NCBI GenBank assembly: GCA_944389505.1
Contig: CALXMP010000002.1
Coordinates: 1 to 64,000, forward strand
Direction of reading: 5' to 3'
Length of the DNA stretch: 64,000 bases
Source: an uncultured Spirochaetaceae bacterium
GTDB lineage: Bacteria > Spirochaetota > Spirochaetia > Sphaerochaetales > Sphaerochaetaceae
A program made the position numbers and the translations under genes. Shown piece after piece: positions 1 through 64,000 of the stretch. Position 1 is the first letter of the stretch, and every line of letters begins with the position of its first letter. The notes beneath the pieces were generated by a model. That model worked only from the letters and a program-made list of their open reading frames with translations. It had not been told where the DNA came from and searched no databases.

Positions 1-288
1 GCCTATCTGCCCTTTGGTGGCTGGAATGAATGTCCTAACACGCCGGAGTTAATGGCAGTTGCGAAATACTGGTTTGAGCAACATGGGGCGATGCCCGCTG
101 CTATGAGCCATGACGAATTGGAATTCCTACTTCCAGCTCCTGTTTCCGAGAAAGAGGCCATGTGGGTGGCGATGGAACTGTATGGCTTTTGCCCTGACGT
201 GATTGACCAAGTGCAGGAGTATGGCACTGTGGGTGCTTTTGCCGATGTCCTGAGGCAGTCTACTGTTTGGTATCTATGGTGGGATTAA
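1..288 (+). CDS. DUF4253 domain protein, 3' part only
   Basis: The reading frame is open from base 1, so the start lies outside the window. The 95 visible residues match the C-terminal part of the DUF4253 family as I know it: an N-side FGGWNECP motif, then a central YWFEQHGAMP segment, then CPDVIDQ, and the characteristic ending YLWWD. The family has no established biochemical role; in other bacteria such genes are often scattered among accessory or toxin-immunity genes. An internal ATG at 52 could be mistaken for the start, but the conserved FGGWN motif lies upstream of it in frame. It is followed by a mobile-element relic, consistent with an accessory region. Confidence 0.7.
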   Translation, partial: AYLPFGGWNECPNTPELMAVAKYWFEQHGAMPAAMSHDELEFLLPAPVSEKEAMWVAMELYGFCPDVIDQVQEYGTVGAFADVLRQSTVWYLWWD

Positions 289-402
289 AGGAACTGTTAA
301 AATGGCAATACAGTTGTATCTTCAAAGCAGAATGCAATTTCCAAGAGAGCTTGTAGAAAAAAACCTTGTAAAGTTTATTCGTGTAGGTGGCGAGACGTGC
401 AG

Positions 403-468
403 CCACCGGAGCGGTGGGTTTAATACCCCGGTGCTTGCGCCGGGGAAGCCTGAACCCTAGAATTAGGG
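403..468 (+). repeat. Cluster of three hairpins upstream of transposase relic
   Basis: Three stems follow one another: CCACCG/CGGTGG (403-408 with 412-417, loop GAG), CCCCGGTG/CGCCGGGG (426-433 with 438-445, loop CTTG, one G-T pair) and CCCT/AGGG (455-458 with 465-468). They lie just before the IS200-type relic. Subterminal hairpins are expected at IS200/IS605 ends, which are recognised as folded single strands, so this is probably the left end of the relic or the guide-RNA-bearing end of a lost TnpB element. The pairing is seen; the role is inferred. Confidence 0.4.
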
Positions 469-484
469 TGAAGGGCGGTGCCAG

Positions 485-670
485 ATGAAAGAAAAGAGCG
501 GATACATACATTCAGTACACAACGTATCGAATCTCATATACCATTTCGTGTCGAGTGAGGGGAAGAGCGGAAGTGAGAGCGTGATACGTCAATATGTAAA
601 GAACCAGGGGAAGGAGAAGGAGTACAAATAGCTGTATCTCAACTTCCCCACACGAGAGGCGCCGCTTTAG
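485..670 (+). pseudogene. Internally deleted IS200/IS605 TnpA relic
   Basis: The ATG at 485 opens a 48-codon frame. Its first 22 residues (MKEKSGYIHSVHNVS, then IYHFV) resemble the N-terminus of IS200-type Y1 transposases. Residues from about 30 on (SVIRQYVKNQGKE) resemble the C-terminal helix of the same family. The middle, with the HUH motif and most of the fold, is absent. After the TAG at 629-631 the frame continues for 12 codons (LYLNFPTREAPL) to a second stop at 670, so that TAG may be a mutated CAG. It cannot encode an active enzyme, but if its ends survive it could be moved in trans. Confidence 0.55.
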
Positions 671-824
671 TAGGATACCGTGATGGCTCTGCCTCGCGGT
701 GGTTCATTCAGGACTGAATTTCTGCTGAGGATTTCTATGGTTTGCCAGTTGGCTGGATGGTATGTCTTGGATGATAGAAGTGTCCTTTTTTGATGCTATC
801 CATGTCCCATAGATTGATATCACT

Positions 825-846
825 GGTACGTTTTTGGTACGTTTTT
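825..846 (+). repeat. Tandem duplication of an 11-base unit
   Basis: The unit GGTACGTTTTT occurs twice without interruption (825-835 and 836-846) in an AT-rich stretch between the transposase relic and the carbamate kinase gene. It could be a slippage product or a trace of an integration site; nothing here decides. Confidence 0.6.
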
Positions 847-991
847 AGAAAAAAATAGCTTATTTCTGACATAATATGGAAAATATGTAGAAAATAAATG
901 CTTACAGAATAATAGGATAAAAATGGGCTTAAAATGTCTTTTTATGTTGCAATTTGTTGCATATATGATAAGCTCATAATCGGAGGACAAG

Positions 992-1936
992 ATGCAGGGA
1001 AAGCTTATAGTCATCGCAATCGGTGGAAACTCTCTTATTGAGGATCCGAAGAAGGTTACCGTTGATGCCCAGTACAGGGCTGCAGAGAAGACTGCGCATC
1101 ACATTGCCGACATAATCGAAAGAGGAAACAGGGTTGTGATTGTCCATGGCAATGGACCTCAGGTGGGATACATCCTTCTCCGGTCAGAGTATGCCAGAAA
1201 GATCCTGCATGCTGTTCCTCTCGATTCCTGTGTAGCAGATACCCAGGGGGCTATCGGCTATCAGCTGCAGAAGGCTCTCGACAATGAATTCATTGCAAGA
1301 GGTATGTCTAATAGGGCCGTGACAGTTGTTACTCAGGTCGAGGTTGATCCTGCCGATCCTTCGTTTGGCAATCCTACAAAGCCTATCGGCTCATTCATGA
1401 CAGAGGAGGATGCGCTTGAGCATCAGAAGAACTTCGGATGGGCTGTCAAAGAAGATGCAGGAAGAGGCTGGAGAAGGGTTGTGCCATCCCCGAAGCCGCA
1501 GAGCATCATCGAGCTCGATACCATCAAGTTCCTTTCTGAGAGCGGAGCTGCTGTCATTGCCGCTGGCGGCGGTGGTATTCCTGTTATACGTGACGAGGAA
1601 GGGGCGCTCTGGGGCAAGGAGGCTGTCATTGACAAGGATCTTGCAGCTGCAATCCTAGCTAAATCCCTGAAAGCCGATGCTTTCATAATCTCAACAGCTG
1701 TTGAGAAGGTCTGCCTTGATTACAACAAGCCGACACAGAGATCTATAGATGAAATGACTACAGAGGAGGCAAGGAAGTACTCCGATGAGGGACAGTTCGC
1801 TCCGGGATCGATGCTTCCGAAGATCCAGGCAATTGTCGACTATGTTGAATCAACAGGCAATCTCGGGATGATCACAGATCCCGAGCATATCCCTAGTGCT
1901 TTGAAGGGCGAAGCTGGAACGCGCATCGTGCGCTGA
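992..1936 (+). CDS. arcC: Carbamate kinase
   Basis: Converts carbamoyl phosphate and ADP to ATP, CO2 and ammonia, the energy-yielding last step of arginine deiminase or related fermentations, in the cytosol. The 314 residues match the usual length. The amino-acid kinase fold is visible from IAIGGNSL at the N-terminus, VIVHGNGPQVG at about residues 51-61, a glycine-rich AAGGGGIPVI near 190-200 and VIDKDLAAA near 211-219. A GGAGG at 982-986 sits five bases before the ATG. No arcA or arcB is adjacent, so the carbamoyl phosphate source (citrulline, agmatine, purine breakdown) cannot be told. Its 3' end overlaps the convergent DUF4105 gene by 44 bases. Confidence 0.93.
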   Translation: MQGKLIVIAIGGNSLIEDPKKVTVDAQYRAAEKTAHHIADIIERGNRVVIVHGNGPQVGYILLRSEYARKILHAVPLDSCVADTQGAIGYQLQKALDNEFIARGMSNRAVTVVTQVEVDPADPSFGNPTKPIGSFMTEEDALEHQKNFGWAVKEDAGRGWRRVVPSPKPQSIIELDTIKFLSESGAAVIAAGGGGIPVIRDEEGALWGKEAVIDKDLAAAILAKSLKADAFIISTAVEKVCLDYNKPTQRSIDEMTTEEARKYSDEGQFAPGSMLPKIQAIVDYVESTGNLGMITDPEHIPSALKGEAGTRIVR

Positions 1937-3164
1937 TCGTATCAGATGCGTATATCATCAGGGCAATGATGTAGTACGAGGCATTGCTCTGATGGAACGG
2001 TGTGATAATCTGGAAAAGCAGTGCCAGTACTGCGATTATCATAAGAAATGCGGAGGAGAGTGCGATAGCTCTCCTCTTTTCCTTCCATACCGATACTGCA
2101 TGGAGAATGCCCGGTATGAACACAAGCGGGGAGATGATCAGCGCATTCATATTCATGTACGTAACATCATGATTCGTGAAGAACATCATGAACACAAGTA
2201 CCGATGACATGACTCCAAGAGCTATGTAGATGAATGCAGAGAGTATATTGCCGGTTCTTCTTACCCATCTCCTCCGTGAAGCTGTAAGCGCTATTGCGGC
2301 TGCCGCTATTGCTCCAACTGCTGCTGCCCTTGCTTCGAGGAAGTAGTTGTCAGGCGTTGGCTTTCGTGTCTTTGTCTGGTATATGAGCTCAGGCTCGGTT
2401 CCCTCATACTCTGAGATTGAGCGCTCAAGCACATCGGGAAGGAAGCATGCCTCATAGAGATTTATAGGAGTATCGATCTCAGGTCCCTGAAGATAGTTAA
2501 GAAAGAGGGCAAAGAACAGGGAAGGGGACATATATGGCGTCGACCAGTCCCTGTATGATTTTCCTGTATCGATGTTCTCTGCCCATTCCCTGAATCCACC
2601 GCCTTCCGCGCTGTTGTAGATATCCCTGATGCGCGTTGCGCAGTTATCTTTGTAGTAATGGTAGAGATATGTCCTGTTCTCAGGCTGGATGTTCTCCGAA
2701 AGGAATGCAAGCACGCCGCGCTTTGCCTCCGGTGATAGCTCCAGAGTCAGCCTTGTGGTTGTCCTGTCCTCGCTTATGAATTCATCGATGCGCCAGGATT
2801 CATATGCTTCAGATACTGCATAGTAGAGAAGACCGAATATGAAATCATGGTAGAAGCTCTCCGAGAAGCTGAATGTCCCATAGTCAAATACTATATTCTC
2901 CTGCCCCGGGGCGCTGACAGAGAGACCCGAGTGGCCGAAATAGATGTATACAGGCTCTGCCGGGGCTGCGGTTATTATGCTTATCGCGATATTGTCATAG
3001 TACTCTCTCTCGCTTTCGGAAAGCTCATCGGTGAATGAAATCCCCTGAAGCTCCTCCTCGCTGTAGAAGAGACCGGGCCTTACTTCCGTTCCTCCTGTTA
3101 TGGAGGCACCTGAGGCCAGGAAGGGGAGTATCGATACCAAGAGTACTGCAATTGCTTTCCGCAT
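1893..3164 (-). CDS. Lnb/DUF4105-type protein with C-terminal membrane domain
   Basis: The predicted product has 423 residues. It begins with a signal peptide (MRKAIAVLLVSILPF), followed by an extracytoplasmic domain with features of the Lnb N-terminal periplasmic (DUF4105) family: IYFGHSGLSV, then FDYGTFSF, then YHYYKDNCATRIRD with the conserved Asn-Cys-Thr-Arg. Cys and His in these motifs suggest a papain-like or NlpC/P60-like hydrolase fold, by family knowledge only. The C-terminal third holds about four or five hydrophobic segments, so the domain is membrane-anchored. The start at 3164 was chosen because the upstream frame would lack a signal peptide and run into the divergent recO promoter. 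There is no ribosome-binding site; a TAGCAT box ends seven bases upstream. Confidence 0.75.
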   Translation of the reverse strand: MRKAIAVLLVSILPFLASGASITGGTEVRPGLFYSEEELQGISFTDELSESEREYYDNIAISIITAAPAEPVYIYFGHSGLSVSAPGQENIVFDYGTFSFSESFYHDFIFGLLYYAVSEAYESWRIDEFISEDRTTTRLTLELSPEAKRGVLAFLSENIQPENRTYLYHYYKDNCATRIRDIYNSAEGGGFREWAENIDTGKSYRDWSTPYMSPSLFFALFLNYLQGPEIDTPINLYEACFLPDVLERSISEYEGTEPELIYQTKTRKPTPDNYFLEARAAAVGAIAAAAIALTASRRRWVRRTGNILSAFIYIALGVMSSVLVFMMFFTNHDVTYMNMNALIISPLVFIPGILHAVSVWKEKRRAIALSSAFLMIIAVLALLFQIITPFHQSNASYYIIALMIYASDTISARCAFQLRPSKH

Positions 3165-3231
3165 ACTGCCAATGCTAGCACATTTCGGCCATTTGTTGAC
3201 AGCCTTTTGCTGCAGACTTATCTTTCCAGTC
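3165..3231. promoter_or_regulatory. Divergent promoters for recO and the DUF4105 gene
   Basis: For recO: TTGACA at 3196-3201, a 17-base spacer and TATCTT at 3219-3224, seven bases before the ATG at 3232. For the minus-strand gene: the -10 TAGCAT (reverse complement at 3172-3177) ends seven bases before its ATG at 3164; its -35 is poor. Neither gene has a Shine-Dalgarno sequence. Transcription would start at or next to the start codons, so both mRNAs may be leaderless. Confidence 0.55.
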
Positions 3232-3981
3232 ATGGAGCATGAGGCAAAGGGGCTTGGCATTGTCATAAGAACGGAGAACGCAAGGGAGAGCGACAGGGTC
3301 TGCACGATATTCTCCCCATCTCTTGGGCTGATCCGCGCAATGAGCTACGGGGCAAGGAAGAGCGTGAAGAGCATAAAGGCCCCGCTCTATACAGAGGGGA
3401 CATTCTCATTGGAGAAGAGCATCCGCTCTGGACGCTGGAGCATCAGGGATATCGATGTGATAGCAACCCATGGCTATCTTTCCGAGGATCTCGAAAGGAA
3501 TATGGCCGCAGCGCTCTTTTCCGATCTTGTCATCACTTCCCGTACCGCCGACTCCAGCCTTTATAAGCTGTACACCGATGCAATCGATCTTCTGGAGGAA
3601 GCGGATGTAGAGAAGGTCGCTATAGCATTCATCGTCCATTTCCTTTCGGAGGAAGGTATGTCCGGCGATTATATCTCCTGCCCTGTCTGCCAGAGACCAT
3701 ACAGGGATGATGAGATTCTTGGTTTTTCCTCTATTGAGGGTGTTCCCGTCTGCTCCGAGTGTGATACTATGGGCTCGTCTCTTATACTCCCTCCGAATGC
3801 CAGACGCTATGTGCGCCGTACGCTGGAGCTGGATATGGATAATGCGGTGCTCCTGTCTGTGAGCGATTTGCAGAGACATAGGATCTTCAGGTATTTCCTC
3901 AGGCTGCTGCGCCTTTCCTTCCCAGGAAAGCTCAGAAGCATCGAGTCAGGTATCTGGAATACGGATAAAGAGGTTTTATGA
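3232..3981 (+). CDS. recO: DNA repair protein RecO
   Basis: Recombination mediator of the RecFOR pathway: binds single-stranded DNA, displaces SSB and helps RecA load. The 249-residue product starts with MEHEAKGLGIVIRT then ESDRVCTIF, the typical OB-fold entry of RecO. Near residues 140-170 it carries the four-cysteine zinc site CPVC and CSEC. The longer upstream frame was rejected because RecO begins about ten residues before GIV. The stop overlaps the recJ start (ATGA), coupling two RecF-pathway genes. No ribosome-binding site precedes the ATG, and a good promoter lies directly upstream. Confidence 0.9.
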   Translation: MEHEAKGLGIVIRTENARESDRVCTIFSPSLGLIRAMSYGARKSVKSIKAPLYTEGTFSLEKSIRSGRWSIRDIDVIATHGYLSEDLERNMAAALFSDLVITSRTADSSLYKLYTDAIDLLEEADVEKVAIAFIVHFLSEEGMSGDYISCPVCQRPYRDDEILGFSSIEGVPVCSECDTMGSSLILPPNARRYVRRTLELDMDNAVLLSVSDLQRHRIFRYFLRLLRLSFPGKLRSIESGIWNTDKEVL

Positions 3982-6086
3982 AAGTCAGGATAGCATCATC
4001 TGATCCGGCAAAGGTCCGGAGCCTTAAGGAAAGGTATTCTCTCTCCCTTCTTGCTGCGACGATACTCGAGCGGAGAGGCGTGGAGTCAGGAGAGGATATG
4101 ATGTACTTCCTCGAATCCGATACGGTCTATCTCCATTCTCCTTTTGAGGCAGATGATGTCTATACTGCTGTCGATAGGATAAATGATGCAATCGATAACG
4201 GTGAGCGTATCCTGATCTTCGGCGACAGGGATGTCGATGGCGTTACCGCCACTGCTATAATGTACAGATCGCTTCGAAAGCTTGGTGCTGAGAATGTATT
4301 CACCCGCCTTCCATCCGGCGATGAGCCTTATGGTCTTACGATGGACTCCGTTAAGGAGATAATGGAGAAGGAGTACTCACTCGTCATCACCGTCGACTGC
4401 GGGATTTCCTCTGTAGAGGAGATAAGGACACTCGAGAAGAACGGTATCGATGTGATTGTTCTGGATCATCATATAGCAGGGGAGGAGCTTCCGCCCGCCG
4501 CTGCGATATTCGATCCACGCGTGCCGGGGTCGGGATACCCGTTCGAAGGGCTTGCCGGCTGTGCGGTTGCTGCGAAGATGGCATGGGCCCTCTCATTCTC
4601 CCGGACTCCTGTATTCGGAACGGGATGCATACTCCTTCATGCAGAGCCGAGAAACGGGACTATAAGAATAAATGCAGTCAGGCTTGAGGATCTTGCCGAG
4701 ACCGACAGGATAACAGAGGAGGTCGTTGAAGGCGCATTCTCCATTGAGCGCACAAGGCTGATGGATTTCCTTGCTGTAGGACTTCCTGTGATAGTCCTCG
4801 ACAGCGATACCGAGACGAACATGCTACGCAAAGCTTTTGGCCGTGGCGTGGATATCTCCCTCATTGATATGAGGCCGCAGCTTGAGAAGCTTATGCCATC
4901 GGCAGCAGGCCGTTCCCTTTTCGAGCTCTCCGCAAGGTCCAGGGCTGCACGCTACAGGGATGGTGACAGGGAAATCGAGACGCTGGTATCGCTCTTCAGG
5001 TCCGTCTCCGTCTATTCCTATCCATCGCTTTCTTCGGAGTTTGATGAGCTTTTGCAGCTTGCCGCGATAGGCACGATTGCCGATCTCATGCCGATGAAGG
5101 ATGAGAACAGGATCATTGTGAGGCGTGGACTGAAGATGCTTGCTGAAAGACCGCTCAACTGCTTCAAGTACCTTCTCGGAAAGCAGAATCTAGCGGGAAA
5201 GAGGCTCAATACCCGCGATATCTCATTCTATGTGGCTCCCGTCCTGAATGCGGCAGGAAGAATGGGAAGCCCGATGGCCGCGCTTTCACTTCTCCTTACA
5301 GATGATCTGACGGAGGCTGAGGGCTTTGCCGATACGCTTCTGCAGATGAACCGGGAAAGGCAGAAAGGTGAGGAGGATGCGCTTGAGACGGTTCGCACGC
5401 TTGCCTTCGATAGCTTCGAGAAGCTCGAAGGCCGCATGGTGATAGTCTCCGATCCTGAGATTCCGAGGGGCCTTACCGGCGCGATAGCCTCAAAGCTCTC
5501 AAAGCAGTACTCCGTCCCATGCATTGTCATGGCATCGGTCGATGGAAGGATATCCGCATCGATGCGCTCAGGAAATGACTTCAATGCCCGTTCATTCCTT
5601 TCGCTCTTCTCCGATCTCTTCCTCGACTTCGGAGGCCATCAGTGCGCCGCAGGTTTCTCGATGCCTGAGGAGAATGCTGCGAAGTTCATGACAATGGTGG
5701 AAAACTACGTGATGTCGATGGATGAGCCGGATGAGGGCGATATAGAGATCTCTGCCGATGCGGACATACCTGAGGAATATATGACCCCGGATCTCTGGAA
5801 GATCCATGAGATGCTTGAGCCATATGGCCAGGAGAACGGGGAACTCAGGTTCTCCATCCGCCGCGCCCAGCTCTATGAGATCTATCCAAACAGGGGGGAC
5901 TCAAGGGTCTTCCGCTTTGCGGTGAAGTTCGGCAGGAATATATGGCCTGCTCTGTGGTGGACACCGCATAACAAAGAGGACTTCACGAAGGGCTCCTTCG
6001 TTAACATCGTATTCACTCCCGACGTCAATTACTGGAAGGGGCAGTCGAAGATGCAGATGGTCATTGATGAGATGGAGATGGCTTGA
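3978..6086 (+). CDS. recJ: Single-stranded-DNA exonuclease RecJ
   Basis: 5'-to-3' exonuclease on single-stranded DNA, acting in recombination and mismatch repair. The DHH catalytic motifs are present: [11 protein letters not shown] near residue 80 (the usual motif is DYDADG), [19 protein letters not shown] and [12 protein letters not shown]. The DHHA1 part shows [10 protein letters not shown] and [11 protein letters not shown], followed by an OB-type C-terminus. At 702 residues it is well over the usual 560-580. The excess lies between the VAAKMAWAL helix and [12 protein letters not shown], about residues 205-360, an insert also known from other spirochaetal RecJ. It overlaps recO by four bases. 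Confidence 0.9.
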
Positions 6087-6138
6087 CAGCAAGCTGTGTA
6101 AATGGTATTTTTCCGAAGGATTCTGACCCGTGCGGGAG

Positions 6139-6148
6139 AGGAGGTGAT
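6139..6148 (+). promoter_or_regulatory. Extended Shine-Dalgarno of rpsU
   Basis: AGGAGGTGAT, ten bases complementary to the 3' end of 16S rRNA, three bases before the ATG. bS21 itself acts next to the anti-Shine-Dalgarno, so an unusually strong site here could matter for feedback; that link is inference. Confidence 0.75.
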
Positions 6149-6151
6149 ACA

Positions 6152-6361
6152 ATGGCATACGTAAAGGTAGACGAGAATGAGCCACTCGAGAAATCGATCA
6201 AGCGCTTCAAGAGAATGGTCGAGAAGGAAGGCATCATCCGCGAGTGGAAGAAGCGTGAGTACTACGAGAAGCCTTCGACAATCCTCAACCGCAAGAACAA
6301 AGCTCTTGCAAGAAAGCAGATGAAGAAGGTCAGGAAGATGCACGCATCAAAGGCCTATTGA
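6152..6361 (+). CDS. rpsU: Small ribosomal subunit protein bS21
   Basis: Small basic protein of the 30S platform near the anti-Shine-Dalgarno end of 16S rRNA, needed for efficient initiation. The 69 residues have the family pattern: [19 protein letters not shown], then an Arg/Lys-rich helix with [17 protein letters not shown] and a basic tail. The start at 6152 is set by homology and by AGGAGGTGAT at 6139-6148, a ten-base match to the 16S rRNA tail and the strongest ribosome-binding site I noticed. It follows recJ by 65 bases and ends in a hairpin terminator. Confidence 0.95.
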
Positions 6362-6380
6362 TCCATATTATGGACAGAGA

Positions 6381-6405
6381 AGGGGAGCTTCGGCTCCTCT
6401 TTTTG
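6381..6405 (+). terminator. Rho-independent terminator after rpsU
   Basis: Stem AGGGGAGC/GCTCCTCT (6381-6388 with 6393-6400) closed by a TTCG loop and followed by TTTTTG. It separates recO-recJ-rpsU from the serine operon. Confidence 0.8.
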
Positions 6406-6433
6406 CATTTTTCATGATTTTTCCCCTTTATGT

Positions 6434-6473
6434 TTGACAGATTACGCAACACACCTGATACTATTTGCGTAAT
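6434..6473 (+). promoter_or_regulatory. serA promoter with palindromic operator
   Basis: TTGACA at 6434-6439, a 17-base spacer and GATACT at 6457-6462 form a convincing promoter. A perfect 9-base inverted repeat brackets the -10: ATTACGCAA at 6441-6449 and TTGCGTAAT at 6465-6473, with centres 24 bases apart. Each arm is nearly palindromic itself (TTRCGYAA). The downstream arm lies at the expected transcription start, so a bound protein would block initiation. The Lrp-type regulator encoded third in this operon is the obvious candidate. Confidence 0.65.
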
Positions 6474-6490
6474 ACATAGGAGGAAACAGT

Positions 6491-7372
6491 ATGCTTATCC
6501 TTATTTCCGATGCATTTGATAAGAGTCTTCCGGAGAAGCTTAAGGCTTTTGGTGAAGTCACGGATGATAAAACGCGCCTGAAGGATGCAGATGTAGTGCT
6601 GATCAGGTCAAAGACGAAGGCCACGAAGGAGTATATCGATCAGGCACCGAATCTCAAGCTCATCATACGCGGCGGTGTCGGTATGGATAATATCGATAAG
6701 GCTTACTGCAGCGAGAAGGGGATAATCGCTGTAAATACTCCGAAGTCCTCGGCAGTGGCTGTCGCAGAGCTTGCATTCGCTCTCATGATCTCTGTTCCGA
6801 ACCATATTCCGTACTACGACAATACAATGAAGGCTGGAGAATGGAACAAGAGCACGAAGCGCACGGAGCTATTTGGCAAGACGCTCTGCCTTCTCGGTAT
6901 CGGGAATATCGCACGGCAGGTCGCAATGCGCGCTGCCGCATTCGGCATGAAGGTCGTTTCCTATGATAAGTACGTTGAGAAGTCCGATGTCGCAGAGATG
7001 ATGAGCCTCGAGGATGCGGTCCGCAATGCAGACTATATCTCGATGCATCTCCCATATACTCCGGAGACTGATAAGATGGTCAATGCAGAGCTTATATCGA
7101 AGATGGAGAAGAAGCCTGTGCTGATCAATACAGGCCGCGGCAAGTGCGTTGATGAGGCTGCGGTAGCCAAGGCGCTCGAGGATGGAAGCCTCTCGTGGTT
7201 CTGCACGGATGTCTACTCTTCCGAGCCCCCTGCAGAAGAAAACCCGATTCTCAAGGCAAAGAACGTAACGCTTACGCCCCATGTCGGAGCGAATTCAGTG
7301 GAGAATCTTCTGCGCATCGGCGATGAGGTTGTTGAGACGATAGAGAAGTGCATAAAGGAGGGAAAGATATGA
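6491..7372 (+). CDS. serA: D-3-phosphoglycerate dehydrogenase (short form)
   Basis: Oxidises 3-phosphoglycerate to 3-phosphohydroxypyruvate with NAD, the first step of serine synthesis. At 293 residues it is the short type without the C-terminal ACT domain, so allosteric feedback by serine through ACT is not expected. The D-2-hydroxyacid dehydrogenase features are IIRGGVGMDNID with the substrate Arg, the NAD motif GIGNIARQVA, NTGRGKCVDE, and the catalytic His in LTPHVGANS near the end. AGGAGG sits before the ATG. It overlaps serC by an ATGA, and the downstream Lrp-type gene suggests transcriptional control instead of feedback inhibition. Confidence 0.92.
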   Translation: MLILISDAFDKSLPEKLKAFGEVTDDKTRLKDADVVLIRSKTKATKEYIDQAPNLKLIIRGGVGMDNIDKAYCSEKGIIAVNTPKSSAVAVAELAFALMISVPNHIPYYDNTMKAGEWNKSTKRTELFGKTLCLLGIGNIARQVAMRAAAFGMKVVSYDKYVEKSDVAEMMSLEDAVRNADYISMHLPYTPETDKMVNAELISKMEKKPVLINTGRGKCVDEAAVAKALEDGSLSWFCTDVYSSEPPAEENPILKAKNVTLTPHVGANSVENLLRIGDEVVETIEKCIKEGKI

Positions 7373-8448
7373 GGAAGATGAATTTCTTCGCAGGTCCATC
7401 AACGATGCCTGTTGAGGTTCTGGAGGAGATCCAGAAGAATATCGTTGATTACAAAGGCAAGGGACTGTCGATGATCGAGGCCTCTCATCGCGGCGGTATG
7501 TTCGAGGAGATGTATGATGAATGCCTCACGGATTTCCGCAAGCTTCTCTCCATCCCTGATGATTACGATGTATTCTTCCTGGGAGGCGGAGCAACGCTCC
7601 AGTTCACGATGATTCCGACGAACTTCCTCCTTGCAGGAAAGAGCGCTGATTACGTCCGCACAGGCTCATGGGCGAACAAGGCAGCCGATGATGCTGCGAA
7701 GCTCGGGAATGTGAATATCGCATTCGATGGAAAGGAATCGAACTATACGACACTTCCGGATCCTGCATCTGTGAAGCCATCTCCCGATGCCTGCTACTAT
7801 TACCTCTGCTCAAATGAGACAATCGGAGGAATAGAGTGGCAGGATTTCCCGGACACCGGAGACGTTCCTCTTATTGCCGATATGTCCTCCGATATGCTCT
7901 CAAGGCCTGTCGATGTATCGAAGTTCGCGATGATCTATGGCGGCGTGCAGAAGAATCTCGGACCTGCAGGAGCTACATTCATAATCCTCAGGAAGGATAT
8001 GCTTGAGCGCAGGAACCCGAATCTCACAGCATACATGGACTATGCGAAGCATGCAAAGGATAAGGGGCTGTACAATACGCCGCCTGTATTCTCGATCTGG
8101 GCTGTAGGCCTCGTGCTGAAGTGGATCATCCGCAATGGCGGAACAGAGGGAATGCTGAAGAACGCTATTGAGAAGTCTGGGTATATCTACGATGTAATCG
8201 ACAGCTCCGATTTCTATCGCTCTCCTGTCGATAAGCGCTATCGCTCAAGGATGAATGTAGTATTCCGTCTGCCTTCTGAGGAGCTTGAGGCAAAGTTCGT
8301 TGAGGAGTCGAAGAAGGAAGGAATGCTTGGACTCAAGGGCCATAGATCTGTAGGTGGCCTCCGTGCAAGTCTCTACAATGCACTCCCGATGGAAGATGCG
8401 GCAGCTCTCTCTCAGTTCATGAGGGAGTTCGAGAGAAGGAACGGCTGA
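7369..8448 (+). CDS. serC: Phosphoserine aminotransferase
   Basis: PLP enzyme that converts 3-phosphohydroxypyruvate and glutamate to phosphoserine and 2-oxoglutarate. The 359 residues fit the family: NFFAGPSTMPVEVLE at the N-terminus, SHRGGMFEE near residue 40, FLGGGATLQF near 65-75, and the PLP lysine in YGGVQKNLGPAG near 190-200. The start at 7369 overlaps the serA stop and has GGAGGG upstream; the seven extra residues of the longer frame do not belong to the family. No serB lies in the window. Confidence 0.94.
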   Translation: MRKMNFFAGPSTMPVEVLEEIQKNIVDYKGKGLSMIEASHRGGMFEEMYDECLTDFRKLLSIPDDYDVFFLGGGATLQFTMIPTNFLLAGKSADYVRTGSWANKAADDAAKLGNVNIAFDGKESNYTTLPDPASVKPSPDACYYYLCSNETIGGIEWQDFPDTGDVPLIADMSSDMLSRPVDVSKFAMIYGGVQKNLGPAGATFIILRKDMLERRNPNLTAYMDYAKHAKDKGLYNTPPVFSIWAVGLVLKWIIRNGGTEGMLKNAIEKSGYIYDVIDSSDFYRSPVDKRYRSRMNVVFRLPSEELEAKFVEESKKEGMLGLKGHRSVGGLRASLYNALPMEDAAALSQFMREFERRNG

Positions 8449-8909
8449 TGGCGCAGAAGAAGCGTATCGATGATACGAATAAGGCTATAATCAGATCATT
8501 GTCGGATGGGCGCAAGCCATACTCCGCAATCGCCGAGGAGCTTGGGATCACGGAGAATACCGTAAGGTCCCGCGTGAACAAGCTCATCGATGATGGTGTC
8601 CTCTCAATAACAGGTCTTGTCGATCCTGAGACGATGCCTGGACTGCAGGTCGTCATGATGGGCGTCAAGCTTAAGACCATGGAGCTGGAGCGGAAGGCAA
8701 AGGAGTTCTGCTCCCTCCGCGGGGTTATCTCCGCTGCAGTCGTCACAGGCCGCTACGATCTAATCGTCCAGCTTACCCTGTCGGAGGAGGAAGGGCTGTC
8801 GCTCCTGGATTTCTTCCGCTATGAGCTCACGAAGGTCGCAGAGGTCCTCGAGGTGGAATCATTCGTGGTGTATCAGTCCCATTCGCTCTGGGTGCCATAC
8901 AATATGTGA
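8448..8909 (+). CDS. Lrp/AsnC-family transcriptional regulator
   Basis: A 153-residue regulator with an N-terminal winged helix-turn-helix (DDTNKAIIRSLSDG, then ITENTVRSRVNKLIDDG) and a C-terminal RAM/ligand-binding domain (VVTGRYDLIVQL near residues 100-112). Members form dimers or octamers that bind amino acids. Its start overlaps the serC stop (TGATG), so it is translated with the serine enzymes and probably controls them. The palindrome around the serA -10 is a natural target. The effector may be serine or glycine, but the sequence does not show it. Confidence 0.88.
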   Translation: MAQKKRIDDTNKAIIRSLSDGRKPYSAIAEELGITENTVRSRVNKLIDDGVLSITGLVDPETMPGLQVVMMGVKLKTMELERKAKEFCSLRGVISAAVVTGRYDLIVQLTLSEEEGLSLLDFFRYELTKVAEVLEVESFVVYQSHSLWVPYNM

Positions 8910-8927
8910 CAGACTGTTCCTGAATAC

Positions 8928-8949
8928 GATCCCAGGTTTTCCTGGGATC
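8928..8949. terminator. Hairpin after the serine operon
   Basis: Perfect 9-base stem GATCCCAGG/CCTGGGATC (8928-8936 with 8941-8949) with a TTTT loop, 18 bases after the regulator gene stop. There is no good T-run, so it may act as an mRNA 3'-end protector or a weak terminator. Confidence 0.5.
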
Positions 8950-8992
8950 ATTCCATATCAGCTCCTGAATGTGGCAGTGCCGCTGATTTTTA

Positions 8993-9001
8993 TGCTATAA
9001 T
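8993..9001 (+). promoter_or_regulatory. Extended -10 promoter of the DHOD-like gene
   Basis: TGC directly before a consensus TATAAT (8996-9001), an extended -10. No convincing -35 is visible. The start codon at 9019 with its AAAAGGAG site follows 17 bases later. Confidence 0.5.
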
Positions 9002-9018
9002 CATGAAAAGGAGCTGAA

Positions 9019-9990
9019 ATGTTAAACACTGAATATCTTGGTTTGAAGCTTAAATCTCCTGTGATTGTGTCCTCCGGTCCGCTCACACAGAATGCTGTCT
9101 CGCTTAAGAAATGCGAGGAAGCCGGTGCTGGCGCTGTTGTCCTCAAGTCTATTTTCGAGGAGCAGATCGAGTCCGATGTCTCGGCGGAGATGGAGAAGAA
9201 CGCGGAGTTCCTCCAGCATTCTTCTGCAGAGGGTTTTTTCGAGGAATCATCAAAGAATTACTATATCGATCGCTATATGAAGCTGCTTACAGCTGCCAAG
9301 AAGGAGCTTTCCATCCCTGTCATCGCATCAATATCGGCAATGCGCATGGACAGCTGGATTGAGTATGCAAAGCGCTTTGAGGCTTGCGGCGCGGATGCCA
9401 TAGAGCTCAACTACTATCCTATAGCCTCGGATGCATCTGTCCCCGGCTCTGAGGTCGATGAGAAGGCAATCGAGTTCGCAGAGATTGCAAGAAAGAATAT
9501 CTCGGTGCCTCTTTCGATAAAGATCGGCTATAAGTACTCATCCCTTGCGAACATCATCAGGTCATTCGATAAGGCCGGCATTGATGGAGCTGTTCTCTTC
9601 AACAGGTTCTTCCGCCCTGATATCGATACCGAGACGCTTGAGTTCACTGCATCATCCCCGTCATCATCCCCTGATGAATATGGCGAGGCTCTGAGATGGA
9701 TAGGTCTCATGAGCGGCGAGGTGAAGATGGATCTCTGCGGCAACACAGGAATCCATGATGGCAACACCGTCGTGAAGATGATCCTTGCAGGAGCTCCTGC
9801 GGTTGAGATCTGCACGGCTATCGTGAAGAAGGGTTTCTCCGTTATCGGTGAAATGAATAGCTTTATCGAGGACTGGATGAAGCGCCATGGCTATTCATCT
9901 ATCAATGAATTCAAGGGCCTCCTTGCTCAGGAGAAGACCGGAGAAGGGTATAAGTGGGAACGCACCCAGTTCCTTAAGACGATAAACTGA
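9019..9990 (+). CDS. Dihydroorotate dehydrogenase-like flavoprotein
   Basis: An FMN-dependent TIM-barrel protein of the class 1 dihydroorotate dehydrogenase superfamily (323 residues). Family marks include LGLKLKSPVIVSSGPL at the N-terminus, a conserved VVLKSIFEEQI, ADAIELNYYP near residues 127-137, SIKIGYKYS, and the phosphate-binding end GNTGIHDGNTVVKMILAGA near 240-258. It differs from true PyrD in its substrate loop and is not next to other pyrimidine genes, so its substrate is open. It is the first gene of a three-gene unit with an acyltransferase and a lipoprotein, each overlapping the next. Confidence 0.82.
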   Translation: MLNTEYLGLKLKSPVIVSSGPLTQNAVSLKKCEEAGAGAVVLKSIFEEQIESDVSAEMEKNAEFLQHSSAEGFFEESSKNYYIDRYMKLLTAAKKELSIPVIASISAMRMDSWIEYAKRFEACGADAIELNYYPIASDASVPGSEVDEKAIEFAEIARKNISVPLSIKIGYKYSSLANIIRSFDKAGIDGAVLFNRFFRPDIDTETLEFTASSPSSSPDEYGEALRWIGLMSGEVKMDLCGNTGIHDGNTVVKMILAGAPAVEICTAIVKKGFSVIGEMNSFIEDWMKRHGYSSINEFKGLLAQEKTGEGYKWERTQFLKTIN

Positions 9991-11117
9991 TGGATCTATC
10001 TAAGTACAGGGATATAGCTCCGTATAGGGGCGATGATTTCAAGGCCGCGATACAGAGGCTTCTTGATGGTGTGGAGTATCTGGGGGAGTTCATCTCCCTC
10101 CTTTCCGGCTCAGATGATGAGCAGAAGACGCTCGAGTATACTTCGCTCATCATGCATAACATATCGAAGGTGACCGACTACGATAGCTTCCTGCGGAATA
10201 TCACAGCAGGGCTCTTCATTCCTACGGTTATCAAGCGCACGATGACGGAGTTTACCGCTTCAGGAGCGGAGAACCTCGATCCGAAGAAAGGCTATCTCTT
10301 CATATCAAATCACAGGGATATTATCCTTGACTGCGCGCTCCTCGATTATGCACTGCTCCTTGCAGACAGACAGCTCTGCGAGATGGCTTTCGGCGACAAT
10401 CTCATAATCAACCAGTTCACCGAGGATCTCTTCCGCCTCAATGGCGGCGTCGTGATCCGCAGAGAGCTTCCGATGAGGGAGAAGTATCTGGAATCGATAA
10501 GGATCTCCGAGTACTTCGTCGATGTCGTCACGGAGATGAATAAGCCGATATGGGTTGCTCAGAAATCAGGACGGTCGAAGGATGGTATCGATGAGACCCA
10601 GCCTGCGATCATTAAGATGCTCTATCTCTCGAAGAAGGGATCTGGCATAAGCTTCCAGGAACTGATCAATTCGATGAACATAGTGCCTGTGGCAGTCAGC
10701 TACGAGTATGATCCGAATGATATCAACAAAGGGCGCGAGGAGATTCTCCGCAAGGCCCATGACGGGGCATATGAGAAGAAGCGCTATGAGGATCTTATTT
10801 CGATGGCACGTGGCATGAAATGCCAGAAGGGCAGGGTGCATATGACAATAGGCAAACCCCTCCATGGCGATTTCGTGGATGCTAACGAAGTTGCCAGGGA
10901 GATTGACCGCCAGATCCATCTCGGCTATAAGCTCTGGGATACGAACTTGTTCGCATACAGCTACCTTGAGAATGACAATAGGTTCGCCTCTGATCTCAGT
11001 GGATTCGATGGTGATGCGTTCCTTGCCCGGTTCAGCCATCTCTCTCCCGACGTCAGGGATTTCGTACTGAACAGCTATGCCAATCCTGTAAGGATGGCAA
11101 TCAAAGAGGGCAGATGA
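9990..11117 (+). CDS. Glycerolipid acyltransferase (PlsC/PlsB-like)
   Basis: The 375-residue protein has the lysophospholipid acyltransferase core: FISNHRDIILD near residues 103-113 (His-containing block 1), GGVVIRREL near 150 (block 2), and IVPVAVSYEYDP near 229-240 (block 4). AQKSGRSKDG near 190 replaces the usual EGTRSR block. Members transfer acyl groups to glycerol-3-phosphate or lysophosphatidate at the inner membrane face. The variant belongs to a group first noticed in Bacteroidetes-type genomes. The start overlaps the previous stop (TGATG). Confidence 0.75.
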   Translation: MDLSKYRDIAPYRGDDFKAAIQRLLDGVEYLGEFISLLSGSDDEQKTLEYTSLIMHNISKVTDYDSFLRNITAGLFIPTVIKRTMTEFTASGAENLDPKKGYLFISNHRDIILDCALLDYALLLADRQLCEMAFGDNLIINQFTEDLFRLNGGVVIRRELPMREKYLESIRISEYFVDVVTEMNKPIWVAQKSGRSKDGIDETQPAIIKMLYLSKKGSGISFQELINSMNIVPVAVSYEYDPNDINKGREEILRKAHDGAYEKKRYEDLISMARGMKCQKGRVHMTIGKPLHGDFVDANEVAREIDRQIHLGYKLWDTNLFAYSYLENDNRFASDLSGFDGDAFLARFSHLSPDVRDFVLNSYANPVRMAIKEGR

Positions 11118-11719
11118 GGAAGTTCCTTCCCGTTATTGCTCTGATGCTCCTCCTTTTCTCCTGCAGCAAGGAGGAGTTTTCCGTTTCATCGCTCTCCCTT
11201 CATTCCAATGATTCAATCTCAATAGAGGAGGGAAGGGAACGTAGGGATTCTGTTCTCATACTCTCTGCATCCCTGAGCGATGAGGATGCATCATATTCAT
11301 TCCGTGCAGTCTCTCCCGATGGGGATCTTTCCTGGGAAGGTCCTTTTGATGGGAGCGGGGTAAGGCGTGCGGAGCTTGAAATCACCCCCGGCGCTTCGTT
11401 CCCTGAGGGCACCTATTCCATCATAATCTACTCTGATAAAGGAACAGAGTACTCTGGAAGCATGGAGTACAGGGCAGGGGATGGATACCCGTACTTCGGT
11501 CCGGATGGGCTCACGATGGATGCATATGCCGTCGAGAGCGATATCAACGGGCTGGTCGTCGGTCGCGGCAGCAGAAAGAGCGGCTACCGTCCATCCCCTT
11601 ATGCCTCCGATGCTGTCATCACGCTCACTGACAGATACGGAAACAGCATCGAGGTAAACGACGATCTCAGTCTGTACGTCCCGCCATCAGCCTCAGATCC
11701 CTCTCAGACAGCTTTATGA
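11114..11719 (+). CDS. Hypothetical lipoprotein
   Basis: Not a family I recognise. The 201 residues begin with a lipoprotein signal (MRKFLPVIALMLLLFSC, lipobox LFSC), so the mature protein is membrane-anchored from Cys17. Most of the chain is Ser-, Asp- and Gly-rich and looks like a small beta-sandwich followed by a second part with VGRGSRKSGYRPSPYASDAVITL. It overlaps the acyltransferase by four bases at its start and the convergent mutL gene by 53 bases at its end. Confidence 0.7.
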   Translation: MRKFLPVIALMLLLFSCSKEEFSVSSLSLHSNDSISIEEGRERRDSVLILSASLSDEDASYSFRAVSPDGDLSWEGPFDGSGVRRAELEITPGASFPEGTYSIIIYSDKGTEYSGSMEYRAGDGYPYFGPDGLTMDAYAVESDINGLVVGRGSRKSGYRPSPYASDAVITLTDRYGNSIEVNDDLSLYVPPSASDPSQTAL

Positions 11720-13457
11720 TGAATGTCCTCCCGTGAGGGCAGGCAGGCTCATCCAGTGCAAGCACCCTCTCTATGAGGGATTCCGCGCTCCATCTGTCTA
11801 TGCTGTCTCCAGCCTTTATCGCTGCTCTGCACGCAATCACAGCGAACAGCTTCGCTTCAAGCTCGTTCTCATCGAGTCTGGATGATTCAATGAAGTCAAC
11901 GATTTCCGTCTCAATCGGACGGCATGCTGCCGGCAGCGATGTTATCTCCCACTCGCCATCGTCACGCTTGGCAAGCATAATCCCCAGCTTCGTATAGACA
12001 TGGCTGTGCCTGTCAAGGAATGCGGAGGATATGCTGTCCGTCTCAATGTGTATCGGAACAAGGAGTTTCTGCACGCTCTTCTGCTTTATGAGCTCGTTGT
12101 ACAGAATCCTCTCATGCGCCGCATGCTGATCGATGAATACAAGCTCACCATCGATCTCTGCAATAAGGAATAGATTGAAGGCCTGTCCGATGTATCTGAA
12201 AGGAATCCTTGAATCTTCCGTCTTCTCCTCGGTTGCTTCAGGATTTTCAGCCTTTGCTTCCATCCGCCTCTCTTTCAGGGCCTTTGCCTTCTCAAGCCAT
12301 GCCTTATCTGTCTCTGTATAGCTCTGGCTTCTTTCCCCCATAGGGGAGAATCCTGATGATGCTGGCCTGTGATAGCTCTGCTGATGGTATGGCTGTGCCG
12401 GTCTGCCATTCTCCGTGCGTCTGGCGTTATCGAGATAGAACTCAGGCTGTATCGGTTCAATCCTCGGTATCTTCCTCTTTATACCACTCTGAAGAAGCGT
12501 TGTGATTGCATGATGGATTTCAGCCTTGTTCCTCAGCTTTACCTCTCTCTTTGCAGGATGGATATTGAAATCCGCAAGCTCAGGGCTGTCATGGATGAAG
12601 ACAGCGGCATACGGGAATGATCCGCCAGGAAGCAGCTCTCCATAGCCATATGTGACTGCCTGCTGGATAGGGTAGTCATCTACAGGCCTGTTGTTGACAT
12701 ATACCCTGATCTCCTTCCTGTCCGAGCGCTTTACAGATGAGTTTCCCGCTATGATATCGATTGAGAATCCTTCTCCTTCCGTATGGAGATCTTCGACATC
12801 CGCATCGGCTATTCCCTCACTCCTGTAGAGCATCATAACCCGCTCCTTAAGCGTCTCTGCAGCAGGCCAGTCCAGCCGCAGTGCGCCATCTGATACGAAG
12901 GAGAATCTTACGGAAGGGAAGGCAAGAGCCTTTGAAACAAGGAGTGCTCTCACCATCTGGGCTTCTGTCTGAGCCCTTTTCAGGAATGAGCGCCGCGCAG
13001 GGATATCGGAGAAGAGATTCTCCGCAGTCGCAATCGTTCCTTTATCAGGGCCAGAGGAGATTATAGGCTCCCTCCTGCCGTTATCGATTACGAGCGTCGA
13101 TGCTTCGCCGGTCTCAGACGATCTTGTCTTTATGGAAAGCCTTGAGACAGCGCCGATGGAGTAGAGTGCCTCTCCTCTGAATCCAAGTGTCGTTATGCTG
13201 TAGAGGTCATCCTCGTCGTGGATCTTGCTTGTCGCATGCCTGTTGCCAAGAACCTCAAGGTCTTCCCTGGATATCCCGATGCCATTATCAATCACGGAGA
13301 GGCGGTCAACACCGCCTCCCTCTATTTCAACTCTGATCTCCGTCGCTCCCGCATCCAGGGAGTTATCAAGGAATTCCCTGAGTATCGACTGGGGGCGCTC
13401 AATCACCTCCCCGGCAGCTATCCTTGATGCCAGCCGGGGTTCGAGAAGTCTTATCAT
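11667..13457 (-). CDS. mutL: DNA mismatch repair protein MutL
   Basis: Couples MutS recognition to strand incision. The GHKL ATPase N-terminus is clear: IAAGEVIERPQSILREFLDNSLDAG, DNGIGIS, then GFRGEALYSIGAVS. The C-terminal endonuclease domain keeps its metal-site motifs: DQHAAHERILYNE, ACRAAIKAGD and CPHGR. It is therefore a nicking MutL as in bacteria without MutH. The 596-residue length is normal. Its ATG overlaps the stop of the large outer-membrane protein gene upstream, so it may depend on that gene's promoter. Confidence 0.95.
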   Translation of the reverse strand: MIRLLEPRLASRIAAGEVIERPQSILREFLDNSLDAGATEIRVEIEGGGVDRLSVIDNGIGISREDLEVLGNRHATSKIHDEDDLYSITTLGFRGEALYSIGAVSRLSIKTRSSETGEASTLVIDNGRREPIISSGPDKGTIATAENLFSDIPARRSFLKRAQTEAQMVRALLVSKALAFPSVRFSFVSDGALRLDWPAAETLKERVMMLYRSEGIADADVEDLHTEGEGFSIDIIAGNSSVKRSDRKEIRVYVNNRPVDDYPIQQAVTYGYGELLPGGSFPYAAVFIHDSPELADFNIHPAKREVKLRNKAEIHHAITTLLQSGIKRKIPRIEPIQPEFYLDNARRTENGRPAQPYHQQSYHRPASSGFSPMGERSQSYTETDKAWLEKAKALKERRMEAKAENPEATEEKTEDSRIPFRYIGQAFNLFLIAEIDGELVFIDQHAAHERILYNELIKQKSVQKLLVPIHIETDSISSAFLDRHSHVYTKLGIMLAKRDDGEWEITSLPAACRPIETEIVDFIESSRLDENELEAKLFAVIACRAAIKAGDSIDRWSAESLIERVLALDEPACPHGRTFIIKLSERDLRLMAGRTD

Positions 13458-16400
13458 CAGAACACGAACCTCGCTTTAACGCTGAGCTCCAGCGCTGGAT
13501 CGCTGTTCATCGTCAGAATATTCATGTACGGCTGCTCTGCATCGGCATGGAATGCCGTCCTGAGCTCTGCATTGAATCCGACGATACCGAATGTGAAATC
13601 CGCACCAAGCGCGAATATCGTATCGGGCGAGAGCATATAATCCGTGAATCCAAGGCCCTTTGAGAAGGATGATGCGAAATCGCACCTTGCGAATCTGCCA
13701 TAGAGCCTTGCGCTATTGCTGACCATTCCACCGAGCGAAATCGAGAGCGTATCGCTGTAGCGTCCGTTATCGATATCGCTGAACATCGCTACGATGCTGT
13801 CGATAGCATAGGAGATACCGAAGTCAACATAGCCGAAATCCAGTGAGTATGCGGCTTTGATATACCAGCCTGGATCGGATATATCGGTCATGCTGCTTAT
13901 GATGCGGCCATTCCTTGCAGTGAACTCGTTGAAGAGATCCGGTCCGATCCTTCCAGACCTGTATCCTGTCTGGAGCGAGATATCCATTCCGTTGCCGCTG
14001 TATGCGAGCTCTGCACCGATGAGGTAGTCGTAGAATGTTCCGTTCTGGAAGTCATAGATGACATTCGTCTCTGTAGCTATTCCATCGCGGTACTTCGTTC
14101 CCATCTCTCCCATGATGAATGCGGATACTCTGAATCCATAGAATGGGATATCTATCCTGAACTCAGGATACATCAGGAGCTCATATGTCTCCGATGATGC
14201 GAAGAGCATCTCCATCGGCACATTTATGCTGAATGAGAGCGAATCGAGATCGATAGGATAGAAACCGATGCTGAATTCGCTGATATGCGGTGCTTCCATA
14301 TTGTCAGCATAGATGCCGATCGCAAGGTTCGGGAAGTTGAAGCCGATGCGGAGCGAGAGCGCATCGTTCCATCCATAATCGGAGAAGAGCGTTCCATTCT
14401 TCCTGTATCCGCGCTCTGCAAGGAGGTAGGCTATTGTGTCATGCCCGTCTCCAAGCGTAATGTGGTCGATGAGAGCAAATGAATCGGTTATGGCTCTGTA
14501 GATCTTGTTGTCATCAGATCCCGTTCCGAAATCCCAGAGCTTCCTGCCATTCATTCCGGCAAGATACAGCGATCCAGCATCATCGAATGCCATCTTGATA
14601 GGTGCTCTGAATGCCGCTTCCGTAAGTCCGCTTCCGAAGGAGATGACAGGCATTACGAGTATCTCTGGTGTGTAGGCTGATGAGTAGGCATTCGTAAAGC
14701 CAGTCTCAAGCTCGAAACCTACAGGAAGGGTGCTGCTGTATCCTTCGGTCCTTTCCTTGTCGCGTCCGAATGCTGATACGCTTGCTCCTGCTGTAAGAGA
14801 CCAGGCCTGATCCATGTATGCGGCCTTGATGTATGCCGATACAGGACCTGCGTCGGATGAAAGACCTGCGAAGAATCCTGAGTTCTTGTCATAGTCGCTG
14901 AATGCAAGGACGTCGCGGGCCCTGAATCCTCCGAAGATCCTGACGCCCCAGAGGTTGATATATGCCGTGACATCAGCATATCCATTGCCATTGACGAATG
15001 ATACCGATGCTGTGTCGATATCGAACCAGGTCCTGAAGTCAATGCCGAACCATCTGTTTTCATACCCGGCCTTTCCGATGATTGTCACATACTCGCCAGC
15101 TGGTGCACTGTAGAAGCTGCTTCCTGCATTACCATAGTGGAGATCGCCGGTAGAGTAGGCTGCTCCGACCTCAGCAGAGAATCCTCCGAACCTTAGTGGA
15201 AGCGTGACGGATACAAGATATCCATTCTCTGTGAATGGATTTGCTGTGTAATCGCCGGAGAGCATCGTCGCAGCACCTGCCCTGAGTCCGATGTAAGATG
15301 TTCCCGTATACACGAATGGGATATCTATGGAGACCTCAGGATAGAGTATTGAATCCTTTATATCGCTGTGGCTTATCGATGCAAGCGCTTCAAGCCTGAA
15401 CGTAAGCGGATAGCTTTCCGATACGGAGAATGCGAACGAAAGGCCTGCTGTCGACCAACCTTCCTCGATGCCATTCACATCATAGCTTCTGGTCATCGTA
15501 AGATCATCGAACCAAAGGCGGTGGCTGTAATATGTCGAATGGTACTCATGGTTGAATGAGAGTGCCTGGTTCTCTCCATCCCATCCATGCATGAGTCCGC
15601 TATAAAGCCCAAGGGTATCACCGCTGAGCGTGGAGTAGCGGTCAACGGCGAGGATAACGCTCTCATCGATTGATCTGTATCTTATCTCGTCGATGAAATC
15701 GAAGGCATATCCAAGCCAGCCATATACATCGCGTGAGCTCTCATCCCATGCGCTCTTTATGTGCATCGGATCGATGTTAAGGGCGGCTCTGAATGATCCA
15801 AGCGAGAATACAGGCTGGATAGCCGCTCTGACCGATGTATTGCCGAGGCTGTCGGTATAGGCTCTGCCAAGAAGCCCGATATCAAATGAGAAGCTGTCCT
15901 TCAGTTCGCCTGAAATGACAGGTTCCTCAGCTGTGATGGCAGGCTCTTCCTCCTGTACGCTTATGATTGTTCCTTCACCGCCTTCTATGATGGCTGTTCC
16001 CTCTGCTTCTGCAGCAGGAGCATACATGGCTGCAATATATTCGACGATGTCATTGAAGAGTACCTCTGCATTCGCATTCGCAGTCTCCCTGGAGATTGAC
16101 TGAGGAAGATTGAGCCTTGCACCGCCGTCGATGAAGCTGTATGTGATGCCATCAATATCTGAGCCATACTTTGCCGCCTCATATGCGAAGAAACCGATTG
16201 CATCATCCTCCGTTACGATAGAAGGATAGAGAATGTCCGCATAGCCATCGCCAATCGATACGATAAGATCATATCCATCGTAATTGAATATGTACTTATC
16301 GATGACAGCAGCTTCTTTCACGTCCTCGATAAGTGTTGTCTCAGGCTCTGTGGCTATCGGGGCGGAAGGAACAGCAGGAGCGGAGATGTATTCCACATAC

Positions 16401-17758
16401 TCTACGATATCCTCAAAGAGGAATGGGATATTTGCCTTTGCCGTCTCCCTTGATATTGTCTCTGGAAGATTAATCCTGACGCCGCCATCGATGAAACTGT
16501 ATGTGATGTCATCAACGGCTGAGCCATACTTTGCCACTTCATATGCGAAGAATCCAATAGCGTCATCCTCTGTCACGATGGAAGGATAGAAGAGATCAAC
16601 GCAATCATCGTTTACAGCTGCTGTAAGTGCATAGCCACCATACATGAATGAGAAGGTGTCAGCGGGCACTGCAGAGACCTGCTCGACCTCAGCAGCTTCT
16701 TCTTTGGAAAGATCCGTAATCTGGATCACTGGTCCGATAACAACCGGTGCTGATGGTACAGCTGGTGCTTCCGCTGTTTCAGGCTCCTCAATGACTGCAG
16801 GCTCTTCTGCTGCTTCTGGTTCTTCAATGTCTGCCGGTACGGAGAGGGTAGCTATGTATTCGACGATATCATTGAAGAGGACTTCTGCGTTTGCATTCGC
16901 AGTCTCTCTTGAGATTGACTGAGGAAGATCGAGCCTTGCACCGCCGTCGATGAAGCTGTATGTGATGCCATCAATGGCTGAGCCATACTTTGCCGCCTCA
17001 TATGCGAAGAAGCCGATTGCATCATCCTCCGTTACGATGGATGGATAGAGGATGTCCGCATAGCCATCGCTGACAAGGACGGTGAGTGTATAACCGACAT
17101 ATGTGAAATCATGCCTGTCAATCACCGGCTCCGGTTCTTCGACGATAGTTTCAGGTACTTTCTCTGCTACCGCAGGCTCTTCATCATATATGATTCTGTC
17201 CCTGACAACCGATGCATTGTAGTAATCAGCGGCTGAGATGGCGAATGCTTCCTGTGAGGCTGTTCTGTTTACACCGCTCATAGGAGCGACTTCGGTCTCC
17301 GTGGCTGTCACAGCATCATATGTCGTGACTGGATGGTCCGACATATTCAGGAACTGCTCTGTATCAGCATCGGTGGTGAATGCATATTCGCCCTTCCCCG
17401 GAAGGACGGTAAGCGTCGTCGGTGTGTATACGGAGAGCTCTATATCCTCGGTAAGCACGATGCTTACATCTCCTTCCATGACATACAGGGAAGGTGAGGG
17501 CAGCGTGAAGTCCGTTACCACAACAGCCGATTCAGCCTTCAGGTGGATGTCACCGAAGGGGGAGGTGAATACCTCTCCATTTCCTTTCGAGCTTATAAGG
17601 TATCCGCTATCCTGGATACCTGCAGAGACATCTGCTAGAGTGCCATCAGGCGCATAAAGCGAGACGCTGTCAATGTTTCCTTCCCCAAGGGACAGGGATA
17701 CTGCACCAAGTACAGATATTGAAAGCAATACCATCAAAGCTGTCAGGATCTTTCTCAT
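13457..17758 (-). CDS. Large outer-membrane protein with FecR-like head and three repeats
   Basis: A 1433-residue exported protein, not a named family as far as I can tell. Signal peptide MRKILTALMVLLSISVLG; residues about 25-165 form a beta-rich domain with a FecR-like flavour (FTSPFGDIHL, YVMEGDVSIVL, LTVLPGKGEYAF). Residues 218-304, 369-455 and 489-575 are three copies of one module (LYPSIVTEDDAIGFFAYE, SFIDGG, ISRETA), joined by Pro/Glu/Ala-rich linkers. From about 600 to the end there are alternating aromatic strands, and the chain ends in Phe, as expected of a beta-barrel. The start at 17758 has AGAGGG upstream; the 11 extra N-terminal residues of the longer frame were discarded. Confidence 0.72.
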   Translation of the reverse strand: MRKILTALMVLLSISVLGAVSLSLGEGNIDSVSLYAPDGTLADVSAGIQDSGYLISSKGNGEVFTSPFGDIHLKAESAVVVTDFTLPSPSLYVMEGDVSIVLTEDIELSVYTPTTLTVLPGKGEYAFTTDADTEQFLNMSDHPVTTYDAVTATETEVAPMSGVNRTASQEAFAISAADYYNASVVRDRIIYDEEPAVAEKVPETIVEEPEPVIDRHDFTYVGYTLTVLVSDGYADILYPSIVTEDDAIGFFAYEAAKYGSAIDGITYSFIDGGARLDLPQSISRETANANAEVLFNDIVEYIATLSVPADIEEPEAAEEPAVIEEPETAEAPAVPSAPVVIGPVIQITDLSKEEAAEVEQVSAVPADTFSFMYGGYALTAAVNDDCVDLFYPSIVTEDDAIGFFAYEVAKYGSAVDDITYSFIDGGVRINLPETISRETAKANIPFLFEDIVEYVEYISAPAVPSAPIATEPETTLIEDVKEAAVIDKYIFNYDGYDLIVSIGDGYADILYPSIVTEDDAIGFFAYEAAKYGSDIDGITYSFIDGGARLNLPQSISRETANANAEVLFNDIVEYIAAMYAPAAEAEGTAIIEGGEGTIISVQEEEPAITAEEPVISGELKDSFSFDIGLLGRAYTDSLGNTSVRAAIQPVFSLGSFRAALNIDPMHIKSAWDESSRDVYGWLGYAFDFIDEIRYRSIDESVILAVDRYSTLSGDTLGLYSGLMHGWDGENQALSFNHEYHSTYYSHRLWFDDLTMTRSYDVNGIEEGWSTAGLSFAFSVSESYPLTFRLEALASISHSDIKDSILYPEVSIDIPFVYTGTSYIGLRAGAATMLSGDYTANPFTENGYLVSVTLPLRFGGFSAEVGAAYSTGDLHYGNAGSSFYSAPAGEYVTIIGKAGYENRWFGIDFRTWFDIDTASVSFVNGNGYADVTAYINLWGVRIFGGFRARDVLAFSDYDKNSGFFAGLSSDAGPVSAYIKAAYMDQAWSLTAGASVSAFGRDKERTEGYSSTLPVGFELETGFTNAYSSAYTPEILVMPVISFGSGLTEAAFRAPIKMAFDDAGSLYLAGMNGRKLWDFGTGSDDNKIYRAITDSFALIDHITLGDGHDTIAYLLAERGYRKNGTLFSDYGWNDALSLRIGFNFPNLAIGIYADNMEAPHISEFSIGFYPIDLDSLSFSINVPMEMLFASSETYELLMYPEFRIDIPFYGFRVSAFIMGEMGTKYRDGIATETNVIYDFQNGTFYDYLIGAELAYSGNGMDISLQTGYRSGRIGPDLFNEFTARNGRIISSMTDISDPGWYIKAAYSLDFGYVDFGISYAIDSIVAMFSDIDNGRYSDTLSISLGGMVSNSARLYGRFARCDFASSFSKGLGFTDYMLSPDTIFALGADFTFGIVGFNAELRTAFHADAEQPYMNILTMNSDPALELSVKARFVF
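16034..17107 (-). repeat. Three in-gene repeats of about 260 bases
   Basis: Copies at about 16847-17107, 16394-16654 and 16034-16294 within the outer-membrane protein gene. The first and third copies are nearly identical over 80 residues, while the middle one differs at many positions (for example IPFLFEDIVEYV in place of AEVLFNDIVEYI). That pattern suggests recent conversion or duplication between the outer copies and room for copy-number change. Confidence 0.8.
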
Positions 17759-17857
17759 AATTACCCTCTGAAGGCGAAAACGCCCTTTCATAGTCTATCA
17801 CAGTATTCTGCGGACAAACTACTGCTTTTCTGATGCAAAGGAAAAAGTAATAGAATA

Positions 17858-17889
17858 AGAAAAACCGGTAGCGTGAGGTTTGCTACCGG
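17858..17889 (-). terminator. Terminator of the beta-helix lipoprotein gene
   Basis: Read on the minus strand: CCGGTAGC, nine-base loop, GCTACCGG, then TTTTTC. The 8-base stem is perfect (17865-17872 with 17882-17889). It isolates the lipoprotein gene from the outer-membrane protein gene. Confidence 0.85.
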
Positions 17890-17908
17890 CAATGCGATTA
17901 TTATGGAT

Positions 17909-19813
17909 TTATAGACCTGTGACTCCCATAACACATTCTATGCTGTCACCATTATATCCTAGTACCCAAATCTGGACTGGTGCTTTCTTATGAGTTGAAG
18001 TATCTACACATGCATGAACGATAGAAGAAAGGCTATCAACAGTCGAATCGGGAATATAAACATATCTGGTGTTATTTATTTCAATAATTTCTCCAGTCTC
18101 ACCAGATGATGGAGCTCCTTCAAACCGAGCATCTACTGCTTCGAAAGCATTGAGCTGAATTGGCTCTGCAAAATTTTCAGCTGTTGCAAGTACCGCACTT
18201 TGAGTCATATGAGCGGGGGTGACAGTGAGATTATCATCACTATAACCTGTTACCTGATATCTGCCGATAACTTCAATTCTATTGATATTGGCAGTAGGAT
18301 TCGGATTAATTGTTATGGTCATATCAGTTTTATTCAGAGACGCCTTTGCATCGGTTGTCTTATCAATAACCATATTTTCAAATGAGGCATCCTTTGTAAC
18401 ATTTGTACATTTATTATCCTTATCTGACCAAGAAATATTCCCGCAATCGATATATCCTGTGACAGATCCTCCATTTGAGTTACTGCAGTTCTTTATATTT
18501 ATTGATTTCAGATTCTCTATGCCGGACTGATTGCCAAACACCCATCCGATATATCCGCCTGCTATGGTTCCCTCATTTACACAGTTCTCAAGAGTAACGG
18601 ATGATTCACTCTCTTCTCCAGGCATTCCATATCCTGCAATAAATGGTGCTATACCCCAAAGAGAGTAATCATCTGAAGAAACATCAAGTTTATTTGTGCA
18701 GTCCTTTATTGTGACTGTTGCAGGTTTTCTATCTCCATAACTGATATTATCTCCATACCCTATAAAGCATATATATCCACTTCCAGAGTTATTTGACTCA
18801 ACCTTTATCGATCCAGAGACTTCAACGTTTTCAATCAAGACATTTCCTGCTGTACATGTTGAGAGCATCTTTCCTGCAGTTCCTGTTCCAAGGTTGATTC
18901 TAAGATTCTTTACGGTAGCATCATTCAGTGTCCAGAAAAGACTGCCTGCATATTCATTTCCACTGTAGGTTATTTCTTTATTGTCACCATCAAGAATTCC
19001 ATAGAAAGCGTAAACCTGTAGATCGGAAGGGAGTGTTATGTTATTCCCCAATTTGTAATATGCAGCCTTTTCAGATCCTATTTTCTTGAATTGTTCTGCT
19101 GTATTGATGATATAAGGATAGGCTTCGTTTCCAAGTCCGCTTGCGAAATCCCCTGATGTATTGCTGTCCGCTACATCCTTTGCTGGTACATTGACATTAT
19201 CAACGGTGATGGTAGTGGAGGATGAGATTGACTGCTTTATGCTCATGGAATCAGATATTCCACTTGCACTTGTTACCTTCCCAGAAGAATCTGTTGAGAT
19301 TACAGCTGTAGATGATCCTTCAAGGTTCTTTATCTCAACAGGGGTTGCAACGGTCTCATTTGTCTTCAGTACGCTGAGGTTGTTGAAATCCATCTTGCTT
19401 GTTGTTGCGGAGAAAATAGTTTCAGATGTCTCTGTGCTTTCTGTTCCCTGGAAATTTACAGTCAATGTTCCTGTCTTAATTGTTCCGTATCCTGCTACTG
19501 GATATTCATTGAAAGAGAATGTAGCAGAGTAGGTGGCTTCCCCTGATCTTGATGCCATGCTGATTGTGCTAGCACTGTCGGTCCTGGTGAGTCCTGGTAC
19601 TGCATCCGGGTCAGCCATGACCTTTTCTATATCACTGGGAAGCTGTTCATCAAGAGCATCGATAAGGGAGAATGTATCCTTCGCACTCTGTGATGTTGAT
19701 GGTGTATTCTGGTCATCCATTCCTGGAATCCAGATGACTCTGTACTGCGTGCAGCTTGCGAGCATTGCGGCTGCAAGTACTACGCTGAGCACAATCAAAG
19801 TGAATCTCTTCAT
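17909..19813 (-). CDS. Surface lipoprotein with GLUG/beta-helix-like repeats
   Basis: A 634-residue lipoprotein with signal MKRFTLIVLSVVLAAAMLASC (lipobox LASC). After a Ser/Thr-rich head comes GNEAYPYIINTAEQFKKIG near residue 230, typical of the entry into GLUG or right-handed beta-helix domains. A series of short strands follows with NLRINLG, VLIENVEVSG, VTIKDCTNKL, VTLENCVNEG and INIKNCSNSN. Such solenoids are usually surface adhesins or polymorphic antigens. The gene is more AT-rich than its neighbours. The SD AAAGGGG precedes the ATG, a two-tier hairpin sits just upstream, and a nine-base G tract lies further up. Confidence 0.72.
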   Translation of the reverse strand: MKRFTLIVLSVVLAAAMLASCTQYRVIWIPGMDDQNTPSTSQSAKDTFSLIDALDEQLPSDIEKVMADPDAVPGLTRTDSASTISMASRSGEATYSATFSFNEYPVAGYGTIKTGTLTVNFQGTESTETSETIFSATTSKMDFNNLSVLKTNETVATPVEIKNLEGSSTAVISTDSSGKVTSASGISDSMSIKQSISSSTTITVDNVNVPAKDVADSNTSGDFASGLGNEAYPYIINTAEQFKKIGSEKAAYYKLGNNITLPSDLQVYAFYGILDGDNKEITYSGNEYAGSLFWTLNDATVKNLRINLGTGTAGKMLSTCTAGNVLIENVEVSGSIKVESNNSGSGYICFIGYGDNISYGDRKPATVTIKDCTNKLDVSSDDYSLWGIAPFIAGYGMPGEESESSVTLENCVNEGTIAGGYIGWVFGNQSGIENLKSINIKNCSNSNGGSVTGYIDCGNISWSDKDNKCTNVTKDASFENMVIDKTTDAKASLNKTDMTITINPNPTANINRIEVIGRYQVTGYSDDNLTVTPAHMTQSAVLATAENFAEPIQLNAFEAVDARFEGAPSSGETGEIIEINNTRYVYIPDSTVDSLSSIVHACVDTSTHKKAPVQIWVLGYNGDSIECVMGVTGL

Positions 19814-20041
19814 TTTCTATACCCCTTTAGGCATGCAGAAATCCACCATCTCTGGTGGTAGCATGCCGTATAAGCTATGTGAAAGGTTAGGCTAGAGTAA
19901 TACCCCCCCCCGTGCTGGGAAGTTATGAAATAATTAAATTGCTTAACTGATAACACATTTTTCATAATTAGCCTGAAAAAATACTAGCATACTTCTTTTT
20001 CCGAATCAATTCATAACTCCGTGATTTAAAGAAAAATACAC
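19814..20041 (-). promoter_or_regulatory. Upstream region of the lipoprotein gene with hairpin and G9 tract
   Basis: Read on the minus strand, TTGATT (reverse complement at 20004-20009), a 17-base spacer and TAGTAT (19981-19986) form a plausible promoter. A run of nine G (C9 at 19903-19911) lies downstream of it, directly before TATTAC, a possible alternative -10. A two-tier hairpin follows (GGCATGC/GCATGCC at 19830-19836 and 19861-19867; CCACC/GGTGG at 19843-19847 and 19854-19858), then the SD AAAGGGG. The long leader and slippable tract suggest variable or structured control. Confidence 0.5.
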
Positions 20042-20334
20042 TGAGCCCGTAAGTCAGGAGACTGAATTACAGGGATGCAGTATCGATGGTAATCTTGGCT
20101 CGACGGAGTCGGGAGCCGGTGGCTATGCGAGGCGGTTTGTGAAGGACCCATCATGGATGGAGTCACTTCTGAAGAAAAATTACACAAGTCGCTGGTCATC
20201 GAAGTATCTTGTGAGGCTGCCTGTGCATGGTCATCCATGCCGGGCTGACCTCTGAAATAAAAGTGAGACAACATACTGCCAGACCTCTCAAATGACGCCT
20301 CCTGGACATCGTCAGACTACTTGGGGAGGTGTAT
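20042..20334 (+). ncRNA. Candidate bridge RNA region of the IS110 element
   Basis: IS110-branch elements encode a bridge RNA in the non-coding end upstream of the transposase, with two loops that pair with target and donor DNA. This stretch is rich in local hairpins: GGCTC/GAGCC with an inner GAC/GTC (20097-20117), CCATC/GATGG (20148-20160) and GCATGG/CCATGC with a TCAT loop (20225-20240). No reading frame explains it. The exact ends and loops cannot be set by eye. Confidence 0.35.
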
Positions 20335-21480
20335 ATGGCATACACTGATCATGAATGGCCAGCGATAATCGGGCTGGACCTCGGCAAGCAGACCTATTCG
20401 GGCTGCAGGCTTTCCGGGGAAGGATATGTGAAGAGGCACAACTTCACCGGGAAGATGACAAGAGGAGACGACGGCTATGCCTGTCTTCTTGAGAAGATCA
20501 GCGATGGGGATCTTGTAATCATGGAAGCGGGGAGCTCATCATTCAACCTTGCGCGATTCCTTATGAACAGCACGGAAGCTGAGATCATCGTACTAAATCC
20601 AGCACAGCTCAGGCTCATCTGGGATAGCCAGAGGAAGACTGACAAGGCGGATGCGATGAAGCTGGCATGCATAGGTCGGGACATGAGAAGGGAAGCATGG
20701 CAGACCGTATCGGTTCCAAGCGAGGATGAACAGGCTGAAAGATCTGCGGTATCCTTCCATGTGTTCCTGAAGGAGGATGAGACGGCCAAGTTCAACAGGC
20801 TGTTCGCACTCTTCAACAGCGTCGGCTATCCGGACATAGACAAGGGAAGATGCAAGAAGGACTTTGAATACAGACATGCACTTGCTGACAGCCTGCTCAC
20901 TGGTCAGGCGGCAGAAATTGCAAGGATACTGAACGATGGAATAGACCTTGTCCAGTTCCAGATCGAATCCGTGGAACAGGAACTCATCAGCATCTGCCTG
21001 GCCCATCCTCATGAGGCACTCTCCTGGCTCTCGATGCCTGGGGTCGGGCTTGTCAACGCGGCAACCCTAATCGCCTATGTCGGGGACGGCGCAAGGTTCT
21101 CAAAGCCTGAGCAGCTGATGAACTATGCAGGCCTTGTCCCCAGGCTCAATCAGAGCGGCATTACGGACATCCATGGGAAGGTGACAAAGATGGGCTGCAG
21201 ATGCGTGAGGAGGAACATTGTGCAGGGAGCAAGTACAATACTCACACACAAGTACAATCCGTCCTGTCCTCTCTCACGATTCGCTTATAGGAAGAAGAAG
21301 GAGCTGATCCATCATGGCAAGGCGGCTGTGGCAGTGGCCAACCATATGCTCAGGATAGGGCTTGCTCTCCTTCATCACCATGACATCTACTGCACAGCTA
21401 AGGAGGATGGCTGCGAGAAGCTGAAGACTAAGCTTGCTGGTTATAAACTAAGCGCCCTTGCCGCTTACCTTCCACAGTAA
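20335..21480 (+). CDS. IS110-family DEDD transposase
   Basis: A 381-residue recombinase. The N-terminal RuvC-like domain shows the acidic set D15 (GLDLGK), E64 (MEAGSS), D103 and D106 (KTDKADAMK). A helical middle follows, then the transposase_20 domain with SMPGVGLVNAATLIAYVGD, the YAGLVPRLNQSG segment holding the expected catalytic Ser, and GKVTKMGCRCVRRN. The frame is intact, so the copy may be active. The ATG at 20335 was chosen over a GTG two codons earlier because GGGGAGG lies at 20323-20329. Confidence 0.9.
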   Translation: MAYTDHEWPAIIGLDLGKQTYSGCRLSGEGYVKRHNFTGKMTRGDDGYACLLEKISDGDLVIMEAGSSSFNLARFLMNSTEAEIIVLNPAQLRLIWDSQRKTDKADAMKLACIGRDMRREAWQTVSVPSEDEQAERSAVSFHVFLKEDETAKFNRLFALFNSVGYPDIDKGRCKKDFEYRHALADSLLTGQAAEIARILNDGIDLVQFQIESVEQELISICLAHPHEALSWLSMPGVGLVNAATLIAYVGDGARFSKPEQLMNYAGLVPRLNQSGITDIHGKVTKMGCRCVRRNIVQGASTILTHKYNPSCPLSRFAYRKKKELIHHGKAAVAVANHMLRIGLALLHHHDIYCTAKEDGCEKLKTKLAGYKLSALAAYLPQ

Positions 21481-21493
21481 CCAAGGGCGCTTA
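21449..21493. terminator. 12-base inverted repeat over the transposase stop
   Basis: TAAGCGCCCTTG at 21449-21460 and its exact reverse complement at 21482-21493, with 21 bases between, span the transposase stop codon. It may be the transcription terminator of the transposase or a folded feature of the right end. There is no strong T-run. Confidence 0.5.
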
Positions 21494-21822
21494 CATATTA
21501 AGATTTCTTTCAAACCTTGTAATCCAAGGTTCATTTCTTCATGGCCATTTGTCAACCATTTGATTGGATATTGCTGTTTTTATTCCCATTATTGACTTAC
21601 GGGCTCAAATAAAAACCTTCTCGGAGTGGGTGTCTTGGATTCGGTATAAGATAAGACTGATTGGCTCCGGGAAGGAAAATGCATTTTTAGCACGTTGCGC
21701 TATGATTTGCACCATAGCAAGTACAGGCATAATTAATATAGGCAATTTTCATTCTTGACAAGGGCTATCTGTGTCGTTTTCGTGCATTTTCACGGATTTC
21801 TGCATGATAATCCCTCCCCTGA
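21481..21822. other. Intergenic stretch between transposase and ttcA
   Basis: Holds the second arm of the stop-codon hairpin, the right inverted repeat of the IS (21593-21607) and about 215 bases of AT-richer sequence. One imperfect stem (GCTATG/CATAGC around 21700-21720) is visible there. No supported gene or terminator was seen. Confidence 0.5.
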
Positions 21823-22590
21823 TCACTGCTTCTCAGGCAGGATTGAGGCAGAGAAGTCATGGGCGTTGTATATATGCTCCCTCGTGAGCTTGTCTATGTG
21901 CGAGAGCTCTGAGATTATTGGCTTGAGCCTGGCTCTCACATTCGTCTGATCATATGGGCAGACAGGTTTGATGACAGGTATGTCGTAGCACTCGGCCAGA
22001 CGTCTTGTCACATTCTCACGCGTCTCTATCAGTGGGCGTATTATATGCATCTTCCCCTCGAAGAACTCCTGGACGGGGAGCATTGTTGAGAAGCTTGCCC
22101 TGAAGCAGAGATTCATGAGCGTTGTCTCCGCAAGATCGTCAAGATGATGTCCCATGGCAATCAGCCTGGCATTCTCCTTCTCCGCATACTGGAAGAGGAT
22201 CCTTCTTCTGTTGCGTGCGCAGAGATAGCAGTTGAAATCACCATTGAATGATTCCGGGAACTGATGTTCCTCGAAGATTATCAGATCGATATCCAGAGCA
22301 GAGAAGTATGCCCTGAGCTTCTCTTTGTATTCTGTAGGTATCGGATGCTCGATCCAGTCAATCATGACAGCCTTCAGCGTATAGGTCACAGGAAGCCATT
22401 TCCTACGTAGTGATAGGGCTAGCGCGAGGGCAAGGGAGTCCTTGCCTCCGGAGGCTGCTATTATGACCTCATCATCCTTCTGGATCATCCTGTATCTGTT
22501 GATTGCTTTTCCAACGCCTTTGATGAAGCGCATGACCCATGGCGGTATATCCCCATCGATAAGGCTCTGGTACGGGAGTCTCTCATCCAT
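21823..22590 (-). CDS. ttcA: TtcA-like tRNA thiolase (PP-loop ATPase)
   Basis: The 255-residue product has the PP-loop SGGKDSLALALAL, then CYLCARNRRRILFQYAE and MGHHLDDLAETTLMNLCF, the signature of the TtcA/TilS-like group that adenylates a tRNA base before sulfur transfer (2-thiocytidine at position 32 in TtcA). The CxxC in CYLC would bind the iron-sulfur cluster or sulfur. The start at 22590 (MDERLPYQS) lies inside the end of the HD-hydrolase gene with an eight-base overlap; the 44 extra residues of the longer frame are out-of-frame shadow of that gene. TtcA is favoured over TilS because of the CxxC and length. Confidence 0.75.
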   Translation of the reverse strand: MDERLPYQSLIDGDIPPWVMRFIKGVGKAINRYRMIQKDDEVIIAASGGKDSLALALALSLRRKWLPVTYTLKAVMIDWIEHPIPTEYKEKLRAYFSALDIDLIIFEEHQFPESFNGDFNCYLCARNRRRILFQYAEKENARLIAMGHHLDDLAETTLMNLCFRASFSTMLPVQEFFEGKMHIIRPLIETRENVTRRLAECYDIPVIKPVCPYDQTNVRARLKPIISELSHIDKLTREHIYNAHDFSASILPEKQ

Positions 22591-23851
22591 TGTCCACCAT
22601 CCTGAATGCGTTCTCGGCATCTCTGTCATCGATATAATCAGGAAGGAACAGCGTGACTGTGCGGAGCGATGAGGAGAACAGCGTCCCGGCTTTCGGGAAG
22701 AGCATCCCTGCCTCCGATGCATCGGCTATACTGCCATTGTCCAGCATTATCCCGATATTCGTCTCGAAGCTTATCCTTTCAGGTATGTCGATGATGACTG
22801 CGTAGCGTGGCAGTTCCGGGTATTTCTTCCTCAGCATCTCCCAGATCCTGTCCTCCGTATCGGAACGCGTCATTATATCCAGAGCATCTCTTTCGATCCT
22901 TCCGTTATCATCGAATGGCTTCATCGCCTTGCGCGGGAAGGCCTTTCCTTTCTCTGCGAGGGCAATAAGGTCGAATGGTGGGTAATCGGGATGCATCCTG
23001 CAGAGACTGTAGAAGCCATAGTCATCCCTGAGATAGAGGTCATCGTATGAGATGACTTTATCCTTCAGCGCAGATACGACAGCTTTCTTTATCATCGCAG
23101 TGAGGCTCCGAACTCCTTTGTGCCAGTAAAGCGTCCTGTACATCATGTATTTGGAGAACAGTACTTGCTCCACGGAGCTTATGGCCTCCATGCCGAGCAC
23201 AATCCTTCCATCTCTGATATCCATCGATGCGATGATGAAATCCGTATCCTGTTTGCCGTAAGGGATGCCTGCAAAGAATGCATCACGCGTCAGATAATCG
23301 AGCTTGTCCGGGTCGAGCGTTCCCGAGAGTATGTTCCTGTATGTCTCTGTCTCGCTGTCAGAGCACTCTCGTTCGTCCGCGATTATAAGGGCGGCCATCT
23401 CCCGGTCACCCCCGGCATCATCTATGGCTTTCCCCAGCTCATCATTGCCAAGTATAAGCTCTGCGGCTATCTCCTCATGCTCCTTTATCGCAAGCTCCTT
23501 CAGGGAGTGGGCATATGGGAAGTGTCCTATATCGTGCAGAAGGCATGCAGAGAGAAAGCTCATTATTCCTTTCTCCGAGAATGGAAGCTCCTCATTCTTC
23601 CTTGAAAGCGAAAGGAGTATCTCACGTCCCAGATGGTATACGCCTATGGAATGGCTGAGGCGCGTATGCACCGCCCCCGGATAGATATGGAAGGCAGGTC
23701 CGTTCTGCTTTATACCCGAGAGCTTCTCGACCTCATCGGCCGCCAAGAGCTTTCTCAGCCCTTCCGTCATCGGGATATTCCCCCATAGCGGATCCTTGAC
23801 TGTGTGTATGAATCCTCTGTTGAGTAGATTGAGAGCTTCGCTTCCTGTCAT
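22583..23851 (-). CDS. HD-domain phosphohydrolase
   Basis: A 422-residue cytosolic protein with HTRLSHSIGVYHLGRE near residues 60-75 and the metal site LLHDIGHFPYAH with KEHEEIAAELI near 100-130, as in dGTP triphosphohydrolase-like and YdhJ-type HD proteins. The substrate cannot be fixed by sequence; a nucleotide or oligonucleotide phosphate is likely. The start at 23851 (MTGSEALNLLNRG) gives the family's usual N-terminus before IHTVKDPLWGNI. No ribosome-binding site is visible, and a TATCCT box ends six bases upstream. Confidence 0.82.
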   Translation of the reverse strand: MTGSEALNLLNRGFIHTVKDPLWGNIPMTEGLRKLLAADEVEKLSGIKQNGPAFHIYPGAVHTRLSHSIGVYHLGREILLSLSRKNEELPFSEKGIMSFLSACLLHDIGHFPYAHSLKELAIKEHEEIAAELILGNDELGKAIDDAGGDREMAALIIADERECSDSETETYRNILSGTLDPDKLDYLTRDAFFAGIPYGKQDTDFIIASMDIRDGRIVLGMEAISSVEQVLFSKYMMYRTLYWHKGVRSLTAMIKKAVVSALKDKVISYDDLYLRDDYGFYSLCRMHPDYPPFDLIALAEKGKAFPRKAMKPFDDNGRIERDALDIMTRSDTEDRIWEMLRKKYPELPRYAVIIDIPERISFETNIGIMLDNGSIADASEAGMLFPKAGTLFSSSLRTVTLFLPDYIDDRDAENAFRMVDNG

Positions 23852-23914
23852 AGCGGAAGGATACCACAATGCCGAGCTTTGACAAAGCGGCCCATTAGCG
23901 GAGAGAATAGGCAT
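23852..23914. promoter_or_regulatory. Back-to-back promoters sharing one -35 element
   Basis: CTTTGACAAAG around 23877-23887 reads as TTGACA (23879-23884) forward and TTGTCA (23885-23880) in reverse. Forward: an 18-base spacer to GAGAAT (23903-23908), six bases before the ATG at 23915. Reverse: a 16-base spacer to TATCCT (reverse complement at 23858-23863), six bases before the ATG at 23851. Both transcripts could be leaderless, and the two polymerases would compete. Confidence 0.5.
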
Positions 23915-24295
23915 ATGCGTAAGGCTCTGCTGCTTCTTATAATCGCATTGATTCCAGCGCTGTATGGCGTTGCTCCCTCATCCAGGAAGATCGGCCCGGT
24001 AATTGTATCAATAGAGTCCGGATCGATCTCGGAGACTGCGCTTGCGGCTGTCTCGGAGCCGTTCACAGAGGAGTGGCTGGAAAGATATACCTCGGATCCG
24101 ATGGCTGCAGGGGAGGTTCTCTCTCCTGTGCTTTCATCTGTCCTGCCACTTGCCAATCCTATCGCCGGCAATGAGAAAGCCGGTGCTGTCGATATCCTCG
24201 ACCTGGCAACCGGCTCTGTCTATTCATTCATCTTCAGGGATGGGAAGATAGCATCATGCTACCCATCATATTCCCCTGATTCTCCTGAACTCTGA
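23915..24295 (+). CDS. Small secreted protein of unknown function
   Basis: Not recognised. The 126 residues begin with a signal peptide (MRKALLLLIIALIPALYG) without a lipobox Cys, so the product is probably periplasmic. The mature part has IGPVIVSIESGSISETAL and a C-terminal VDILDLATGSVYSFIFRDGKIASCYPS. The start was moved to 23915 so the signal peptide is N-terminal. It overlaps the end of the convergent pepF gene by 30 bases. Confidence 0.65.
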   Translation: MRKALLLLIIALIPALYGVAPSSRKIGPVIVSIESGSISETALAAVSEPFTEEWLERYTSDPMAAGEVLSPVLSSVLPLANPIAGNEKAGAVDILDLATGSVYSFIFRDGKIASCYPSYSPDSPEL

Positions 24296-26044
24296 AAGGA
24301 GTGTTCCGAAACGTTCCGCAGCCTTTCTCACAGGTTCCTCCGTGCGCATATCGACACCGGCCTTGCAGAGGGACTTTATCGGGAATTCCGAGCCTCCGCT
24401 CTTGAGGAATGACATATAGTCCTCCCGTTCCCTCTCTCCGCCGCTGAGGACTCTCTCAGAGAGGGCGATGGATGCGGAGATGCCTGTAGCATATTTGTAG
24501 CAGTAGAATGCACTGTAGAAATGGGGGATTCTGAGGCACTCGAGATCGCTTACCTCCTCGAATTCCATGATAGGTCCGAAGTATGCCTCAAGAAGTCCAC
24601 GGTATGTGCTTCTCAGAGTGTCGGTTGTGAGCGGCATGCGCTTCTCTGCCATCTCATGGATCTTCAGCTCGAACTCTGCAAACATCGTCTGCCTGAAGAG
24701 CGTTGCAACGATATCATCGAGATTCTTGCCTATGATGTATGCCTTCTCCTCATCATCCGAGGAGTGGGCGAGGAGATAGGAGGAGAGCAGGTTCTCATTG
24801 AATGTCGATGCGACCTCAGCCTCGAATATCGAGTAGCTGTAGCACATGAATGGATTGTTCCTGGCAGAGTACCAGGTGTGCATTGAGTGACCGCCCTCAT
24901 GGATGAGCGTGAAGACCGAATCCAGCACCTCTGGCTCATAGTTCATGAGTATGTACGGATTCCCTGTGTATCCGCCTGCGGAGAATGCGCCGCTGCGCTT
25001 TCCCTTGTTCTCATACCTGTCGACCCATCTTTCATCTGTCAGACCTCTGACCAGCGTCGTCCTGTACTCCTCTCCAAGGGGCTTGACCGCTTCGCTTATT
25101 ATGCCGACAGCATCATCATAGCTATGGCTTGATGCGGGCCTTTCAACCATCGGAACGTAGACATCCCAGTGCCTGAGCTTCTCTTTTCCCAGTGCCTTTG
25201 CTTTGACGCTGTAGTACTCATGGAGCAGGGGAAATGCCTCATGGACAGCGCTGATGAGCGATGTGTAGACCTTTGCAGGTATATTGTCCGGAAAGAGCGC
25301 TCTCTCCAGTGATGAGCGGAAATGGCGTGCACGCGATGCGAAGATATCCTCATTCACCGATGCGATATACAGATCTGCAATCGTGTTCTTATGGTTGTCA
25401 TAGGCTTTGTAGTAGCTTCTGTATGCCTCTTCCCTGATGCTTCCATTACGGTTCTTGAGAAACTTGGAATATGTGCCGTGCGTAAGCTTCTCGCCCCGGA
25501 CCTCCCCGAAGTCCAGCTCGATGTTGTTCAGGTCCATGAAGGCCTTCTCCGCAGAGCCTGCCAGCGGTGTATAGAGCGACAGGAGCTGCTCTTCCTTCTC
25601 TGAGAGCACATGCTCCTTCTCCCTTAGATTCCTCTTGAGCCACACCCTGAATTCTCTGTACCGAGGCTCCTTCATCCAGCTCTTTATCTTCTCCTCATCG
25701 ATTGAGAGAAGCTCCGGAGAGAAGTAGGCAATCTCTTCGGAGAATGCTGATGCCGCATTCTGGTACATCATATAGCGGCGCTGTACATCTGCATCGGAGC
25801 TGTCAGCCTCATAGCATAGGAATGCCCAGCTTCCGATCCTCTCTGCTTCCTTCTCCGTATCCCTCAGATAGCAGAGTGCGGCATAGAGATCATCCGAGCT
25901 TCTTCCAAGCGTGCCCTTGAAGTTCTTTGCCTTCCCGAACGCCTTCTGCAGCTTCTTCAGATCCTTCTCCCATGCCTCAGCGCTGGCTGATAGCAGCGAC
26001 AGGTCCCATGTATCCTCTCTCTTCTGTTCCTTTCTCTCGATCAT
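24266..26044 (-). CDS. pepF: Oligoendopeptidase F (M3 family)
   Basis: Zinc endopeptidase of the M3 family that cleaves short peptides in the cytosol. The 592 residues match the PepF length. The zinc site HEGGHSMHTWYS (HExxH) is near residue 380, followed by the Glu-containing FEAEVASTFNENLL about 25 residues on, and the FYCYKYATGISASIAL end motif is present. Its ATG overlaps the stop of rdgB. There is no export signal. Confidence 0.92.
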   Translation of the reverse strand: MIERKEQKREDTWDLSLLSASAEAWEKDLKKLQKAFGKAKNFKGTLGRSSDDLYAALCYLRDTEKEAERIGSWAFLCYEADSSDADVQRRYMMYQNAASAFSEEIAYFSPELLSIDEEKIKSWMKEPRYREFRVWLKRNLREKEHVLSEKEEQLLSLYTPLAGSAEKAFMDLNNIELDFGEVRGEKLTHGTYSKFLKNRNGSIREEAYRSYYKAYDNHKNTIADLYIASVNEDIFASRARHFRSSLERALFPDNIPAKVYTSLISAVHEAFPLLHEYYSVKAKALGKEKLRHWDVYVPMVERPASSHSYDDAVGIISEAVKPLGEEYRTTLVRGLTDERWVDRYENKGKRSGAFSAGGYTGNPYILMNYEPEVLDSVFTLIHEGGHSMHTWYSARNNPFMCYSYSIFEAEVASTFNENLLSSYLLAHSSDDEEKAYIIGKNLDDIVATLFRQTMFAEFELKIHEMAEKRMPLTTDTLRSTYRGLLEAYFGPIMEFEEVSDLECLRIPHFYSAFYCYKYATGISASIALSERVLSGGEREREDYMSFLKSGGSEFPIKSLCKAGVDMRTEEPVRKAAERFGTLLSEFRRIRGI

Positions 26045-26637
26045 CTTCCAGTCTCCTTATCAAGAAGCAGCTTCATCAGCCTTGCGGCCTTGCCACGGTG
26101 CGAATATCTGTCCTTCTCCCCCTCAGGCAGCTCTGCTGATATCATGCCAGCTTCATCGATATAGAATACCGGGTCGTATCCGAAACCTGAAGTCCCCGAC
26201 GGAGCTGTGGCAATCGAGCCCTCGCATGTCTCCTGTATTATGTAACGGCGCTCATCGCTTAGAATAAGGCACAGGGCAGCTACGAAGTGCGCCTTCCTGT
26301 CCTCGATTCCTTCCATATTCTTCAGCAGCAGCTGGTATTTCTCCTCTGTCGTGAGCTTTCTGCCCGCTTCCTCATCTCCATAGCGCGCAGAGTGTATTCC
26401 CGGCCTGCCCCCAAGGGCATCAACGGATAGTCCTGAATCATCTGCAAGCACTGGCGCATGGACAATCCTATACAGCGCCTCAGCCTTTATGACTGCATTC
26501 TCGATATAGCTCGATCCATTCTCCTCTGGATCGAACTCTATGCCCTCATCCTTCGGTAGCACAAGCTCATACCCTCCGAGGAGCCTAGACATCTCAGTTC
26601 TCTTATGGTCATTGCCAGATGCGAAATAAAGTTTCAT
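26041..26637 (-). CDS. rdgB: dITP/XTP pyrophosphatase (RdgB/HAM1)
   Basis: Removes deaminated purine triphosphates (dITP, XTP) from the nucleotide pool. Family motifs: FASGNDHKRTEM at the N-terminus, VLADDSGLSVDALGGRPGIHSARYG in the middle, and SGFGYDPVF near residue 150; the 198 residues are normal. No ribosome-binding site precedes the ATG, while TATATT (reverse complement at 26645-26650) ends seven bases upstream, so it may be leaderless. It leads the rdgB-pepF pair. Confidence 0.93.
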   Translation of the reverse strand: MKLYFASGNDHKRTEMSRLLGGYELVLPKDEGIEFDPEENGSSYIENAVIKAEALYRIVHAPVLADDSGLSVDALGGRPGIHSARYGDEEAGRKLTTEEKYQLLLKNMEGIEDRKAHFVAALCLILSDERRYIIQETCEGSIATAPSGTSGFGYDPVFYIDEAGMISAELPEGEKDRYSHRGKAARLMKLLLDKETGR

Positions 26638-26665
26638 AACTAGAAATATAGCCGTATTCCCGCCT

Positions 26666-27640
26666 CTAATCCATGCCTTTCCCGATATCTTCCAGGAGAG
26701 CCTTCATCTTGCTTATATCATTGGCGACGGTAGAGCGGGGGATGCCAAGTATCTCCGCTATCCTTCCCTGGGGAAGGCCTCTCTTCCTGTACTTTATGAC
26801 GTCAAGCCTCTTCCTGTATATCCCAGCAGCTCTTTCCGTTGCTCTCATCAGGTCCTTCAGCTTCTCCGTATCCGCTTCCTTTGTCATCGCATGCCTGAGC
26901 CGCGCTATCATCTTCCAGTACCTTGCGGCTATCAGCTCAGCACTCTCTATTGCCTCATCGTTGCCAGAAAGCTCTCCGTTCCTCAGTTCATAGAAGCGGC
27001 TTATGACGGCACTGTCCACACGCAGAACCCTCGATACACCTGCCATGAATGATGCAGTCTCAACCTTGGGCAGGTGCAGGAGGAATTCCAGGAAGCGCCG
27101 TCTGTTGACTGGCTGGGACAGCTGGGACGCCAGGATTGATTCGGTATCCGTCTCCTCGATACTGCTGGGCTTCCTGCCCATTATGTATCCCAGGATCTCT
27201 TTCATATCCATCGAGGATACTCTTGCAGGAAAGGATGCCGAGTAGGGCTGGGACTGCTCCCTGAGCACATAGCCTTCATAGAGCGATGGATCGGAACGTA
27301 TTAGCGCAATCTCCGTCTGCTCGTTCTTCTCCTTCTTCCTGATATACCTCATGCACCGGTATCTGCATATCTGTGTCAGGTATGCAATATATGATGACCC
27401 TGATATCGCAAATGAGCCGATAATCCTGTCCATATCCTTGACGACATCGAGGTAGAACCCTGAGAGATCCTCCTCGCTTATGTAGAGATTGCGCTGCGGT
27501 ATGAGATAGAGCAGTATCCCTGTCCTTTCCTTGACGAAGGACTCAAGCCTGAGCCTCTCCTCCTCGTTCTCAGCATTGTTGTATTCAAGTACCTTCTTCC
27601 CGATATACCTATCGGCATCTGCCGTGAAGAATCTGTTCAT
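26666..27640 (-). CDS. Sigma-70-like regulatory protein
   Basis: A 324-residue protein without a close named relative that I recognise. An N-terminal segment (FYLDVVKDMDRIIG through ICRYRCMRYIRKKEKNE) resembles sigma region 2. The C-terminal end (YRKRGLPQGRIAEILGIPRSTVANDISKMKALLE) is a clear helix-turn-helix like sigma region 4. The 150-residue middle is helical and unassigned. The start at 27640 has AAGGAGGT directly upstream. It could be a divergent alternative sigma factor or a DNA-binding protein built from sigma parts; no anti-sigma gene is adjacent. Confidence 0.55.
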   Translation of the reverse strand: MNRFFTADADRYIGKKVLEYNNAENEEERLRLESFVKERTGILLYLIPQRNLYISEEDLSGFYLDVVKDMDRIIGSFAISGSSYIAYLTQICRYRCMRYIRKKEKNEQTEIALIRSDPSLYEGYVLREQSQPYSASFPARVSSMDMKEILGYIMGRKPSSIEETDTESILASQLSQPVNRRRFLEFLLHLPKVETASFMAGVSRVLRVDSAVISRFYELRNGELSGNDEAIESAELIAARYWKMIARLRHAMTKEADTEKLKDLMRATERAAGIYRKRLDVIKYRKRGLPQGRIAEILGIPRSTVANDISKMKALLEDIGKGMD

Positions 27641-27689
27641 GTAACCTCCTTGTGCAGGAGTTATCATGCAGGAATCATGCCAATAAATG

Positions 27690-27721
27690 GAAAAAGCCTC
27701 CCTGCTATCTTTCAGGAAGGC
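27690..27721 (-). terminator. Terminator after nrnA
   Basis: Minus-strand stem GCCTTCCTG/CAGGGAGGC (27713-27721 with 27696-27704), eight-base loop, followed by TTTTTCC. It closes the tig-clpP-clpX-nrnA run. Confidence 0.8.
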
Positions 27722-27756
27722 CCTTGCGCATAATCAGCGTTACATGTGTGAGATTG

Positions 27757-28731
27757 TCAGATGAAATTCTTCAGGAGCTCTATGACTGTATTCCTTGCCT
27801 CGTCCATCGTGCCCGTAATCGTTGCGCCTGCCGCGTGCATATGTCCGCCTCCTCCGAGGACAGCTGCTGCTTTGCCGACATCCATTCCGGATTTGTGCTT
27901 CGATCTGAAGCCGATCTCAACCGTTCCCTCCTTATCCTTGAGGAGAACGACTCCCAGGATGCCTTCAGCTTCAAGAAGGGATGCATATACGCCATCGCTG
28001 AGTTTCCCGTCCTTCATTGAGGCACTCTGATAGGCCATGAGGAACTTTCCTCCGAGAATAGGCTCTGCGCCGCATATGACAGAGGCCATGTCCTTTATAT
28101 CGGAGAGCTTCCTTCCGTCATGGAGCTCATCGTAGACATCGTATGGCGATACACCGGCTCTGCAGAATGAGGCAGCTGCTTCAAGCGCATCGGGAGCGCT
28201 CTTCTGCCCGAGGAAATGGTAAAAGCCCGAATCTGTTGCGAATCCAAGGTAGAGGAAATAGGCTATCTCCTCTGTAAGATCGACTCCCAGAGCCTTCCTT
28301 ACCTCATTTATGCACAGCGTTGTGGATGGGGATTCCGGTACGATGTAGCTCATTCCCTCCGCCGCGAATGGCACTCCTGATGAATGGTGGTCAATCACAA
28401 TCCTGTCAAGATCGCTGATTCTGCGGAATGCATCTCCGGGACGGTCTGGTGTTGAGCAGTCAAGGACGATAACAAGAGGGGAGGTGCTGATGAATTCATC
28501 GCTTGCCTCATTGCGGAATCTATTCTCGAATCTTCTGATATCCCCACGGAGGAATGGACCATCATTCAGGAGTTCAGTCCTCTTTCCCATCCTTTCCAGG
28601 ATCGCTGCCATGGCAAGTGAGGATGCTATGGCATCTCCATCGGGATTCTTATGGGCAACAATGATTGCTCCCGATGCGTTTCTAATCGCATCGAGGAGCC
28701 TTGAATCACATTGCGGAAATATACTTGCCAT
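27757..28731 (-). CDS. nrnA: DHH-family oligoribonuclease/phosphatase (NrnA-like)
   Basis: Family members degrade nanoRNAs and/or 3'-phosphoadenosine phosphate, or cleave cyclic dinucleotide products. The 324 residues show the DHH motifs [37 protein letters not shown] near residue 117, and the DHHA1 ending [13 protein letters not shown]. No S1 or other extra domain. It overlaps the end of clpX by 26 bases, so it is likely translated from the protease operon message. It is distinct from recJ, also a DHH enzyme, at the other end of the window. Confidence 0.85.
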
Positions 28732-29959
28732 CTGCTGTAATGACCTTCGGCTGTGTTTTATTTATCACATTGTCCTTATCGACAATGACTTCCTTAACAC
28801 CTGACATGGAAGGAATCTCATAGCTTATGCCGAGCATAAGGTTCTCGACGATTGCCCTGAGTCCTCTTGCGCCTGTCTTCTGCTCATAGGACTGCGCAGC
28901 AATCTGCGTAAGAGCGTCATCGGTGAATGTGAGCTTTATGCCATCGAGCTGGTAAGATGTCTCATACTGCTTGATGATCGAGTTCTTAGGCTCTGTAAGG
29001 ATTCTCTTCAGTTCCTCGAGCTTCAGGTTGTTCAGCGATACATGCACAGGAAGCCTTCCGATGAATTCCGGGATGAGACCGAACTTTATGAGGTCATCGG
29101 GAAGAAGCTCGCTGTAAAGCTCATCCAGATCCTTGTCCTCCCTGTCCTTGATATCCGCACCGAAGCCCATCTGCGAGGCAGAGACACGGTTCTCGATGAC
29201 TTTATCAAGTCCGACGAATGCACCTCCGCAGATGAATAGGATGTTCGATGTGTTTATCTTGAGCATCTCCTGGTTCGGATGCTTCCTTCCCCCCTGCGGC
29301 GGAACAGATGCATTCGTTCCCTCGATGATCTTGAGAAGGGCCTGCTGTACGCCTTCGCCGGAGACATCACGGGTTATCGAGACATTCTCTCCCTTCTTTG
29401 CGATCTTATCGATCTCATCGATGAAGATTATGCCATGCTCAGCCCTCGGGATATCGAAATCAGCGGCCTCAATCAGCTTCAGGAGGATGTTCTCAACATC
29501 CTCTCCGACATAGCCTGCTTCGGTGAGTGTCGTTGCATCGGCAATAGCGAACGGAACATCGAGCTTCTTGGCAAGTGTTCTTGCAAGAAGTGTCTTTCCA
29601 GTTCCTGTAGGACCGATCATCAGTATGTTCGACTTATCGATCTCGACGCCGGACTCTGCGATCCTTGCAGCGTATTTGACTCTCTTGTAATGGTTATAAA
29701 CAGCAACGGAGAGGACTCTCTTCGCCGCATCCTGGCCGATGACATACTGATCGAGATACTCCTTGAGCTCATGCGGGGTAGGGATCTCTCCGATCTCGAT
29801 ATCGGAGGTCCTGTCCATGCCTCCCTGATTGCTGAGGATGTCAACGCAGGTGCTGACGCAGTTCTCGCAGATTGCCACGCCCGGACCTGCAACATATCTC
29901 ACCGATCCATCCGCAAGCGGCCTGCCGCAGAATGAACAGTATTTTGCGTTCCTTGCCAT
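28706..29959 (-). CDS. clpX: ATP-dependent protease unfoldase ClpX
   Basis: AAA+ unfoldase that feeds tagged proteins to ClpP. The N-terminal zinc domain (YCSFCGRP and CENC) is followed by [18 protein letters not shown] (Walker A), [11 protein letters not shown] (Walker B) and [11 protein letters not shown] near the pore and IGF-loop region. The 417 residues are normal. GAGAAGG precedes the ATG. The order tig-clpP-clpX is the classic one. Confidence 0.96.
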
Positions 29960-29960
29960 A

Positions 29961-30542
29961 TTACCTTCTCATTATCCTGTCAACGATTCCATACTCAAGC
30001 GCAGCATCGGCATCCATATAGAAATCGCGGAGGATATCCTTCTGGATCCTTTCCTCGCTCTGGCCGGTATGCATTGCCATCAAGCGCTTTGTCGTATCAT
30101 TGATTCTCTGGAGCTCCCGTGAGCTTACGATTATATCGCTTGCCTGACCCTCGGCTCCGCCGGAAGGCTGGTGTATCATTACACGGGCATTCGGAAGTAT
30201 CGATCTCTTTCCTCTCTCGCCGGCAGCAAGAAGGATTGCAGCCATCGAGCATGCCTGCCCGACGCAGATTGTGGAGACAGGGCAGGCTATATACTGCATT
30301 GTGTCATATATAGCAAGCCCTGCTGTGACGCTTCCGCCTGGACTATTGATGTACAGGCTTATGTCCTTCTTCGGATTCTCGCTCTCAAGGAATATGAGCT
30401 CGGCGACGACGAGATCTGCCATTGCATCGGTAATCTCGCCATCGACGAAGATGATCCTGTCCTTCAGAAGGCGCGAGAAAATATCATACTGTCTCTCTCC
30501 CGTCCCCGACTGTTCAAGCACGTAGGGGACAAGAGTATTCAT
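29961..30542 (-). CDS. clpP: ATP-dependent Clp protease proteolytic subunit
   Basis: Serine peptidase that forms the double-heptamer chamber. Catalytic triad Ser99 (GQACSMAA), His124 (MIHQPSGG) and Asp173 (LRDFYMDA), numbered from the ATG at 30542 ([11 protein letters not shown]), which fits the family's N-terminus. An in-frame TTG at 30554 has a better spaced GGAAG and could be the real start, adding four residues. The gene follows tig by about a dozen bases. Confidence 0.95.
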
Positions 30543-30554
30543 CCTTTCGTTCAA

Positions 30555-31928
30555 TTATGCTTCTTCCTTTGAGTTCTCGTCCTCAGCCTCTGCAGCTCCA
30601 TAGAGGAACTCCTGATAGCTGAGCTTCTTTCCTTCCTTGAAGGTGTTCTTCTCAAGAAGGAACGGAACGACCTTAGCGAACTGCATCTCATCCTTGATCA
30701 TTCCCTTGTAGCTCTCTCTGTCTGCCTCTGGAATGTTCTTGAGAGTCTCTTCGCATCTCTTGTTCAGCTCTTCCTCATCGACAGGGAAGTCCTCTTTCTT
30801 CATGATCTTGTCGAGGATTATCTGGGCACGGATCATCTCCTCCGTATCCTTCCTCCAGTTCTCAAGAAGATCTTCCTTTGTCATATCCTGCATCTTGAGC
30901 ATCTTCTCGACGAACTCCGGCTTCATTCCGGACTGGGAGACAAACTGCCTGTATCTCTGCTCAAGCTGAGCCTCGACCATGGAGCGGGGGAGTGCGAAAT
31001 CGGTGGATTCAGCAATCTTCTTTACAATTGCATCCTCCTTCATATGACCGAGTCTCTCCTCAATCTCCTTCTCATAGTCAGCCTTGATGCCTGCGCGGAG
31101 ATCATCAACTGTCTTGTAGTCGTCCTTCACATCCTCTGCGAATTCGTTGTCGACAGCTGGAAGCTCTCTTGTCTTCACCTCGCTGAGAGTGATTGTGAGC
31201 TTGATTGTCTTTCCAGCATAGCCAGGAACGTGATCCTCCTCGGTGTAGCTCTTCTCGACAGTCTTTGTCTCACCCTTGCTCATTCCCTCCACATCCTTGT
31301 CGATGCGGTAGAAGTTGTAGCCTGAGCCGAGTGTGAATGTGAAGTCATTCCTCTCTGTGTCAGCCTTCTTGCTGCCATCCTCATTGAGCTCGGCATAGGA
31401 GACCGTTACGATATCGCCAGAAGCGGCTTTTCCGTCCTTTGTCCTGACAATTGCGTTCCTGTCCCTCAGCTCCTCAATCTTGTCATCGATATCCTTCTCA
31501 GTCACCTCAACGGATGGAACCTCAGCCTCGAGTCCTGTGTATGCTGGAAGCTCGAACTCAGGATAGATGTCATAGATGACGGAGAATGTCACATCCTCTC
31601 CCTTCTTGAAGGGGAGGAGCTTGTCCTCGTTCTGCAGCTCTGGTGTTGAGAACGCTATCGGCCTCTGATTCTCAGGAATATCCTTGAGAGCTTCCTCGAG
31701 ACCATCTTCCATTACCTTGAAGGTGCTCTCTTCCCTTATCGAATCGCCGAACTTCCTTTCGAGAACGGATGCGGGGACCTTTCCCTTCCTGAATCCGTCA
31801 ATCTGGACTTCCTTTGCATATTTCGCAAGTCTTTCCGAATATGCCTTCTCGATAGAGGCGGAATCGACTGTAATCGTAAGCTCTGCTCTGGATCCTTCCA
31901 GTACCTTTACGTTCTTATCAGCAACCAT
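30555..31928 (-). CDS. tig: Trigger factor
   Basis: Ribosome-bound chaperone and prolyl isomerase at the nascent-chain exit. The ribosome-binding signature GFRKGKVPASVLERKFG is near residue 45, a FKBP-type PPIase domain lies around residues 150-240 and the helical arms follow; the tail is Glu-rich. About 457 residues. I chose the ATG at 31928 (AAGGATGGG upstream); another ATG three codons earlier is possible. Confidence 0.94.
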   Translation of the reverse strand: MVADKNVKVLEGSRAELTITVDSASIEKAYSERLAKYAKEVQIDGFRKGKVPASVLERKFGDSIREESTFKVMEDGLEEALKDIPENQRPIAFSTPELQNEDKLLPFKKGEDVTFSVIYDIYPEFELPAYTGLEAEVPSVEVTEKDIDDKIEELRDRNAIVRTKDGKAASGDIVTVSYAELNEDGSKKADTERNDFTFTLGSGYNFYRIDKDVEGMSKGETKTVEKSYTEEDHVPGYAGKTIKLTITLSEVKTRELPAVDNEFAEDVKDDYKTVDDLRAGIKADYEKEIEERLGHMKEDAIVKKIAESTDFALPRSMVEAQLEQRYRQFVSQSGMKPEFVEKMLKMQDMTKEDLLENWRKDTEEMIRAQIILDKIMKKEDFPVDEEELNKRCEETLKNIPEADRESYKGMIKDEMQFAKVVPFLLEKNTFKEGKKLSYQEFLYGAAEAEDENSKEEA

Positions 31929-31949
31929 AGTGCCCATCCTTATTCCAAT

Positions 31950-31977
31950 CTTATAGATCTGTATTCCAGTTTACCAA
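31950..31977 (-). promoter_or_regulatory. tig-clpP-clpX promoter
   Basis: Minus strand: TTGGTA (31972-31977), 16-base spacer, TATAAG (31950-31955). It sits 21 bases before the tig start. Confidence 0.45.
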
Positions 31978-32020
31978 ATATAACTAATTTAGCGATCGAT
32001 GTCATCACCCATGGTGATGG

Positions 32021-32047
32021 AAAAAGCCGCCGGGCTGACCCAGCGGC
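32021..32047 (-). terminator. Terminator of the ABC transporter operon
   Basis: Minus-strand stem GCCGCTGGG/CCCGGCGGC with a four-base loop, followed by TTTTT. It lies just after the small membrane protein gene. Confidence 0.85.
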
Positions 32048-32067
32048 TCAGTGGAAGCATCAACTGC

Positions 32068-32565
32068 TCATATTTCCATTGTCATATCACCGAATCCTGC
32101 ATCCTGTTCGGCGATTGCCTCCTCAGGATTCTCCTCAGCGGCAGCCTCCGGTGCTGGCTGTACGATGAACTCCTGGATGCACTCCTCTGCAGGCAGCCCT
32201 GCAACGAGAGCCGGGATTGAGATCAGGGAGCTATCGTGCTCCAGCTTGAACTCCACGACAGGAAGCTCTATCTCATTGAAGCTCTTGTCATCATATGTGA
32301 TGGCAATCGTGTGTGTCCTGCCTCTGAGCGGGAAGCTGATCCTCATGCGAGGGGAGTACTCCTGCGCCTTCTGTCCATCGACGGAGACCTTTGCCCAGTC
32401 CTCTGCACGGTAGGATGTCCCGTTGATCTCTATCGTCCAGTTATCGACAAGGAGTGTCCTCTCCTTGCCGAAGTTGTATAGGAAGACAGCAAGCGCGATG
32501 ATCACGACGATGCATGCCAGGCGTACGAAGAATCTTATATCGAATATTTCCTTAGCACTTTTCAT
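32068..32565 (-). CDS. Small membrane-anchored protein of ABC operon (DUF6672-like)
   Basis: The 165 residues have one N-terminal membrane helix (FFVRLACIVVIIALAVFLYNFG) and a soluble beta-rich part (NWTIEINGTSYRAEDWAKVSVDG, ISFPLRGRTHTIAITYDD), then an acidic Ala/Glu tail. I link it to DUF6672, a small family next to DUF3798-type transporters, with limited confidence. It overlaps the permease stop (ATGA), so it belongs to the transporter. It may sit outside the inner membrane and assist assembly or substrate delivery. Confidence 0.6.
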   Translation of the reverse strand: MKSAKEIFDIRFFVRLACIVVIIALAVFLYNFGKERTLLVDNWTIEINGTSYRAEDWAKVSVDGQKAQEYSPRMRISFPLRGRTHTIAITYDDKSFNEIELPVVEFKLEHDSSLISIPALVAGLPAEECIQEFIVQPAPEAAAEENPEEAIAEQDAGFGDMTMEI

Positions 32566-33701
32566 GCCTTTTCCTCCTGCTTCTGGCCGAGGGCAAGATT
32601 CCTGGCGGATTCAGCCTTCTCGCGCCTTGTCCTGATCTCATAGAGAACGAGGGAGAGCGTGATGACGCCATACGATACGAATACGCGGAAGAACTCTCCG
32701 ATCTGTGCCTGCCCGATGAGGTTCCTTCCAGCCTGCGGCGTAAGGATGAACATCAGGTGGAACAGTATGATACCGAGGAATACATTCTTTATCGATGCCT
32801 TCGATACCGATGCTCCTCCGACGAGGAGAGCTGCGATACTGAACATTCCAATCTGCGAATGGGAGTTGTATGTATTGAGCGTTCCCATGTTCGAGAGATA
32901 GATGATCATTCCGTATGCAGCGAAGACTGTGGAGATGATGATGGCGAGGATCCTGGTCCTCTCGACCTTGATTCCAGCCTCTCTTGCGACCTCCATATCC
33001 TGTCCTACAGCTCTCATATCCTGTCCGATCTTCGTCTTGCGGAACCAGACGATGACAAGACAGAGTGCGATGATCAGTATGAATGTGAGCACAGGAATCG
33101 TTATGCCGCCCGTTCCGTTCTCATCTGTGAACAGCCTGATAGCCCAGAAGTTATCGATGCTCTTCCTGACGCTGAGAAGGTCGATTGTGTTCCTGACACC
33201 GTAGCCTCTTGGGAGGATAACCCTGCTGTTGCTGAGCGGGATAACCGGTCCCATTCCATAGAGCACGACGAGCTGGTAGACACCGTTCATGAAGAACGAG
33301 ATCATGTAGCTCGTGATCATCTCCCTTCCTTTTGCCTTATTGAGCATTGAACCGCAGAACCATCCGAGCACGACAGCAATCGGTGTTGCGATTATCGCAG
33401 CAAGGAGAAGGCCTGGGATGCTTACGATATTCCAGGAAGTTACGAATATGAGACCGATCTGGCCCGCCATAGCGCCCAGCGTCATTCCGAAGTTCAGTCC
33501 CATTCCTGCCATGATAGGAATCAGGAGTGAGAGAACAAGGAAGCTGTTGCGGACGATTCTCGTGATTATCTGATCGACCAGATACTGTCCTGTATATCCT
33601 GCGACGGGAATGCAGACTGCACAGAGCACGATGAAGATAATCGGGACTATGTTGTTTGAGAGGAACTTCCTCACATCCTTGCTTGTTATCTCTTTTCTCA
33701 T
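32562..33701 (-). CDS. ABC transporter permease (BPD_transp_2)
   Basis: A 379-residue inner-membrane permease of the branched-chain amino acid/ribose/nucleoside type with about eight to ten helices. Family features are MGLNFGMTLGAMAGQIGL near residue 65, a cytosolic loop with RAVGQDMEVAREAGIKVERTR and AALLVGGASVSKASIKNVFLGI. It pairs with the next permease as a heterodimer; the two are similar throughout. Start overlaps the preceding gene by four bases. Confidence 0.85.
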   Translation of the reverse strand: MRKEITSKDVRKFLSNNIVPIIFIVLCAVCIPVAGYTGQYLVDQIITRIVRNSFLVLSLLIPIMAGMGLNFGMTLGAMAGQIGLIFVTSWNIVSIPGLLLAAIIATPIAVVLGWFCGSMLNKAKGREMITSYMISFFMNGVYQLVVLYGMGPVIPLSNSRVILPRGYGVRNTIDLLSVRKSIDNFWAIRLFTDENGTGGITIPVLTFILIIALCLVIVWFRKTKIGQDMRAVGQDMEVAREAGIKVERTRILAIIISTVFAAYGMIIYLSNMGTLNTYNSHSQIGMFSIAALLVGGASVSKASIKNVFLGIILFHLMFILTPQAGRNLIGQAQIGEFFRVFVSYGVITLSLVLYEIRTRREKAESARNLALGQKQEEKA

Positions 33702-34738
33702 CTTGATGCCCCCGTCTTTCTTGTCAGAGCGTAGAGAATCATACCGTTGGATACGATGATCCTGAGAACCTCCGACATATCAGTATGGATCAGGGAGTTC
33801 ATGACGGAAGGCGTCATTGATACGATTCCCTGATAAAGTATCGTTCCGATGATGACGTTTGTGATGTTTGCCTTGTTCACCGATGCGCCTCCGATGAGGA
33901 TAGCGGATACAGCAGGCATTGCCATGTACATCGGGCCCTGATAGAGCTGGACGAATCCATATCCCTGCTGGTAGCAGAGGATTCCGAGCGCACCGAGCCA
34001 TGTGGACATGATGACGGAGAGCGTTCTCTGCCTGTCGATGTTTATGCCGGATGCTCTGGCGAATACAGGATTTGATCCTACGGCTGTCATCGCCGTTCCT
34101 GTCTTCGTATGGAGGAATGCCCAGATTATGAAAGCGAAGAATGCGAAGAAGAGGATCTCAGCGAGCGAAATCGATAGGTGTCCGATGTTGATAGAGAGCG
34201 TGTCACGGAGGATGTGGTAGTAGAAGCCCTCAGTCGAGATTGTCGTTCTCAGTCCCTGTCCTGTATAACCCCAGACCATGGTAGGGGAGGAGTACGGCAG
34301 GATCAGCCACATGATCGACATGAATGCGACGGAGGAGAATCCTACATATGTCGCGATCATCATCTCTCCGCCCTTTACCCTGTTCAGAAGCTTTCCGTAG
34401 CCCCATCCGAGGATGATTGCGAACGGTGTTGAATACAGGATTGCAAGAATAAATGATACAGGACCATGAATTCCTGTCTCAATCGCAAGCGTAGCTCCCA
34501 GAAGACCTGAGATGATACCGAGCGGAAGTCCGAAGTTGAGACCGCAGCCCGAGTGGATCATCGGAACCATCGCAAGTACCATTATCGCATTCTGCCCAAA
34601 ACGTCCGAGGACATCTGTTATCGAGGCAGTGACGCTGATTCCCGCAAACGGCGCTATGATGAAGAGCGCAACCAGGAAGAGCGTGATAATAAGACGCGGA
34701 AGCCCGAAGCCCTTGAGTATTTCCATTGCTCTATCCAT
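33698..34738 (-). CDS. ABC transporter permease (BPD_transp_2)
   Basis: Partner permease of 346 residues. The same landmarks recur: CGLNFGLPLGIISGLLGA, TAVGSNPVFARASGINIDRQR and AILIGGASVNKANITNVIIG. The ATG at 34738 overlaps the ATPase stop (TGATG), preferred over a GTG one codon earlier. The substrate is unknown; sugar, nucleoside or autoinducer-type importers share this fold. Confidence 0.85.
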   Translation of the reverse strand: MDRAMEILKGFGLPRLIITLFLVALFIIAPFAGISVTASITDVLGRFGQNAIMVLAMVPMIHSGCGLNFGLPLGIISGLLGATLAIETGIHGPVSFILAILYSTPFAIILGWGYGKLLNRVKGGEMMIATYVGFSSVAFMSIMWLILPYSSPTMVWGYTGQGLRTTISTEGFYYHILRDTLSINIGHLSISLAEILFFAFFAFIIWAFLHTKTGTAMTAVGSNPVFARASGINIDRQRTLSVIMSTWLGALGILCYQQGYGFVQLYQGPMYMAMPAVSAILIGGASVNKANITNVIIGTILYQGIVSMTPSVMNSLIHTDMSEVLRIIVSNGMILYALTRKTGASR

Positions 34739-36345
34739 CACATAGCCTCCTTCTTGGTCTTTCCGACCATGAGCATGCCGAAGTCCTCGCTTGGCCTGTC
34801 AGCAGGAAGGATGCCGGAGACAGCTCCGTCCGTTATTATCGCGATTCTGTCGCAGATCTGCCTGAGCTCCTCGAGCTCGGATGAGATCATGACGATCGTT
34901 ACGCCGTTCTTCCTGTTGTATTCCCTCAGTGCCTGCAGGACCAGAGCCTTCGCTCCGATATCTATACCGCGTGTCGGCTCCGATACGAAGAGAAGCTTCG
35001 GCTCAAGCGCGAATGCCTTCGCAAGGCAGATCTTCTGCTGATTACCGCCCGAGAGCTCCTTAGCCTTCTGCGTGGATGATGTGCACTTGATCTGCAGCTG
35101 GCTGATGTACTTCTCGGTCACTTCCTTGATTGCTGCCTGATCACGCCACTTGATAAGTCCGCCAAGGTAGTTCTTGAGGAACTTGTTCTGTATCTGCATC
35201 GCTGGGAATGCGATATTCCACTCAAGCGACTCGTCAAGAAGGAGTCCTACGCCTCTTCTGTCCTCAGATACGAACGCAAGAGAGGAGTCAAGGCATGCCC
35301 TTGGGTTGTTGAGAGGAATCTCGCTGCCATTGAGCGTGACCTTTCCTCCTGCGGGGAAGAGGCCCATTATGCCATTCGGGATACCGAGCTTGCCCTGTCC
35401 GGCAAGTCCTCCGATTCCAAGGATCTCTCCATCCCTGACCTCGAGATTCACATCCCTTACGGTCTCTCCTGGCATATCAACCCAGAGATTGTTAACGGAG
35501 AGGACTATCTTGTCAGATATCTTCCTCTCATCATGGTCCTGCTTAGGCTTATCTGTGCTTACCTCGCGTCCGACCATGAGCTTTGCCATCTCAGCAATCG
35601 ATGTATCAGCAGCCTCAAGCTCCTTGATGATACGTCCGTCGCGCATGACGACAACCTTGTTGCAGACATCGAGGATCTCCTGCAGACGGTGTGTGATGAA
35701 GATGACGGAGATGCCCTGATCAGCAAGGTTCCTTATGGCTTTGAGAAGCATTTCAGCTTCCTTTTCCGTAAGAACCGCAGTAGGCTCATCGAGGACGAGC
35801 AGCCTTATTGCGCTTTTGGATATCTCTCTGGAGATCTCAGTGAACTGCTTGTGTCCGACAGGCATTTCCGAGACGAGCATGTCCGGATCAAGCTGGACAC
35901 CGAGCTTTGTGATAGCGGCAATTGCCTGCTTCTGGAGATCTTTCCTATCTATCGTATTTGCCCTGTCTCCGAAGACCAAAGACAGAACGCTTTTGTTCTC
36001 TGGTTCGCGATTCAGAAGGATATTCTCTGCTGCAGTGAATCCAGGAAGCAGCGAGAACTCCTGATGTACCATTCCAATACCGGCTTTGAGCGCATCCAGA
36101 GGGGATGCAAATTTCACTTCCTGTCCATCTATGAGGACCTTTCCCCCATAGCCGCCAGTCTGATGGATGACGTCCATTCCGAAGAGTATGTTCATCAATG
36201 TGCTCTTTCCCGCACCATTCTCTCCGACTAGTCCCAGGACTTCTCCTGCATTAAGTGAGAAGTTAACGTCTTTCAGGACTGGATTTCCATTGTACTCCTT
36301 GCTTACATTCTGCATTTCAAGCAAGGACTTTGACATTTCACTCAT
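34738..36345 (-). CDS. ABC transporter ATPase with two nucleotide-binding domains
   Basis: A 535-residue fused double ATPase like RbsA/MglA/XylG. The first half has GENGAGKSTLMN (Walker A) and LVLDEPTAVL (Walker B), with a variant signature region PVGHKQFTEI. The second half has GLAGQGKLGIPNG in place of a normal Walker A, an intact LSGGNQQKICLAKA signature and LFVSEPTRGIDIG. The second site is therefore probably non-hydrolytic, as in this subfamily. It is separated from the binding-protein gene by a hairpin. Confidence 0.9.
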   Translation of the reverse strand: MSEMSKSLLEMQNVSKEYNGNPVLKDVNFSLNAGEVLGLVGENGAGKSTLMNILFGMDVIHQTGGYGGKVLIDGQEVKFASPLDALKAGIGMVHQEFSLLPGFTAAENILLNREPENKSVLSLVFGDRANTIDRKDLQKQAIAAITKLGVQLDPDMLVSEMPVGHKQFTEISREISKSAIRLLVLDEPTAVLTEKEAEMLLKAIRNLADQGISVIFITHRLQEILDVCNKVVVMRDGRIIKELEAADTSIAEMAKLMVGREVSTDKPKQDHDERKISDKIVLSVNNLWVDMPGETVRDVNLEVRDGEILGIGGLAGQGKLGIPNGIMGLFPAGGKVTLNGSEIPLNNPRACLDSSLAFVSEDRRGVGLLLDESLEWNIAFPAMQIQNKFLKNYLGGLIKWRDQAAIKEVTEKYISQLQIKCTSSTQKAKELSGGNQQKICLAKAFALEPKLLFVSEPTRGIDIGAKALVLQALREYNRKNGVTIVMISSELEELRQICDRIAIITDGAVSGILPADRPSEDFGMLMVGKTKKEAM

Positions 36346-36373
36346 CGTTTTCCCTCAATCTTTTTCAAGAAGA

Positions 36374-36395
36374 AAGGGGAGGGAACCCTCCCCTT
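36374..36395 (-). terminator. Intra-operon hairpin between binding protein and ATPase
   Basis: AAGGGGAGGG (36374-36383) pairs with CCCTCCCCTT (36386-36395); on the minus strand it is followed by TTCTTCTTG. It probably ends or trims most transcripts after the binding protein gene, so that protein is made in excess over ATPase and permeases. Confidence 0.65.
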
Positions 36396-36425
36396 GATCT
36401 AGCTAGGGACTCTGCACCCCTAAGG

Positions 36426-37625
36426 TCAGATCTGTGTGAAGCACCACTCAGGAATCTCCACGTCAGCATTGCCCATGTAGAATCCAGGCTCGCCCATGAT
36501 ATAGGTATCCTGGTAGACAAGGATGAAGTTAGGATATGTCTCGAGAGTAGTTGCATTCGTGTAGTAGGAACCGTTCCACTGAGCGCCAGGTGTGTACTTT
36601 GTGAAGTTCTTGCTGACGTTCCTGATGGAATGGATATCATACTCCTCACCAGCCATCTGAGCCTGTACAGCCTCGATAGCGAGAGAGCCAAGACCTGCTG
36701 TTGTTGTGTAGCCGTAGCTGTATGCCCATGTTCCGAAGCGTCCTGCACCGCCCTGCTCGCATACTGCCTGCTCAACCTTTGCGAGGATTGCAGGGAAGTC
36801 ACCAGCCTCTGCGGAGAGGTCGATTCCGAGAGCTCCAGGATAGCCCATGAGAGGTGACGGGAGGTCAGCCTCGATGAAGTATCCACCATAAGCAAGGAGC
36901 TGCTTGAGAAGTGGCTCTGTGTGTGCATCGTTCGTACAGAAGAATGCTGTGTTCTCGCCGTACTGCTCAATCCAGGATGGTGTCTGCTCGAGGATGTACT
37001 GCTGTGCACCAGCGATACCAACGTCGGATGTCGGGTCCGGAGCGGATACTGTTGCGAGGGTCATGCCGAGCTCATCACATGTTCTCTGCATGATTGCAAG
37101 CCTTCTCTGCATCTTCTCCATTGAGAGATGGCGTGGGAAGGAGATGTGCACGAATGTATCGCATCCGAGCTCGTGAGCTGTCCTGATCATCAGGTATCCA
37201 CGTGCTACGAAGTCGTTGGATGTTGCGAGATCAGCGGCGCCTGCGATGAGGTACGGCTCCTCATGAGCCTCACCTGCGAAGCAGAGGATGTCAGGTCTGA
37301 CTTCCTTGATCTGGCGGAAAGCCTCCGCAGTTCCAGGAACAGCCTGATTGACGATGACTGCCTTCATGAGAGGATCATCTGCGAGACCGCGGATAACGGA
37401 GATTGTTGTCTCCTGCTCCTCCATGAAGTTGTCAGGATATGTCATGTGCTGGATAATACCGCCATCTGCTACTGCACCATATTCCGCGATGAGAGCCTCA
37501 GCTCCGCGGAGATCGTCCTCGGACTGTGATACAGTACCGGTTACGATACCGATGTGGAAGTCAGCTGCGAAAGCTGCTGCAGACAGGGTAACGAGTACGA
37601 GAAGAACTGAAATAATTCTTTTCAT
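36426..37625 (-). CDS. DUF3798-type periplasmic binding protein
   Basis: The 399 residues start with a signal peptide (MKRIISVLLVLVTLSAAAFA). The mature part begins FHIGIVTGTVSQSEDD and contains MTYPDNFMEEQETT, VIVNQAVPGTAEAF, FVHISFPRHLSMEKMQRR and FFCTNDAHTEPLL, the pattern I know from DUF3798, a periplasmic-binding-protein fold. No lipobox is present, so the protein is periplasmic. The ligand of the family is not established. Gene order binding protein, ATPase, permease, permease, accessory protein supports a complete importer. AAGGGAGA precedes the ATG. Confidence 0.82.
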   Translation of the reverse strand: MKRIISVLLVLVTLSAAAFAADFHIGIVTGTVSQSEDDLRGAEALIAEYGAVADGGIIQHMTYPDNFMEEQETTISVIRGLADDPLMKAVIVNQAVPGTAEAFRQIKEVRPDILCFAGEAHEEPYLIAGAADLATSNDFVARGYLMIRTAHELGCDTFVHISFPRHLSMEKMQRRLAIMQRTCDELGMTLATVSAPDPTSDVGIAGAQQYILEQTPSWIEQYGENTAFFCTNDAHTEPLLKQLLAYGGYFIEADLPSPLMGYPGALGIDLSAEAGDFPAILAKVEQAVCEQGGAGRFGTWAYSYGYTTTAGLGSLAIEAVQAQMAGEEYDIHSIRNVSKNFTKYTPGAQWNGSYYTNATTLETYPNFILVYQDTYIMGEPGFYMGNADVEIPEWCFTQI

Positions 37626-37948
37626 ATTTATCTCCCTTGTGTGTATTGATTATGTCTACCATATCATTGTTTGACTTATTCTGGCAAGCAGGATGCACAA
37701 TAGTGCATTAATATGCGAATAACATGCAAATCTGCGGATTCATGCTTCCTTCCATTACAATTGGATAGAAATAGAATGGGTGAATTGAGGTAATCCATTA
37801 TGATTCGGCTCTGAATGCAGGAATCGTATTATGGATTACATGCCGTTAGTATATCCGGATTCTACTGTGATACGTATTCATTATGAAATATATGACGTGA
37901 TATACCTATGATTTCCGTTTTACGCTATAATCGCCTTGGAGGCTTTAT
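37626..37948. promoter_or_regulatory. Divergent intergenic region, transporter / superoxide reductase
   Basis: Contains ATGCAC/GTGCAT (37693-37708, 4-base loop) just upstream of a possible minus-strand -35 TTGCCA (37682-37687). A long stem follows: GTAATCCAT and TATGATTC at 37790-37806 pairing with GAATCGTA and ATGGATTAC at 37821-37839 (two-base bulge). A TTCATTATGAA palindrome lies at 37877-37887, and a consensus TATAAT at 37926-37931 serves the superoxide reductase gene. The -35 for that gene is not clear. Confidence 0.5.
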
Positions 37949-38320
37949 ATGGCATTTACGGTTTACAGATGCGCAGCCTGCGGTGAGATGGTCATGGTCC
38001 TGGAGAAGGGCACATGCGTTCCACGCTGCTGCGGCAAGGAGATGGTTGAGCTTACGGCCAATACAACGGACGGGGCAAAGGAGAAGCACGTTCCCGCTAT
38101 CGAGGCAAAGGACGGGAAGCTTTTCGTGAAGGTCGGATCTGTAGAGCATCCTATGACTGAGGAGCACAGTATCAGATTCATCGCTCTCGAGAGAAAGGAT
38201 GGCGTAGAGGTGAAGTACCTCAAGCCTGGCGATAAGCCGGAGGCTGTGTTCTCTTCCGATGGCGCGGTTGCGGTATATGAGTACTGCAATCTCCACGGAC
38301 TCTGGAAGGCAGATCTCTGA
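37949..38320 (+). CDS. dfx: Desulfoferrodoxin (two-iron superoxide reductase)
   Basis: Reduces superoxide to peroxide without making oxygen, a defence of anaerobes. The 123 residues include the N-terminal rubredoxin-like centre (RCAACGEM with CCGKEM) and the catalytic iron site ligands: His in EKHVPAIE, two His in VEHPMTEEHSIRFI, and Cys and His in YCNLHGLWKA. GGAGG precedes the ATG. The next gene follows within three bases but starts at GTG and is unrelated. Confidence 0.95.
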   Translation: MAFTVYRCAACGEMVMVLEKGTCVPRCCGKEMVELTANTTDGAKEKHVPAIEAKDGKLFVKVGSVEHPMTEEHSIRFIALERKDGVEVKYLKPGDKPEAVFSSDGAVAVYEYCNLHGLWKADL

Positions 38321-38322
38321 TT

Positions 38323-39012
38323 GTGGTCAGGAAGCGTCTTGCTATAGCGCTCTTGCTGCTTCTTGCTGTCTCATGCAGGAGCACGGAGCCGGTACAGTAT
38401 ACGGAGGACGAGATAAGGAATGCCCTTATGTCGCTTTCCTCCGATATGTTCTCTGAAGTCGATACGGAGAGTCCTGTCGAAGAGGAGAGGATAATCGAGG
38501 CGCTTCCTGCGACTTATTCGGCATATGCGGAATATGTTCCGCTATATAGCTCGATAGCCTCGGACTATGCGGAGAAGATCTCCCAGATCATATCCCCGCT
38601 GCTGCCGCAGCCGATGCACGTCGTACTCGAGACTGCATCTGCTATCGCTGAATCGGGGCTTCCTGCATATATCCACGACGATACATCATTCACCGAAGGC
38701 ATCCGCCAGATGGTATACAGCGATGTCCTGGATATATACAGGAAAGGGCTTTCATCCAGGGATGGAGATCTGAGAGAGGCATTCTCCCAGTCCTATTCGG
38801 AGTTCATGGCTGTCAGGGCCGCATATCTCAATCTCTCATCCGTAGGTCATCCGGTATATATCCCCGAGCCCGGGATGATAGACAGGGAGATGGCTGCTGC
38901 AATACTCGCCGACGCGCTCTTCAATCGTCTCGGTGAGGCTGAGAAGACGCTGAAGAATATGCCTTCAGGGCTGTCTTCCGGCTACTACTATGTCTTCTGG
39001 GGAGGGCGCTGA
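38323..39012 (+). CDS. Hypothetical lipoprotein
   Basis: A 229-residue protein starting at GTG with the signal MVRKRLAIALLLLLAVSC and a loose lipobox (AVSC) of the kind spirochaetes tolerate. The mature part is helical (TEDEIRNALMSLSSDMF, REAFSQSYSEFMAVRAAYLN) and ends GLSSGYYYVFWGGR. I know no family for it. It overlaps the RarA-fusion start by one base and lies three bases after dfx. Confidence 0.62.
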   Translation: MVRKRLAIALLLLLAVSCRSTEPVQYTEDEIRNALMSLSSDMFSEVDTESPVEEERIIEALPATYSAYAEYVPLYSSIASDYAEKISQIISPLLPQPMHVVLETASAIAESGLPAYIHDDTSFTEGIRQMVYSDVLDIYRKGLSSRDGDLREAFSQSYSEFMAVRAAYLNLSSVGHPVYIPEPGMIDREMAAAILADALFNRLGEAEKTLKNMPSGLSSGYYYVFWGGR

Positions 39013-41210
39013 TGGATCTCTTCTCATCCTCTGTATCCCATTCCGAGGAGCCTCTTGCATCCAGAATGAGGCCCCGTACGCTCGATGAGTATGTGGGTCA
39101 GGAGCATATTCTTGGCAAGGGACGCCTCCTGAGGCGTGCTATACAGGCCGACCAGCTCTCCTCCGTCATATTCTATGGACCCCCGGGAACGGGCAAGACG
39201 ACGCTTGCGAGGGTCATAGCCAATACAACCCAGAGCCATTTCTCGACGCTCAATGCCGTGCTTTCAGGTGTGAAGGAGCTAAGGACCGAGATCGAGGATG
39301 CGAAGAACAGGCGTGATCTCTACGGAATGAGGACCATCCTCTTTGTCGATGAGGTCCACCGCTGGAACAAGAGCCAGCAGGATGCGCTTCTTCCCTGGGT
39401 GGAGAACGGAACATTCATTCTTATCGGAGCTACGACGGAGAACCCTTACTTCGAGGTGAATGCAGCCCTTGTGTCCCGTTCCAGGATATTCCAGCTGAAG
39501 AAGCTTACCGATGATGACCTGATGCGTATCGCCCATGATGCCATCACCGATAAGGAAAGAGGATATGGACGCTTTTCGGTGGAATTCGAGGAGGGGGCGC
39601 TTGAGCACCTCGTTTCCGTTGCCGCAGGGGACGCCAGATCGCTATTGAATGCGATAGAGCTTGCTGTCGAGACAACTCCCGATTCCTTTCCGCCTCCTGA
39701 CGGAACGAGGATATATATATCAAAGGATACGGCGGAGGAGTCGATCCAGCGCCGTGCCGTGCTGTATGACAAGGAGGGGGATTACCACTTCGATGTCATC
39801 TCGGCATTCATAAAGTCATTGAGGGGATCGGATCCCGATGCCGCACTGTACTGGCTTGCGAGAATGGTTGCCGCAGGCGAGGATCCTCGCTTTATTTTCC
39901 GCAGGATGATAATCCTTGCCGCGGAGGATGTTGGAATGGCTGATCCCATGGCTGTGCAGGTCGCAGTCGCCGATGCGGAGGCATTTGACAGGATAGGCCT
40001 TCCTGAAGGGCGCTTCCATCTTGCCCATGCAGCGATCTATCTCTCAACATGCCCCAAAAGCAACTCCTCTCTGGGATTCTTCGATGCCCTTTCCGATGTC
40101 GAGAAGGAGAAGGCGGAGGAGGTTCCGAACCATCTCCGCGATCCGAACCGTGACAGCAAGGGATTCGGCCATGGGGAGGGATATATGTATCCCCATTCCT
40201 ACAAGGATCACTGGGTTGCACAGCAGTATCTTCCTACAGGACTTCAGGGAAAGGTTTACTACAAGCCCTCAGATATGGGTTATGAGAGCAGGATACGCGA
40301 CGATGTGATGCTCAGACGCGAGGCACAGCTCGAGGCTGTCACAGAGGATGTGTATAAGGAGAATCTCACATTCTCGCCAGGTGACAAAGCCAGGGAGAAA
40401 TGGGCCGAGAGAGCGATGTCGGGACGCGCAGGCACGCTTCTTTCCCTTACCAAGCGCCTTTATTCCGGCCTCGATATCCTCCGGAGCGACAATGTCCTCG
40501 TGCTCAATGCTTCCCATGGTCTTCTTCTATGGCCTCTTATGAAGAGAAATCCGGAAGGGCTGAGTGCCGCATCGGTCAGGACAGAGAGCGACAGGGAGAT
40601 AATAGCACATTTCTCATCAAGCCTAGAGGAGCTTCTCAGACCGCTTGTGATCGTCTCTGATGCGTTCTCTGTCTTCGATAAGCTTGAGGATGGTCTTATG
40701 TTCCGCGTTATTTCGGGAAGGAATGTGCTTTCAAGGCTTTCTGAGGACAGGGGAATACTGGAGAGAATGAAGGAAAGATTGGCAGATGACGGCATGATCG
40801 CTCTTCTCGAGGTCATACCGCAGCTTTCATCGCGTCTCTCTGCATTCGCTCCTGACAATCTCCGGGAGAAGCTTGAGGAGGCGGAAAAGACCATCTATGC
40901 CAAAGATAATCCGCTTGTATCATGGGGAAAGAAGGAGCTGGAGGAGGCTGTGCTGGCAGTTTTCCCTGAATCGACATTCGAGTACTCGGAGAATACGGAA
41001 ATAAGGCATCTCTATCCGGAGACGCTCCGTGGATTCTACAAAGGAAGCTATCATATCTCAGGTATAGCGGAGGATGAATTCGTGAATGCATTCGGTGACC
41101 GTGAGGTGAAGTGGTCGAATACAGTTGCAATTATCCGTTCAGGATTTGCTGCTGTAAAAGATAATCCATCTGCTGAGGACTGGATGGCTGTTAACGGCAA
41201 AGTCCATTAG
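39012..41210 (+). CDS. rarA: RarA/MgsA-type AAA+ ATPase fused to a methyltransferase-like domain
   Basis: Residues 1 to about 430 are a replication-associated recombination ATPase: [32 protein letters not shown] (Walker A), [15 protein letters not shown] (Walker B), [13 protein letters not shown] (sensor 1), and the C-terminal tetramer domain with YMYPHSY and QQYLP. Normal RarA ends there. Here about 300 further residues follow, with [15 protein letters not shown] near 500 in the place of a SAM-binding motif I and [12 protein letters not shown] later, resembling the methyltransferase-like extension known from some cyanobacterial and spirochaetal RarA. The glycine pattern is weak, so activity is doubtful. 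Confidence 0.82.
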
Positions 41211-41764
41211 CGGCGTTTGCGTCTGACCATTCCTATTCCTGAAGCCCTGAATGCCATCTCTATCGAGAAGCTTGCCATCTTCTCCACTGGACAGCTGCAT
41301 CCGCTGTTTATCCAGTCTCGGACAATGCCCACGATGCCATTGATGCAGAATACATAGCTCATCCTCGCAAGATCCTCATCATCGAAAGGGGTGAATTCAT
41401 CGTACCTGTCCATTATGACTTTGATGAGCCTCTCTCCGAAGGAGTTGTCCACTCCGTCAGTCATAAGCACCTTCACGATATCCTTATTCTCCTTCACATA
41501 GCTCATGAATGCCGTGAATGTCTTCGCGATATCATCAGGGGAGGAGGATGAGAATACGGGCAGGTGTGACAGAAGCTCTTCCTCCATCTCGTCGATGAGG
41601 TCCCGCTGGCATGTGTAATGGGCATAGAAAGTGCTCCGGTTGACTCCGGCTTTTTCTGCGATCATGCGTATGGAGATGCTGTCCATCGGCTCTGTCAGCA
41701 GCAGCTCAGTGAGTGCCTTCCTGAGCTTCTCCTTCGTGTCAGCGATGCGTCTGTCATTTGTCAC
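41207..41764 (-). CDS. TetR/AcrR-family regulator
   Basis: The 185 residues have an N-terminal helix-turn-helix (ISIRMIAEKAGVNRSTFYAHY) and a helical ligand domain ending in [16 protein letters not shown]. The start is GTG at 41764. There is no ribosome-binding site, but TTGACA, a 17-base spacer and TAGCAT end six bases before the GTG, so a leaderless message is likely. It is divergent from guanine deaminase and may control it; the ligand is unknown. Its 3' end overlaps the RarA-fusion gene by four bases. Confidence 0.85.
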   Translation of the reverse strand: MTNDRRIADTKEKLRKALTELLLTEPMDSISIRMIAEKAGVNRSTFYAHYTCQRDLIDEMEEELLSHLPVFSSSSPDDIAKTFTAFMSYVKENKDIVKVLMTDGVDNSFGERLIKVIMDRYDEFTPFDDEDLARMSYVFCINGIVGIVRDWINSGCSCPVEKMASFSIEMAFRASGIGMVRRKRR

Positions 41765-41852
41765 AAGTGAATGCTAGCTGAGCCATTTCCCTCTGTCAAT
41801 GTCGGTGGTATGCATCACCAGTATATGGTAAAATCATAAAGGAGGCTTTTCT
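41765..41852. promoter_or_regulatory. tetR-guaD divergent promoter region
   Basis: Minus strand: TTGACA (reverse complement at 41794-41799), 17-base spacer, TAGCAT (41771-41776). Plus strand: TAAAAT at 41829-41834 with a poor -35, then AAAGGAGG before guaD. GGTG at 41804-41807 and CACC at 41816-41819 form a short dyad between the two promoters, a possible TetR operator. Confidence 0.5.
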
Positions 41853-43106
41853 ATGTATGCGCTTAAGGGAAATCTCATATGGACGGAGGAGTCTGGATGC
41901 TTCAGAGTGCTTGAGAATGGATACCTTCTCATCAATGATGGCTGTATAGCCGCTGTCTCTTCTGAACCTTTCGCCGGAGTCAGGACGGAGGATTTCGGCT
42001 CTCGCCTGATAATCCCCGGACTCTATGACCTCCATATCCATGCTCCGCAGTATATGTTCGCAGGACTATTTATGGATGATGAGCTCCTTGTCTGGCTCGA
42101 TAAGCACACATTTCCTTTGGAGGCAAGGTTTTCTGATATCATATTTGCGGAAAAGGCATATAGAGCTTTCGTCAATGACTTGAAATATAGTTTTACTGCA
42201 AGAGCTTCCGTTTTCGGTACGATACATAAGGATTCAACATTATTCCTTATGTCTCTCATGGAGGAGGCAGGACTTCATGGGTATGTTGGAAAAGTATCGA
42301 TGGACCGCAATTCGCCTGACAGCCTCAGGGAGACTACAGCGGATGCTATCGAGGATGAGCTTGGATTCCTTGATAAAGCCCCTGAATACAGGAATGTGAA
42401 GCCAATTGTCACTCCACGCTTCATACCTTCATGCACAGGTGAGCTTCTGCTAGCTCTCGGCAAGGTTGCGAAAGAGCGGGATCTTCCTGTGCAGACCCAT
42501 CTCGATGAGAACCCAGGGGAGATTGAATGGGTGAAGGAGCTTCTGCCCGATAGCAAGAGCTATGCGGAGGCATATGAGAGCTTCGGGCTTCTTGATACGA
42601 AGACCATCATGGCCCACTCTGTCTGGATTACGGAGGAGGAGATGGATATCCTCCAGTCCCATGGAGCCTATATAGCGCATTCCCCGTCATCGAACATGAA
42701 TCTCTCATCTGGGATAGCACCTGTCCGACGCTTCATGGATAGAGGGATAAACACAGGCCTTGCCACCGATACAGCAGGAGGATCATCGCTTTCGATGTTC
42801 AGGATGATCACCGATGCTATAACTTCCTCAAAGCTCAGATGGAGGCTTGTGGATAATTCACTTGCTCCTCTGAAATTCTCCGAAGCATTCTATCTTGCAT
42901 CGAAAGGAGGAGGCTCTTTCTTCGGTAAGGCCGGATCCTTCGAGGAGGGCTATGCTGCTGATATCCTCGTCCTCGATGATGTATCCAGCGAGATGACAGT
43001 CCTCGCTCCAGAGCTCTCTCTTCCAGAGAAGCTTGAGTTCTATGCATACCGTGCCCCTGACAGAAGACCGGTAGCGAAATACGTTGCGGGAAAGAGGATT
43101 GTGTGA
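41853..43106 (+). CDS. guaD: Guanine deaminase
   Basis: Zinc amidohydrolase converting guanine to xanthine. The 417 residues show PGLYDLHIHAPQ (metal His pair), VTPRFIPSCTGELL, QTHLDENPGEIEWVKELLPD, MAHSVWITEEE and ATDTAGGSSLSMFRM (metal Asp), all typical of GuaD. The end overlaps the hydE start (TGATG), so the two are probably co-translated despite unrelated roles. Confidence 0.92.
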   Translation: MYALKGNLIWTEESGCFRVLENGYLLINDGCIAAVSSEPFAGVRTEDFGSRLIIPGLYDLHIHAPQYMFAGLFMDDELLVWLDKHTFPLEARFSDIIFAEKAYRAFVNDLKYSFTARASVFGTIHKDSTLFLMSLMEEAGLHGYVGKVSMDRNSPDSLRETTADAIEDELGFLDKAPEYRNVKPIVTPRFIPSCTGELLLALGKVAKERDLPVQTHLDENPGEIEWVKELLPDSKSYAEAYESFGLLDTKTIMAHSVWITEEEMDILQSHGAYIAHSPSSNMNLSSGIAPVRRFMDRGINTGLATDTAGGSSLSMFRMITDAITSSKLRWRLVDNSLAPLKFSEAFYLASKGGGSFFGKAGSFEEGYAADILVLDDVSSEMTVLAPELSLPEKLEFYAYRAPDRRPVAKYVAGKRIV

Positions 43107-44140
43107 TGGATATCATTGAGCGCATTGCTTCAGGGAAAGCACTCTCCGTGAAGGAGTGGATACAGGCTATTGACTGTGATGATCCGGGATACGCGGAGGA
43201 GCTGAAGGCAGCTGCTTCCTATACCCGTGACAGGATCTATGGCAAGAAGGTATTCGCAAGAGGGCTTATTGAGTTCACATCATACTGCAGGAATGACTGC
43301 TATTACTGTGGACTTAGGAGGAGCAACAAGAATGCACTCCGCTACAGGCTATCCTATGATTGCATAATGGATACGGCAGAGGCGGGGTACAGGGCAGGAT
43401 TCCGTACATTCGTCCTTCAGGGCGGCGAGGACAGCTATTTCACCGATGAGCGGCTTATCATGATAGTGCGTGGAATTAAGGAACGCTATCCCGATGCCGC
43501 AGTTACGCTCAGCGTTGGAGAGAGAAGCTTTGAGAGCTATAAAGCGCTTAAGGAGGCTGGTGCTGACAGGTATCTCCTGCGCCATGAGACTGCTGACGAC
43601 GTTCATTACAGAAAGCTTCATCCTGATGATATGAGCCAGGAGAACAGGATAAGATGCCTGTATGATCTGAAGGAGCTGGGGTATCAGACGGGGGCTGGGA
43701 TGATGGTCGGATCACCGGGATCATCATCCAGAACTCTTGCTGAGGATATGGTATTTCTCTCATCCCTCAAGCCCGAGATGGTCGGAATCGGTCCATTCAT
43801 TCCCCATAGCGCAACTCCTTTCAGAGATGAGAAACGCGGCAGTGTGGATCTGACATTAAGGATGGTTTCTCTTGTTCGTCTTGCGCTTCCTCATGCGATG
43901 ATCCCTTCAACTACAGCACTTGCGACAGCGTCCTCAGATGGCCAGCTCCAGGGAATCCTCCATGGTGCGAATGTAATCATGCCTGACATAACACCGCAGT
44001 CAGAGCGCAGCAAGTACATGATCTACGATGGCAAGAAGATTACAGGAGATGAGGCGGGGGAGAACCTCCGCCAGATAGCTGAAGGTATGGAATCGATAGG
44101 CTATGAACTCTCGATGGAGCGTGGTGATTACATTCCCTGA
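43106..44140 (+). CDS. hydE: [FeFe] hydrogenase maturase HydE
   Basis: Radical SAM enzyme that helps build the diiron subcluster of [FeFe] hydrogenase. The 344 residues contain TSYCRNDCYYCGLR (CxxxCxxC) near residue 65, LQGGEDSYFTDE and a C-terminal barrel with GIGPFIPHSATPF. BioB is excluded by overall pattern; PylB is a relative but no pyl genes are here. hydG and hydF lie 3.5 kb downstream, separated by an unrelated insertion. A GTG one codon earlier exists. Confidence 0.9.
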   Translation: MDIIERIASGKALSVKEWIQAIDCDDPGYAEELKAAASYTRDRIYGKKVFARGLIEFTSYCRNDCYYCGLRRSNKNALRYRLSYDCIMDTAEAGYRAGFRTFVLQGGEDSYFTDERLIMIVRGIKERYPDAAVTLSVGERSFESYKALKEAGADRYLLRHETADDVHYRKLHPDDMSQENRIRCLYDLKELGYQTGAGMMVGSPGSSSRTLAEDMVFLSSLKPEMVGIGPFIPHSATPFRDEKRGSVDLTLRMVSLVRLALPHAMIPSTTALATASSDGQLQGILHGANVIMPDITPQSERSKYMIYDGKKITGDEAGENLRQIAEGMESIGYELSMERGDYIP

Positions 44141-44187
44141 GCCAATTCCTTCAGCCTCCTTATTTCGCTGCGAAATGCGATTTATGT

Positions 44188-44215
44188 TTGTTCGTAGCGA
44201 TTTTTGTGTTATTAT
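44188..44215 (+). promoter_or_regulatory. Promoter of the DUF234 ATPase gene
   Basis: TTGTTC (44188-44193), 16-base spacer, TATTAT (44210-44215), seven bases before the ATG. A 15-base palindrome, ATTTCGC T GCGAAAT (44162-44176), and two more GCGATTT copies (44177, 44197) lie upstream and could bind a regulator. Confidence 0.45.
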
Positions 44216-44222
44216 CTTAATT

Positions 44223-45659
44223 ATGGTTGGACGCAGGAAAGAGATTCAGGAACTCAAAGATCTGTATTCGAGCGGTAATGCTGAATTTGTTGCTATATAT
44301 GGAAGACGAAGGGTTGGTAAGACTTATCTGGTTGATCAGACGTTTGAAGGCCATATTACGTTTCGTCATACGGGATTGTCTCCAATCGAAAACAGGAAGG
44401 CTGATGATGGGTTTTTAGCGCAGCAATTGAGATCCTTTTATGAATCTATGCTCAGGCAGGGTATGGCACCGGATCATTGTCCAAAAGATTGGATGGAGGC
44501 TTTCTTCATGCTATCTATGGCATTGCAGAAAATCGATGATGGCTCTCGCCAGCTTGTATTCCTGGATGAACTGCCCTGGATGGATACACCACGTTCTTTT
44601 TTTATTACGGCGCTTGAAAGTTTTTGGAATGGATGGGCGTGCCATAGATCTAATTTCATGCTGGTTGTATGTGGCAGTGCCAATTCATGGATCATGGATA
44701 AGCTCGTCAATAATCATGGCGGACTGTATGGGAGACTTACATATCAGATCAAGCTTTCTCCATTCACACTTGGCGAGTGCGAGGAATTCTACAGATCCAG
44801 GAATGTTGACTTATCGCGTTATGATATAGCCCAGAGTTACATGATCCTGGGTGGTATCCCGTATTACATGGAGTATATGAAACGGCATCTGAGTCTTGCT
44901 CAGAACATTGATAACATGTTCTTCTCGAAAGGAGCTCAGCTCAGAGATGAATTCAATAGGCTTTTCGCATCTGTTTTTGACAGCCCGGAAAGAGTAAAGG
45001 ATGTGGTTGTTTTCCTTAGCAGGAAGAGTGCAGGCTATACACGTGATGAGATTTCTGATTACCTCGGAATAAGCAATGGGAGTACGCTTTCTGCTATCCT
45101 ATCGGCACTGGTTGCAAGTGATTTTGTGATAAAATATGTCCCATTCGGATTTTCAAAGAGAAAAGTTCATTACAAGCTGGTTGATCCATTCTGCCTCTTT
45201 TATCTGATGTTTGTGGAAGGGCAGGACTCTCTGATCGAAGGATTCTGGCTTCAGAACCTAGCTTCGCAGAATATTGTTGTATGGAAAGGGCTTGCCTTTG
45301 AGAATGTCTGCTTTAATCACATTCCGCAGATAAAGAAGGCCCTTGGAATCAGTGGTGTTAAGACAATGCAGTCTGCATGGTCTAAACGTGATGATGATAA
45401 GGAAGGTACTCAGATTGATCTCTTGATCAGCAGAGCCGATAACATCGTAAACCTGTGCGAAATCAAATTCTATAATGATCTGTTTTCCGTTGATGGTGAT
45501 TACTACCGCGTAATGATGCATCGCCAGACACTGCTTGAACCCTATCTGAAGCGAGGAATGGGAATTCATAATACGTTAATCACCACATTCGGCCTTAATA
45601 GTGGCAAATATAGCGGAGTATTTACAAACGTCGTAACATTGGATGCGCTTTTCGAGTAA
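44223..45659 (+). CDS. DUF234-type AAA ATPase
   Basis: The 478 residues belong to the COG1672/ATPase_2 group: Walker A GRRRVGKT (27-34), Walker B LVFLDELPW (111-119), GGLYGRLTYQIKLSPFT, a winged-helix part near 300 (YTRDEISDYLGISNGSTLSAIL) and the C-terminal DUF234 domain with WKGLAFENVCFNHI and QIDLLISRADNIVNLCEIKFY, a pattern like restriction-type nucleases. Function is not established; such genes are often strain-specific. The upstream 40 residues of the longer frame were dropped. It is more AT-rich than its neighbours and has no ribosome-binding site. Confidence 0.8.
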   Translation: MVGRRKEIQELKDLYSSGNAEFVAIYGRRRVGKTYLVDQTFEGHITFRHTGLSPIENRKADDGFLAQQLRSFYESMLRQGMAPDHCPKDWMEAFFMLSMALQKIDDGSRQLVFLDELPWMDTPRSFFITALESFWNGWACHRSNFMLVVCGSANSWIMDKLVNNHGGLYGRLTYQIKLSPFTLGECEEFYRSRNVDLSRYDIAQSYMILGGIPYYMEYMKRHLSLAQNIDNMFFSKGAQLRDEFNRLFASVFDSPERVKDVVVFLSRKSAGYTRDEISDYLGISNGSTLSAILSALVASDFVIKYVPFGFSKRKVHYKLVDPFCLFYLMFVEGQDSLIEGFWLQNLASQNIVVWKGLAFENVCFNHIPQIKKALGISGVKTMQSAWSKRDDDKEGTQIDLLISRADNIVNLCEIKFYNDLFSVDGDYYRVMMHRQTLLEPYLKRGMGIHNTLITTFGLNSGKYSGVFTNVVTLDALFE

Positions 45660-45679
45660 ATGCATATTGCAGCAGCCAA

Positions 45680-45708
45680 AGAAAATGCCTCCAGCATAAG
45701 CCAGAGGC
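45680..45708 (-). terminator. Terminator between ATPase and broken lipoprotein gene
   Basis: Minus strand: GCCTC and GAGGC arms (45704-45708 with 45687-45691) with an inner imperfect stem, followed by ATTTTCTTT. It follows the lipoprotein relic and may also stop the convergent ATPase transcript. Confidence 0.55.
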
Positions 45709-45724
45709 AAGTATCTATAAAGGA

Positions 45725-47441
45725 CTACTGTTCTCCGAATTTAACTGGATTGCTACCTTCAACTTTGGTCAGTTCAACAGGTTCTCCCTCTGCAAGGTGA
45801 ACTTTAATACTGCTGATTAAATCAACTTCTGAAGAAGGAAGGAATACATTGAATTCTTTTATCGCAGGATTGTACTCTGAGTTATTGAATATCTTGTCTT
45901 TAGCAGGATTGCCAAAATTATTTTCATATGAATAACATACACCATCGTCTGAATCATCAAGAATGAATGGACTGTTGATATTGACAGAATTAGGATTAGT
46001 TCCACCGTCTATTGAGTATTCAATATATTCAACCTTCGCAGCTTCAGGAAGTTTTGCAGAGACAAGCGTAGTTGTGGAAGATTTCTGCTTCAAGAATGCC
46101 AATTGATCCTCCGCTCAATGTCAAAGTGTTTGACCCTTTGATATCCAAAGTATCGATGATTCCTCCGTTTATGGATATAAGATTGCTGCTTCCTGTGTCA
46201 TTCGACAGTTTCCCGACGGAGAAATTACCACCATAGATATTGAATGAATAGATGGACATGAGTGGGGCTTTGTAAAGTTTATTGTTTGTGAAATCGCCAC
46301 CATAGATATTGAAAAGGACATCTGTATTTCCTGATTCGACAGATAACATTCCATCACCATCATTTCCAGTGAATGTGCAATCATAGAGATTTACTATCTC
46401 TCCCTGTCTGCTGCTACTCCATATATAAATTGCTGAACCACTACCAGTTTCTGCATTATTACCTGTTTGCTTGCTATCTTTAGATTTGTTTTTTTCGAAC
46501 TTTGAATCATAAACATTGAGTTCAATGGCTCCATTAATGCAGATTGCTCCACCGCCATCAGCATAGTTATTGGAGAAATCAACATCAAAGATATTCACTG
46601 TTCCCCAATTGCTTCTATTTCCACTGCTCCACTCAGTGATAGTTACGCCTACACTATTGTTTACAAAGATTGCAGCCCCCAGTATATCACCATGCAATGT
46701 GTTATCACACAATGTTCCATTGATTACATTGACAGTATGTCCAGGAGTAATAATCGGAGCAAAGATTCTATGGCTATTATTTGATGAAGGAGTTGCTTTG
46801 CTCCAGCTGTGTTTATTAAGGTCAATTGTTATATTTGGATTATTAACAGCAACAGAATCGCTGTCTTCAATGCTATCCTCTAAAATATCACTATTCAACA
46901 GGATATAGATACCATGCGTGAAAGATGAAGCTTCTCCTTTAGCTGCATTCCATGCCTCAGATGGCTTAGAATATTTACCTTTAGGATTTACGTCTTTTAA
47001 GTCAGGACACTCGTAGTTTCTTCCATCAATTGTTAACGCTGCATCATAGAGAAGGACTTTTACTTTCTCTGCAGTTATAGACAGGCCACCTGAAAGGTTG
47101 TCGATGTTGTCTATAGTGAGAGTTTTATTATTTGGATCATATTCAAAGCCTTCTTTCTTAATGCTTGAATCATTGACGTCGTAGATGGGTTTACCAGTCT
47201 CATCTTTGATTGTAGCGATTTCTTCCTTTTCGGAAACTGCCTGTGAAAGATCAAGTACGGCTTTTCCTTCCTCGTTTATCGTTGCTGTGATTTCCGTGCC
47301 TTCAACATCGATTTTGATTCCAGAAGCAATCTCTCCATTGCCTGCATCTGGATCTGGCAGAGGGAGGAGAATAGTCTGCCTACATGATGAGAGAAGAATA
47401 AGAAGGAGAGAGAAGATCAAGAGTCCGGTAATCCGGGCTAC
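45725..47441 (-). pseudogene. Beta-helix lipoprotein gene, frameshifted and lacking a clear start
   Basis: On the minus strand the frame carries a lipoprotein signal (GLLIFSLLLILLSSC, Cys codon 47382-47384), a low-complexity head, then right-handed beta-helix rungs (GAAIFVNNSVGVTI, GGAICINGAIELNVYD, GSAIYIW, LYDCTFTGND, FNIYGGDFTNN). It runs out of frame near 46044-46100. The continuation in another frame to 45725 (TTTLVSAKLPEAAKVEYIEYSIDGG) looks like the missing C-terminus. Upstream, GGGGAGG lies at the right place for a start, but no ATG, GTG or TTG follows in frame within range. I read it as one decaying surface-lipoprotein gene; two separate genes are possible. Confidence 0.55.
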
Positions 47442-47569
47442 ACCCTCCCCATACAGGATCTGTGATTGTATTTCATAAGAGACTCCTATTACTATTTTGG
47501 ATTCCAGATTGATAGTATCAGCAACGGATGAAAATTGCGAGGGGTAATCCTTTGCCCTGATTCCCTTAC

Positions 47570-47599
47570 TTGTTGTCATGTATCTTCTTCTGGTATGAT
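47570..47599 (+). promoter_or_regulatory. Candidate hydG promoter
   Basis: TTGTTG (47570-47575), 18-base spacer, TATGAT (47594-47599), with an overlapping TTGTCA (47573-47578) as alternative -35. It leaves a leader of about 85 bases before hydG. Confidence 0.4.
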
Positions 47600-47688
47600 G
47601 TGGCTACCGAAGCCAGGTTTTCCGACGCTAGGTCCAATCATCATTTATGTGCTGAAGGGAAAGAAGCCTGACCCGTTAAGGAGAGAAT

Positions 47689-49101
47689 ATGTACGACAGA
47701 AAATCAATGAAGGCCGATGATTTCATCAACCATGATGAGATCATGGAGACTCTCAGCTATGCTGAAGCGAATAAGGATAACAGGGCTTTGATCGAGAGCC
47801 TGATCGAGAAGGCAAAGAAGAGGAAGGGGCTTGAGCACAGGGAAGCTGCTGTCCTGCTTGACTGCACTATTCCTGATCTTAATGAGGAGATCTTCCGCCT
47901 TGCGAATGAGATCAAGAATGATTTCTATGGCAATAGGATTGTTATGTTCGCTCCTCTTTATCTCTCGAATTACTGCGTGAATGGCTGTGTATACTGCCCG
48001 TATCATGCGAAGAATAAGCATATACCGCGCAAGAAGCTTACTCAGGATGAGATCAGGCAGGAAGTGATTGCCCTGATGGATATGGGCCACAAGCGTCTTG
48101 CGCTTGAGACGGGGGAGGATCCTGTTAACTGCCCGATTGACTATGTTCTTGAGTCAATCAAGACCGTTTACTCGGTAAAGCATAAGAATGGTGAGATAAG
48201 GCGTGTCAATGTAAATATCGCGGCAACAACAGTCGAGAACTACAGGAAGCTCAAGGAAGCAGGTATTGGTACGTATATCCTCTTCCAGGAGACATACAAC
48301 AAGGAGAGCTATCTCAAGCTCCATCCGACAGGGCCTAAGCATGATTACGACTACCATACAGAGGCTATGGACAGGGCTATGGAGGGTGGTATCGATGATG
48401 TCGGATGCGGAGTGCTCTTCGGGCTTGAGCTCTACAGGTATGAATTCACAGGTCTTCTGATGCATGCAGAGCATCTCGAGGCAGTGCATGGGGTAGGTCC
48501 GCATACGATCTCCGTTCCGCGTATACGCCGCGCTGATGATATCGATCCATCAGCATTCGACAACGGCATCGATGATGATACATTCGCGAAGATCGTCGCA
48601 TGTATCCGCATCGCAGTCCCATATACAGGAATGATCATCTCTACCCGCGAATCCCAGGCGACAAGGGAGCGTGTCCTGCATCTTGGAATATCCCAGATCT
48701 CCGGTGGCTCCAGAACGAGCGTAGGAGGATATGCAGAGGAGGAAGAGGAGGATTCATCGCAGTTCGAGGTCTCGGACAGGAGATCGCTCGATGAGGTCGT
48801 GAGGTGGCTTATCGGGATGGGTTATACGCCATCATTCTGCACAGCATGCTACAGGGAAGGGCGTACAGGAGACAGATTCATGTCCCTCTGCAAGTCCGGG
48901 CAGATCCAGAACTGCTGTCTTCCTAATGCTCTGATGACGCTTAAGGAGTATCTGATTGACTATGCATCCCCTGAGACGAAGAAAGCTGGCGATGAGATGA
49001 TCCTACGTGAGGTCGAGACAATTCCGAACGAGAACGCAAGACGCATCGTCAAGGAGCGCCTTGAGCTCATCGAGAAGGGCGAAAGGGATTTCAGGTTCTG
49101 A
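47689..49101 (+). CDS. hydG: [FeFe] hydrogenase maturase HydG
   Basis: Radical SAM tyrosine lyase that makes the CO and cyanide ligands of the H-cluster. The 470 residues show the SAM cluster site NYCVNGCVYCPYHAKN (CxxxCxxC) near residue 96, ALETGEDPVNCPIDYVLE, and the second cluster site CTACYREGRTGDRFM followed by CxxxxxxxxCC near the C-terminus, which distinguishes HydG from ThiH. AAGGAGAG precedes the ATG. hydF follows after one base. Confidence 0.95.
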   Translation: MYDRKSMKADDFINHDEIMETLSYAEANKDNRALIESLIEKAKKRKGLEHREAAVLLDCTIPDLNEEIFRLANEIKNDFYGNRIVMFAPLYLSNYCVNGCVYCPYHAKNKHIPRKKLTQDEIRQEVIALMDMGHKRLALETGEDPVNCPIDYVLESIKTVYSVKHKNGEIRRVNVNIAATTVENYRKLKEAGIGTYILFQETYNKESYLKLHPTGPKHDYDYHTEAMDRAMEGGIDDVGCGVLFGLELYRYEFTGLLMHAEHLEAVHGVGPHTISVPRIRRADDIDPSAFDNGIDDDTFAKIVACIRIAVPYTGMIISTRESQATRERVLHLGISQISGGSRTSVGGYAEEEEEDSSQFEVSDRRSLDEVVRWLIGMGYTPSFCTACYREGRTGDRFMSLCKSGQIQNCCLPNALMTLKEYLIDYASPETKKAGDEMILREVETIPNENARRIVKERLELIEKGERDFRF

Positions 49102-49102
49102 T

Positions 49103-50308
49103 ATGGCGCTCTCTGGAACACCTTCATCTGCCAGGAAGCATATTGGCATATTCGGGCGGAGGAATGCCGGGAAATCGAGTCTGCTGAATGCGATTGCATC
49201 GCAGGATCTTGCTGTCGTGTCCCCGGTCAAGGGCACGACAACCGATGCTGTGTCGAAGGCGATGGAGATACTCCCTGCAGGTCCTGTGCTCCTTATCGAT
49301 ACTCCGGGGCTGGATGATGATGGCATCATCGGCTCGGAGCGTGTGAAGAGGGCAAGGAAAGCTCTCTCGACAGTCGATGCCGCGCTTGTCGTCATTGATG
49401 CAGCAACGGCTCCGGACGAAACAGACCTAGGGATAATAAGCTCCCTGAAGGAGCGTTCCCTTCCGTATATCGTTGTCATTAACAAGGCTGATGCCATCGA
49501 TGGTGAGTATAGCTACAGAAGCCAGCTTCCTTCCGATGCAAATGTCCTGGCTGTCAGCTCTGTCACGAAGGCTGGGATCGATAAACTGAAGACGGAGATA
49601 GGCAAAATGCTGGCAGGGGGTGAGGAAAAGCCGCTTGCGAGGGATTTATTCAATCCCGGGGATACTGTACTCCTTGTCATCCCCATCGATAAATCCGCGC
49701 CGAAAGGCCGCTTGATACTCCCTCAGCAGCAGACTATCAGGGATATCCTTGACGGCAATGGCTCTGTGATGATGGTGAAGGAGGATGGCCTGGAGAAAGC
49801 CCTTGCTGTCAATCCTTCGCTTGTGATCACGGACAGCCAGGTGTTCGGACCTGTATCCAGGATTGTCCCTGAATCCATACCCCTTACATCGTTCTCAATA
49901 CTCTTTGCCCGCTATAAAGGAGGGCTTGAGGGCGCTGTCAGGGGAGTGAAGGCCATCGAGAGCCTGAAGGATGGGGACAGCGTTCTCATTTCGGAGGGAT
50001 GCACCCATCATAGGCAGTGCGGGGATATCGGGCGGGACAAGATACCGCTATGGCTGTCGAAGAGGACTGGAAAGGAGCTCTTCTTTGATTTCTCATCCGG
50101 CATGGGCTTCCCTGAGGACCTCTCTCAATACAGCCTCATCGTCCACTGCGGAGGATGCATGCTCACGGAAGGGGAGATGGGAGCAAGGCGGAGAGAAGCC
50201 GAAGCACAGGGCATACCGATGACGAATTACGGTATACTGATCGCATACATCAATGGGATACTCAGCCGGAGCCTCTCCGTCTTCCCTGATATACAGCGTC
50301 TTCTGTAA
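49103..50308 (+). CDS. hydF: [FeFe] hydrogenase maturation GTPase HydF
   Basis: Scaffold GTPase that carries the assembled diiron cluster to HydA. The N-terminal G domain has GRRNAGKSSLLN (G1), GTTTDAV (G2), DTPGLDDDG (G3) and VINKADAI (G4). The C-terminal cluster site has EGCTHHRQCGDIG and HCGGCML, the usual Cys/His set. The start at 49103 follows the hydG stop by one base. No HydA structural gene is in the window. Confidence 0.94.
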   Translation: MALSGTPSSARKHIGIFGRRNAGKSSLLNAIASQDLAVVSPVKGTTTDAVSKAMEILPAGPVLLIDTPGLDDDGIIGSERVKRARKALSTVDAALVVIDAATAPDETDLGIISSLKERSLPYIVVINKADAIDGEYSYRSQLPSDANVLAVSSVTKAGIDKLKTEIGKMLAGGEEKPLARDLFNPGDTVLLVIPIDKSAPKGRLILPQQQTIRDILDGNGSVMMVKEDGLEKALAVNPSLVITDSQVFGPVSRIVPESIPLTSFSILFARYKGGLEGAVRGVKAIESLKDGDSVLISEGCTHHRQCGDIGRDKIPLWLSKRTGKELFFDFSSGMGFPEDLSQYSLIVHCGGCMLTEGEMGARRREAEAQGIPMTNYGILIAYINGILSRSLSVFPDIQRLL

Positions 50309-51106
50309 TCACCTGCAGCGGTACATCACGACACCAGCATTGCCGTTTGTCGGGTACCGCTTTATCTCATATCTCTCAGGGAATGCCCTGATAAGATCTG
50401 AGAGCTTCTGGAAGCCATAGAGATATGTATTGAACTCGGGCTTGACCCTCTTTATATACGTTCCGGCGCTGCTTACGTTTATGAAACCGTCATCATCCTG
50501 GTACTTCTCATAGGCTATGCGGAGCAGCGTATGAATCTCATCGATATCCGGTGCATCACTGTCCCTTTCATCGAAGCTGTCCGCGACTGCGCTGTCCTGC
50601 TTCTTCGTGCTCTTCTGGCTCTTCTTGTCGGTCTTCTTCTGCTTCTTTGGCTCCGATGACTTGAGGTACTCAAGGTATATGAAGTCATCGCAGGCATTGC
50701 AGAAGGCCTCGGGAGTCTTCTTCTCGCCGACACCGATCACATACATCCCCGATTCCCTGAGCCGTACGGCAAGGGGAGTGAAGTCACTGTCGCTGGAGAC
50801 GAGCGCAACAGCATCATACATGCCGGTATGGAGCAGATCCATTGCATCGATCACCATCGCAATGTCTGTTGTGTTCTTCCCTGCGACATAGTCGAACTGC
50901 TGCTCGGCCTTGATCGCAAGTCTCTTTATCTCATCCTCCCACTTGGAAAGGATCTGCTTCTTCCAGTTCCCGTATGCCTTCTTTACTATTATCCTGCCGT
51001 ATGCGGAGAGCTCATGCAGTACGCTCTCAATCTTAGGCAGCTGTGTATTGTCTGCATCGATGAGCACAGCCATCGACTGGAAATCATTCTCACGTGGATC
51101 ATTCAT
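50309..51106 (-). CDS. NYN-domain ribonuclease-like protein with OST-HTH/LOTUS domain
   Basis: The 265 residues combine an N-terminal NYN (PIN-like) nuclease domain (MAVLIDADNTQ, DIAMVIDAMDLLH, VSSDSDFTPLA with the acidic residues) with a basic linker and a C-terminal LOTUS/OST-HTH domain (FINVSSAGTYIKRVKPEFN, YGFQKLSDLIRAFPERYEI). Related LabA-like proteins act on RNA. TTGATG, a 17-base spacer and TGATAT lie directly upstream without a ribosome-binding site. Its stop abuts the hydF stop. Confidence 0.85.
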   Translation of the reverse strand: MNDPRENDFQSMAVLIDADNTQLPKIESVLHELSAYGRIIVKKAYGNWKKQILSKWEDEIKRLAIKAEQQFDYVAGKNTTDIAMVIDAMDLLHTGMYDAVALVSSDSDFTPLAVRLRESGMYVIGVGEKKTPEAFCNACDDFIYLEYLKSSEPKKQKKTDKKSQKSTKKQDSAVADSFDERDSDAPDIDEIHTLLRIAYEKYQDDDGFINVSSAGTYIKRVKPEFNTYLYGFQKLSDLIRAFPERYEIKRYPTNGNAGVVMYRCR

Positions 51107-51115
51107 GCCATGAAT

Positions 51116-51144
51116 ATATCAGGAAAAGGAAGCTTTTGCATCAA
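51116..51144 (-). promoter_or_regulatory. Promoter of the NYN gene
   Basis: Minus strand: TTGATG (reverse complement at 51139-51144), 17-base spacer, TGATAT (51116-51121), ending nine bases before the ATG; a TATATT overlapping it ends six bases before. Confidence 0.45.
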
Positions 51145-51166
51145 TAATCAGTAAGCATAAGCTATC

Positions 51167-51206
51167 TTAGGTTGTTGACTGTTAATTTCAGTTAGAGTAG
51201 ACTAAC
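51167..51206 (+). promoter_or_regulatory. feo operon promoter with candidate metal-regulator boxes
   Basis: TTGACT (51175-51180), 17-base spacer, TAGACT (51198-51203). TTAGGTT (51167-51173) just upstream of the -35 matches the left half of the DtxR/IdeR consensus, and GTTAG/CTAAC (51191-51195 and 51202-51206) bracket the -10. The spacing is not that of a classical DtxR box, so the regulator is only suggested. Confidence 0.5.
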
Positions 51207-51236
51207 CACCGATGGAAGACCATCAAGAGGAGAACA

Positions 51237-51449
51237 ATGATGCCATTGAACATGATAGGCGCAGGCAATTCGGCTTTCGTGCGCAGGGTAAGCGGCAATG
51301 ATGAGACGAGACGGTATCTCGGGAATCTGGGATTCGTGAACGGAGCGGAGGTCCATGTCGTTTCCGAGATCGGCGGGAATGTGATTGTGAGCATCAAGGA
51401 TTCGAGAATCGCGATAAACAAGGATATGGCCAGCCATATTCTCGTATGA
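51237..51449 (+). CDS. feoA: FeoA-domain protein
   Basis: A 70-residue SH3-like FeoA domain (FVRRVSGNDETRRYLGNLGFVNGAEVHVV, ending KDMASHILV), thought to modulate FeoB. AGAGGAG precedes the start. It is the first of two feoA copies, followed by the second after 17 bases. Confidence 0.88.
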   Translation: MMPLNMIGAGNSAFVRRVSGNDETRRYLGNLGFVNGAEVHVVSEIGGNVIVSIKDSRIAINKDMASHILV

Positions 51450-51466
51450 CTGGAAGGAGTATAGAT

Positions 51467-51685
51467 ATGACACTAGGGGAAGCAAAGGTCGGAAGCACTG
51501 TGACAGTGCGGAAGATCGATGGAGATAGTGCGTACAAGCGCCGCATTATGGACATGGGAATCACGAAAGGAACTGAGCTCTTCATCAGGAAGGTTGCTCC
51601 GCTTGGAGATCCTGTTGAGATTACTGTCAGGGGCTATGAGCTCAGTGTGAGGAAGAATGATGCATCGTGCGTCATCGTTGAGTGA
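51467..51685 (+). CDS. feoA: FeoA-domain protein, second copy
   Basis: The 72 residues (MTLGEAKVGSTVTVRKIDGD, RRIMDMGITKGTELFIRKVAPLGDPVEITVRGYELSVRK) are a more canonical FeoA than the first copy, with the MGITKG and GDP landmarks. The start at 51467 follows GGAAGGAG; seven extra residues of the longer frame were dropped. feoB starts 10 bases after its stop. Confidence 0.92.
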   Translation: MTLGEAKVGSTVTVRKIDGDSAYKRRIMDMGITKGTELFIRKVAPLGDPVEITVRGYELSVRKNDASCVIVE

Positions 51686-51695
51686 GGTGAAGGAA

Positions 51696-53882
51696 ATGAG
51701 CTATAGATTCGCGCTTGCAGGCAATCCGAACTGCGGAAAGACCACTATGTTCAATGCGCTCACCGGCGCTAATCAGTATGTCGGCAACTGGCCTGGCGTA
51801 ACTGTCGAGAAGAAGGAAGGAAAGGTTAAGGGCAGAAAGGGGCAGGAGACTGTCGTTACAGATCTTCCTGGTATCTATTCCCTTTCTCCATATACACTTG
51901 AAGAGGTAGTAAGCCGTAATTACATCCTTCATGACAATCCCGATGTGATCATCGATCTTGTCGATGCGACGAATATCGAGAGAAATCTCTATCTAACGAC
52001 ACAGCTTATAGAGACAGGTGTTCCTGTCGTGATTGCCCTGAATATGGCAGATCTCATTGAGAAGCGTGGCCTCAGGATTGATACCAAGAGGCTTTCGATG
52101 GTGCTTGGCTGCCCGGTAATCGAGACATCTGCGCTGAAGAAGACAGGTCTCGATGCAGTCATCAGGGAGGCGGAGAAGACCGCTGATTCAAAGACAGGAA
52201 AGCTTCCTGGCGATATCTTTTCCGATGAGCTCGAGAAGGCTATTGCGGAGGCGAAATCGCTTCTTCCTGCATCTGTTGCGCCTGAAAAGCAGCGCTGGTT
52301 TGCGGTCAAGCTTCTTGAGAATGATGAGAAGGCAATGGCAGAGCTTGCGCTCTCTGCAGATTCGAAGAGGAAGGCAGAGGAGATCAGGAAGGCTATCGAG
52401 AAGAACCATGATGACGATATGGAATCAATCATTACCGATGCGCGCTATAAATACATCCAGCAGATAGTCTCTACATGCGTGAAGAAGGGCAAGGCCGAGA
52501 TGTCCGCAACAGACAGGATCGACAGGATCGTCACCAACAGAATCCTTGGTATCCCGATCTTCATCGCTGTCATGTTCGTTGTCTACTATGTCTCTGTCAC
52601 GACTGTCGGAACATGGGTCACTGACTGGACGAATGATACATTCGGAGGCTGGGTTGCCGATCTGTTTACCAATGGCCTTGCCGCGATAGGCGCCGGCGAT
52701 CTTGCTACGAGCCTTGTAGTCGATGGCATTGTCGGTGGTCTTGTCGCTGTTCTCGGGTTCGTTCCGCAGATGGCGATACTCTTCCTCTTCCTCTCCATCC
52801 TCGAGGACTGCGGCTACATGGTCCGCATCGCATTCGTCATGGACAGGGTGTTCAGGCATTTCGGTCTTTCAGGCAAGAGCTTTATTCCGCTTCTCATCTC
52901 ATCTGGATGCGGTATCCCTGGAATCATGGCATCGCGCACGATCGAGCAGGATAACGACAGAAGGCTGACTATAATGACATCGACATTCGTCCCATGCGGC
53001 GCAAAGCTTCCTGTAATAGCGCTCATGGGCGGAGTGATGGCTGGCGCTGCCACGGGATACGCCGGAAGCGCCTGGGTCGCACCTGCGATGTACTTCATCG
53101 GCATTGCCGCGGTCCTTATCTCCGCGATAATGCTCAAGAAGACGAAGCCATTCAGCGGAAAGCCTGCACCATTCGTAATGGAGCTTCCCGCATACCACAT
53201 CCCATCTGCGAAGACCGTTCTTCTCCATGTATGGGAGAGGCTCAAGGGCTTCATCATCAAGGCAGGAACAATCCTCTTCCTCGCATGCGTTGTCATGTGG
53301 TTCCTCTCCGGATTCGGCTTCGGCCCGGATGGATTCGGAATGGTCGAGGATAGCTCTGACAGCCTTCTTGCTGTCATCGGCGGAGCCATTGCTCCTATAT
53401 TCGTTCCTCTCGGATTCGGCCAGTGGCAGCCTGTTGCGGCATCCCTTTCAGGATTCACCGCTAAGGAAGCAATCGTATCGACAATGGGAGTTCTTGCGAA
53501 TGTCGAGGCTGGAATGGAGGAGGATGCCGTAGCTGTCGCATCGGTAATCGGGTCATGGTTCCCGACAGCGCTCGCAGCATTCTGCTTCCTGATGTTCAAC
53601 CTGCTCGATTCTCCATGTCTTGCTGCTATAGCGACAATGGCCCAGCAGCTCCAGTCGAGGAAGTGGTTCTGGTTTGCGATCATCTTCCAGAATGTCTTCG
53701 CATACGTTGTGACGCTTATCGTATACCAGCTCGGAATGCTCTTTGCTGGCGGTGGATTCGGTATCGGAACGGTAGTCGCGATTGTCCTTCTCGCTGGTAT
53801 GCTCTACATGCTCTTCCGCCCGGATCCATACAAGGATCTCAAGGTCTACTCGAAGAGATCGGTACAGGCTGCGGCTGTATAA
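51696..53882 (+). CDS. feoB: Ferrous iron transporter FeoB
   Basis: Inner-membrane Fe(II) importer with an N-terminal G domain: GNPNCGKT (residues 9-16), GNWPGVTVEKKEG (switch), DLPGIYSLSPYT (G3) and ALNMADLI (G4). A helical spacer follows, then the membrane part with two Gate segments (ISSGCGIPGIMASRTI; FTAKEAIVSTMGVL) and about ten helices. The 728 residues are normal. GAGGTGAAGG precedes the ATG. Confidence 0.96.
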   Translation: MSYRFALAGNPNCGKTTMFNALTGANQYVGNWPGVTVEKKEGKVKGRKGQETVVTDLPGIYSLSPYTLEEVVSRNYILHDNPDVIIDLVDATNIERNLYLTTQLIETGVPVVIALNMADLIEKRGLRIDTKRLSMVLGCPVIETSALKKTGLDAVIREAEKTADSKTGKLPGDIFSDELEKAIAEAKSLLPASVAPEKQRWFAVKLLENDEKAMAELALSADSKRKAEEIRKAIEKNHDDDMESIITDARYKYIQQIVSTCVKKGKAEMSATDRIDRIVTNRILGIPIFIAVMFVVYYVSVTTVGTWVTDWTNDTFGGWVADLFTNGLAAIGAGDLATSLVVDGIVGGLVAVLGFVPQMAILFLFLSILEDCGYMVRIAFVMDRVFRHFGLSGKSFIPLLISSGCGIPGIMASRTIEQDNDRRLTIMTSTFVPCGAKLPVIALMGGVMAGAATGYAGSAWVAPAMYFIGIAAVLISAIMLKKTKPFSGKPAPFVMELPAYHIPSAKTVLLHVWERLKGFIIKAGTILFLACVVMWFLSGFGFGPDGFGMVEDSSDSLLAVIGGAIAPIFVPLGFGQWQPVAASLSGFTAKEAIVSTMGVLANVEAGMEEDAVAVASVIGSWFPTALAAFCFLMFNLLDSPCLAAIATMAQQLQSRKWFWFAIIFQNVFAYVVTLIVYQLGMLFAGGGFGIGTVVAIVLLAGMLYMLFRPDPYKDLKVYSKRSVQAAAV

Positions 53883-53917
53883 GGATGCATGCGTAGAACG
53901 CATTCATATAACCAACC

Positions 53918-53941
53918 GGAAGGCGGGGCAACCCGCCTTCC
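53918..53941 (+). repeat. Hairpin with GCAA loop after feoB
   Basis: Perfect 10-base stem GGAAGGCGGG/CCCGCCTTCC (53918-53927 with 53932-53941) closed by a GCAA tetraloop, without a T-run. It lies between feoB and the small Cys-rich gene and probably stabilises or processes the mRNA. Confidence 0.7.
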
Positions 53942-53956
53942 TATCAAGGAGGGTTT

Positions 53957-54145
53957 ATGGCTGATATCGCAGTACTGGCGATTGTAGCGGTCTATTCCGC
54001 ATTCATTGTCTGCAGGATCGTCAGAAAAAGGAAGAAGGGCGATGGCTGTGCCGGATGCGCATCAGGCTCATGTGCAGGATGCCATGGCTGTTCTTCCGCC
54101 TATATAGATAGCCTTATAAAGAGCGCTGCAGACAGGAAGGAGTGA
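53957..54145 (+). CDS. FeoB-associated Cys-rich membrane protein
   Basis: The 62 residues have one N-terminal helix (IAVLAIVAVYSAFIVCRIV), a basic stretch, and CAGCASGSCAGCHGC, typical of the small Cys-rich proteins found after feoB. They are thought to replace FeoC, perhaps holding a metal or cluster. AAGGAGGG precedes the ATG. Confidence 0.85.
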   Translation: MADIAVLAIVAVYSAFIVCRIVRKRKKGDGCAGCASGSCAGCHGCSSAYIDSLIKSAADRKE

Positions 54146-54147
54146 CC

Positions 54148-54291
54148 ATGGGCGATGCAGGAACTTCCATGTTCTATGTCTTTGCGATCTTCATTGCCGC
54201 ATACTTCATCGGAATGGGGATATATCTCATGGTGCAGAGGATAAAGAAGATGAATGAGAGGAAGCGGGACAGCCGCTTCAGGGAAAACTGA
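54148..54291 (+). CDS. Small single-helix membrane protein
   Basis: A 47-residue frame starting MGDAGTSMFYVFAIFIAAYFIG, then IYLMVQRIKKMNERKRD. One membrane helix followed by a basic cytosolic tail. GGAAGGAG lies 11-4 bases before the ATG, it starts two bases after the previous stop, and the next gene starts two bases later, so it is probably real. No family is recognised; the position suggests a part of the Feo membrane complex. Confidence 0.7.
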   Translation: MGDAGTSMFYVFAIFIAAYFIGMGIYLMVQRIKKMNERKRDSRFREN

Positions 54292-54292
54292 T

Positions 54293-54652
54293 ATGGTTGA
54301 TGTGATCATAGTACTAATCGTTGCTGTTATGATTGTCTTCGCAGCGCGTGGCAGCGTTAAGCACTTCAAAGGTGAAGGTCCATGCTGCGGCGGAGGATCG
54401 TCGGTGAAAGCAGGGGAGAAGGTGCTGAACGGACCGGTGATGAAAAGGCGTACTGTCAGGATTGAGGGAATGCACTGCCAGAAGTGTGCGGACCGTGTGA
54501 AGGCGGCAATCAATGCAGTCGATGGTGCTGCAGCGGAGTTCGTCGATCCGAAAGCAGGGATTGCCGATGTGAAGTTCGACCGCAATACCGATGATTTCCT
54601 TGTCAGGAAAGCAATTGAGGCCGCAGGTTACAGAGTTGTCTCGATGGGCTGA
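54293..54652 (+). CDS. Membrane-anchored heavy-metal-associated domain protein
   Basis: The 119 residues combine a membrane helix (VIIVLIVAVMIVFAA), a Cys-rich CCGGG stretch like that of FeoB-associated proteins, and a C-terminal HMA domain with GMHCQKCADRVKAAI (MxCxxC-type metal site). It looks like a fusion of the FeoB-associated protein and a metallochaperone, possibly for copper or iron handling. Last gene of the feo operon. Confidence 0.82.
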   Translation: MVDVIIVLIVAVMIVFAARGSVKHFKGEGPCCGGGSSVKAGEKVLNGPVMKRRTVRIEGMHCQKCADRVKAAINAVDGAAAEFVDPKAGIADVKFDRNTDDFLVRKAIEAAGYRVVSMG

Positions 54653-54674
54653 ATCTTTTACGCGAAGAGCAGAA

Positions 54675-54718
54675 GAGCCTATGCCATGCATTCCAGCAGG
54701 CACAGGCTCTTTCCTTTT
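54675..54718 (+). terminator. Terminator of the feo operon
   Basis: GAGCCTATGCC (54675-54685) pairs with GGCACAGGCTC (54699-54709) apart from one mismatch, followed by TTTCCTTTT. The acyl-CoA synthetase gene ends just beyond on the other strand. Confidence 0.75.
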
Positions 54719-56352
54719 CACAGGCTTTCGGCCTTCCTGAGCTCTGTCTTTATGATTTTCCCGCTTATCGTCTTCGGGAAGCCTTCTGTGAATGAGAGCT
54801 TCCTTATCCACTTGTATTCGGCAAGACGGGAGTTGCAGTAGTCCTTTATCTCCTTGCCAAGCTCCTTTGTAGGCTCAAAACCCGGCTTCGGATGGACGAT
54901 AGCCTTTACCGCCTGTCCACGGAGTGGATCAGGAATGCCTATGACGGAGCATTCAAGGACTGCGGGGTGTGTTATGAGAATATCCTCAATCTCTCCCGGT
55001 CCGATGCGGAAGCCACCGCTCTTGATGATGTCATCAAAGCGTCCCATGAACCACAGATAGCCATTCTCATCCATCGAGGCAGAGTCCCCTGTATGGTACA
55101 CCCCGCCTCTCCATACCTCCTTGTAGAGATCATCGTTGCCAAGGTATCCGGAGAATATTCCGAGGGGCTTCTTGCCGCTTTGAGGAAGTATGGCTATCTC
55201 GCCCCTTTCTCCGCGCTTTACTTTGTTGCCATCGCTGTCGATGATCCTCACATCGTAGAGGGGTGAGGGGATGCCCATGGAGCCATCGATTGCCGGAATG
55301 CCTTTGAGGTTTCCTGCAATGAGCACTGTCTCCGTCTGACCGTATCCTTCATGGAGATCCAGGCCTGTCTTCTCCTTGAAGCGCTGGAATATCTCGGGAT
55401 TGAGGTACTCGCCTGCGGTCGATGCGTGCCTGAGCGTAGGCATTGCCTCGATGCCTTTCTTCACAAGGTATCTATAGACAGTTGGAGGTGCGCAGAAGGA
55501 TGTCACACCGTATCTGTTAATGACAGATACAAGCTGTCCCGGGTCGAAGTTGTCGAAGTCATAGGCCATCACAGCGCTTCCTGTAAGCCATTGTCCGTAG
55601 ATCTTCCCCCAGGAGGCCTTTGCCCATCCTGTCTCGGCTACCGTGAAGTGCAGTCCATTGTCCTCCGCTCCCTGCCAGCATGCTGCCGTGATGATATGGG
55701 CAAGAGGGTAGGTAAAGTCATGCACCACGCCTTTGGGATACCCCGTCGTTCCCGATGTGAAGTATATAAGCATTGGATCGGTTGCTTTCGTCTCGATCCT
55801 TTCAAGCTCCTCGCTCTTCTCCTTCTCTTCCTCGGAGAAGTTCCTGTATCCCGCGATGTCCCTCTCTATTGTCCATAGCTTTGTGCCAAGCTTCTCGCTC
55901 CTGACAGCAGTGAGGACATTCTCCGCCGTGGATCCGAGCGGCGTCACGATAGCGGCCTTTGCATCGGATGTCCTCAACCTGTAGGCATAATCCGAAGAGG
56001 TGAGCATATGAGTGACTGGGATCATCACCGCTCCTATGCGGTGAAGGGCAACGGCCAGGGGCCAGTACTGGTAATGGCGCCTGAGAGCCACAATCACTCG
56101 GTCACCCCTTCCTATGCCATTATCGAGAAGGACATGCGCATACCGTATGCTCATCCTTGAGATATCAGAGAAGGAGAGAATGCGCTCATCGCCTTCGGTA
56201 TTGCACCATACGAGTGCTTTCCTTCCCGGATCGGACTTTGCGATCCTGTCCACAACGTCATATGCGAAGTTGAAGTTCTCTGGATAGTGGAATTCTATCT
56301 TCCCAGGCTTTCCGTTCTCTTCATCTATAGTGCAGTACTCTCTGTAAATCAT
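54718..56352 (-). CDS. AMP-forming acyl-CoA/acyl-ACP synthetase
   Basis: The 544 residues are an ANL-superfamily adenylating enzyme: LIYFTSGTTGYPKGVVHDF (P-loop), EGYGQTETVLIAGN, YHTGDSASMDENGYLWFMGRFDDIIKSGGFRIGPGEIE (hinge) and TISGKIIKTELRKAE (catalytic Lys near the end). Similarity is to medium-chain acyl-CoA synthetases. Its overlap with accA (ATGA) places it in the fatty-acid operon, so it may activate exogenous fatty acids. Confidence 0.85.
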   Translation of the reverse strand: MIYREYCTIDEENGKPGKIEFHYPENFNFAYDVVDRIAKSDPGRKALVWCNTEGDERILSFSDISRMSIRYAHVLLDNGIGRGDRVIVALRRHYQYWPLAVALHRIGAVMIPVTHMLTSSDYAYRLRTSDAKAAIVTPLGSTAENVLTAVRSEKLGTKLWTIERDIAGYRNFSEEEKEKSEELERIETKATDPMLIYFTSGTTGYPKGVVHDFTYPLAHIITAACWQGAEDNGLHFTVAETGWAKASWGKIYGQWLTGSAVMAYDFDNFDPGQLVSVINRYGVTSFCAPPTVYRYLVKKGIEAMPTLRHASTAGEYLNPEIFQRFKEKTGLDLHEGYGQTETVLIAGNLKGIPAIDGSMGIPSPLYDVRIIDSDGNKVKRGERGEIAILPQSGKKPLGIFSGYLGNDDLYKEVWRGGVYHTGDSASMDENGYLWFMGRFDDIIKSGGFRIGPGEIEDILITHPAVLECSVIGIPDPLRGQAVKAIVHPKPGFEPTKELGKEIKDYCNSRLAEYKWIRKLSFTEGFPKTISGKIIKTELRKAESL

Positions 56353-57125
56353 GTTGTTCTCCTTCCGAATGAACGGAAACGCTGGTATCTTCGCTCCAGA
56401 AGAGAGCTATCTTCCATCAGTCCTCTGATCTCACCGGACATATCGTCCTTCAGCCTGGCGTAGAAATCCTCTGTCCCAATACCTTCCTCGCTTATAATCC
56501 TGTCAGCAATCCCGAAGCTGAGAGCATCCGCAGCAGTAAGATGCAGTGCATCAGCAGCCTCTGCAGCTTTCGATCCATCTCGCCAGAGTATGCTTGCGCA
56601 TCCTTCAGGAGAGATCACGGAGTAGACAGCATTCTCAAGCATCCAGAGTCTGTCAGCGAGGGCGAGGGCAAGTGCTCCGCCGCTTCCTCCTTCTCCGATG
56701 AGGATTGTCAGTACAGGGACCTTAAGCGCGCTCATCGTAAGAAGATTCTCCGCTATTGCCTGCCCCTGTCCGCGCTTTTCAGCCCCGACTCCGCAGTATG
56801 CTCCTGAGGTGTCGACGAATGTTATGACAGGGCGTGAGAACTTCTCCGCCTGCTTCATCAGCCGCAGTGCCTTCCTGTAGCCTTCCGGCTCAGGTGCTCC
56901 GAAGGATCTCTCCATCCTTTCAGCGGTGGTGTGCCCTTTCTCTATGCCGATGACCGTCACCGGGATATCCCCAAGCCAGGCTATGCCACCGACGACAGCT
57001 TTATCGTCCCCATGCCTTCTGTCCCCATGGAACTCTATGAAGCCTTTGAAGATTGAATGGATGCAGTCAAGCGCTGTCGGCCTTGATGACAGCCTTGCTG
57101 TCTTTACACGTTCATAAGCTTCCAT
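56349..57125 (-). CDS. accA: Acetyl-CoA carboxylase carboxyltransferase subunit alpha
   Basis: Transfers the carboxyl group to acetyl-CoA with AccD. The 258 residues have RPTALDCIHSIFKGFIEFHGDRRHGDD, FVDTSGAYCGVGAEKRGQG, IGEGGSGGALALALADR and SVISPEGCASILW. The first ~60 residues of longer AccA forms are missing. The start at 57125 (MEAYERVK) has AAGGAG upstream and overlaps the accD end by 14 bases. Confidence 0.92.
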   Translation of the reverse strand: MEAYERVKTARLSSRPTALDCIHSIFKGFIEFHGDRRHGDDKAVVGGIAWLGDIPVTVIGIEKGHTTAERMERSFGAPEPEGYRKALRLMKQAEKFSRPVITFVDTSGAYCGVGAEKRGQGQAIAENLLTMSALKVPVLTILIGEGGSGGALALALADRLWMLENAVYSVISPEGCASILWRDGSKAAEAADALHLTAADALSFGIADRIISEEGIGTEDFYARLKDDMSGEIRGLMEDSSLLERRYQRFRSFGRRTT

Positions 57126-57972
57126 CGGAACTCCTTCTGCAGTGCAGGGCAAGTATCGAGGCAATCGTCTCCTTCTCCACAATCCTGCTTATAACCATGT
57201 CCGCAAAGCCATGCTCCATTATGAATTCCGAGGTCTGGAATCCCCTGGGCAGCTTCTGCCTCATGGTCTCCTCGATGACCCTCCGCCCGGCAAAACCGAC
57301 CGTTGCGCCTGGTTCTGCGAGTATTATGTCTCCTTCCATCGCAAACGATGCGGTTACACCGCCTGTCGTAGGATCGGTTAGGACCGTGATGTACAGCAGT
57401 CCTTTATCGGAATGCCTTCTGACAGCAGCGCTTGTCTTCGCCATCTGCATGAGCGAGAGCAGGCCTTCCTGCATTCTTGCACCTCCAGAGACAGTCCATC
57501 CGACGACTGGAAGTCCGTTCTCCGCAGCATATTCAAAGAGCAGAGTGATCTTCTCTCCTGCGGCAGCTCCCATCGATCCCATCATGAAGAGGGAATCCAT
57601 CGAGAACACAGCGGCAGGAAATCCTCCTATCTCTGCCGTTCCCGTAATCACCGATTCATTCTCGCCGCTCTTTGCCTTTGCGCTTATGAGCTTATCACGG
57701 TAGCCCGGGAAGGATAGGGGGTCATCGGATTCGATATCGCTGAAAAGCTCTGTGAATGAGCCGCTATCGGTCATGTATCCGAGCCTCTTGCGTGCTCCGA
57801 TCCTGAAGTGATGGCCGCAGATGCATGTCATCAGCATGCTCTCTGCCTGGCTTTCCTTCAGCGTGCGGTGGCAGTTTGGGCAGACGACTTCGCTCTCGCC
57901 ATAGACAGGGGCAGCGCTTCGTCCTTCCTTCTCCAGTTCATTCCTGGCTTTATATTCGAAGTTAAGGAGCAT
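57112..57972 (-). CDS. accD: Acetyl-CoA carboxylase carboxyltransferase subunit beta
   Basis: Beta partner of AccA, 286 residues, with the zinc ribbon near the N-terminus and the crotonase-like core FSMDSLFMMGSMGAAAGEKI, GARMQEGLLSLMQMAKT, YITVLTDPTTGGVTASFAM and IGFAGRR-like VGFAGRRVIEETM. The ribbon has CPNC (31-34) but CIC (50-52) where the family has CxxC, one residue short. Starts right after accC. Confidence 0.92.
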   Translation of the reverse strand: MLLNFEYKARNELEKEGRSAAPVYGESEVVCPNCHRTLKESQAESMLMTCICGHHFRIGARKRLGYMTDSGSFTELFSDIESDDPLSFPGYRDKLISAKAKSGENESVITGTAEIGGFPAAVFSMDSLFMMGSMGAAAGEKITLLFEYAAENGLPVVGWTVSGGARMQEGLLSLMQMAKTSAAVRRHSDKGLLYITVLTDPTTGGVTASFAMEGDIILAEPGATVGFAGRRVIEETMRQKLPRGFQTSEFIMEHGFADMVISRIVEKETIASILALHCRRSSDGSL

Positions 57973-59279
57973 TATCTTCCTTCCATGAAATCGGTTGTGT
58001 AGTCACCGGAGAGGAATGCCGGATCGCTTATGATCCCAAGCTCCTCCCCGATATTCGTATCTATGCCTTCGATCAGGAGCTCGCATAGATAAGCCCTCAT
58101 CTTCCTTATCGACTCCTCCCTTGTCCTTGTGTAGACAATGAGCTTGCCGACAAGCGGGTCGTAGTAGGGAGGGACATCGGTACCAGGCTCCAGATATGTA
58201 TCGAACCTGACGAATGGTCCTCCAGGGATGTGTATCCTTCTTACCGTTCCGGGCGTTTTCGCGTTTATCCTGCATTCGATTGCCGCGCCGCTCAGCCTTA
58301 CATCCTTATGCGTGAACGAGATAGGGATGCCTGCGGCTATCCTTATCTGCCACTTCACCAGGTCCGTTCCCGTAAGAATCTCCGTAACCCCATGCTCAAC
58401 CTGCAGACGCAGGTTCATCTCCATGAAGTAATAGCGGCCTGTGCTGTCCAGAAGGAACTCAAGCGTTCCTGCGCCTGTGTATCCGATCTTCCTTACAGCT
58501 TCCTCGGTCTTTGCAAGGAGCTCTGCTCTTATTGTCCTGTCGAGTCCGGGGGAGGGTGATTCCTCCAGAAGTTTCTGATGCCTCCTCTGGATGGAGCAGT
58601 CCCTCTCTCCGAGTGCGATTGCATTGCCGAATTCATCAGCGAGGACCTGCACCTCGATATGCCTTGCATTCTCGATGCACTTCTCGAGGTAGAGACCTCC
58701 ATCGCCGAATGCTGTTTCACTCTCCTTGACAGCTACGGGATACGCATCCCTGAGATCTTCGGCAGAGTATGCAGGCCTTATACCCCTGCCTCCACCTCCC
58801 GATCTTGCCTTGAGCATCACAGGATACCCGATGCGTTCCGCCTCTTTCAGAGCCTCATCCACACAGCTGAGAGTGCCGGTTCCGGGGATTACAGGAAGAC
58901 CTGCATCGGAAGCGAGCTTCTTTATCGCGGATTTATCCGATAGCCTCTTCATCGTCTCTGCGTCCGGACCGATGAAAGCTATCCCGTTCTTCCTGCATTC
59001 ATCTGCAAGTGCGGGATTCTCCGAAAGGAATCCATACCCGGGGTGTATGGCATTGGCCTTTGTTGCGAGGGCAGCGCTTATTATGCTGCTGATGCTGAGA
59101 TAGCTCTCCTGAGCCGGGGCCGGACCTATGCATATGCTCTCATCCGCAAGCGCGGAGTGAAGGGCGTTCCTGTCCGCCTCTGAGTAGACAGCTACGGTCT
59201 TTATCCCCATCTCCTTGCATGCGCGGATTATCCTTACGGCTATCTCTCCGCGGTTCGCGATCAGGATCTTTGAGAACAT
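57972..59279 (-). CDS. accC: Biotin carboxylase
   Basis: ATP-dependent carboxylation of biotin on AccB. The 435 residues start MFSKILIANRGEIAVRII and show the ATP-grasp loop KARSGGGGRGIR, EKCIENARHIEVQVLAD, GERDCSIQRRHQKLLEESPS and MEMNLRLQVEHGVTE (usual MNTR-QVEHPVTE, catalytic Arg, Gln and Glu kept). The start at 59279 has AAAGGATCA upstream and overlaps fabZ by 19 bases. Confidence 0.94.
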   Translation of the reverse strand: MFSKILIANRGEIAVRIIRACKEMGIKTVAVYSEADRNALHSALADESICIGPAPAQESYLSISSIISAALATKANAIHPGYGFLSENPALADECRKNGIAFIGPDAETMKRLSDKSAIKKLASDAGLPVIPGTGTLSCVDEALKEAERIGYPVMLKARSGGGGRGIRPAYSAEDLRDAYPVAVKESETAFGDGGLYLEKCIENARHIEVQVLADEFGNAIALGERDCSIQRRHQKLLEESPSPGLDRTIRAELLAKTEEAVRKIGYTGAGTLEFLLDSTGRYYFMEMNLRLQVEHGVTEILTGTDLVKWQIRIAAGIPISFTHKDVRLSGAAIECRINAKTPGTVRRIHIPGGPFVRFDTYLEPGTDVPPYYDPLVGKLIVYTRTREESIRKMRAYLCELLIEGIDTNIGEELGIISDPAFLSGDYTTDFMEGR

Positions 59280-59704
59280 ACCTGATCCTTTCCCGCGATG
59301 GCGAATGAGAACGAAGCTGTTATCGCGAGATTGCCGCCGGCATAGCCTTCGCCCTCTGCGAAATAGAACGGTCCCTTTGATTTCGTGATCCTGCACTTCG
59401 TCCTGAACTCATCCCCGGGATGTACCGGAGACCTGAATCTGACCTTGTCCAGTCCTGCATATACAGGAAGGCTATTCTCATCGAGAGCACCTTCAAGAAG
59501 CACGCATGCAGTCTGTGCGAGGATCTCACATAGGATAACGCCAGGGACGATCGGAAAGCCTGGGAAATGCCCGTCAAGAAAGAACTCAGTCCCCTTTATC
59601 CTGTATATTCCCTCCGCTTCATCGCCGTTTTTTGTGACCTCATCGAGAAGGAGCATGCTGTTCCTATGGGGGAGGAGTTTCATGATCTCTGTCCTGTCCA
59701 TCAT
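59261..59704 (-). CDS. fabZ: 3-hydroxyacyl-ACP dehydratase FabZ
   Basis: Hot-dog-fold dehydratase of fatty-acid elongation, 147 residues. Catalytic His in DGHFPGFPIVPGVILCEILAQTA, preceded by LLPHRNSMLLLDEV. The start overlaps the accB stop (ATGA); a second ATG one codon later is possible. Confidence 0.93.
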   Translation of the reverse strand: MMDRTEIMKLLPHRNSMLLLDEVTKNGDEAEGIYRIKGTEFFLDGHFPGFPIVPGVILCEILAQTACVLLEGALDENSLPVYAGLDKVRFRSPVHPGDEFRTKCRITKSKGPFYFAEGEGYAGGNLAITASFSFAIAGKDQVCSQRS

Positions 59705-60129
59705 GCCCTCCTGATCCTGAATAGCGGAGTGCCATACCCTATGACAGCCCCGTTCTTCTGAAGCACTTCGAGTATGACGCAGTCATTCTCTGCTGTGATC
59801 TCATTGAGAAGCTTCATCGCCTCTATGATGCACACAGTCTCTCCCTTCCTTACCGTCTTCCCGGGTATTACATATGGATCGGCATTCTCCGCAGGGGAGG
59901 TATAGAAGACACCTACCATCGGAGAGACAATCACATCTTCATCCGATGCGGGAGATGGTTCCTCATGCTTCTCCTCAGCGCTGTCGGATGTTCTGTAGAC
60001 AGCGGGGGAGGGCGTCTGGGCATTGCCTCTTTCAAGGCGCACCGTGCAGCCGTTTTCGTTGACCTCAAGCCCTGTCAGCTCAAGCTCCTTCATCAAGGTA
60101 GCGTATTTCCTGATTGACTCCTCTGTCAT
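59701..60129 (-). CDS. accB: Biotin carboxyl carrier protein
   Basis: Carries biotin for AccC and AccAD. The 142 residues comprise an N-terminal helix region (IRKYATLMKELELTGLEV), a Pro/Ser/Glu-rich linker and the C-terminal biotinyl domain VSPMVGVFYTSP with EAMKLLNEI (biotin on the Lys of AMKL). The ATG at 60129 is five bases after AGGAGG and overlaps the fabF stop. Confidence 0.94.
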   Translation of the reverse strand: MTEESIRKYATLMKELELTGLEVNENGCTVRLERGNAQTPSPAVYRTSDSAEEKHEEPSPASDEDVIVSPMVGVFYTSPAENADPYVIPGKTVRKGETVCIIEAMKLLNEITAENDCVILEVLQKNGAVIGYGTPLFRIRRA

Positions 60130-61364
60130 CATACCCTCCTGAATGCGAGGACTGCATTATGTCCTCCGAATCCGAGAGAGGATGAGAGCGCTATATCGAT
60201 TTCCGCATCGCGTGCTGAAAGCGGTACGTAATCGAGGTCGCAGTCAGGATCCTTCTCCAGAAGATTGATCGTCGGTGTGACGATTCCTGTCTCGAGCGTC
60301 TTCAGAGCGACTATCGCCTCAAAAGCACCGGCCGCGCCGAGCATGTGGCCCGTCATGGACTTTGATGAGCTTATCATGGCCTTCCTGGCATTCTCCTCTC
60401 CGAGTGCGCCTTTTATCGCAAGGGTCTCACCCTTATCATTCAGCGGTGTTCCTGTGCCATGGGCATTGATGTAGACCGTCCCATTTCCATCCCATCCAGA
60501 CTCTTTGAGAGCTTCCTCTATAGCTCTTCTTCCTCCCTCAGCATCGGGAGCAGGGGCTGTCATATGATACGCATCGCATGTCGAGCCGTAGCCTGTGATC
60601 TCTCCGTAGATATGGGCGCCTCTAGCTTTTGCCCTCTCGTATTCCTCGAGCACAAGGGCAGCTGCACCTTCACCGATGACGAATCCTGCACGCCTTCTGT
60701 CGAATGGAAGCGAAGCGGCATCCGGATCTGAGGATACGGTGAGCGCCTGCATGTTCTGGAAGCCAGCGACACCGATCTCGGTTATGGCGGCCTCTGTTCC
60801 TCCTGTGATGACCGCGTCGGCATAGCCATGGCGTATTGCCCTTACAGCCTCGCCGATGGCATTCGAGCCGGAGGCACATGCTGTTACGGCAGGAAGAGCC
60901 GCTCCCTTGCATCCGAATCTGATTGCTATCATTCCCGCAGCCATGTTCGCGATGAGCATAGGGATGAGGTATGGAGAGACACGTCCCGGCCCTCTGTCTA
61001 TGAGCTTCTTCATCTCTGCTGAGAATGTGGTTATGCCTCCGATTCCGCTGCCGAAATAGACGGCGAATCTCTCCGGGTCGACAGTGCCTTCTATACCGCT
61101 TTCCTGCACTGCCTGCACAGAGGCTGCAAGTGCATACTGGACGTTTCTGTCGGTCCTTAGAACCTCCGCCTTCTCCATATATGCCCTTGGATCGAAATTC
61201 TTGATCTCTGCAGCAAGCTTTGCTTTGTAATTATCTGTATTAAAATAAGTTATATTCCCAATTCCGGAACGTCCCGCCACAAGGCTATCCCATGCTTCGG
61301 CGACATTATTCCCCACAGGGCTTATCGTCCCCATACCGGTGACGACAACGCGTCTTGCTTCCAT
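60129..61364 (-). CDS. fabF: Beta-ketoacyl-ACP synthase II
   Basis: Condensing enzyme of chain elongation, 411 residues. Catalytic Cys163 (TACASGSNAIG), His in NAHGTGTPLND and His in KSMTGHMLGAAG. AAGGAG precedes the ATG. The only condensing enzyme in the visible cluster; fabH is not in the window. Confidence 0.95.
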   Translation of the reverse strand: MEARRVVVTGMGTISPVGNNVAEAWDSLVAGRSGIGNITYFNTDNYKAKLAAEIKNFDPRAYMEKAEVLRTDRNVQYALAASVQAVQESGIEGTVDPERFAVYFGSGIGGITTFSAEMKKLIDRGPGRVSPYLIPMLIANMAAGMIAIRFGCKGAALPAVTACASGSNAIGEAVRAIRHGYADAVITGGTEAAITEIGVAGFQNMQALTVSSDPDAASLPFDRRRAGFVIGEGAAALVLEEYERAKARGAHIYGEITGYGSTCDAYHMTAPAPDAEGGRRAIEEALKESGWDGNGTVYINAHGTGTPLNDKGETLAIKGALGEENARKAMISSSKSMTGHMLGAAGAFEAIVALKTLETGIVTPTINLLEKDPDCDLDYVPLSARDAEIDIALSSSLGFGGHNAVLAFRRV

Positions 61365-61373
61365 ATTGACTCC

Positions 61374-62102
61374 TTACATTGCTAGTCCGCCATCGACTCT
61401 GATGACCTCGCCCGTTATATACGGTGAGGCAATGAGGAATGCTGCGGCGGATGCTACATCCTCTGCTTCTCCCATCCTCCCTAAAGGAATTGATGACAGG
61501 AGGGGGTTATTGTCCTCTATATCCTTTGTCATATCGGTTCTTATGAAACCTGGTGCGATGGCATTGCAGGTTATTCCCTTATGCGCCAGCTCTCTGGCAA
61601 CGGACTTCGTCAGTCCGATCAGTCCTGCCTTCGAAGCGGAGTAGTTAGCCTGTCCCGCATTGCCCATAAGTCCGGATACAGAGCTTATGTTCACGATTCT
61701 CCCGCCTTTGCTCCGCAGAAGGCAGGGTATGACTGCACGTGTCATCAGATAGGCTCCCTTGAGATTCGTATCGATGACCCTGTCCCATGAATCCTCGCTC
61801 ATCATCGCAACAAGGCCATCCTTAGTGACGCCTGCATTGTTGATGAGCACGGATATATTGCCAAGCTCGCTGTTTATCATCTTAACAGTGTTCCTGACCT
61901 CATCGCCGCAGGAGATGTCGCAGCGGTAGGGGATTGCCCTTACGCCGCTTCTGCGGCATTCCTCCGCCGTCTTCTCCGCAGCTTCGCTGTTGCCTGCATA
62001 GATTATCGCGATATCGGCACCGAGAGAGGAAAGCCTGAGCGCTATCGCTCTTCCTATTCCCCTTGAACCTCCCGTTACGATAGCCGTCTTTCCGTTCAGC
62101 AT
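61374..62102 (-). CDS. fabG: 3-oxoacyl-ACP reductase FabG
   Basis: NADPH-dependent short-chain reductase, 242 residues: TGGSRGIGRAIA (cofactor), NNAGVTKDGL, ISSVSGLMGNAGQANYSASKAG (Ser, Tyr, Lys) and the end ITGEVIRVDGGLAM. The start at 62102 overlaps the fabD end by seven bases; the long upstream extension is shadow of fabD in another frame. Confidence 0.95.
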   Translation of the reverse strand: MLNGKTAIVTGGSRGIGRAIALRLSSLGADIAIIYAGNSEAAEKTAEECRRSGVRAIPYRCDISCGDEVRNTVKMINSELGNISVLINNAGVTKDGLVAMMSEDSWDRVIDTNLKGAYLMTRAVIPCLLRSKGGRIVNISSVSGLMGNAGQANYSASKAGLIGLTKSVARELAHKGITCNAIAPGFIRTDMTKDIEDNNPLLSSIPLGRMGEAEDVASAAAFLIASPYITGEVIRVDGGLAM

Positions 62103-63010
62103 CCGAGAGCCTCCCTGACCCCATCGATATCGCCGATCTTCCCGACGCTCAGTGTCTTTACAGACCTGTCCGTACGCTTTATCAGCCCGGATAGCGTTGT
62201 GCCTGGCCCGAGTTCGATGAATGTATCGACACCTTCTCCTATCATGCCTCTGACGGCCTTTGCCCATCTCACCGGAGATTTGATCTGCGCCGCAAGCGTT
62301 CCTTTGATATCGCTGCCATAGATCTCTCCAGTGACGTTCGACCACACAGGGATTGACGGGGTGGAGAAAGCAAAACCACTCAGAGCCTCGCTGAAGCCAT
62401 CTGCCGCCTCAGCCATGAAAGGGGAGTGGAATCCGCCTGAGACGCTGAGTCTCAGTGAACGTCCGCCCGCTTCCTTCACAGCATTCTCGAATGCTTCCAT
62501 CCTCTCCTCTGCCGCGGCAACGACAACCTGGCCAGGGGAGTTGTAGTTCACAGGGTAGACATCGCTGAAGCCCGATGCGAGCTTCTCGACCGTCTCATCG
62601 TCCAGCTTCAGCACGGCAACCATGCCAGTCCTGAGCTTCTCCGTCTCTTTCTGCATAAGAGAAGCCCTTATGGAGACTAGCCTGAAGCCCTCCTGATAGC
62701 TGAAGACCCCTGCTGAGGCAAGCGCGGAAAGCTCACCAAGCGAGAATCCTGCGGCATGGCTGGCTTTGATGCCGAGGCTTTCCATCGCAGCCTGTATCGC
62801 AGTCTCAACCACATAGAGCGCTCTCTGGGTGTTCTCGGTCCTCATCAGCTCCTCATCAGATGAGCTGAACAGCATATCGATAAGGCCCGGAGCCATGCTC
62901 TCATATGAATCAATCAGCATTCTCGCTGCATCCGAATTCTCGTAGAAATCCCTGCCCATGCCGGGATACTGAGCTCCCTGTCCGGGAAAAACAAAGGCTA
63001 TCTTACCCAT
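62096..63010 (-). CDS. fabD: Malonyl-CoA:ACP transacylase
   Basis: Loads malonyl on ACP. The 304 residues start with FVFPGQGAQYPGMG; the nucleophile is in GFSLGELSALA (GHSLGE in many species), and the catalytic His is in GGFHSPFM. The start overlaps the fabK end by 13 bases. Confidence 0.94.
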   Translation of the reverse strand: MGKIAFVFPGQGAQYPGMGRDFYENSDAARMLIDSYESMAPGLIDMLFSSSDEELMRTENTQRALYVVETAIQAAMESLGIKASHAAGFSLGELSALASAGVFSYQEGFRLVSIRASLMQKETEKLRTGMVAVLKLDDETVEKLASGFSDVYPVNYNSPGQVVVAAAEERMEAFENAVKEAGGRSLRLSVSGGFHSPFMAEAADGFSEALSGFAFSTPSIPVWSNVTGEIYGSDIKGTLAAQIKSPVRWAKAVRGMIGEGVDTFIELGPGTTLSGLIKRTDRSVKTLSVGKIGDIDGVREALGC

Positions 63011-63942
63011 TTCATTGCACCTCTGAGTTCTTTCTCGGCATTAATCATAACATCTTCTATGATGGAAGCGGCGCTTTCCCTCTTATTGACGAAAGCCGCT
63101 ACCTGTCCAGAGAGGAAGCATCCGTTATCAGCATCGCCATCGACGACAGCCTTCCTCAGCGCTCCGACTCCAAGAGCCTCGAGGCTCTCATCATCCATCC
63201 CTCCGAACTCTGCCTTGGCATAGTTCCTGGCGAATGCTGTCCTCAGGGATCTTACAGGATGCCCGAGCTTCTTTCCCGTCACCATCGTGCAGAGATCTCC
63301 TGCTTTGAGGATCTTCTCCCTGTATGCATCGGATATCGTGCACTCATCTGCTGAGAGGAACCTGGTTCCCATCTGCACGCCTGCCGCTCCCATAACGAAG
63401 GCAGCTGCAGCCTGTTTGCCGATGGCAATGCCACCTGCCGCGATTACTGGCAGATCGGTTGCTTCCACAACCAGCGGGGTAAGCACCATCGTCGTCAGTT
63501 CTCCGACGTGGCCTCCGCTCTCTCCGCCCTCTGCAATAAGCGCAGAAGCCCCGAGCCTTGTCATCAGCTTCGCCATCGCAACGGAAGCCACAACGGGAAT
63601 GACCTTCACCCCGTTCTCCTTCCATGCCGCCATGTACTTCGATGGGTTCCCTGCACCTGTCGTTACGACGCTGACCTTCTCCTCGGCGGTGAGTGCTGCA
63701 ATCTCATCGGCGTATGGACTCATCAGCATGATATTCACACCGAATGGCTTATCCGTAAGAGAACGGGCCTTTGCAATCTCCTGGCGTACATATTCCGCCG
63801 GAGCGCTGCCTGCGCCTATGATTCCAAGACCTCCGCCTTCAGAGACGGCAGCGGCCAGACGCCCATCGGCTATCCAGGCCATTCCTCCCTGGAGGACCGG
63901 GTATTTTATCCCGAGAAGCGATGTGATCGGGGTTTCGATCAT
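62998..63942 (-). CDS. fabK: Enoyl-ACP reductase II (FabK)
   Basis: FMN-dependent enoyl reductase related to nitronate monooxygenase, 314 residues: YPVLQGGMAWIADGRLAAAVSEGGGLGIIGAG at the N-terminus, EGGESGGHVGELTTMVL near residues 138-154 with the catalytic His, and PVIAAGGIAIGKQAAAAFVMGA for FMN phosphate. Its place directly after acpP and before fabD supports FabK over other nitronate monooxygenases. No FabI-type gene is seen. AAAGGAG precedes the ATG. Confidence 0.92.
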   Translation of the reverse strand: MIETPITSLLGIKYPVLQGGMAWIADGRLAAAVSEGGGLGIIGAGSAPAEYVRQEIAKARSLTDKPFGVNIMLMSPYADEIAALTAEEKVSVVTTGAGNPSKYMAAWKENGVKVIPVVASVAMAKLMTRLGASALIAEGGESGGHVGELTTMVLTPLVVEATDLPVIAAGGIAIGKQAAAAFVMGAAGVQMGTRFLSADECTISDAYREKILKAGDLCTMVTGKKLGHPVRSLRTAFARNYAKAEFGGMDDESLEALGVGALRKAVVDGDADNGCFLSGQVAAFVNKRESAASIIEDVMINAEKELRGAMKWVR

Positions 63943-63944
63943 GA

Positions 63945-64000
63945 TCAGTTCTCCTTTGATGCGATGAATGCTACAAGATCGCCGACTGTCTCGATCTTCT
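63945..64000 (-). CDS. acpP: Acyl carrier protein, C-terminal end only
   Basis: Seventeen or so codons at the window edge on the minus strand read KIETVGDLVAFIASKEN then stop, the expected last helix of an acyl carrier protein. The rest lies beyond the window. The final codons also hold the AAAGGAG of fabK. Confidence 0.8.
   Translation of the reverse strand, partial: KIETVGDLVAFIASKEN

Follow-up and report, generated by a model that had tools for sequence, protein, structure and literature searches.

The analysed window is a stretch of 64,000 nt from contig CALXMP010000002.1 of an uncultured Spirochaetaceae bacterium, and positions are those of this window. It contains at 20042-21607 an intact IS110-family element. 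The source organism is a gut spirochaete, and the nearest relatives of the element lie in metagenome-assembled genomes (MAGs) named uncultured Spirochaetales or Spirochaetaceae, as befits the spirochaete-like host proposed from the sequence beforehand.

Element boundaries, transposase and related copies

The element and its gene were annotated as follows:

20037-21615, plus strand: whole element including one A-tract copy, from conserved junctions in all close copies and empty sites of related target loci
20042-20056, plus strand: left subterminal inverted repeat TGAGCCCGTAAGTCA
20335-21480, plus strand: IS110-family DEDD transposase, 381 aa from ATG (a GTG start at 20329 is also possible)
21593-21607, minus strand: right subterminal inverted repeat

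The span of the whole element was counted as T20037 to T21610 plus AAAAA at 21611-21615. The inverted repeats are 15 nt long and 100% complementary. The original prediction took 20042 and 21607 as the ends; the repeats do lie there, but the element itself probably starts about 5 bases outside the left repeat (T at 20037) and ends at 21610. As A-tracts lie beyond both element ends, the repeats are subterminal.

The transposase reading frame is unbroken, matches PF01548 and PF02371, and scores 176 bits against NCBIfam NF033542 "IS110 family RNA-guided transposase" (cut-off 140). Residues D15, E64, D103 and D106 fall on the DEDD positions in an alignment with IS621 (PDB 8wt6), in agreement with the earlier reading of an intact enzyme with all four acids, and serine S274 sits within the motif GLVPRLNQSG. 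The protein thus combines a DEDD RuvC-like domain with a PF02371 C-terminal domain carrying G--P----SG, which places it in the IS110 family in the broad sense. The distance from the left repeat to the transposase ATG is 278 nt. The right non-coding end is 127 nt long and holds a conserved hairpin (AACCTTGTA--CCAAGGTT, within 21482-21592) that is kept in all close copies.

The genome contains a second full-length copy (locus L026), 79% identical, on a different contig. Spirochaete genomes yielded about 40 related loci, the close relatives being in other MAGs of uncultured Spirochaetales and Spirochaetaceae; a search of viral contigs returned distant relatives only. Every copy with a resolvable left end includes the structured stretch upstream of the transposase, so that the ends of other copies do not exclude it from the element. 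A run of nine C stands slightly upstream of both copies in this genome (window 19904-19912; left flank of L026; TACCCCCCCCC) and could be a phase-variable tract, or chance. To the left of the L033 copy, GTATGCTCCAC...GTGGAGATG units recur at intervals of about 70 nt and may be the end of a CRISPR array.

A covarying fold upstream of the transposase

A scan of the whole window against Rfam gave nothing at curated thresholds and, in the RNA region, only chance hits at relaxed E. Since Rfam was without a matching family, a covariance model (R1) was built from relatives, using the alignment and fold of 12 close left ends. The following features were placed with it:

20074-20280, plus strand: core of the candidate bridge RNA (model R1)
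20093-20114, plus strand: constant hairpin with a GACGGA loop, also found upstream of the ISLin1 transposase gene
20141-20169, plus strand: variable hairpin at the apex of the target loop, with compensatory changes
20213-20252, plus strand: hairpin of the second (donor) arm, with compensatory changes

The model matched 29 of 139 genomes of the family and, in a draw of 395 genomes from the class, 20, of which two lie outside the family. Even in relatives with a transposase of just 35-60% identity, it located the same RNA directly in front of the gene. Most of the 41 RNA sequences precede a transposase match, which in intact cases starts 52-106 nt downstream, and several of those lacking one sit at contig ends or look decayed.

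In the model alignment of these 41 sequences, 93.1% of cells pair and 44 of 56 pairs show double changes; no shuffle attained the observed values, and the slid controls dropped to 30-47%. Because such an alignment leans towards its model, 36 sequences were also aligned afresh on sequence only. This recovered the main helices; 26 of 42 pairs had double changes, and standard pairs made up 89%. At the level of sequence comparison, the consensus fold and its compensatory changes exceed chance, which bears out the description of the stretch before the transposase as hairpin-rich. A structured non-coding region that adjoins the transposase gene inside the element is what the fold and its conservation describe, as in elements with bridge or seeker RNAs.

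Insertion site and target guides

Two short tracts mark the insertion point:

20032-20036, no strand: left A-tract copy, single in empty sites and on both sides in filled ones
21611-21615, no strand: right A-tract copy, from empty sites

In close copies the left junction (marked ^) reads (A/G)AAAAT^ACACTGAGCCC and the right junction GGGCTCAAAT^AAAA, or nearly so in each case. More distant groups carry different repeats; their right end, where found, reads TTGAC...AAAT^AA, and their left ends begin after the A-run. No homologue of the element's own left flank was found when an empty site was sought with it, and empty sites were therefore taken from the right flank and from other copies. An empty relative of the right flank reads AAGAAAAACCTTCTC. 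The kind of target used by the second copy reads TTCACGAAAATAGCCGC when empty and TTCACGAAAAAT^ACAC ... CAAAT^AAAATAGCCGC when filled, and TTTAAAGAAAAACCTTCTC is an example of an A-tract target. Comparison of empty and filled sites therefore places the insertion point in an A-tract, of which an empty site has a single copy and a filled site one on each side.

The right flanks of the main group mostly run on into a terminator-like hairpin, and most of those in groups B and C do not. The proposal that all targets are terminators was rejected, as it fits most of the main group but fails for groups B and C; random 60-mers from the same loci often fold as well. An A-tract before such a hairpin, as often found in the main group, should be a fairly harmless landing site.

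Two repeats were noted at the occupied sites. The right flank at 21611-21690 belongs to a dispersed element of about 80 nt, AAAAACCTTCTCGGAG...GGTATAAGAT...CTCCGGGAAGGAAATGCATTTTT, of which this genome and others of the genus contain several copies (L121-L127; about 79% identical); the copies scanned had no Rfam match, and the repeat looks like a structured RNA or a REP-like repeat. The second copy, L026, is inserted in a cassette of about 230 nt that is repeated across many genomes of the genus (L137-L144). This cassette, whose ends are GGCACTGCC / GGCAGTGCC, combines a hairpin with a short hydrophobic reading frame that has a strong ribosome-binding site, and resembles a type I toxin-antitoxin locus.

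Both target guides are held in one internal loop between the conserved stem and the variable apical hairpin:

20131-20140, plus strand: right target guide GGCGGTTTGT, formed by the 5' strand of the loop; its complement is the top strand to the right of the insertion
20172-20180, plus strand: left target guide AAGAAAAAT, formed by the 3' strand of the loop; the left flank at 20029-20037 has the same sequence

To test the guides, the 3' loop strand of each copy was scored against the left flank of that copy, and the 5' strand against the right flank in reverse complement; flanks permuted among copies gave the null. For the left guide (33 copies) the score was 7.48 with own flanks and 5.92 with permuted flanks (sd 0.16), a value attained in 0 of 20,000 permutations; restricting the permutations to groups, or to the main group, again gave 0 of 20,000. 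For the right guide (18 copies) the scores were 6.00 and 4.47, with 0 of 20,000 permutations overall, 3 of 20,000 when flanks were exchanged only inside groups, and 67 of 20,000 for the main group by itself (7 copies). Five other strand pairings and senses gave null results in the same test. Each side of the target thus has one guide strand, and the two correspond to opposite DNA strands. Matches noted earlier by eye, GAAAAATTACAC and AAATAAAA, both in top-strand sense, had hinted at an odd geometry with a minus-strand RNA; permutation ruled this out, the true pair being the 3' and 5' strands of a single loop in opposite senses.

Targets are A-rich, so an A-run forms part of every match, guides and flanks alike being dominated by A-runs, and the right guide of this element pairs over only 5 bases (GGTTT/AAACC). 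The matches could on these grounds be an artefact of A-rich targets, or of flanking DNA captured at insertion. Permutation among copies retains the A-runs, yet it never attains the observed left score, and matches of mixed letters exist: GATTGAAAAT (L089), CCAAGAAAT (L095), TCTGCTTT (L037) and GCGGGTTT (L035). Capture, moreover, would not place one side as a reverse complement inside a conserved loop. An artefact of either kind is accordingly considered highly improbable. The stretch might alternatively be a structured untranslated leader that regulates the transposase, as an attenuator or translation block, and plays no part in target choice. Its position directly before the gene and its strong structure would suit such a leader, which nevertheless gives no reason for two strands to change with the left and right flanks of each copy in the right senses, and this explanation is thought very unlikely. 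A guide RNA made from the right end, as in IS1111 elements, with the upstream structure serving as something else, would agree with a right end of 127 nt with its hairpin and with the IS1111-like repeats; the covariation of guide and flank was found in the left end, the end scanned for guides, and we give this arrangement almost no credence.

Guides and flanks match poorly in L082, L084, L034 and L042; such a mismatch is to be expected once guide or flank has changed, which may be the case in these copies. L033 and L034 have left ends that are nearly identical except for a swapped target loop, and appear to show natural retargeting in the wild.

The computed evidence strongly supports the bridge-RNA interpretation, and the candidate put forward originally is upheld by the covarying fold together with both strands of target guide, which are loop sequences matching the flanks as had been sought. 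The RNA most probably chooses where the element lands, and we consider it very likely that the stretch encodes the bridge (seeker) RNA of an IS110-family element that selects the insertion target.

Two candidates for donor guides flank the hairpin of the second arm:

20204-20210, plus strand: candidate right donor guide GTATCTT, suggestive only
20255-20262, plus strand: candidate left donor guide AAATAAAA, the same as the right end CAAAT^AAAA and shared by almost all groups

The former, the 5' stretch of the arm, agrees with the joined ends AAAATAC and changes along with them from group to group, but only at 34 of 720 permutations. The latter, the 3' stretch, varies too little for a covariation test. 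Both are candidates, and the evidence for them is suggestive only.

Predicted circle junction, proposed mechanism and relation to known systems

A promoter may be formed when the two ends are joined:

20037-20042, plus strand: TACACT, putative -10 box of a joined-ends promoter, with an 18-nt spacer from the right-end TTGACT
21592-21597, plus strand: TTGACT, putative -35 box of the circle-junction promoter, with TTGAC conserved in all groups

Joined ends would here give TTGACT-18-TACACT, and in other groups TTGAC(A/T)-16 to 19-TA---T, the pattern being present in five groups. In groups B and C, comparison of the ends places TTGACA beyond the stretch over which the repeats match, and the repeat alone therefore does not explain its conservation. 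A promoter at joined ends is documented for ISEc21 (PMC11187229). By these signals, the RNA would be transcribed from the circle here as well.

In the mechanism proposed, the excised circle would join the right-end TTGACT to the left-end TACACT, with the expected junction CGGGCTCAAATAAAAATACACTGAGCCC, and the resulting promoter would switch on transcription across the RNA and the transposase gene. The transposase would bind the RNA, the target loop would pair to the left of the A-tract with the bottom strand and to its right with the top strand, and the second arm would pair with the joined ends. The DEDD/serine recombinase would then exchange strands in the A-tract and insert the element, which would end up with an A-run at either side.

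Two papers of 2024 introduced the guide RNAs of this family, under the names bridge RNA (PMC11208160) and seeker RNA (PMC11187229). Most IS110-group elements have the RNA upstream. ISEc21 has its top-strand match 3' of its bottom-strand match (PMC11187229), and inverted repeats in this group are either missing or no longer than 2-3 bp (PMC11208160). In the IS1111 group the RNA is usually downstream of the transposase gene, the top-strand match lies 5' of the bottom-strand match, and transposases have 330-350 aa (PMC11187229); subterminal inverted repeats measure 7-17 bp (PMC11208160).

The present element resembles IS621 and ISEc21 of the IS110 group in its DEDD transposase, the RNA upstream of the gene, the internal target loop with two guide strands and the promoter expected at the joined ends, but differs in its 15-bp repeats and in a guide order opposite to that of ISEc21, the right guide (20131-20140) preceding the left (20172-20180) with null controls. 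It resembles IS4321, ISPa11 and ISEc11 of the IS1111 group in having the top-strand guide 5' of the bottom-strand guide and subterminal repeats in the 7-17 bp range, but differs in guides that lie upstream of the transposase gene and in a transposase of 381 aa. The original prediction that a guide from such a host would extend the known set holds but was understated, since the guide order is that of IS1111 although the RNA is upstream as in IS110. Bridge and seeker RNAs have been known since 2024, and what distinguishes this element is the IS1111 guide order and 15-bp repeats combined with an upstream RNA; characterised elements with the RNA at this end have their guides the other way round. 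A small number of IS1111 elements have been reported to carry an upstream region, and a deep IS110 branch to contain two exceptions (PMC11187229), so other elements may share the combination; the papers found give no account of guide order in these cases.

The two founding papers (PMC11208160, PMC11187229) link guide order, repeat length and RNA position to the two groups. The element uncouples the first two from the third, which is testable as to how the recombinase reads its RNA, and bears on how the IS110 and IS1111 groups parted. We lean slightly towards a spirochaete-centred lineage of bridge-RNA elements that includes ISLin1 and belongs to neither group, with upstream RNA, IS1111-type guide order and long repeats. 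If such a lineage is real, the order of the guides would follow the type of repeat, not the end at which the RNA lies, and the lineage could mark an intermediate in the move of the RNA between element ends.

In a transposase tree (L094 disregarded) with few references and weak deep nodes, the protein falls outside the clade of IS4321, ISYen1, IS5708 and ISShdy1 and groups with ISLin1 (support 0.93). ISLin1, an IS110-family element of Leptospira, is the best named transposase match among plasmid records, at 29-32% identity. Its upstream stretch matches the RNA covariance model weakly (11.2 bits, E 0.066) and contains the same constant hairpin, CTTGAATCGACGGAGTCAAG, followed by GGCCGGTGG.
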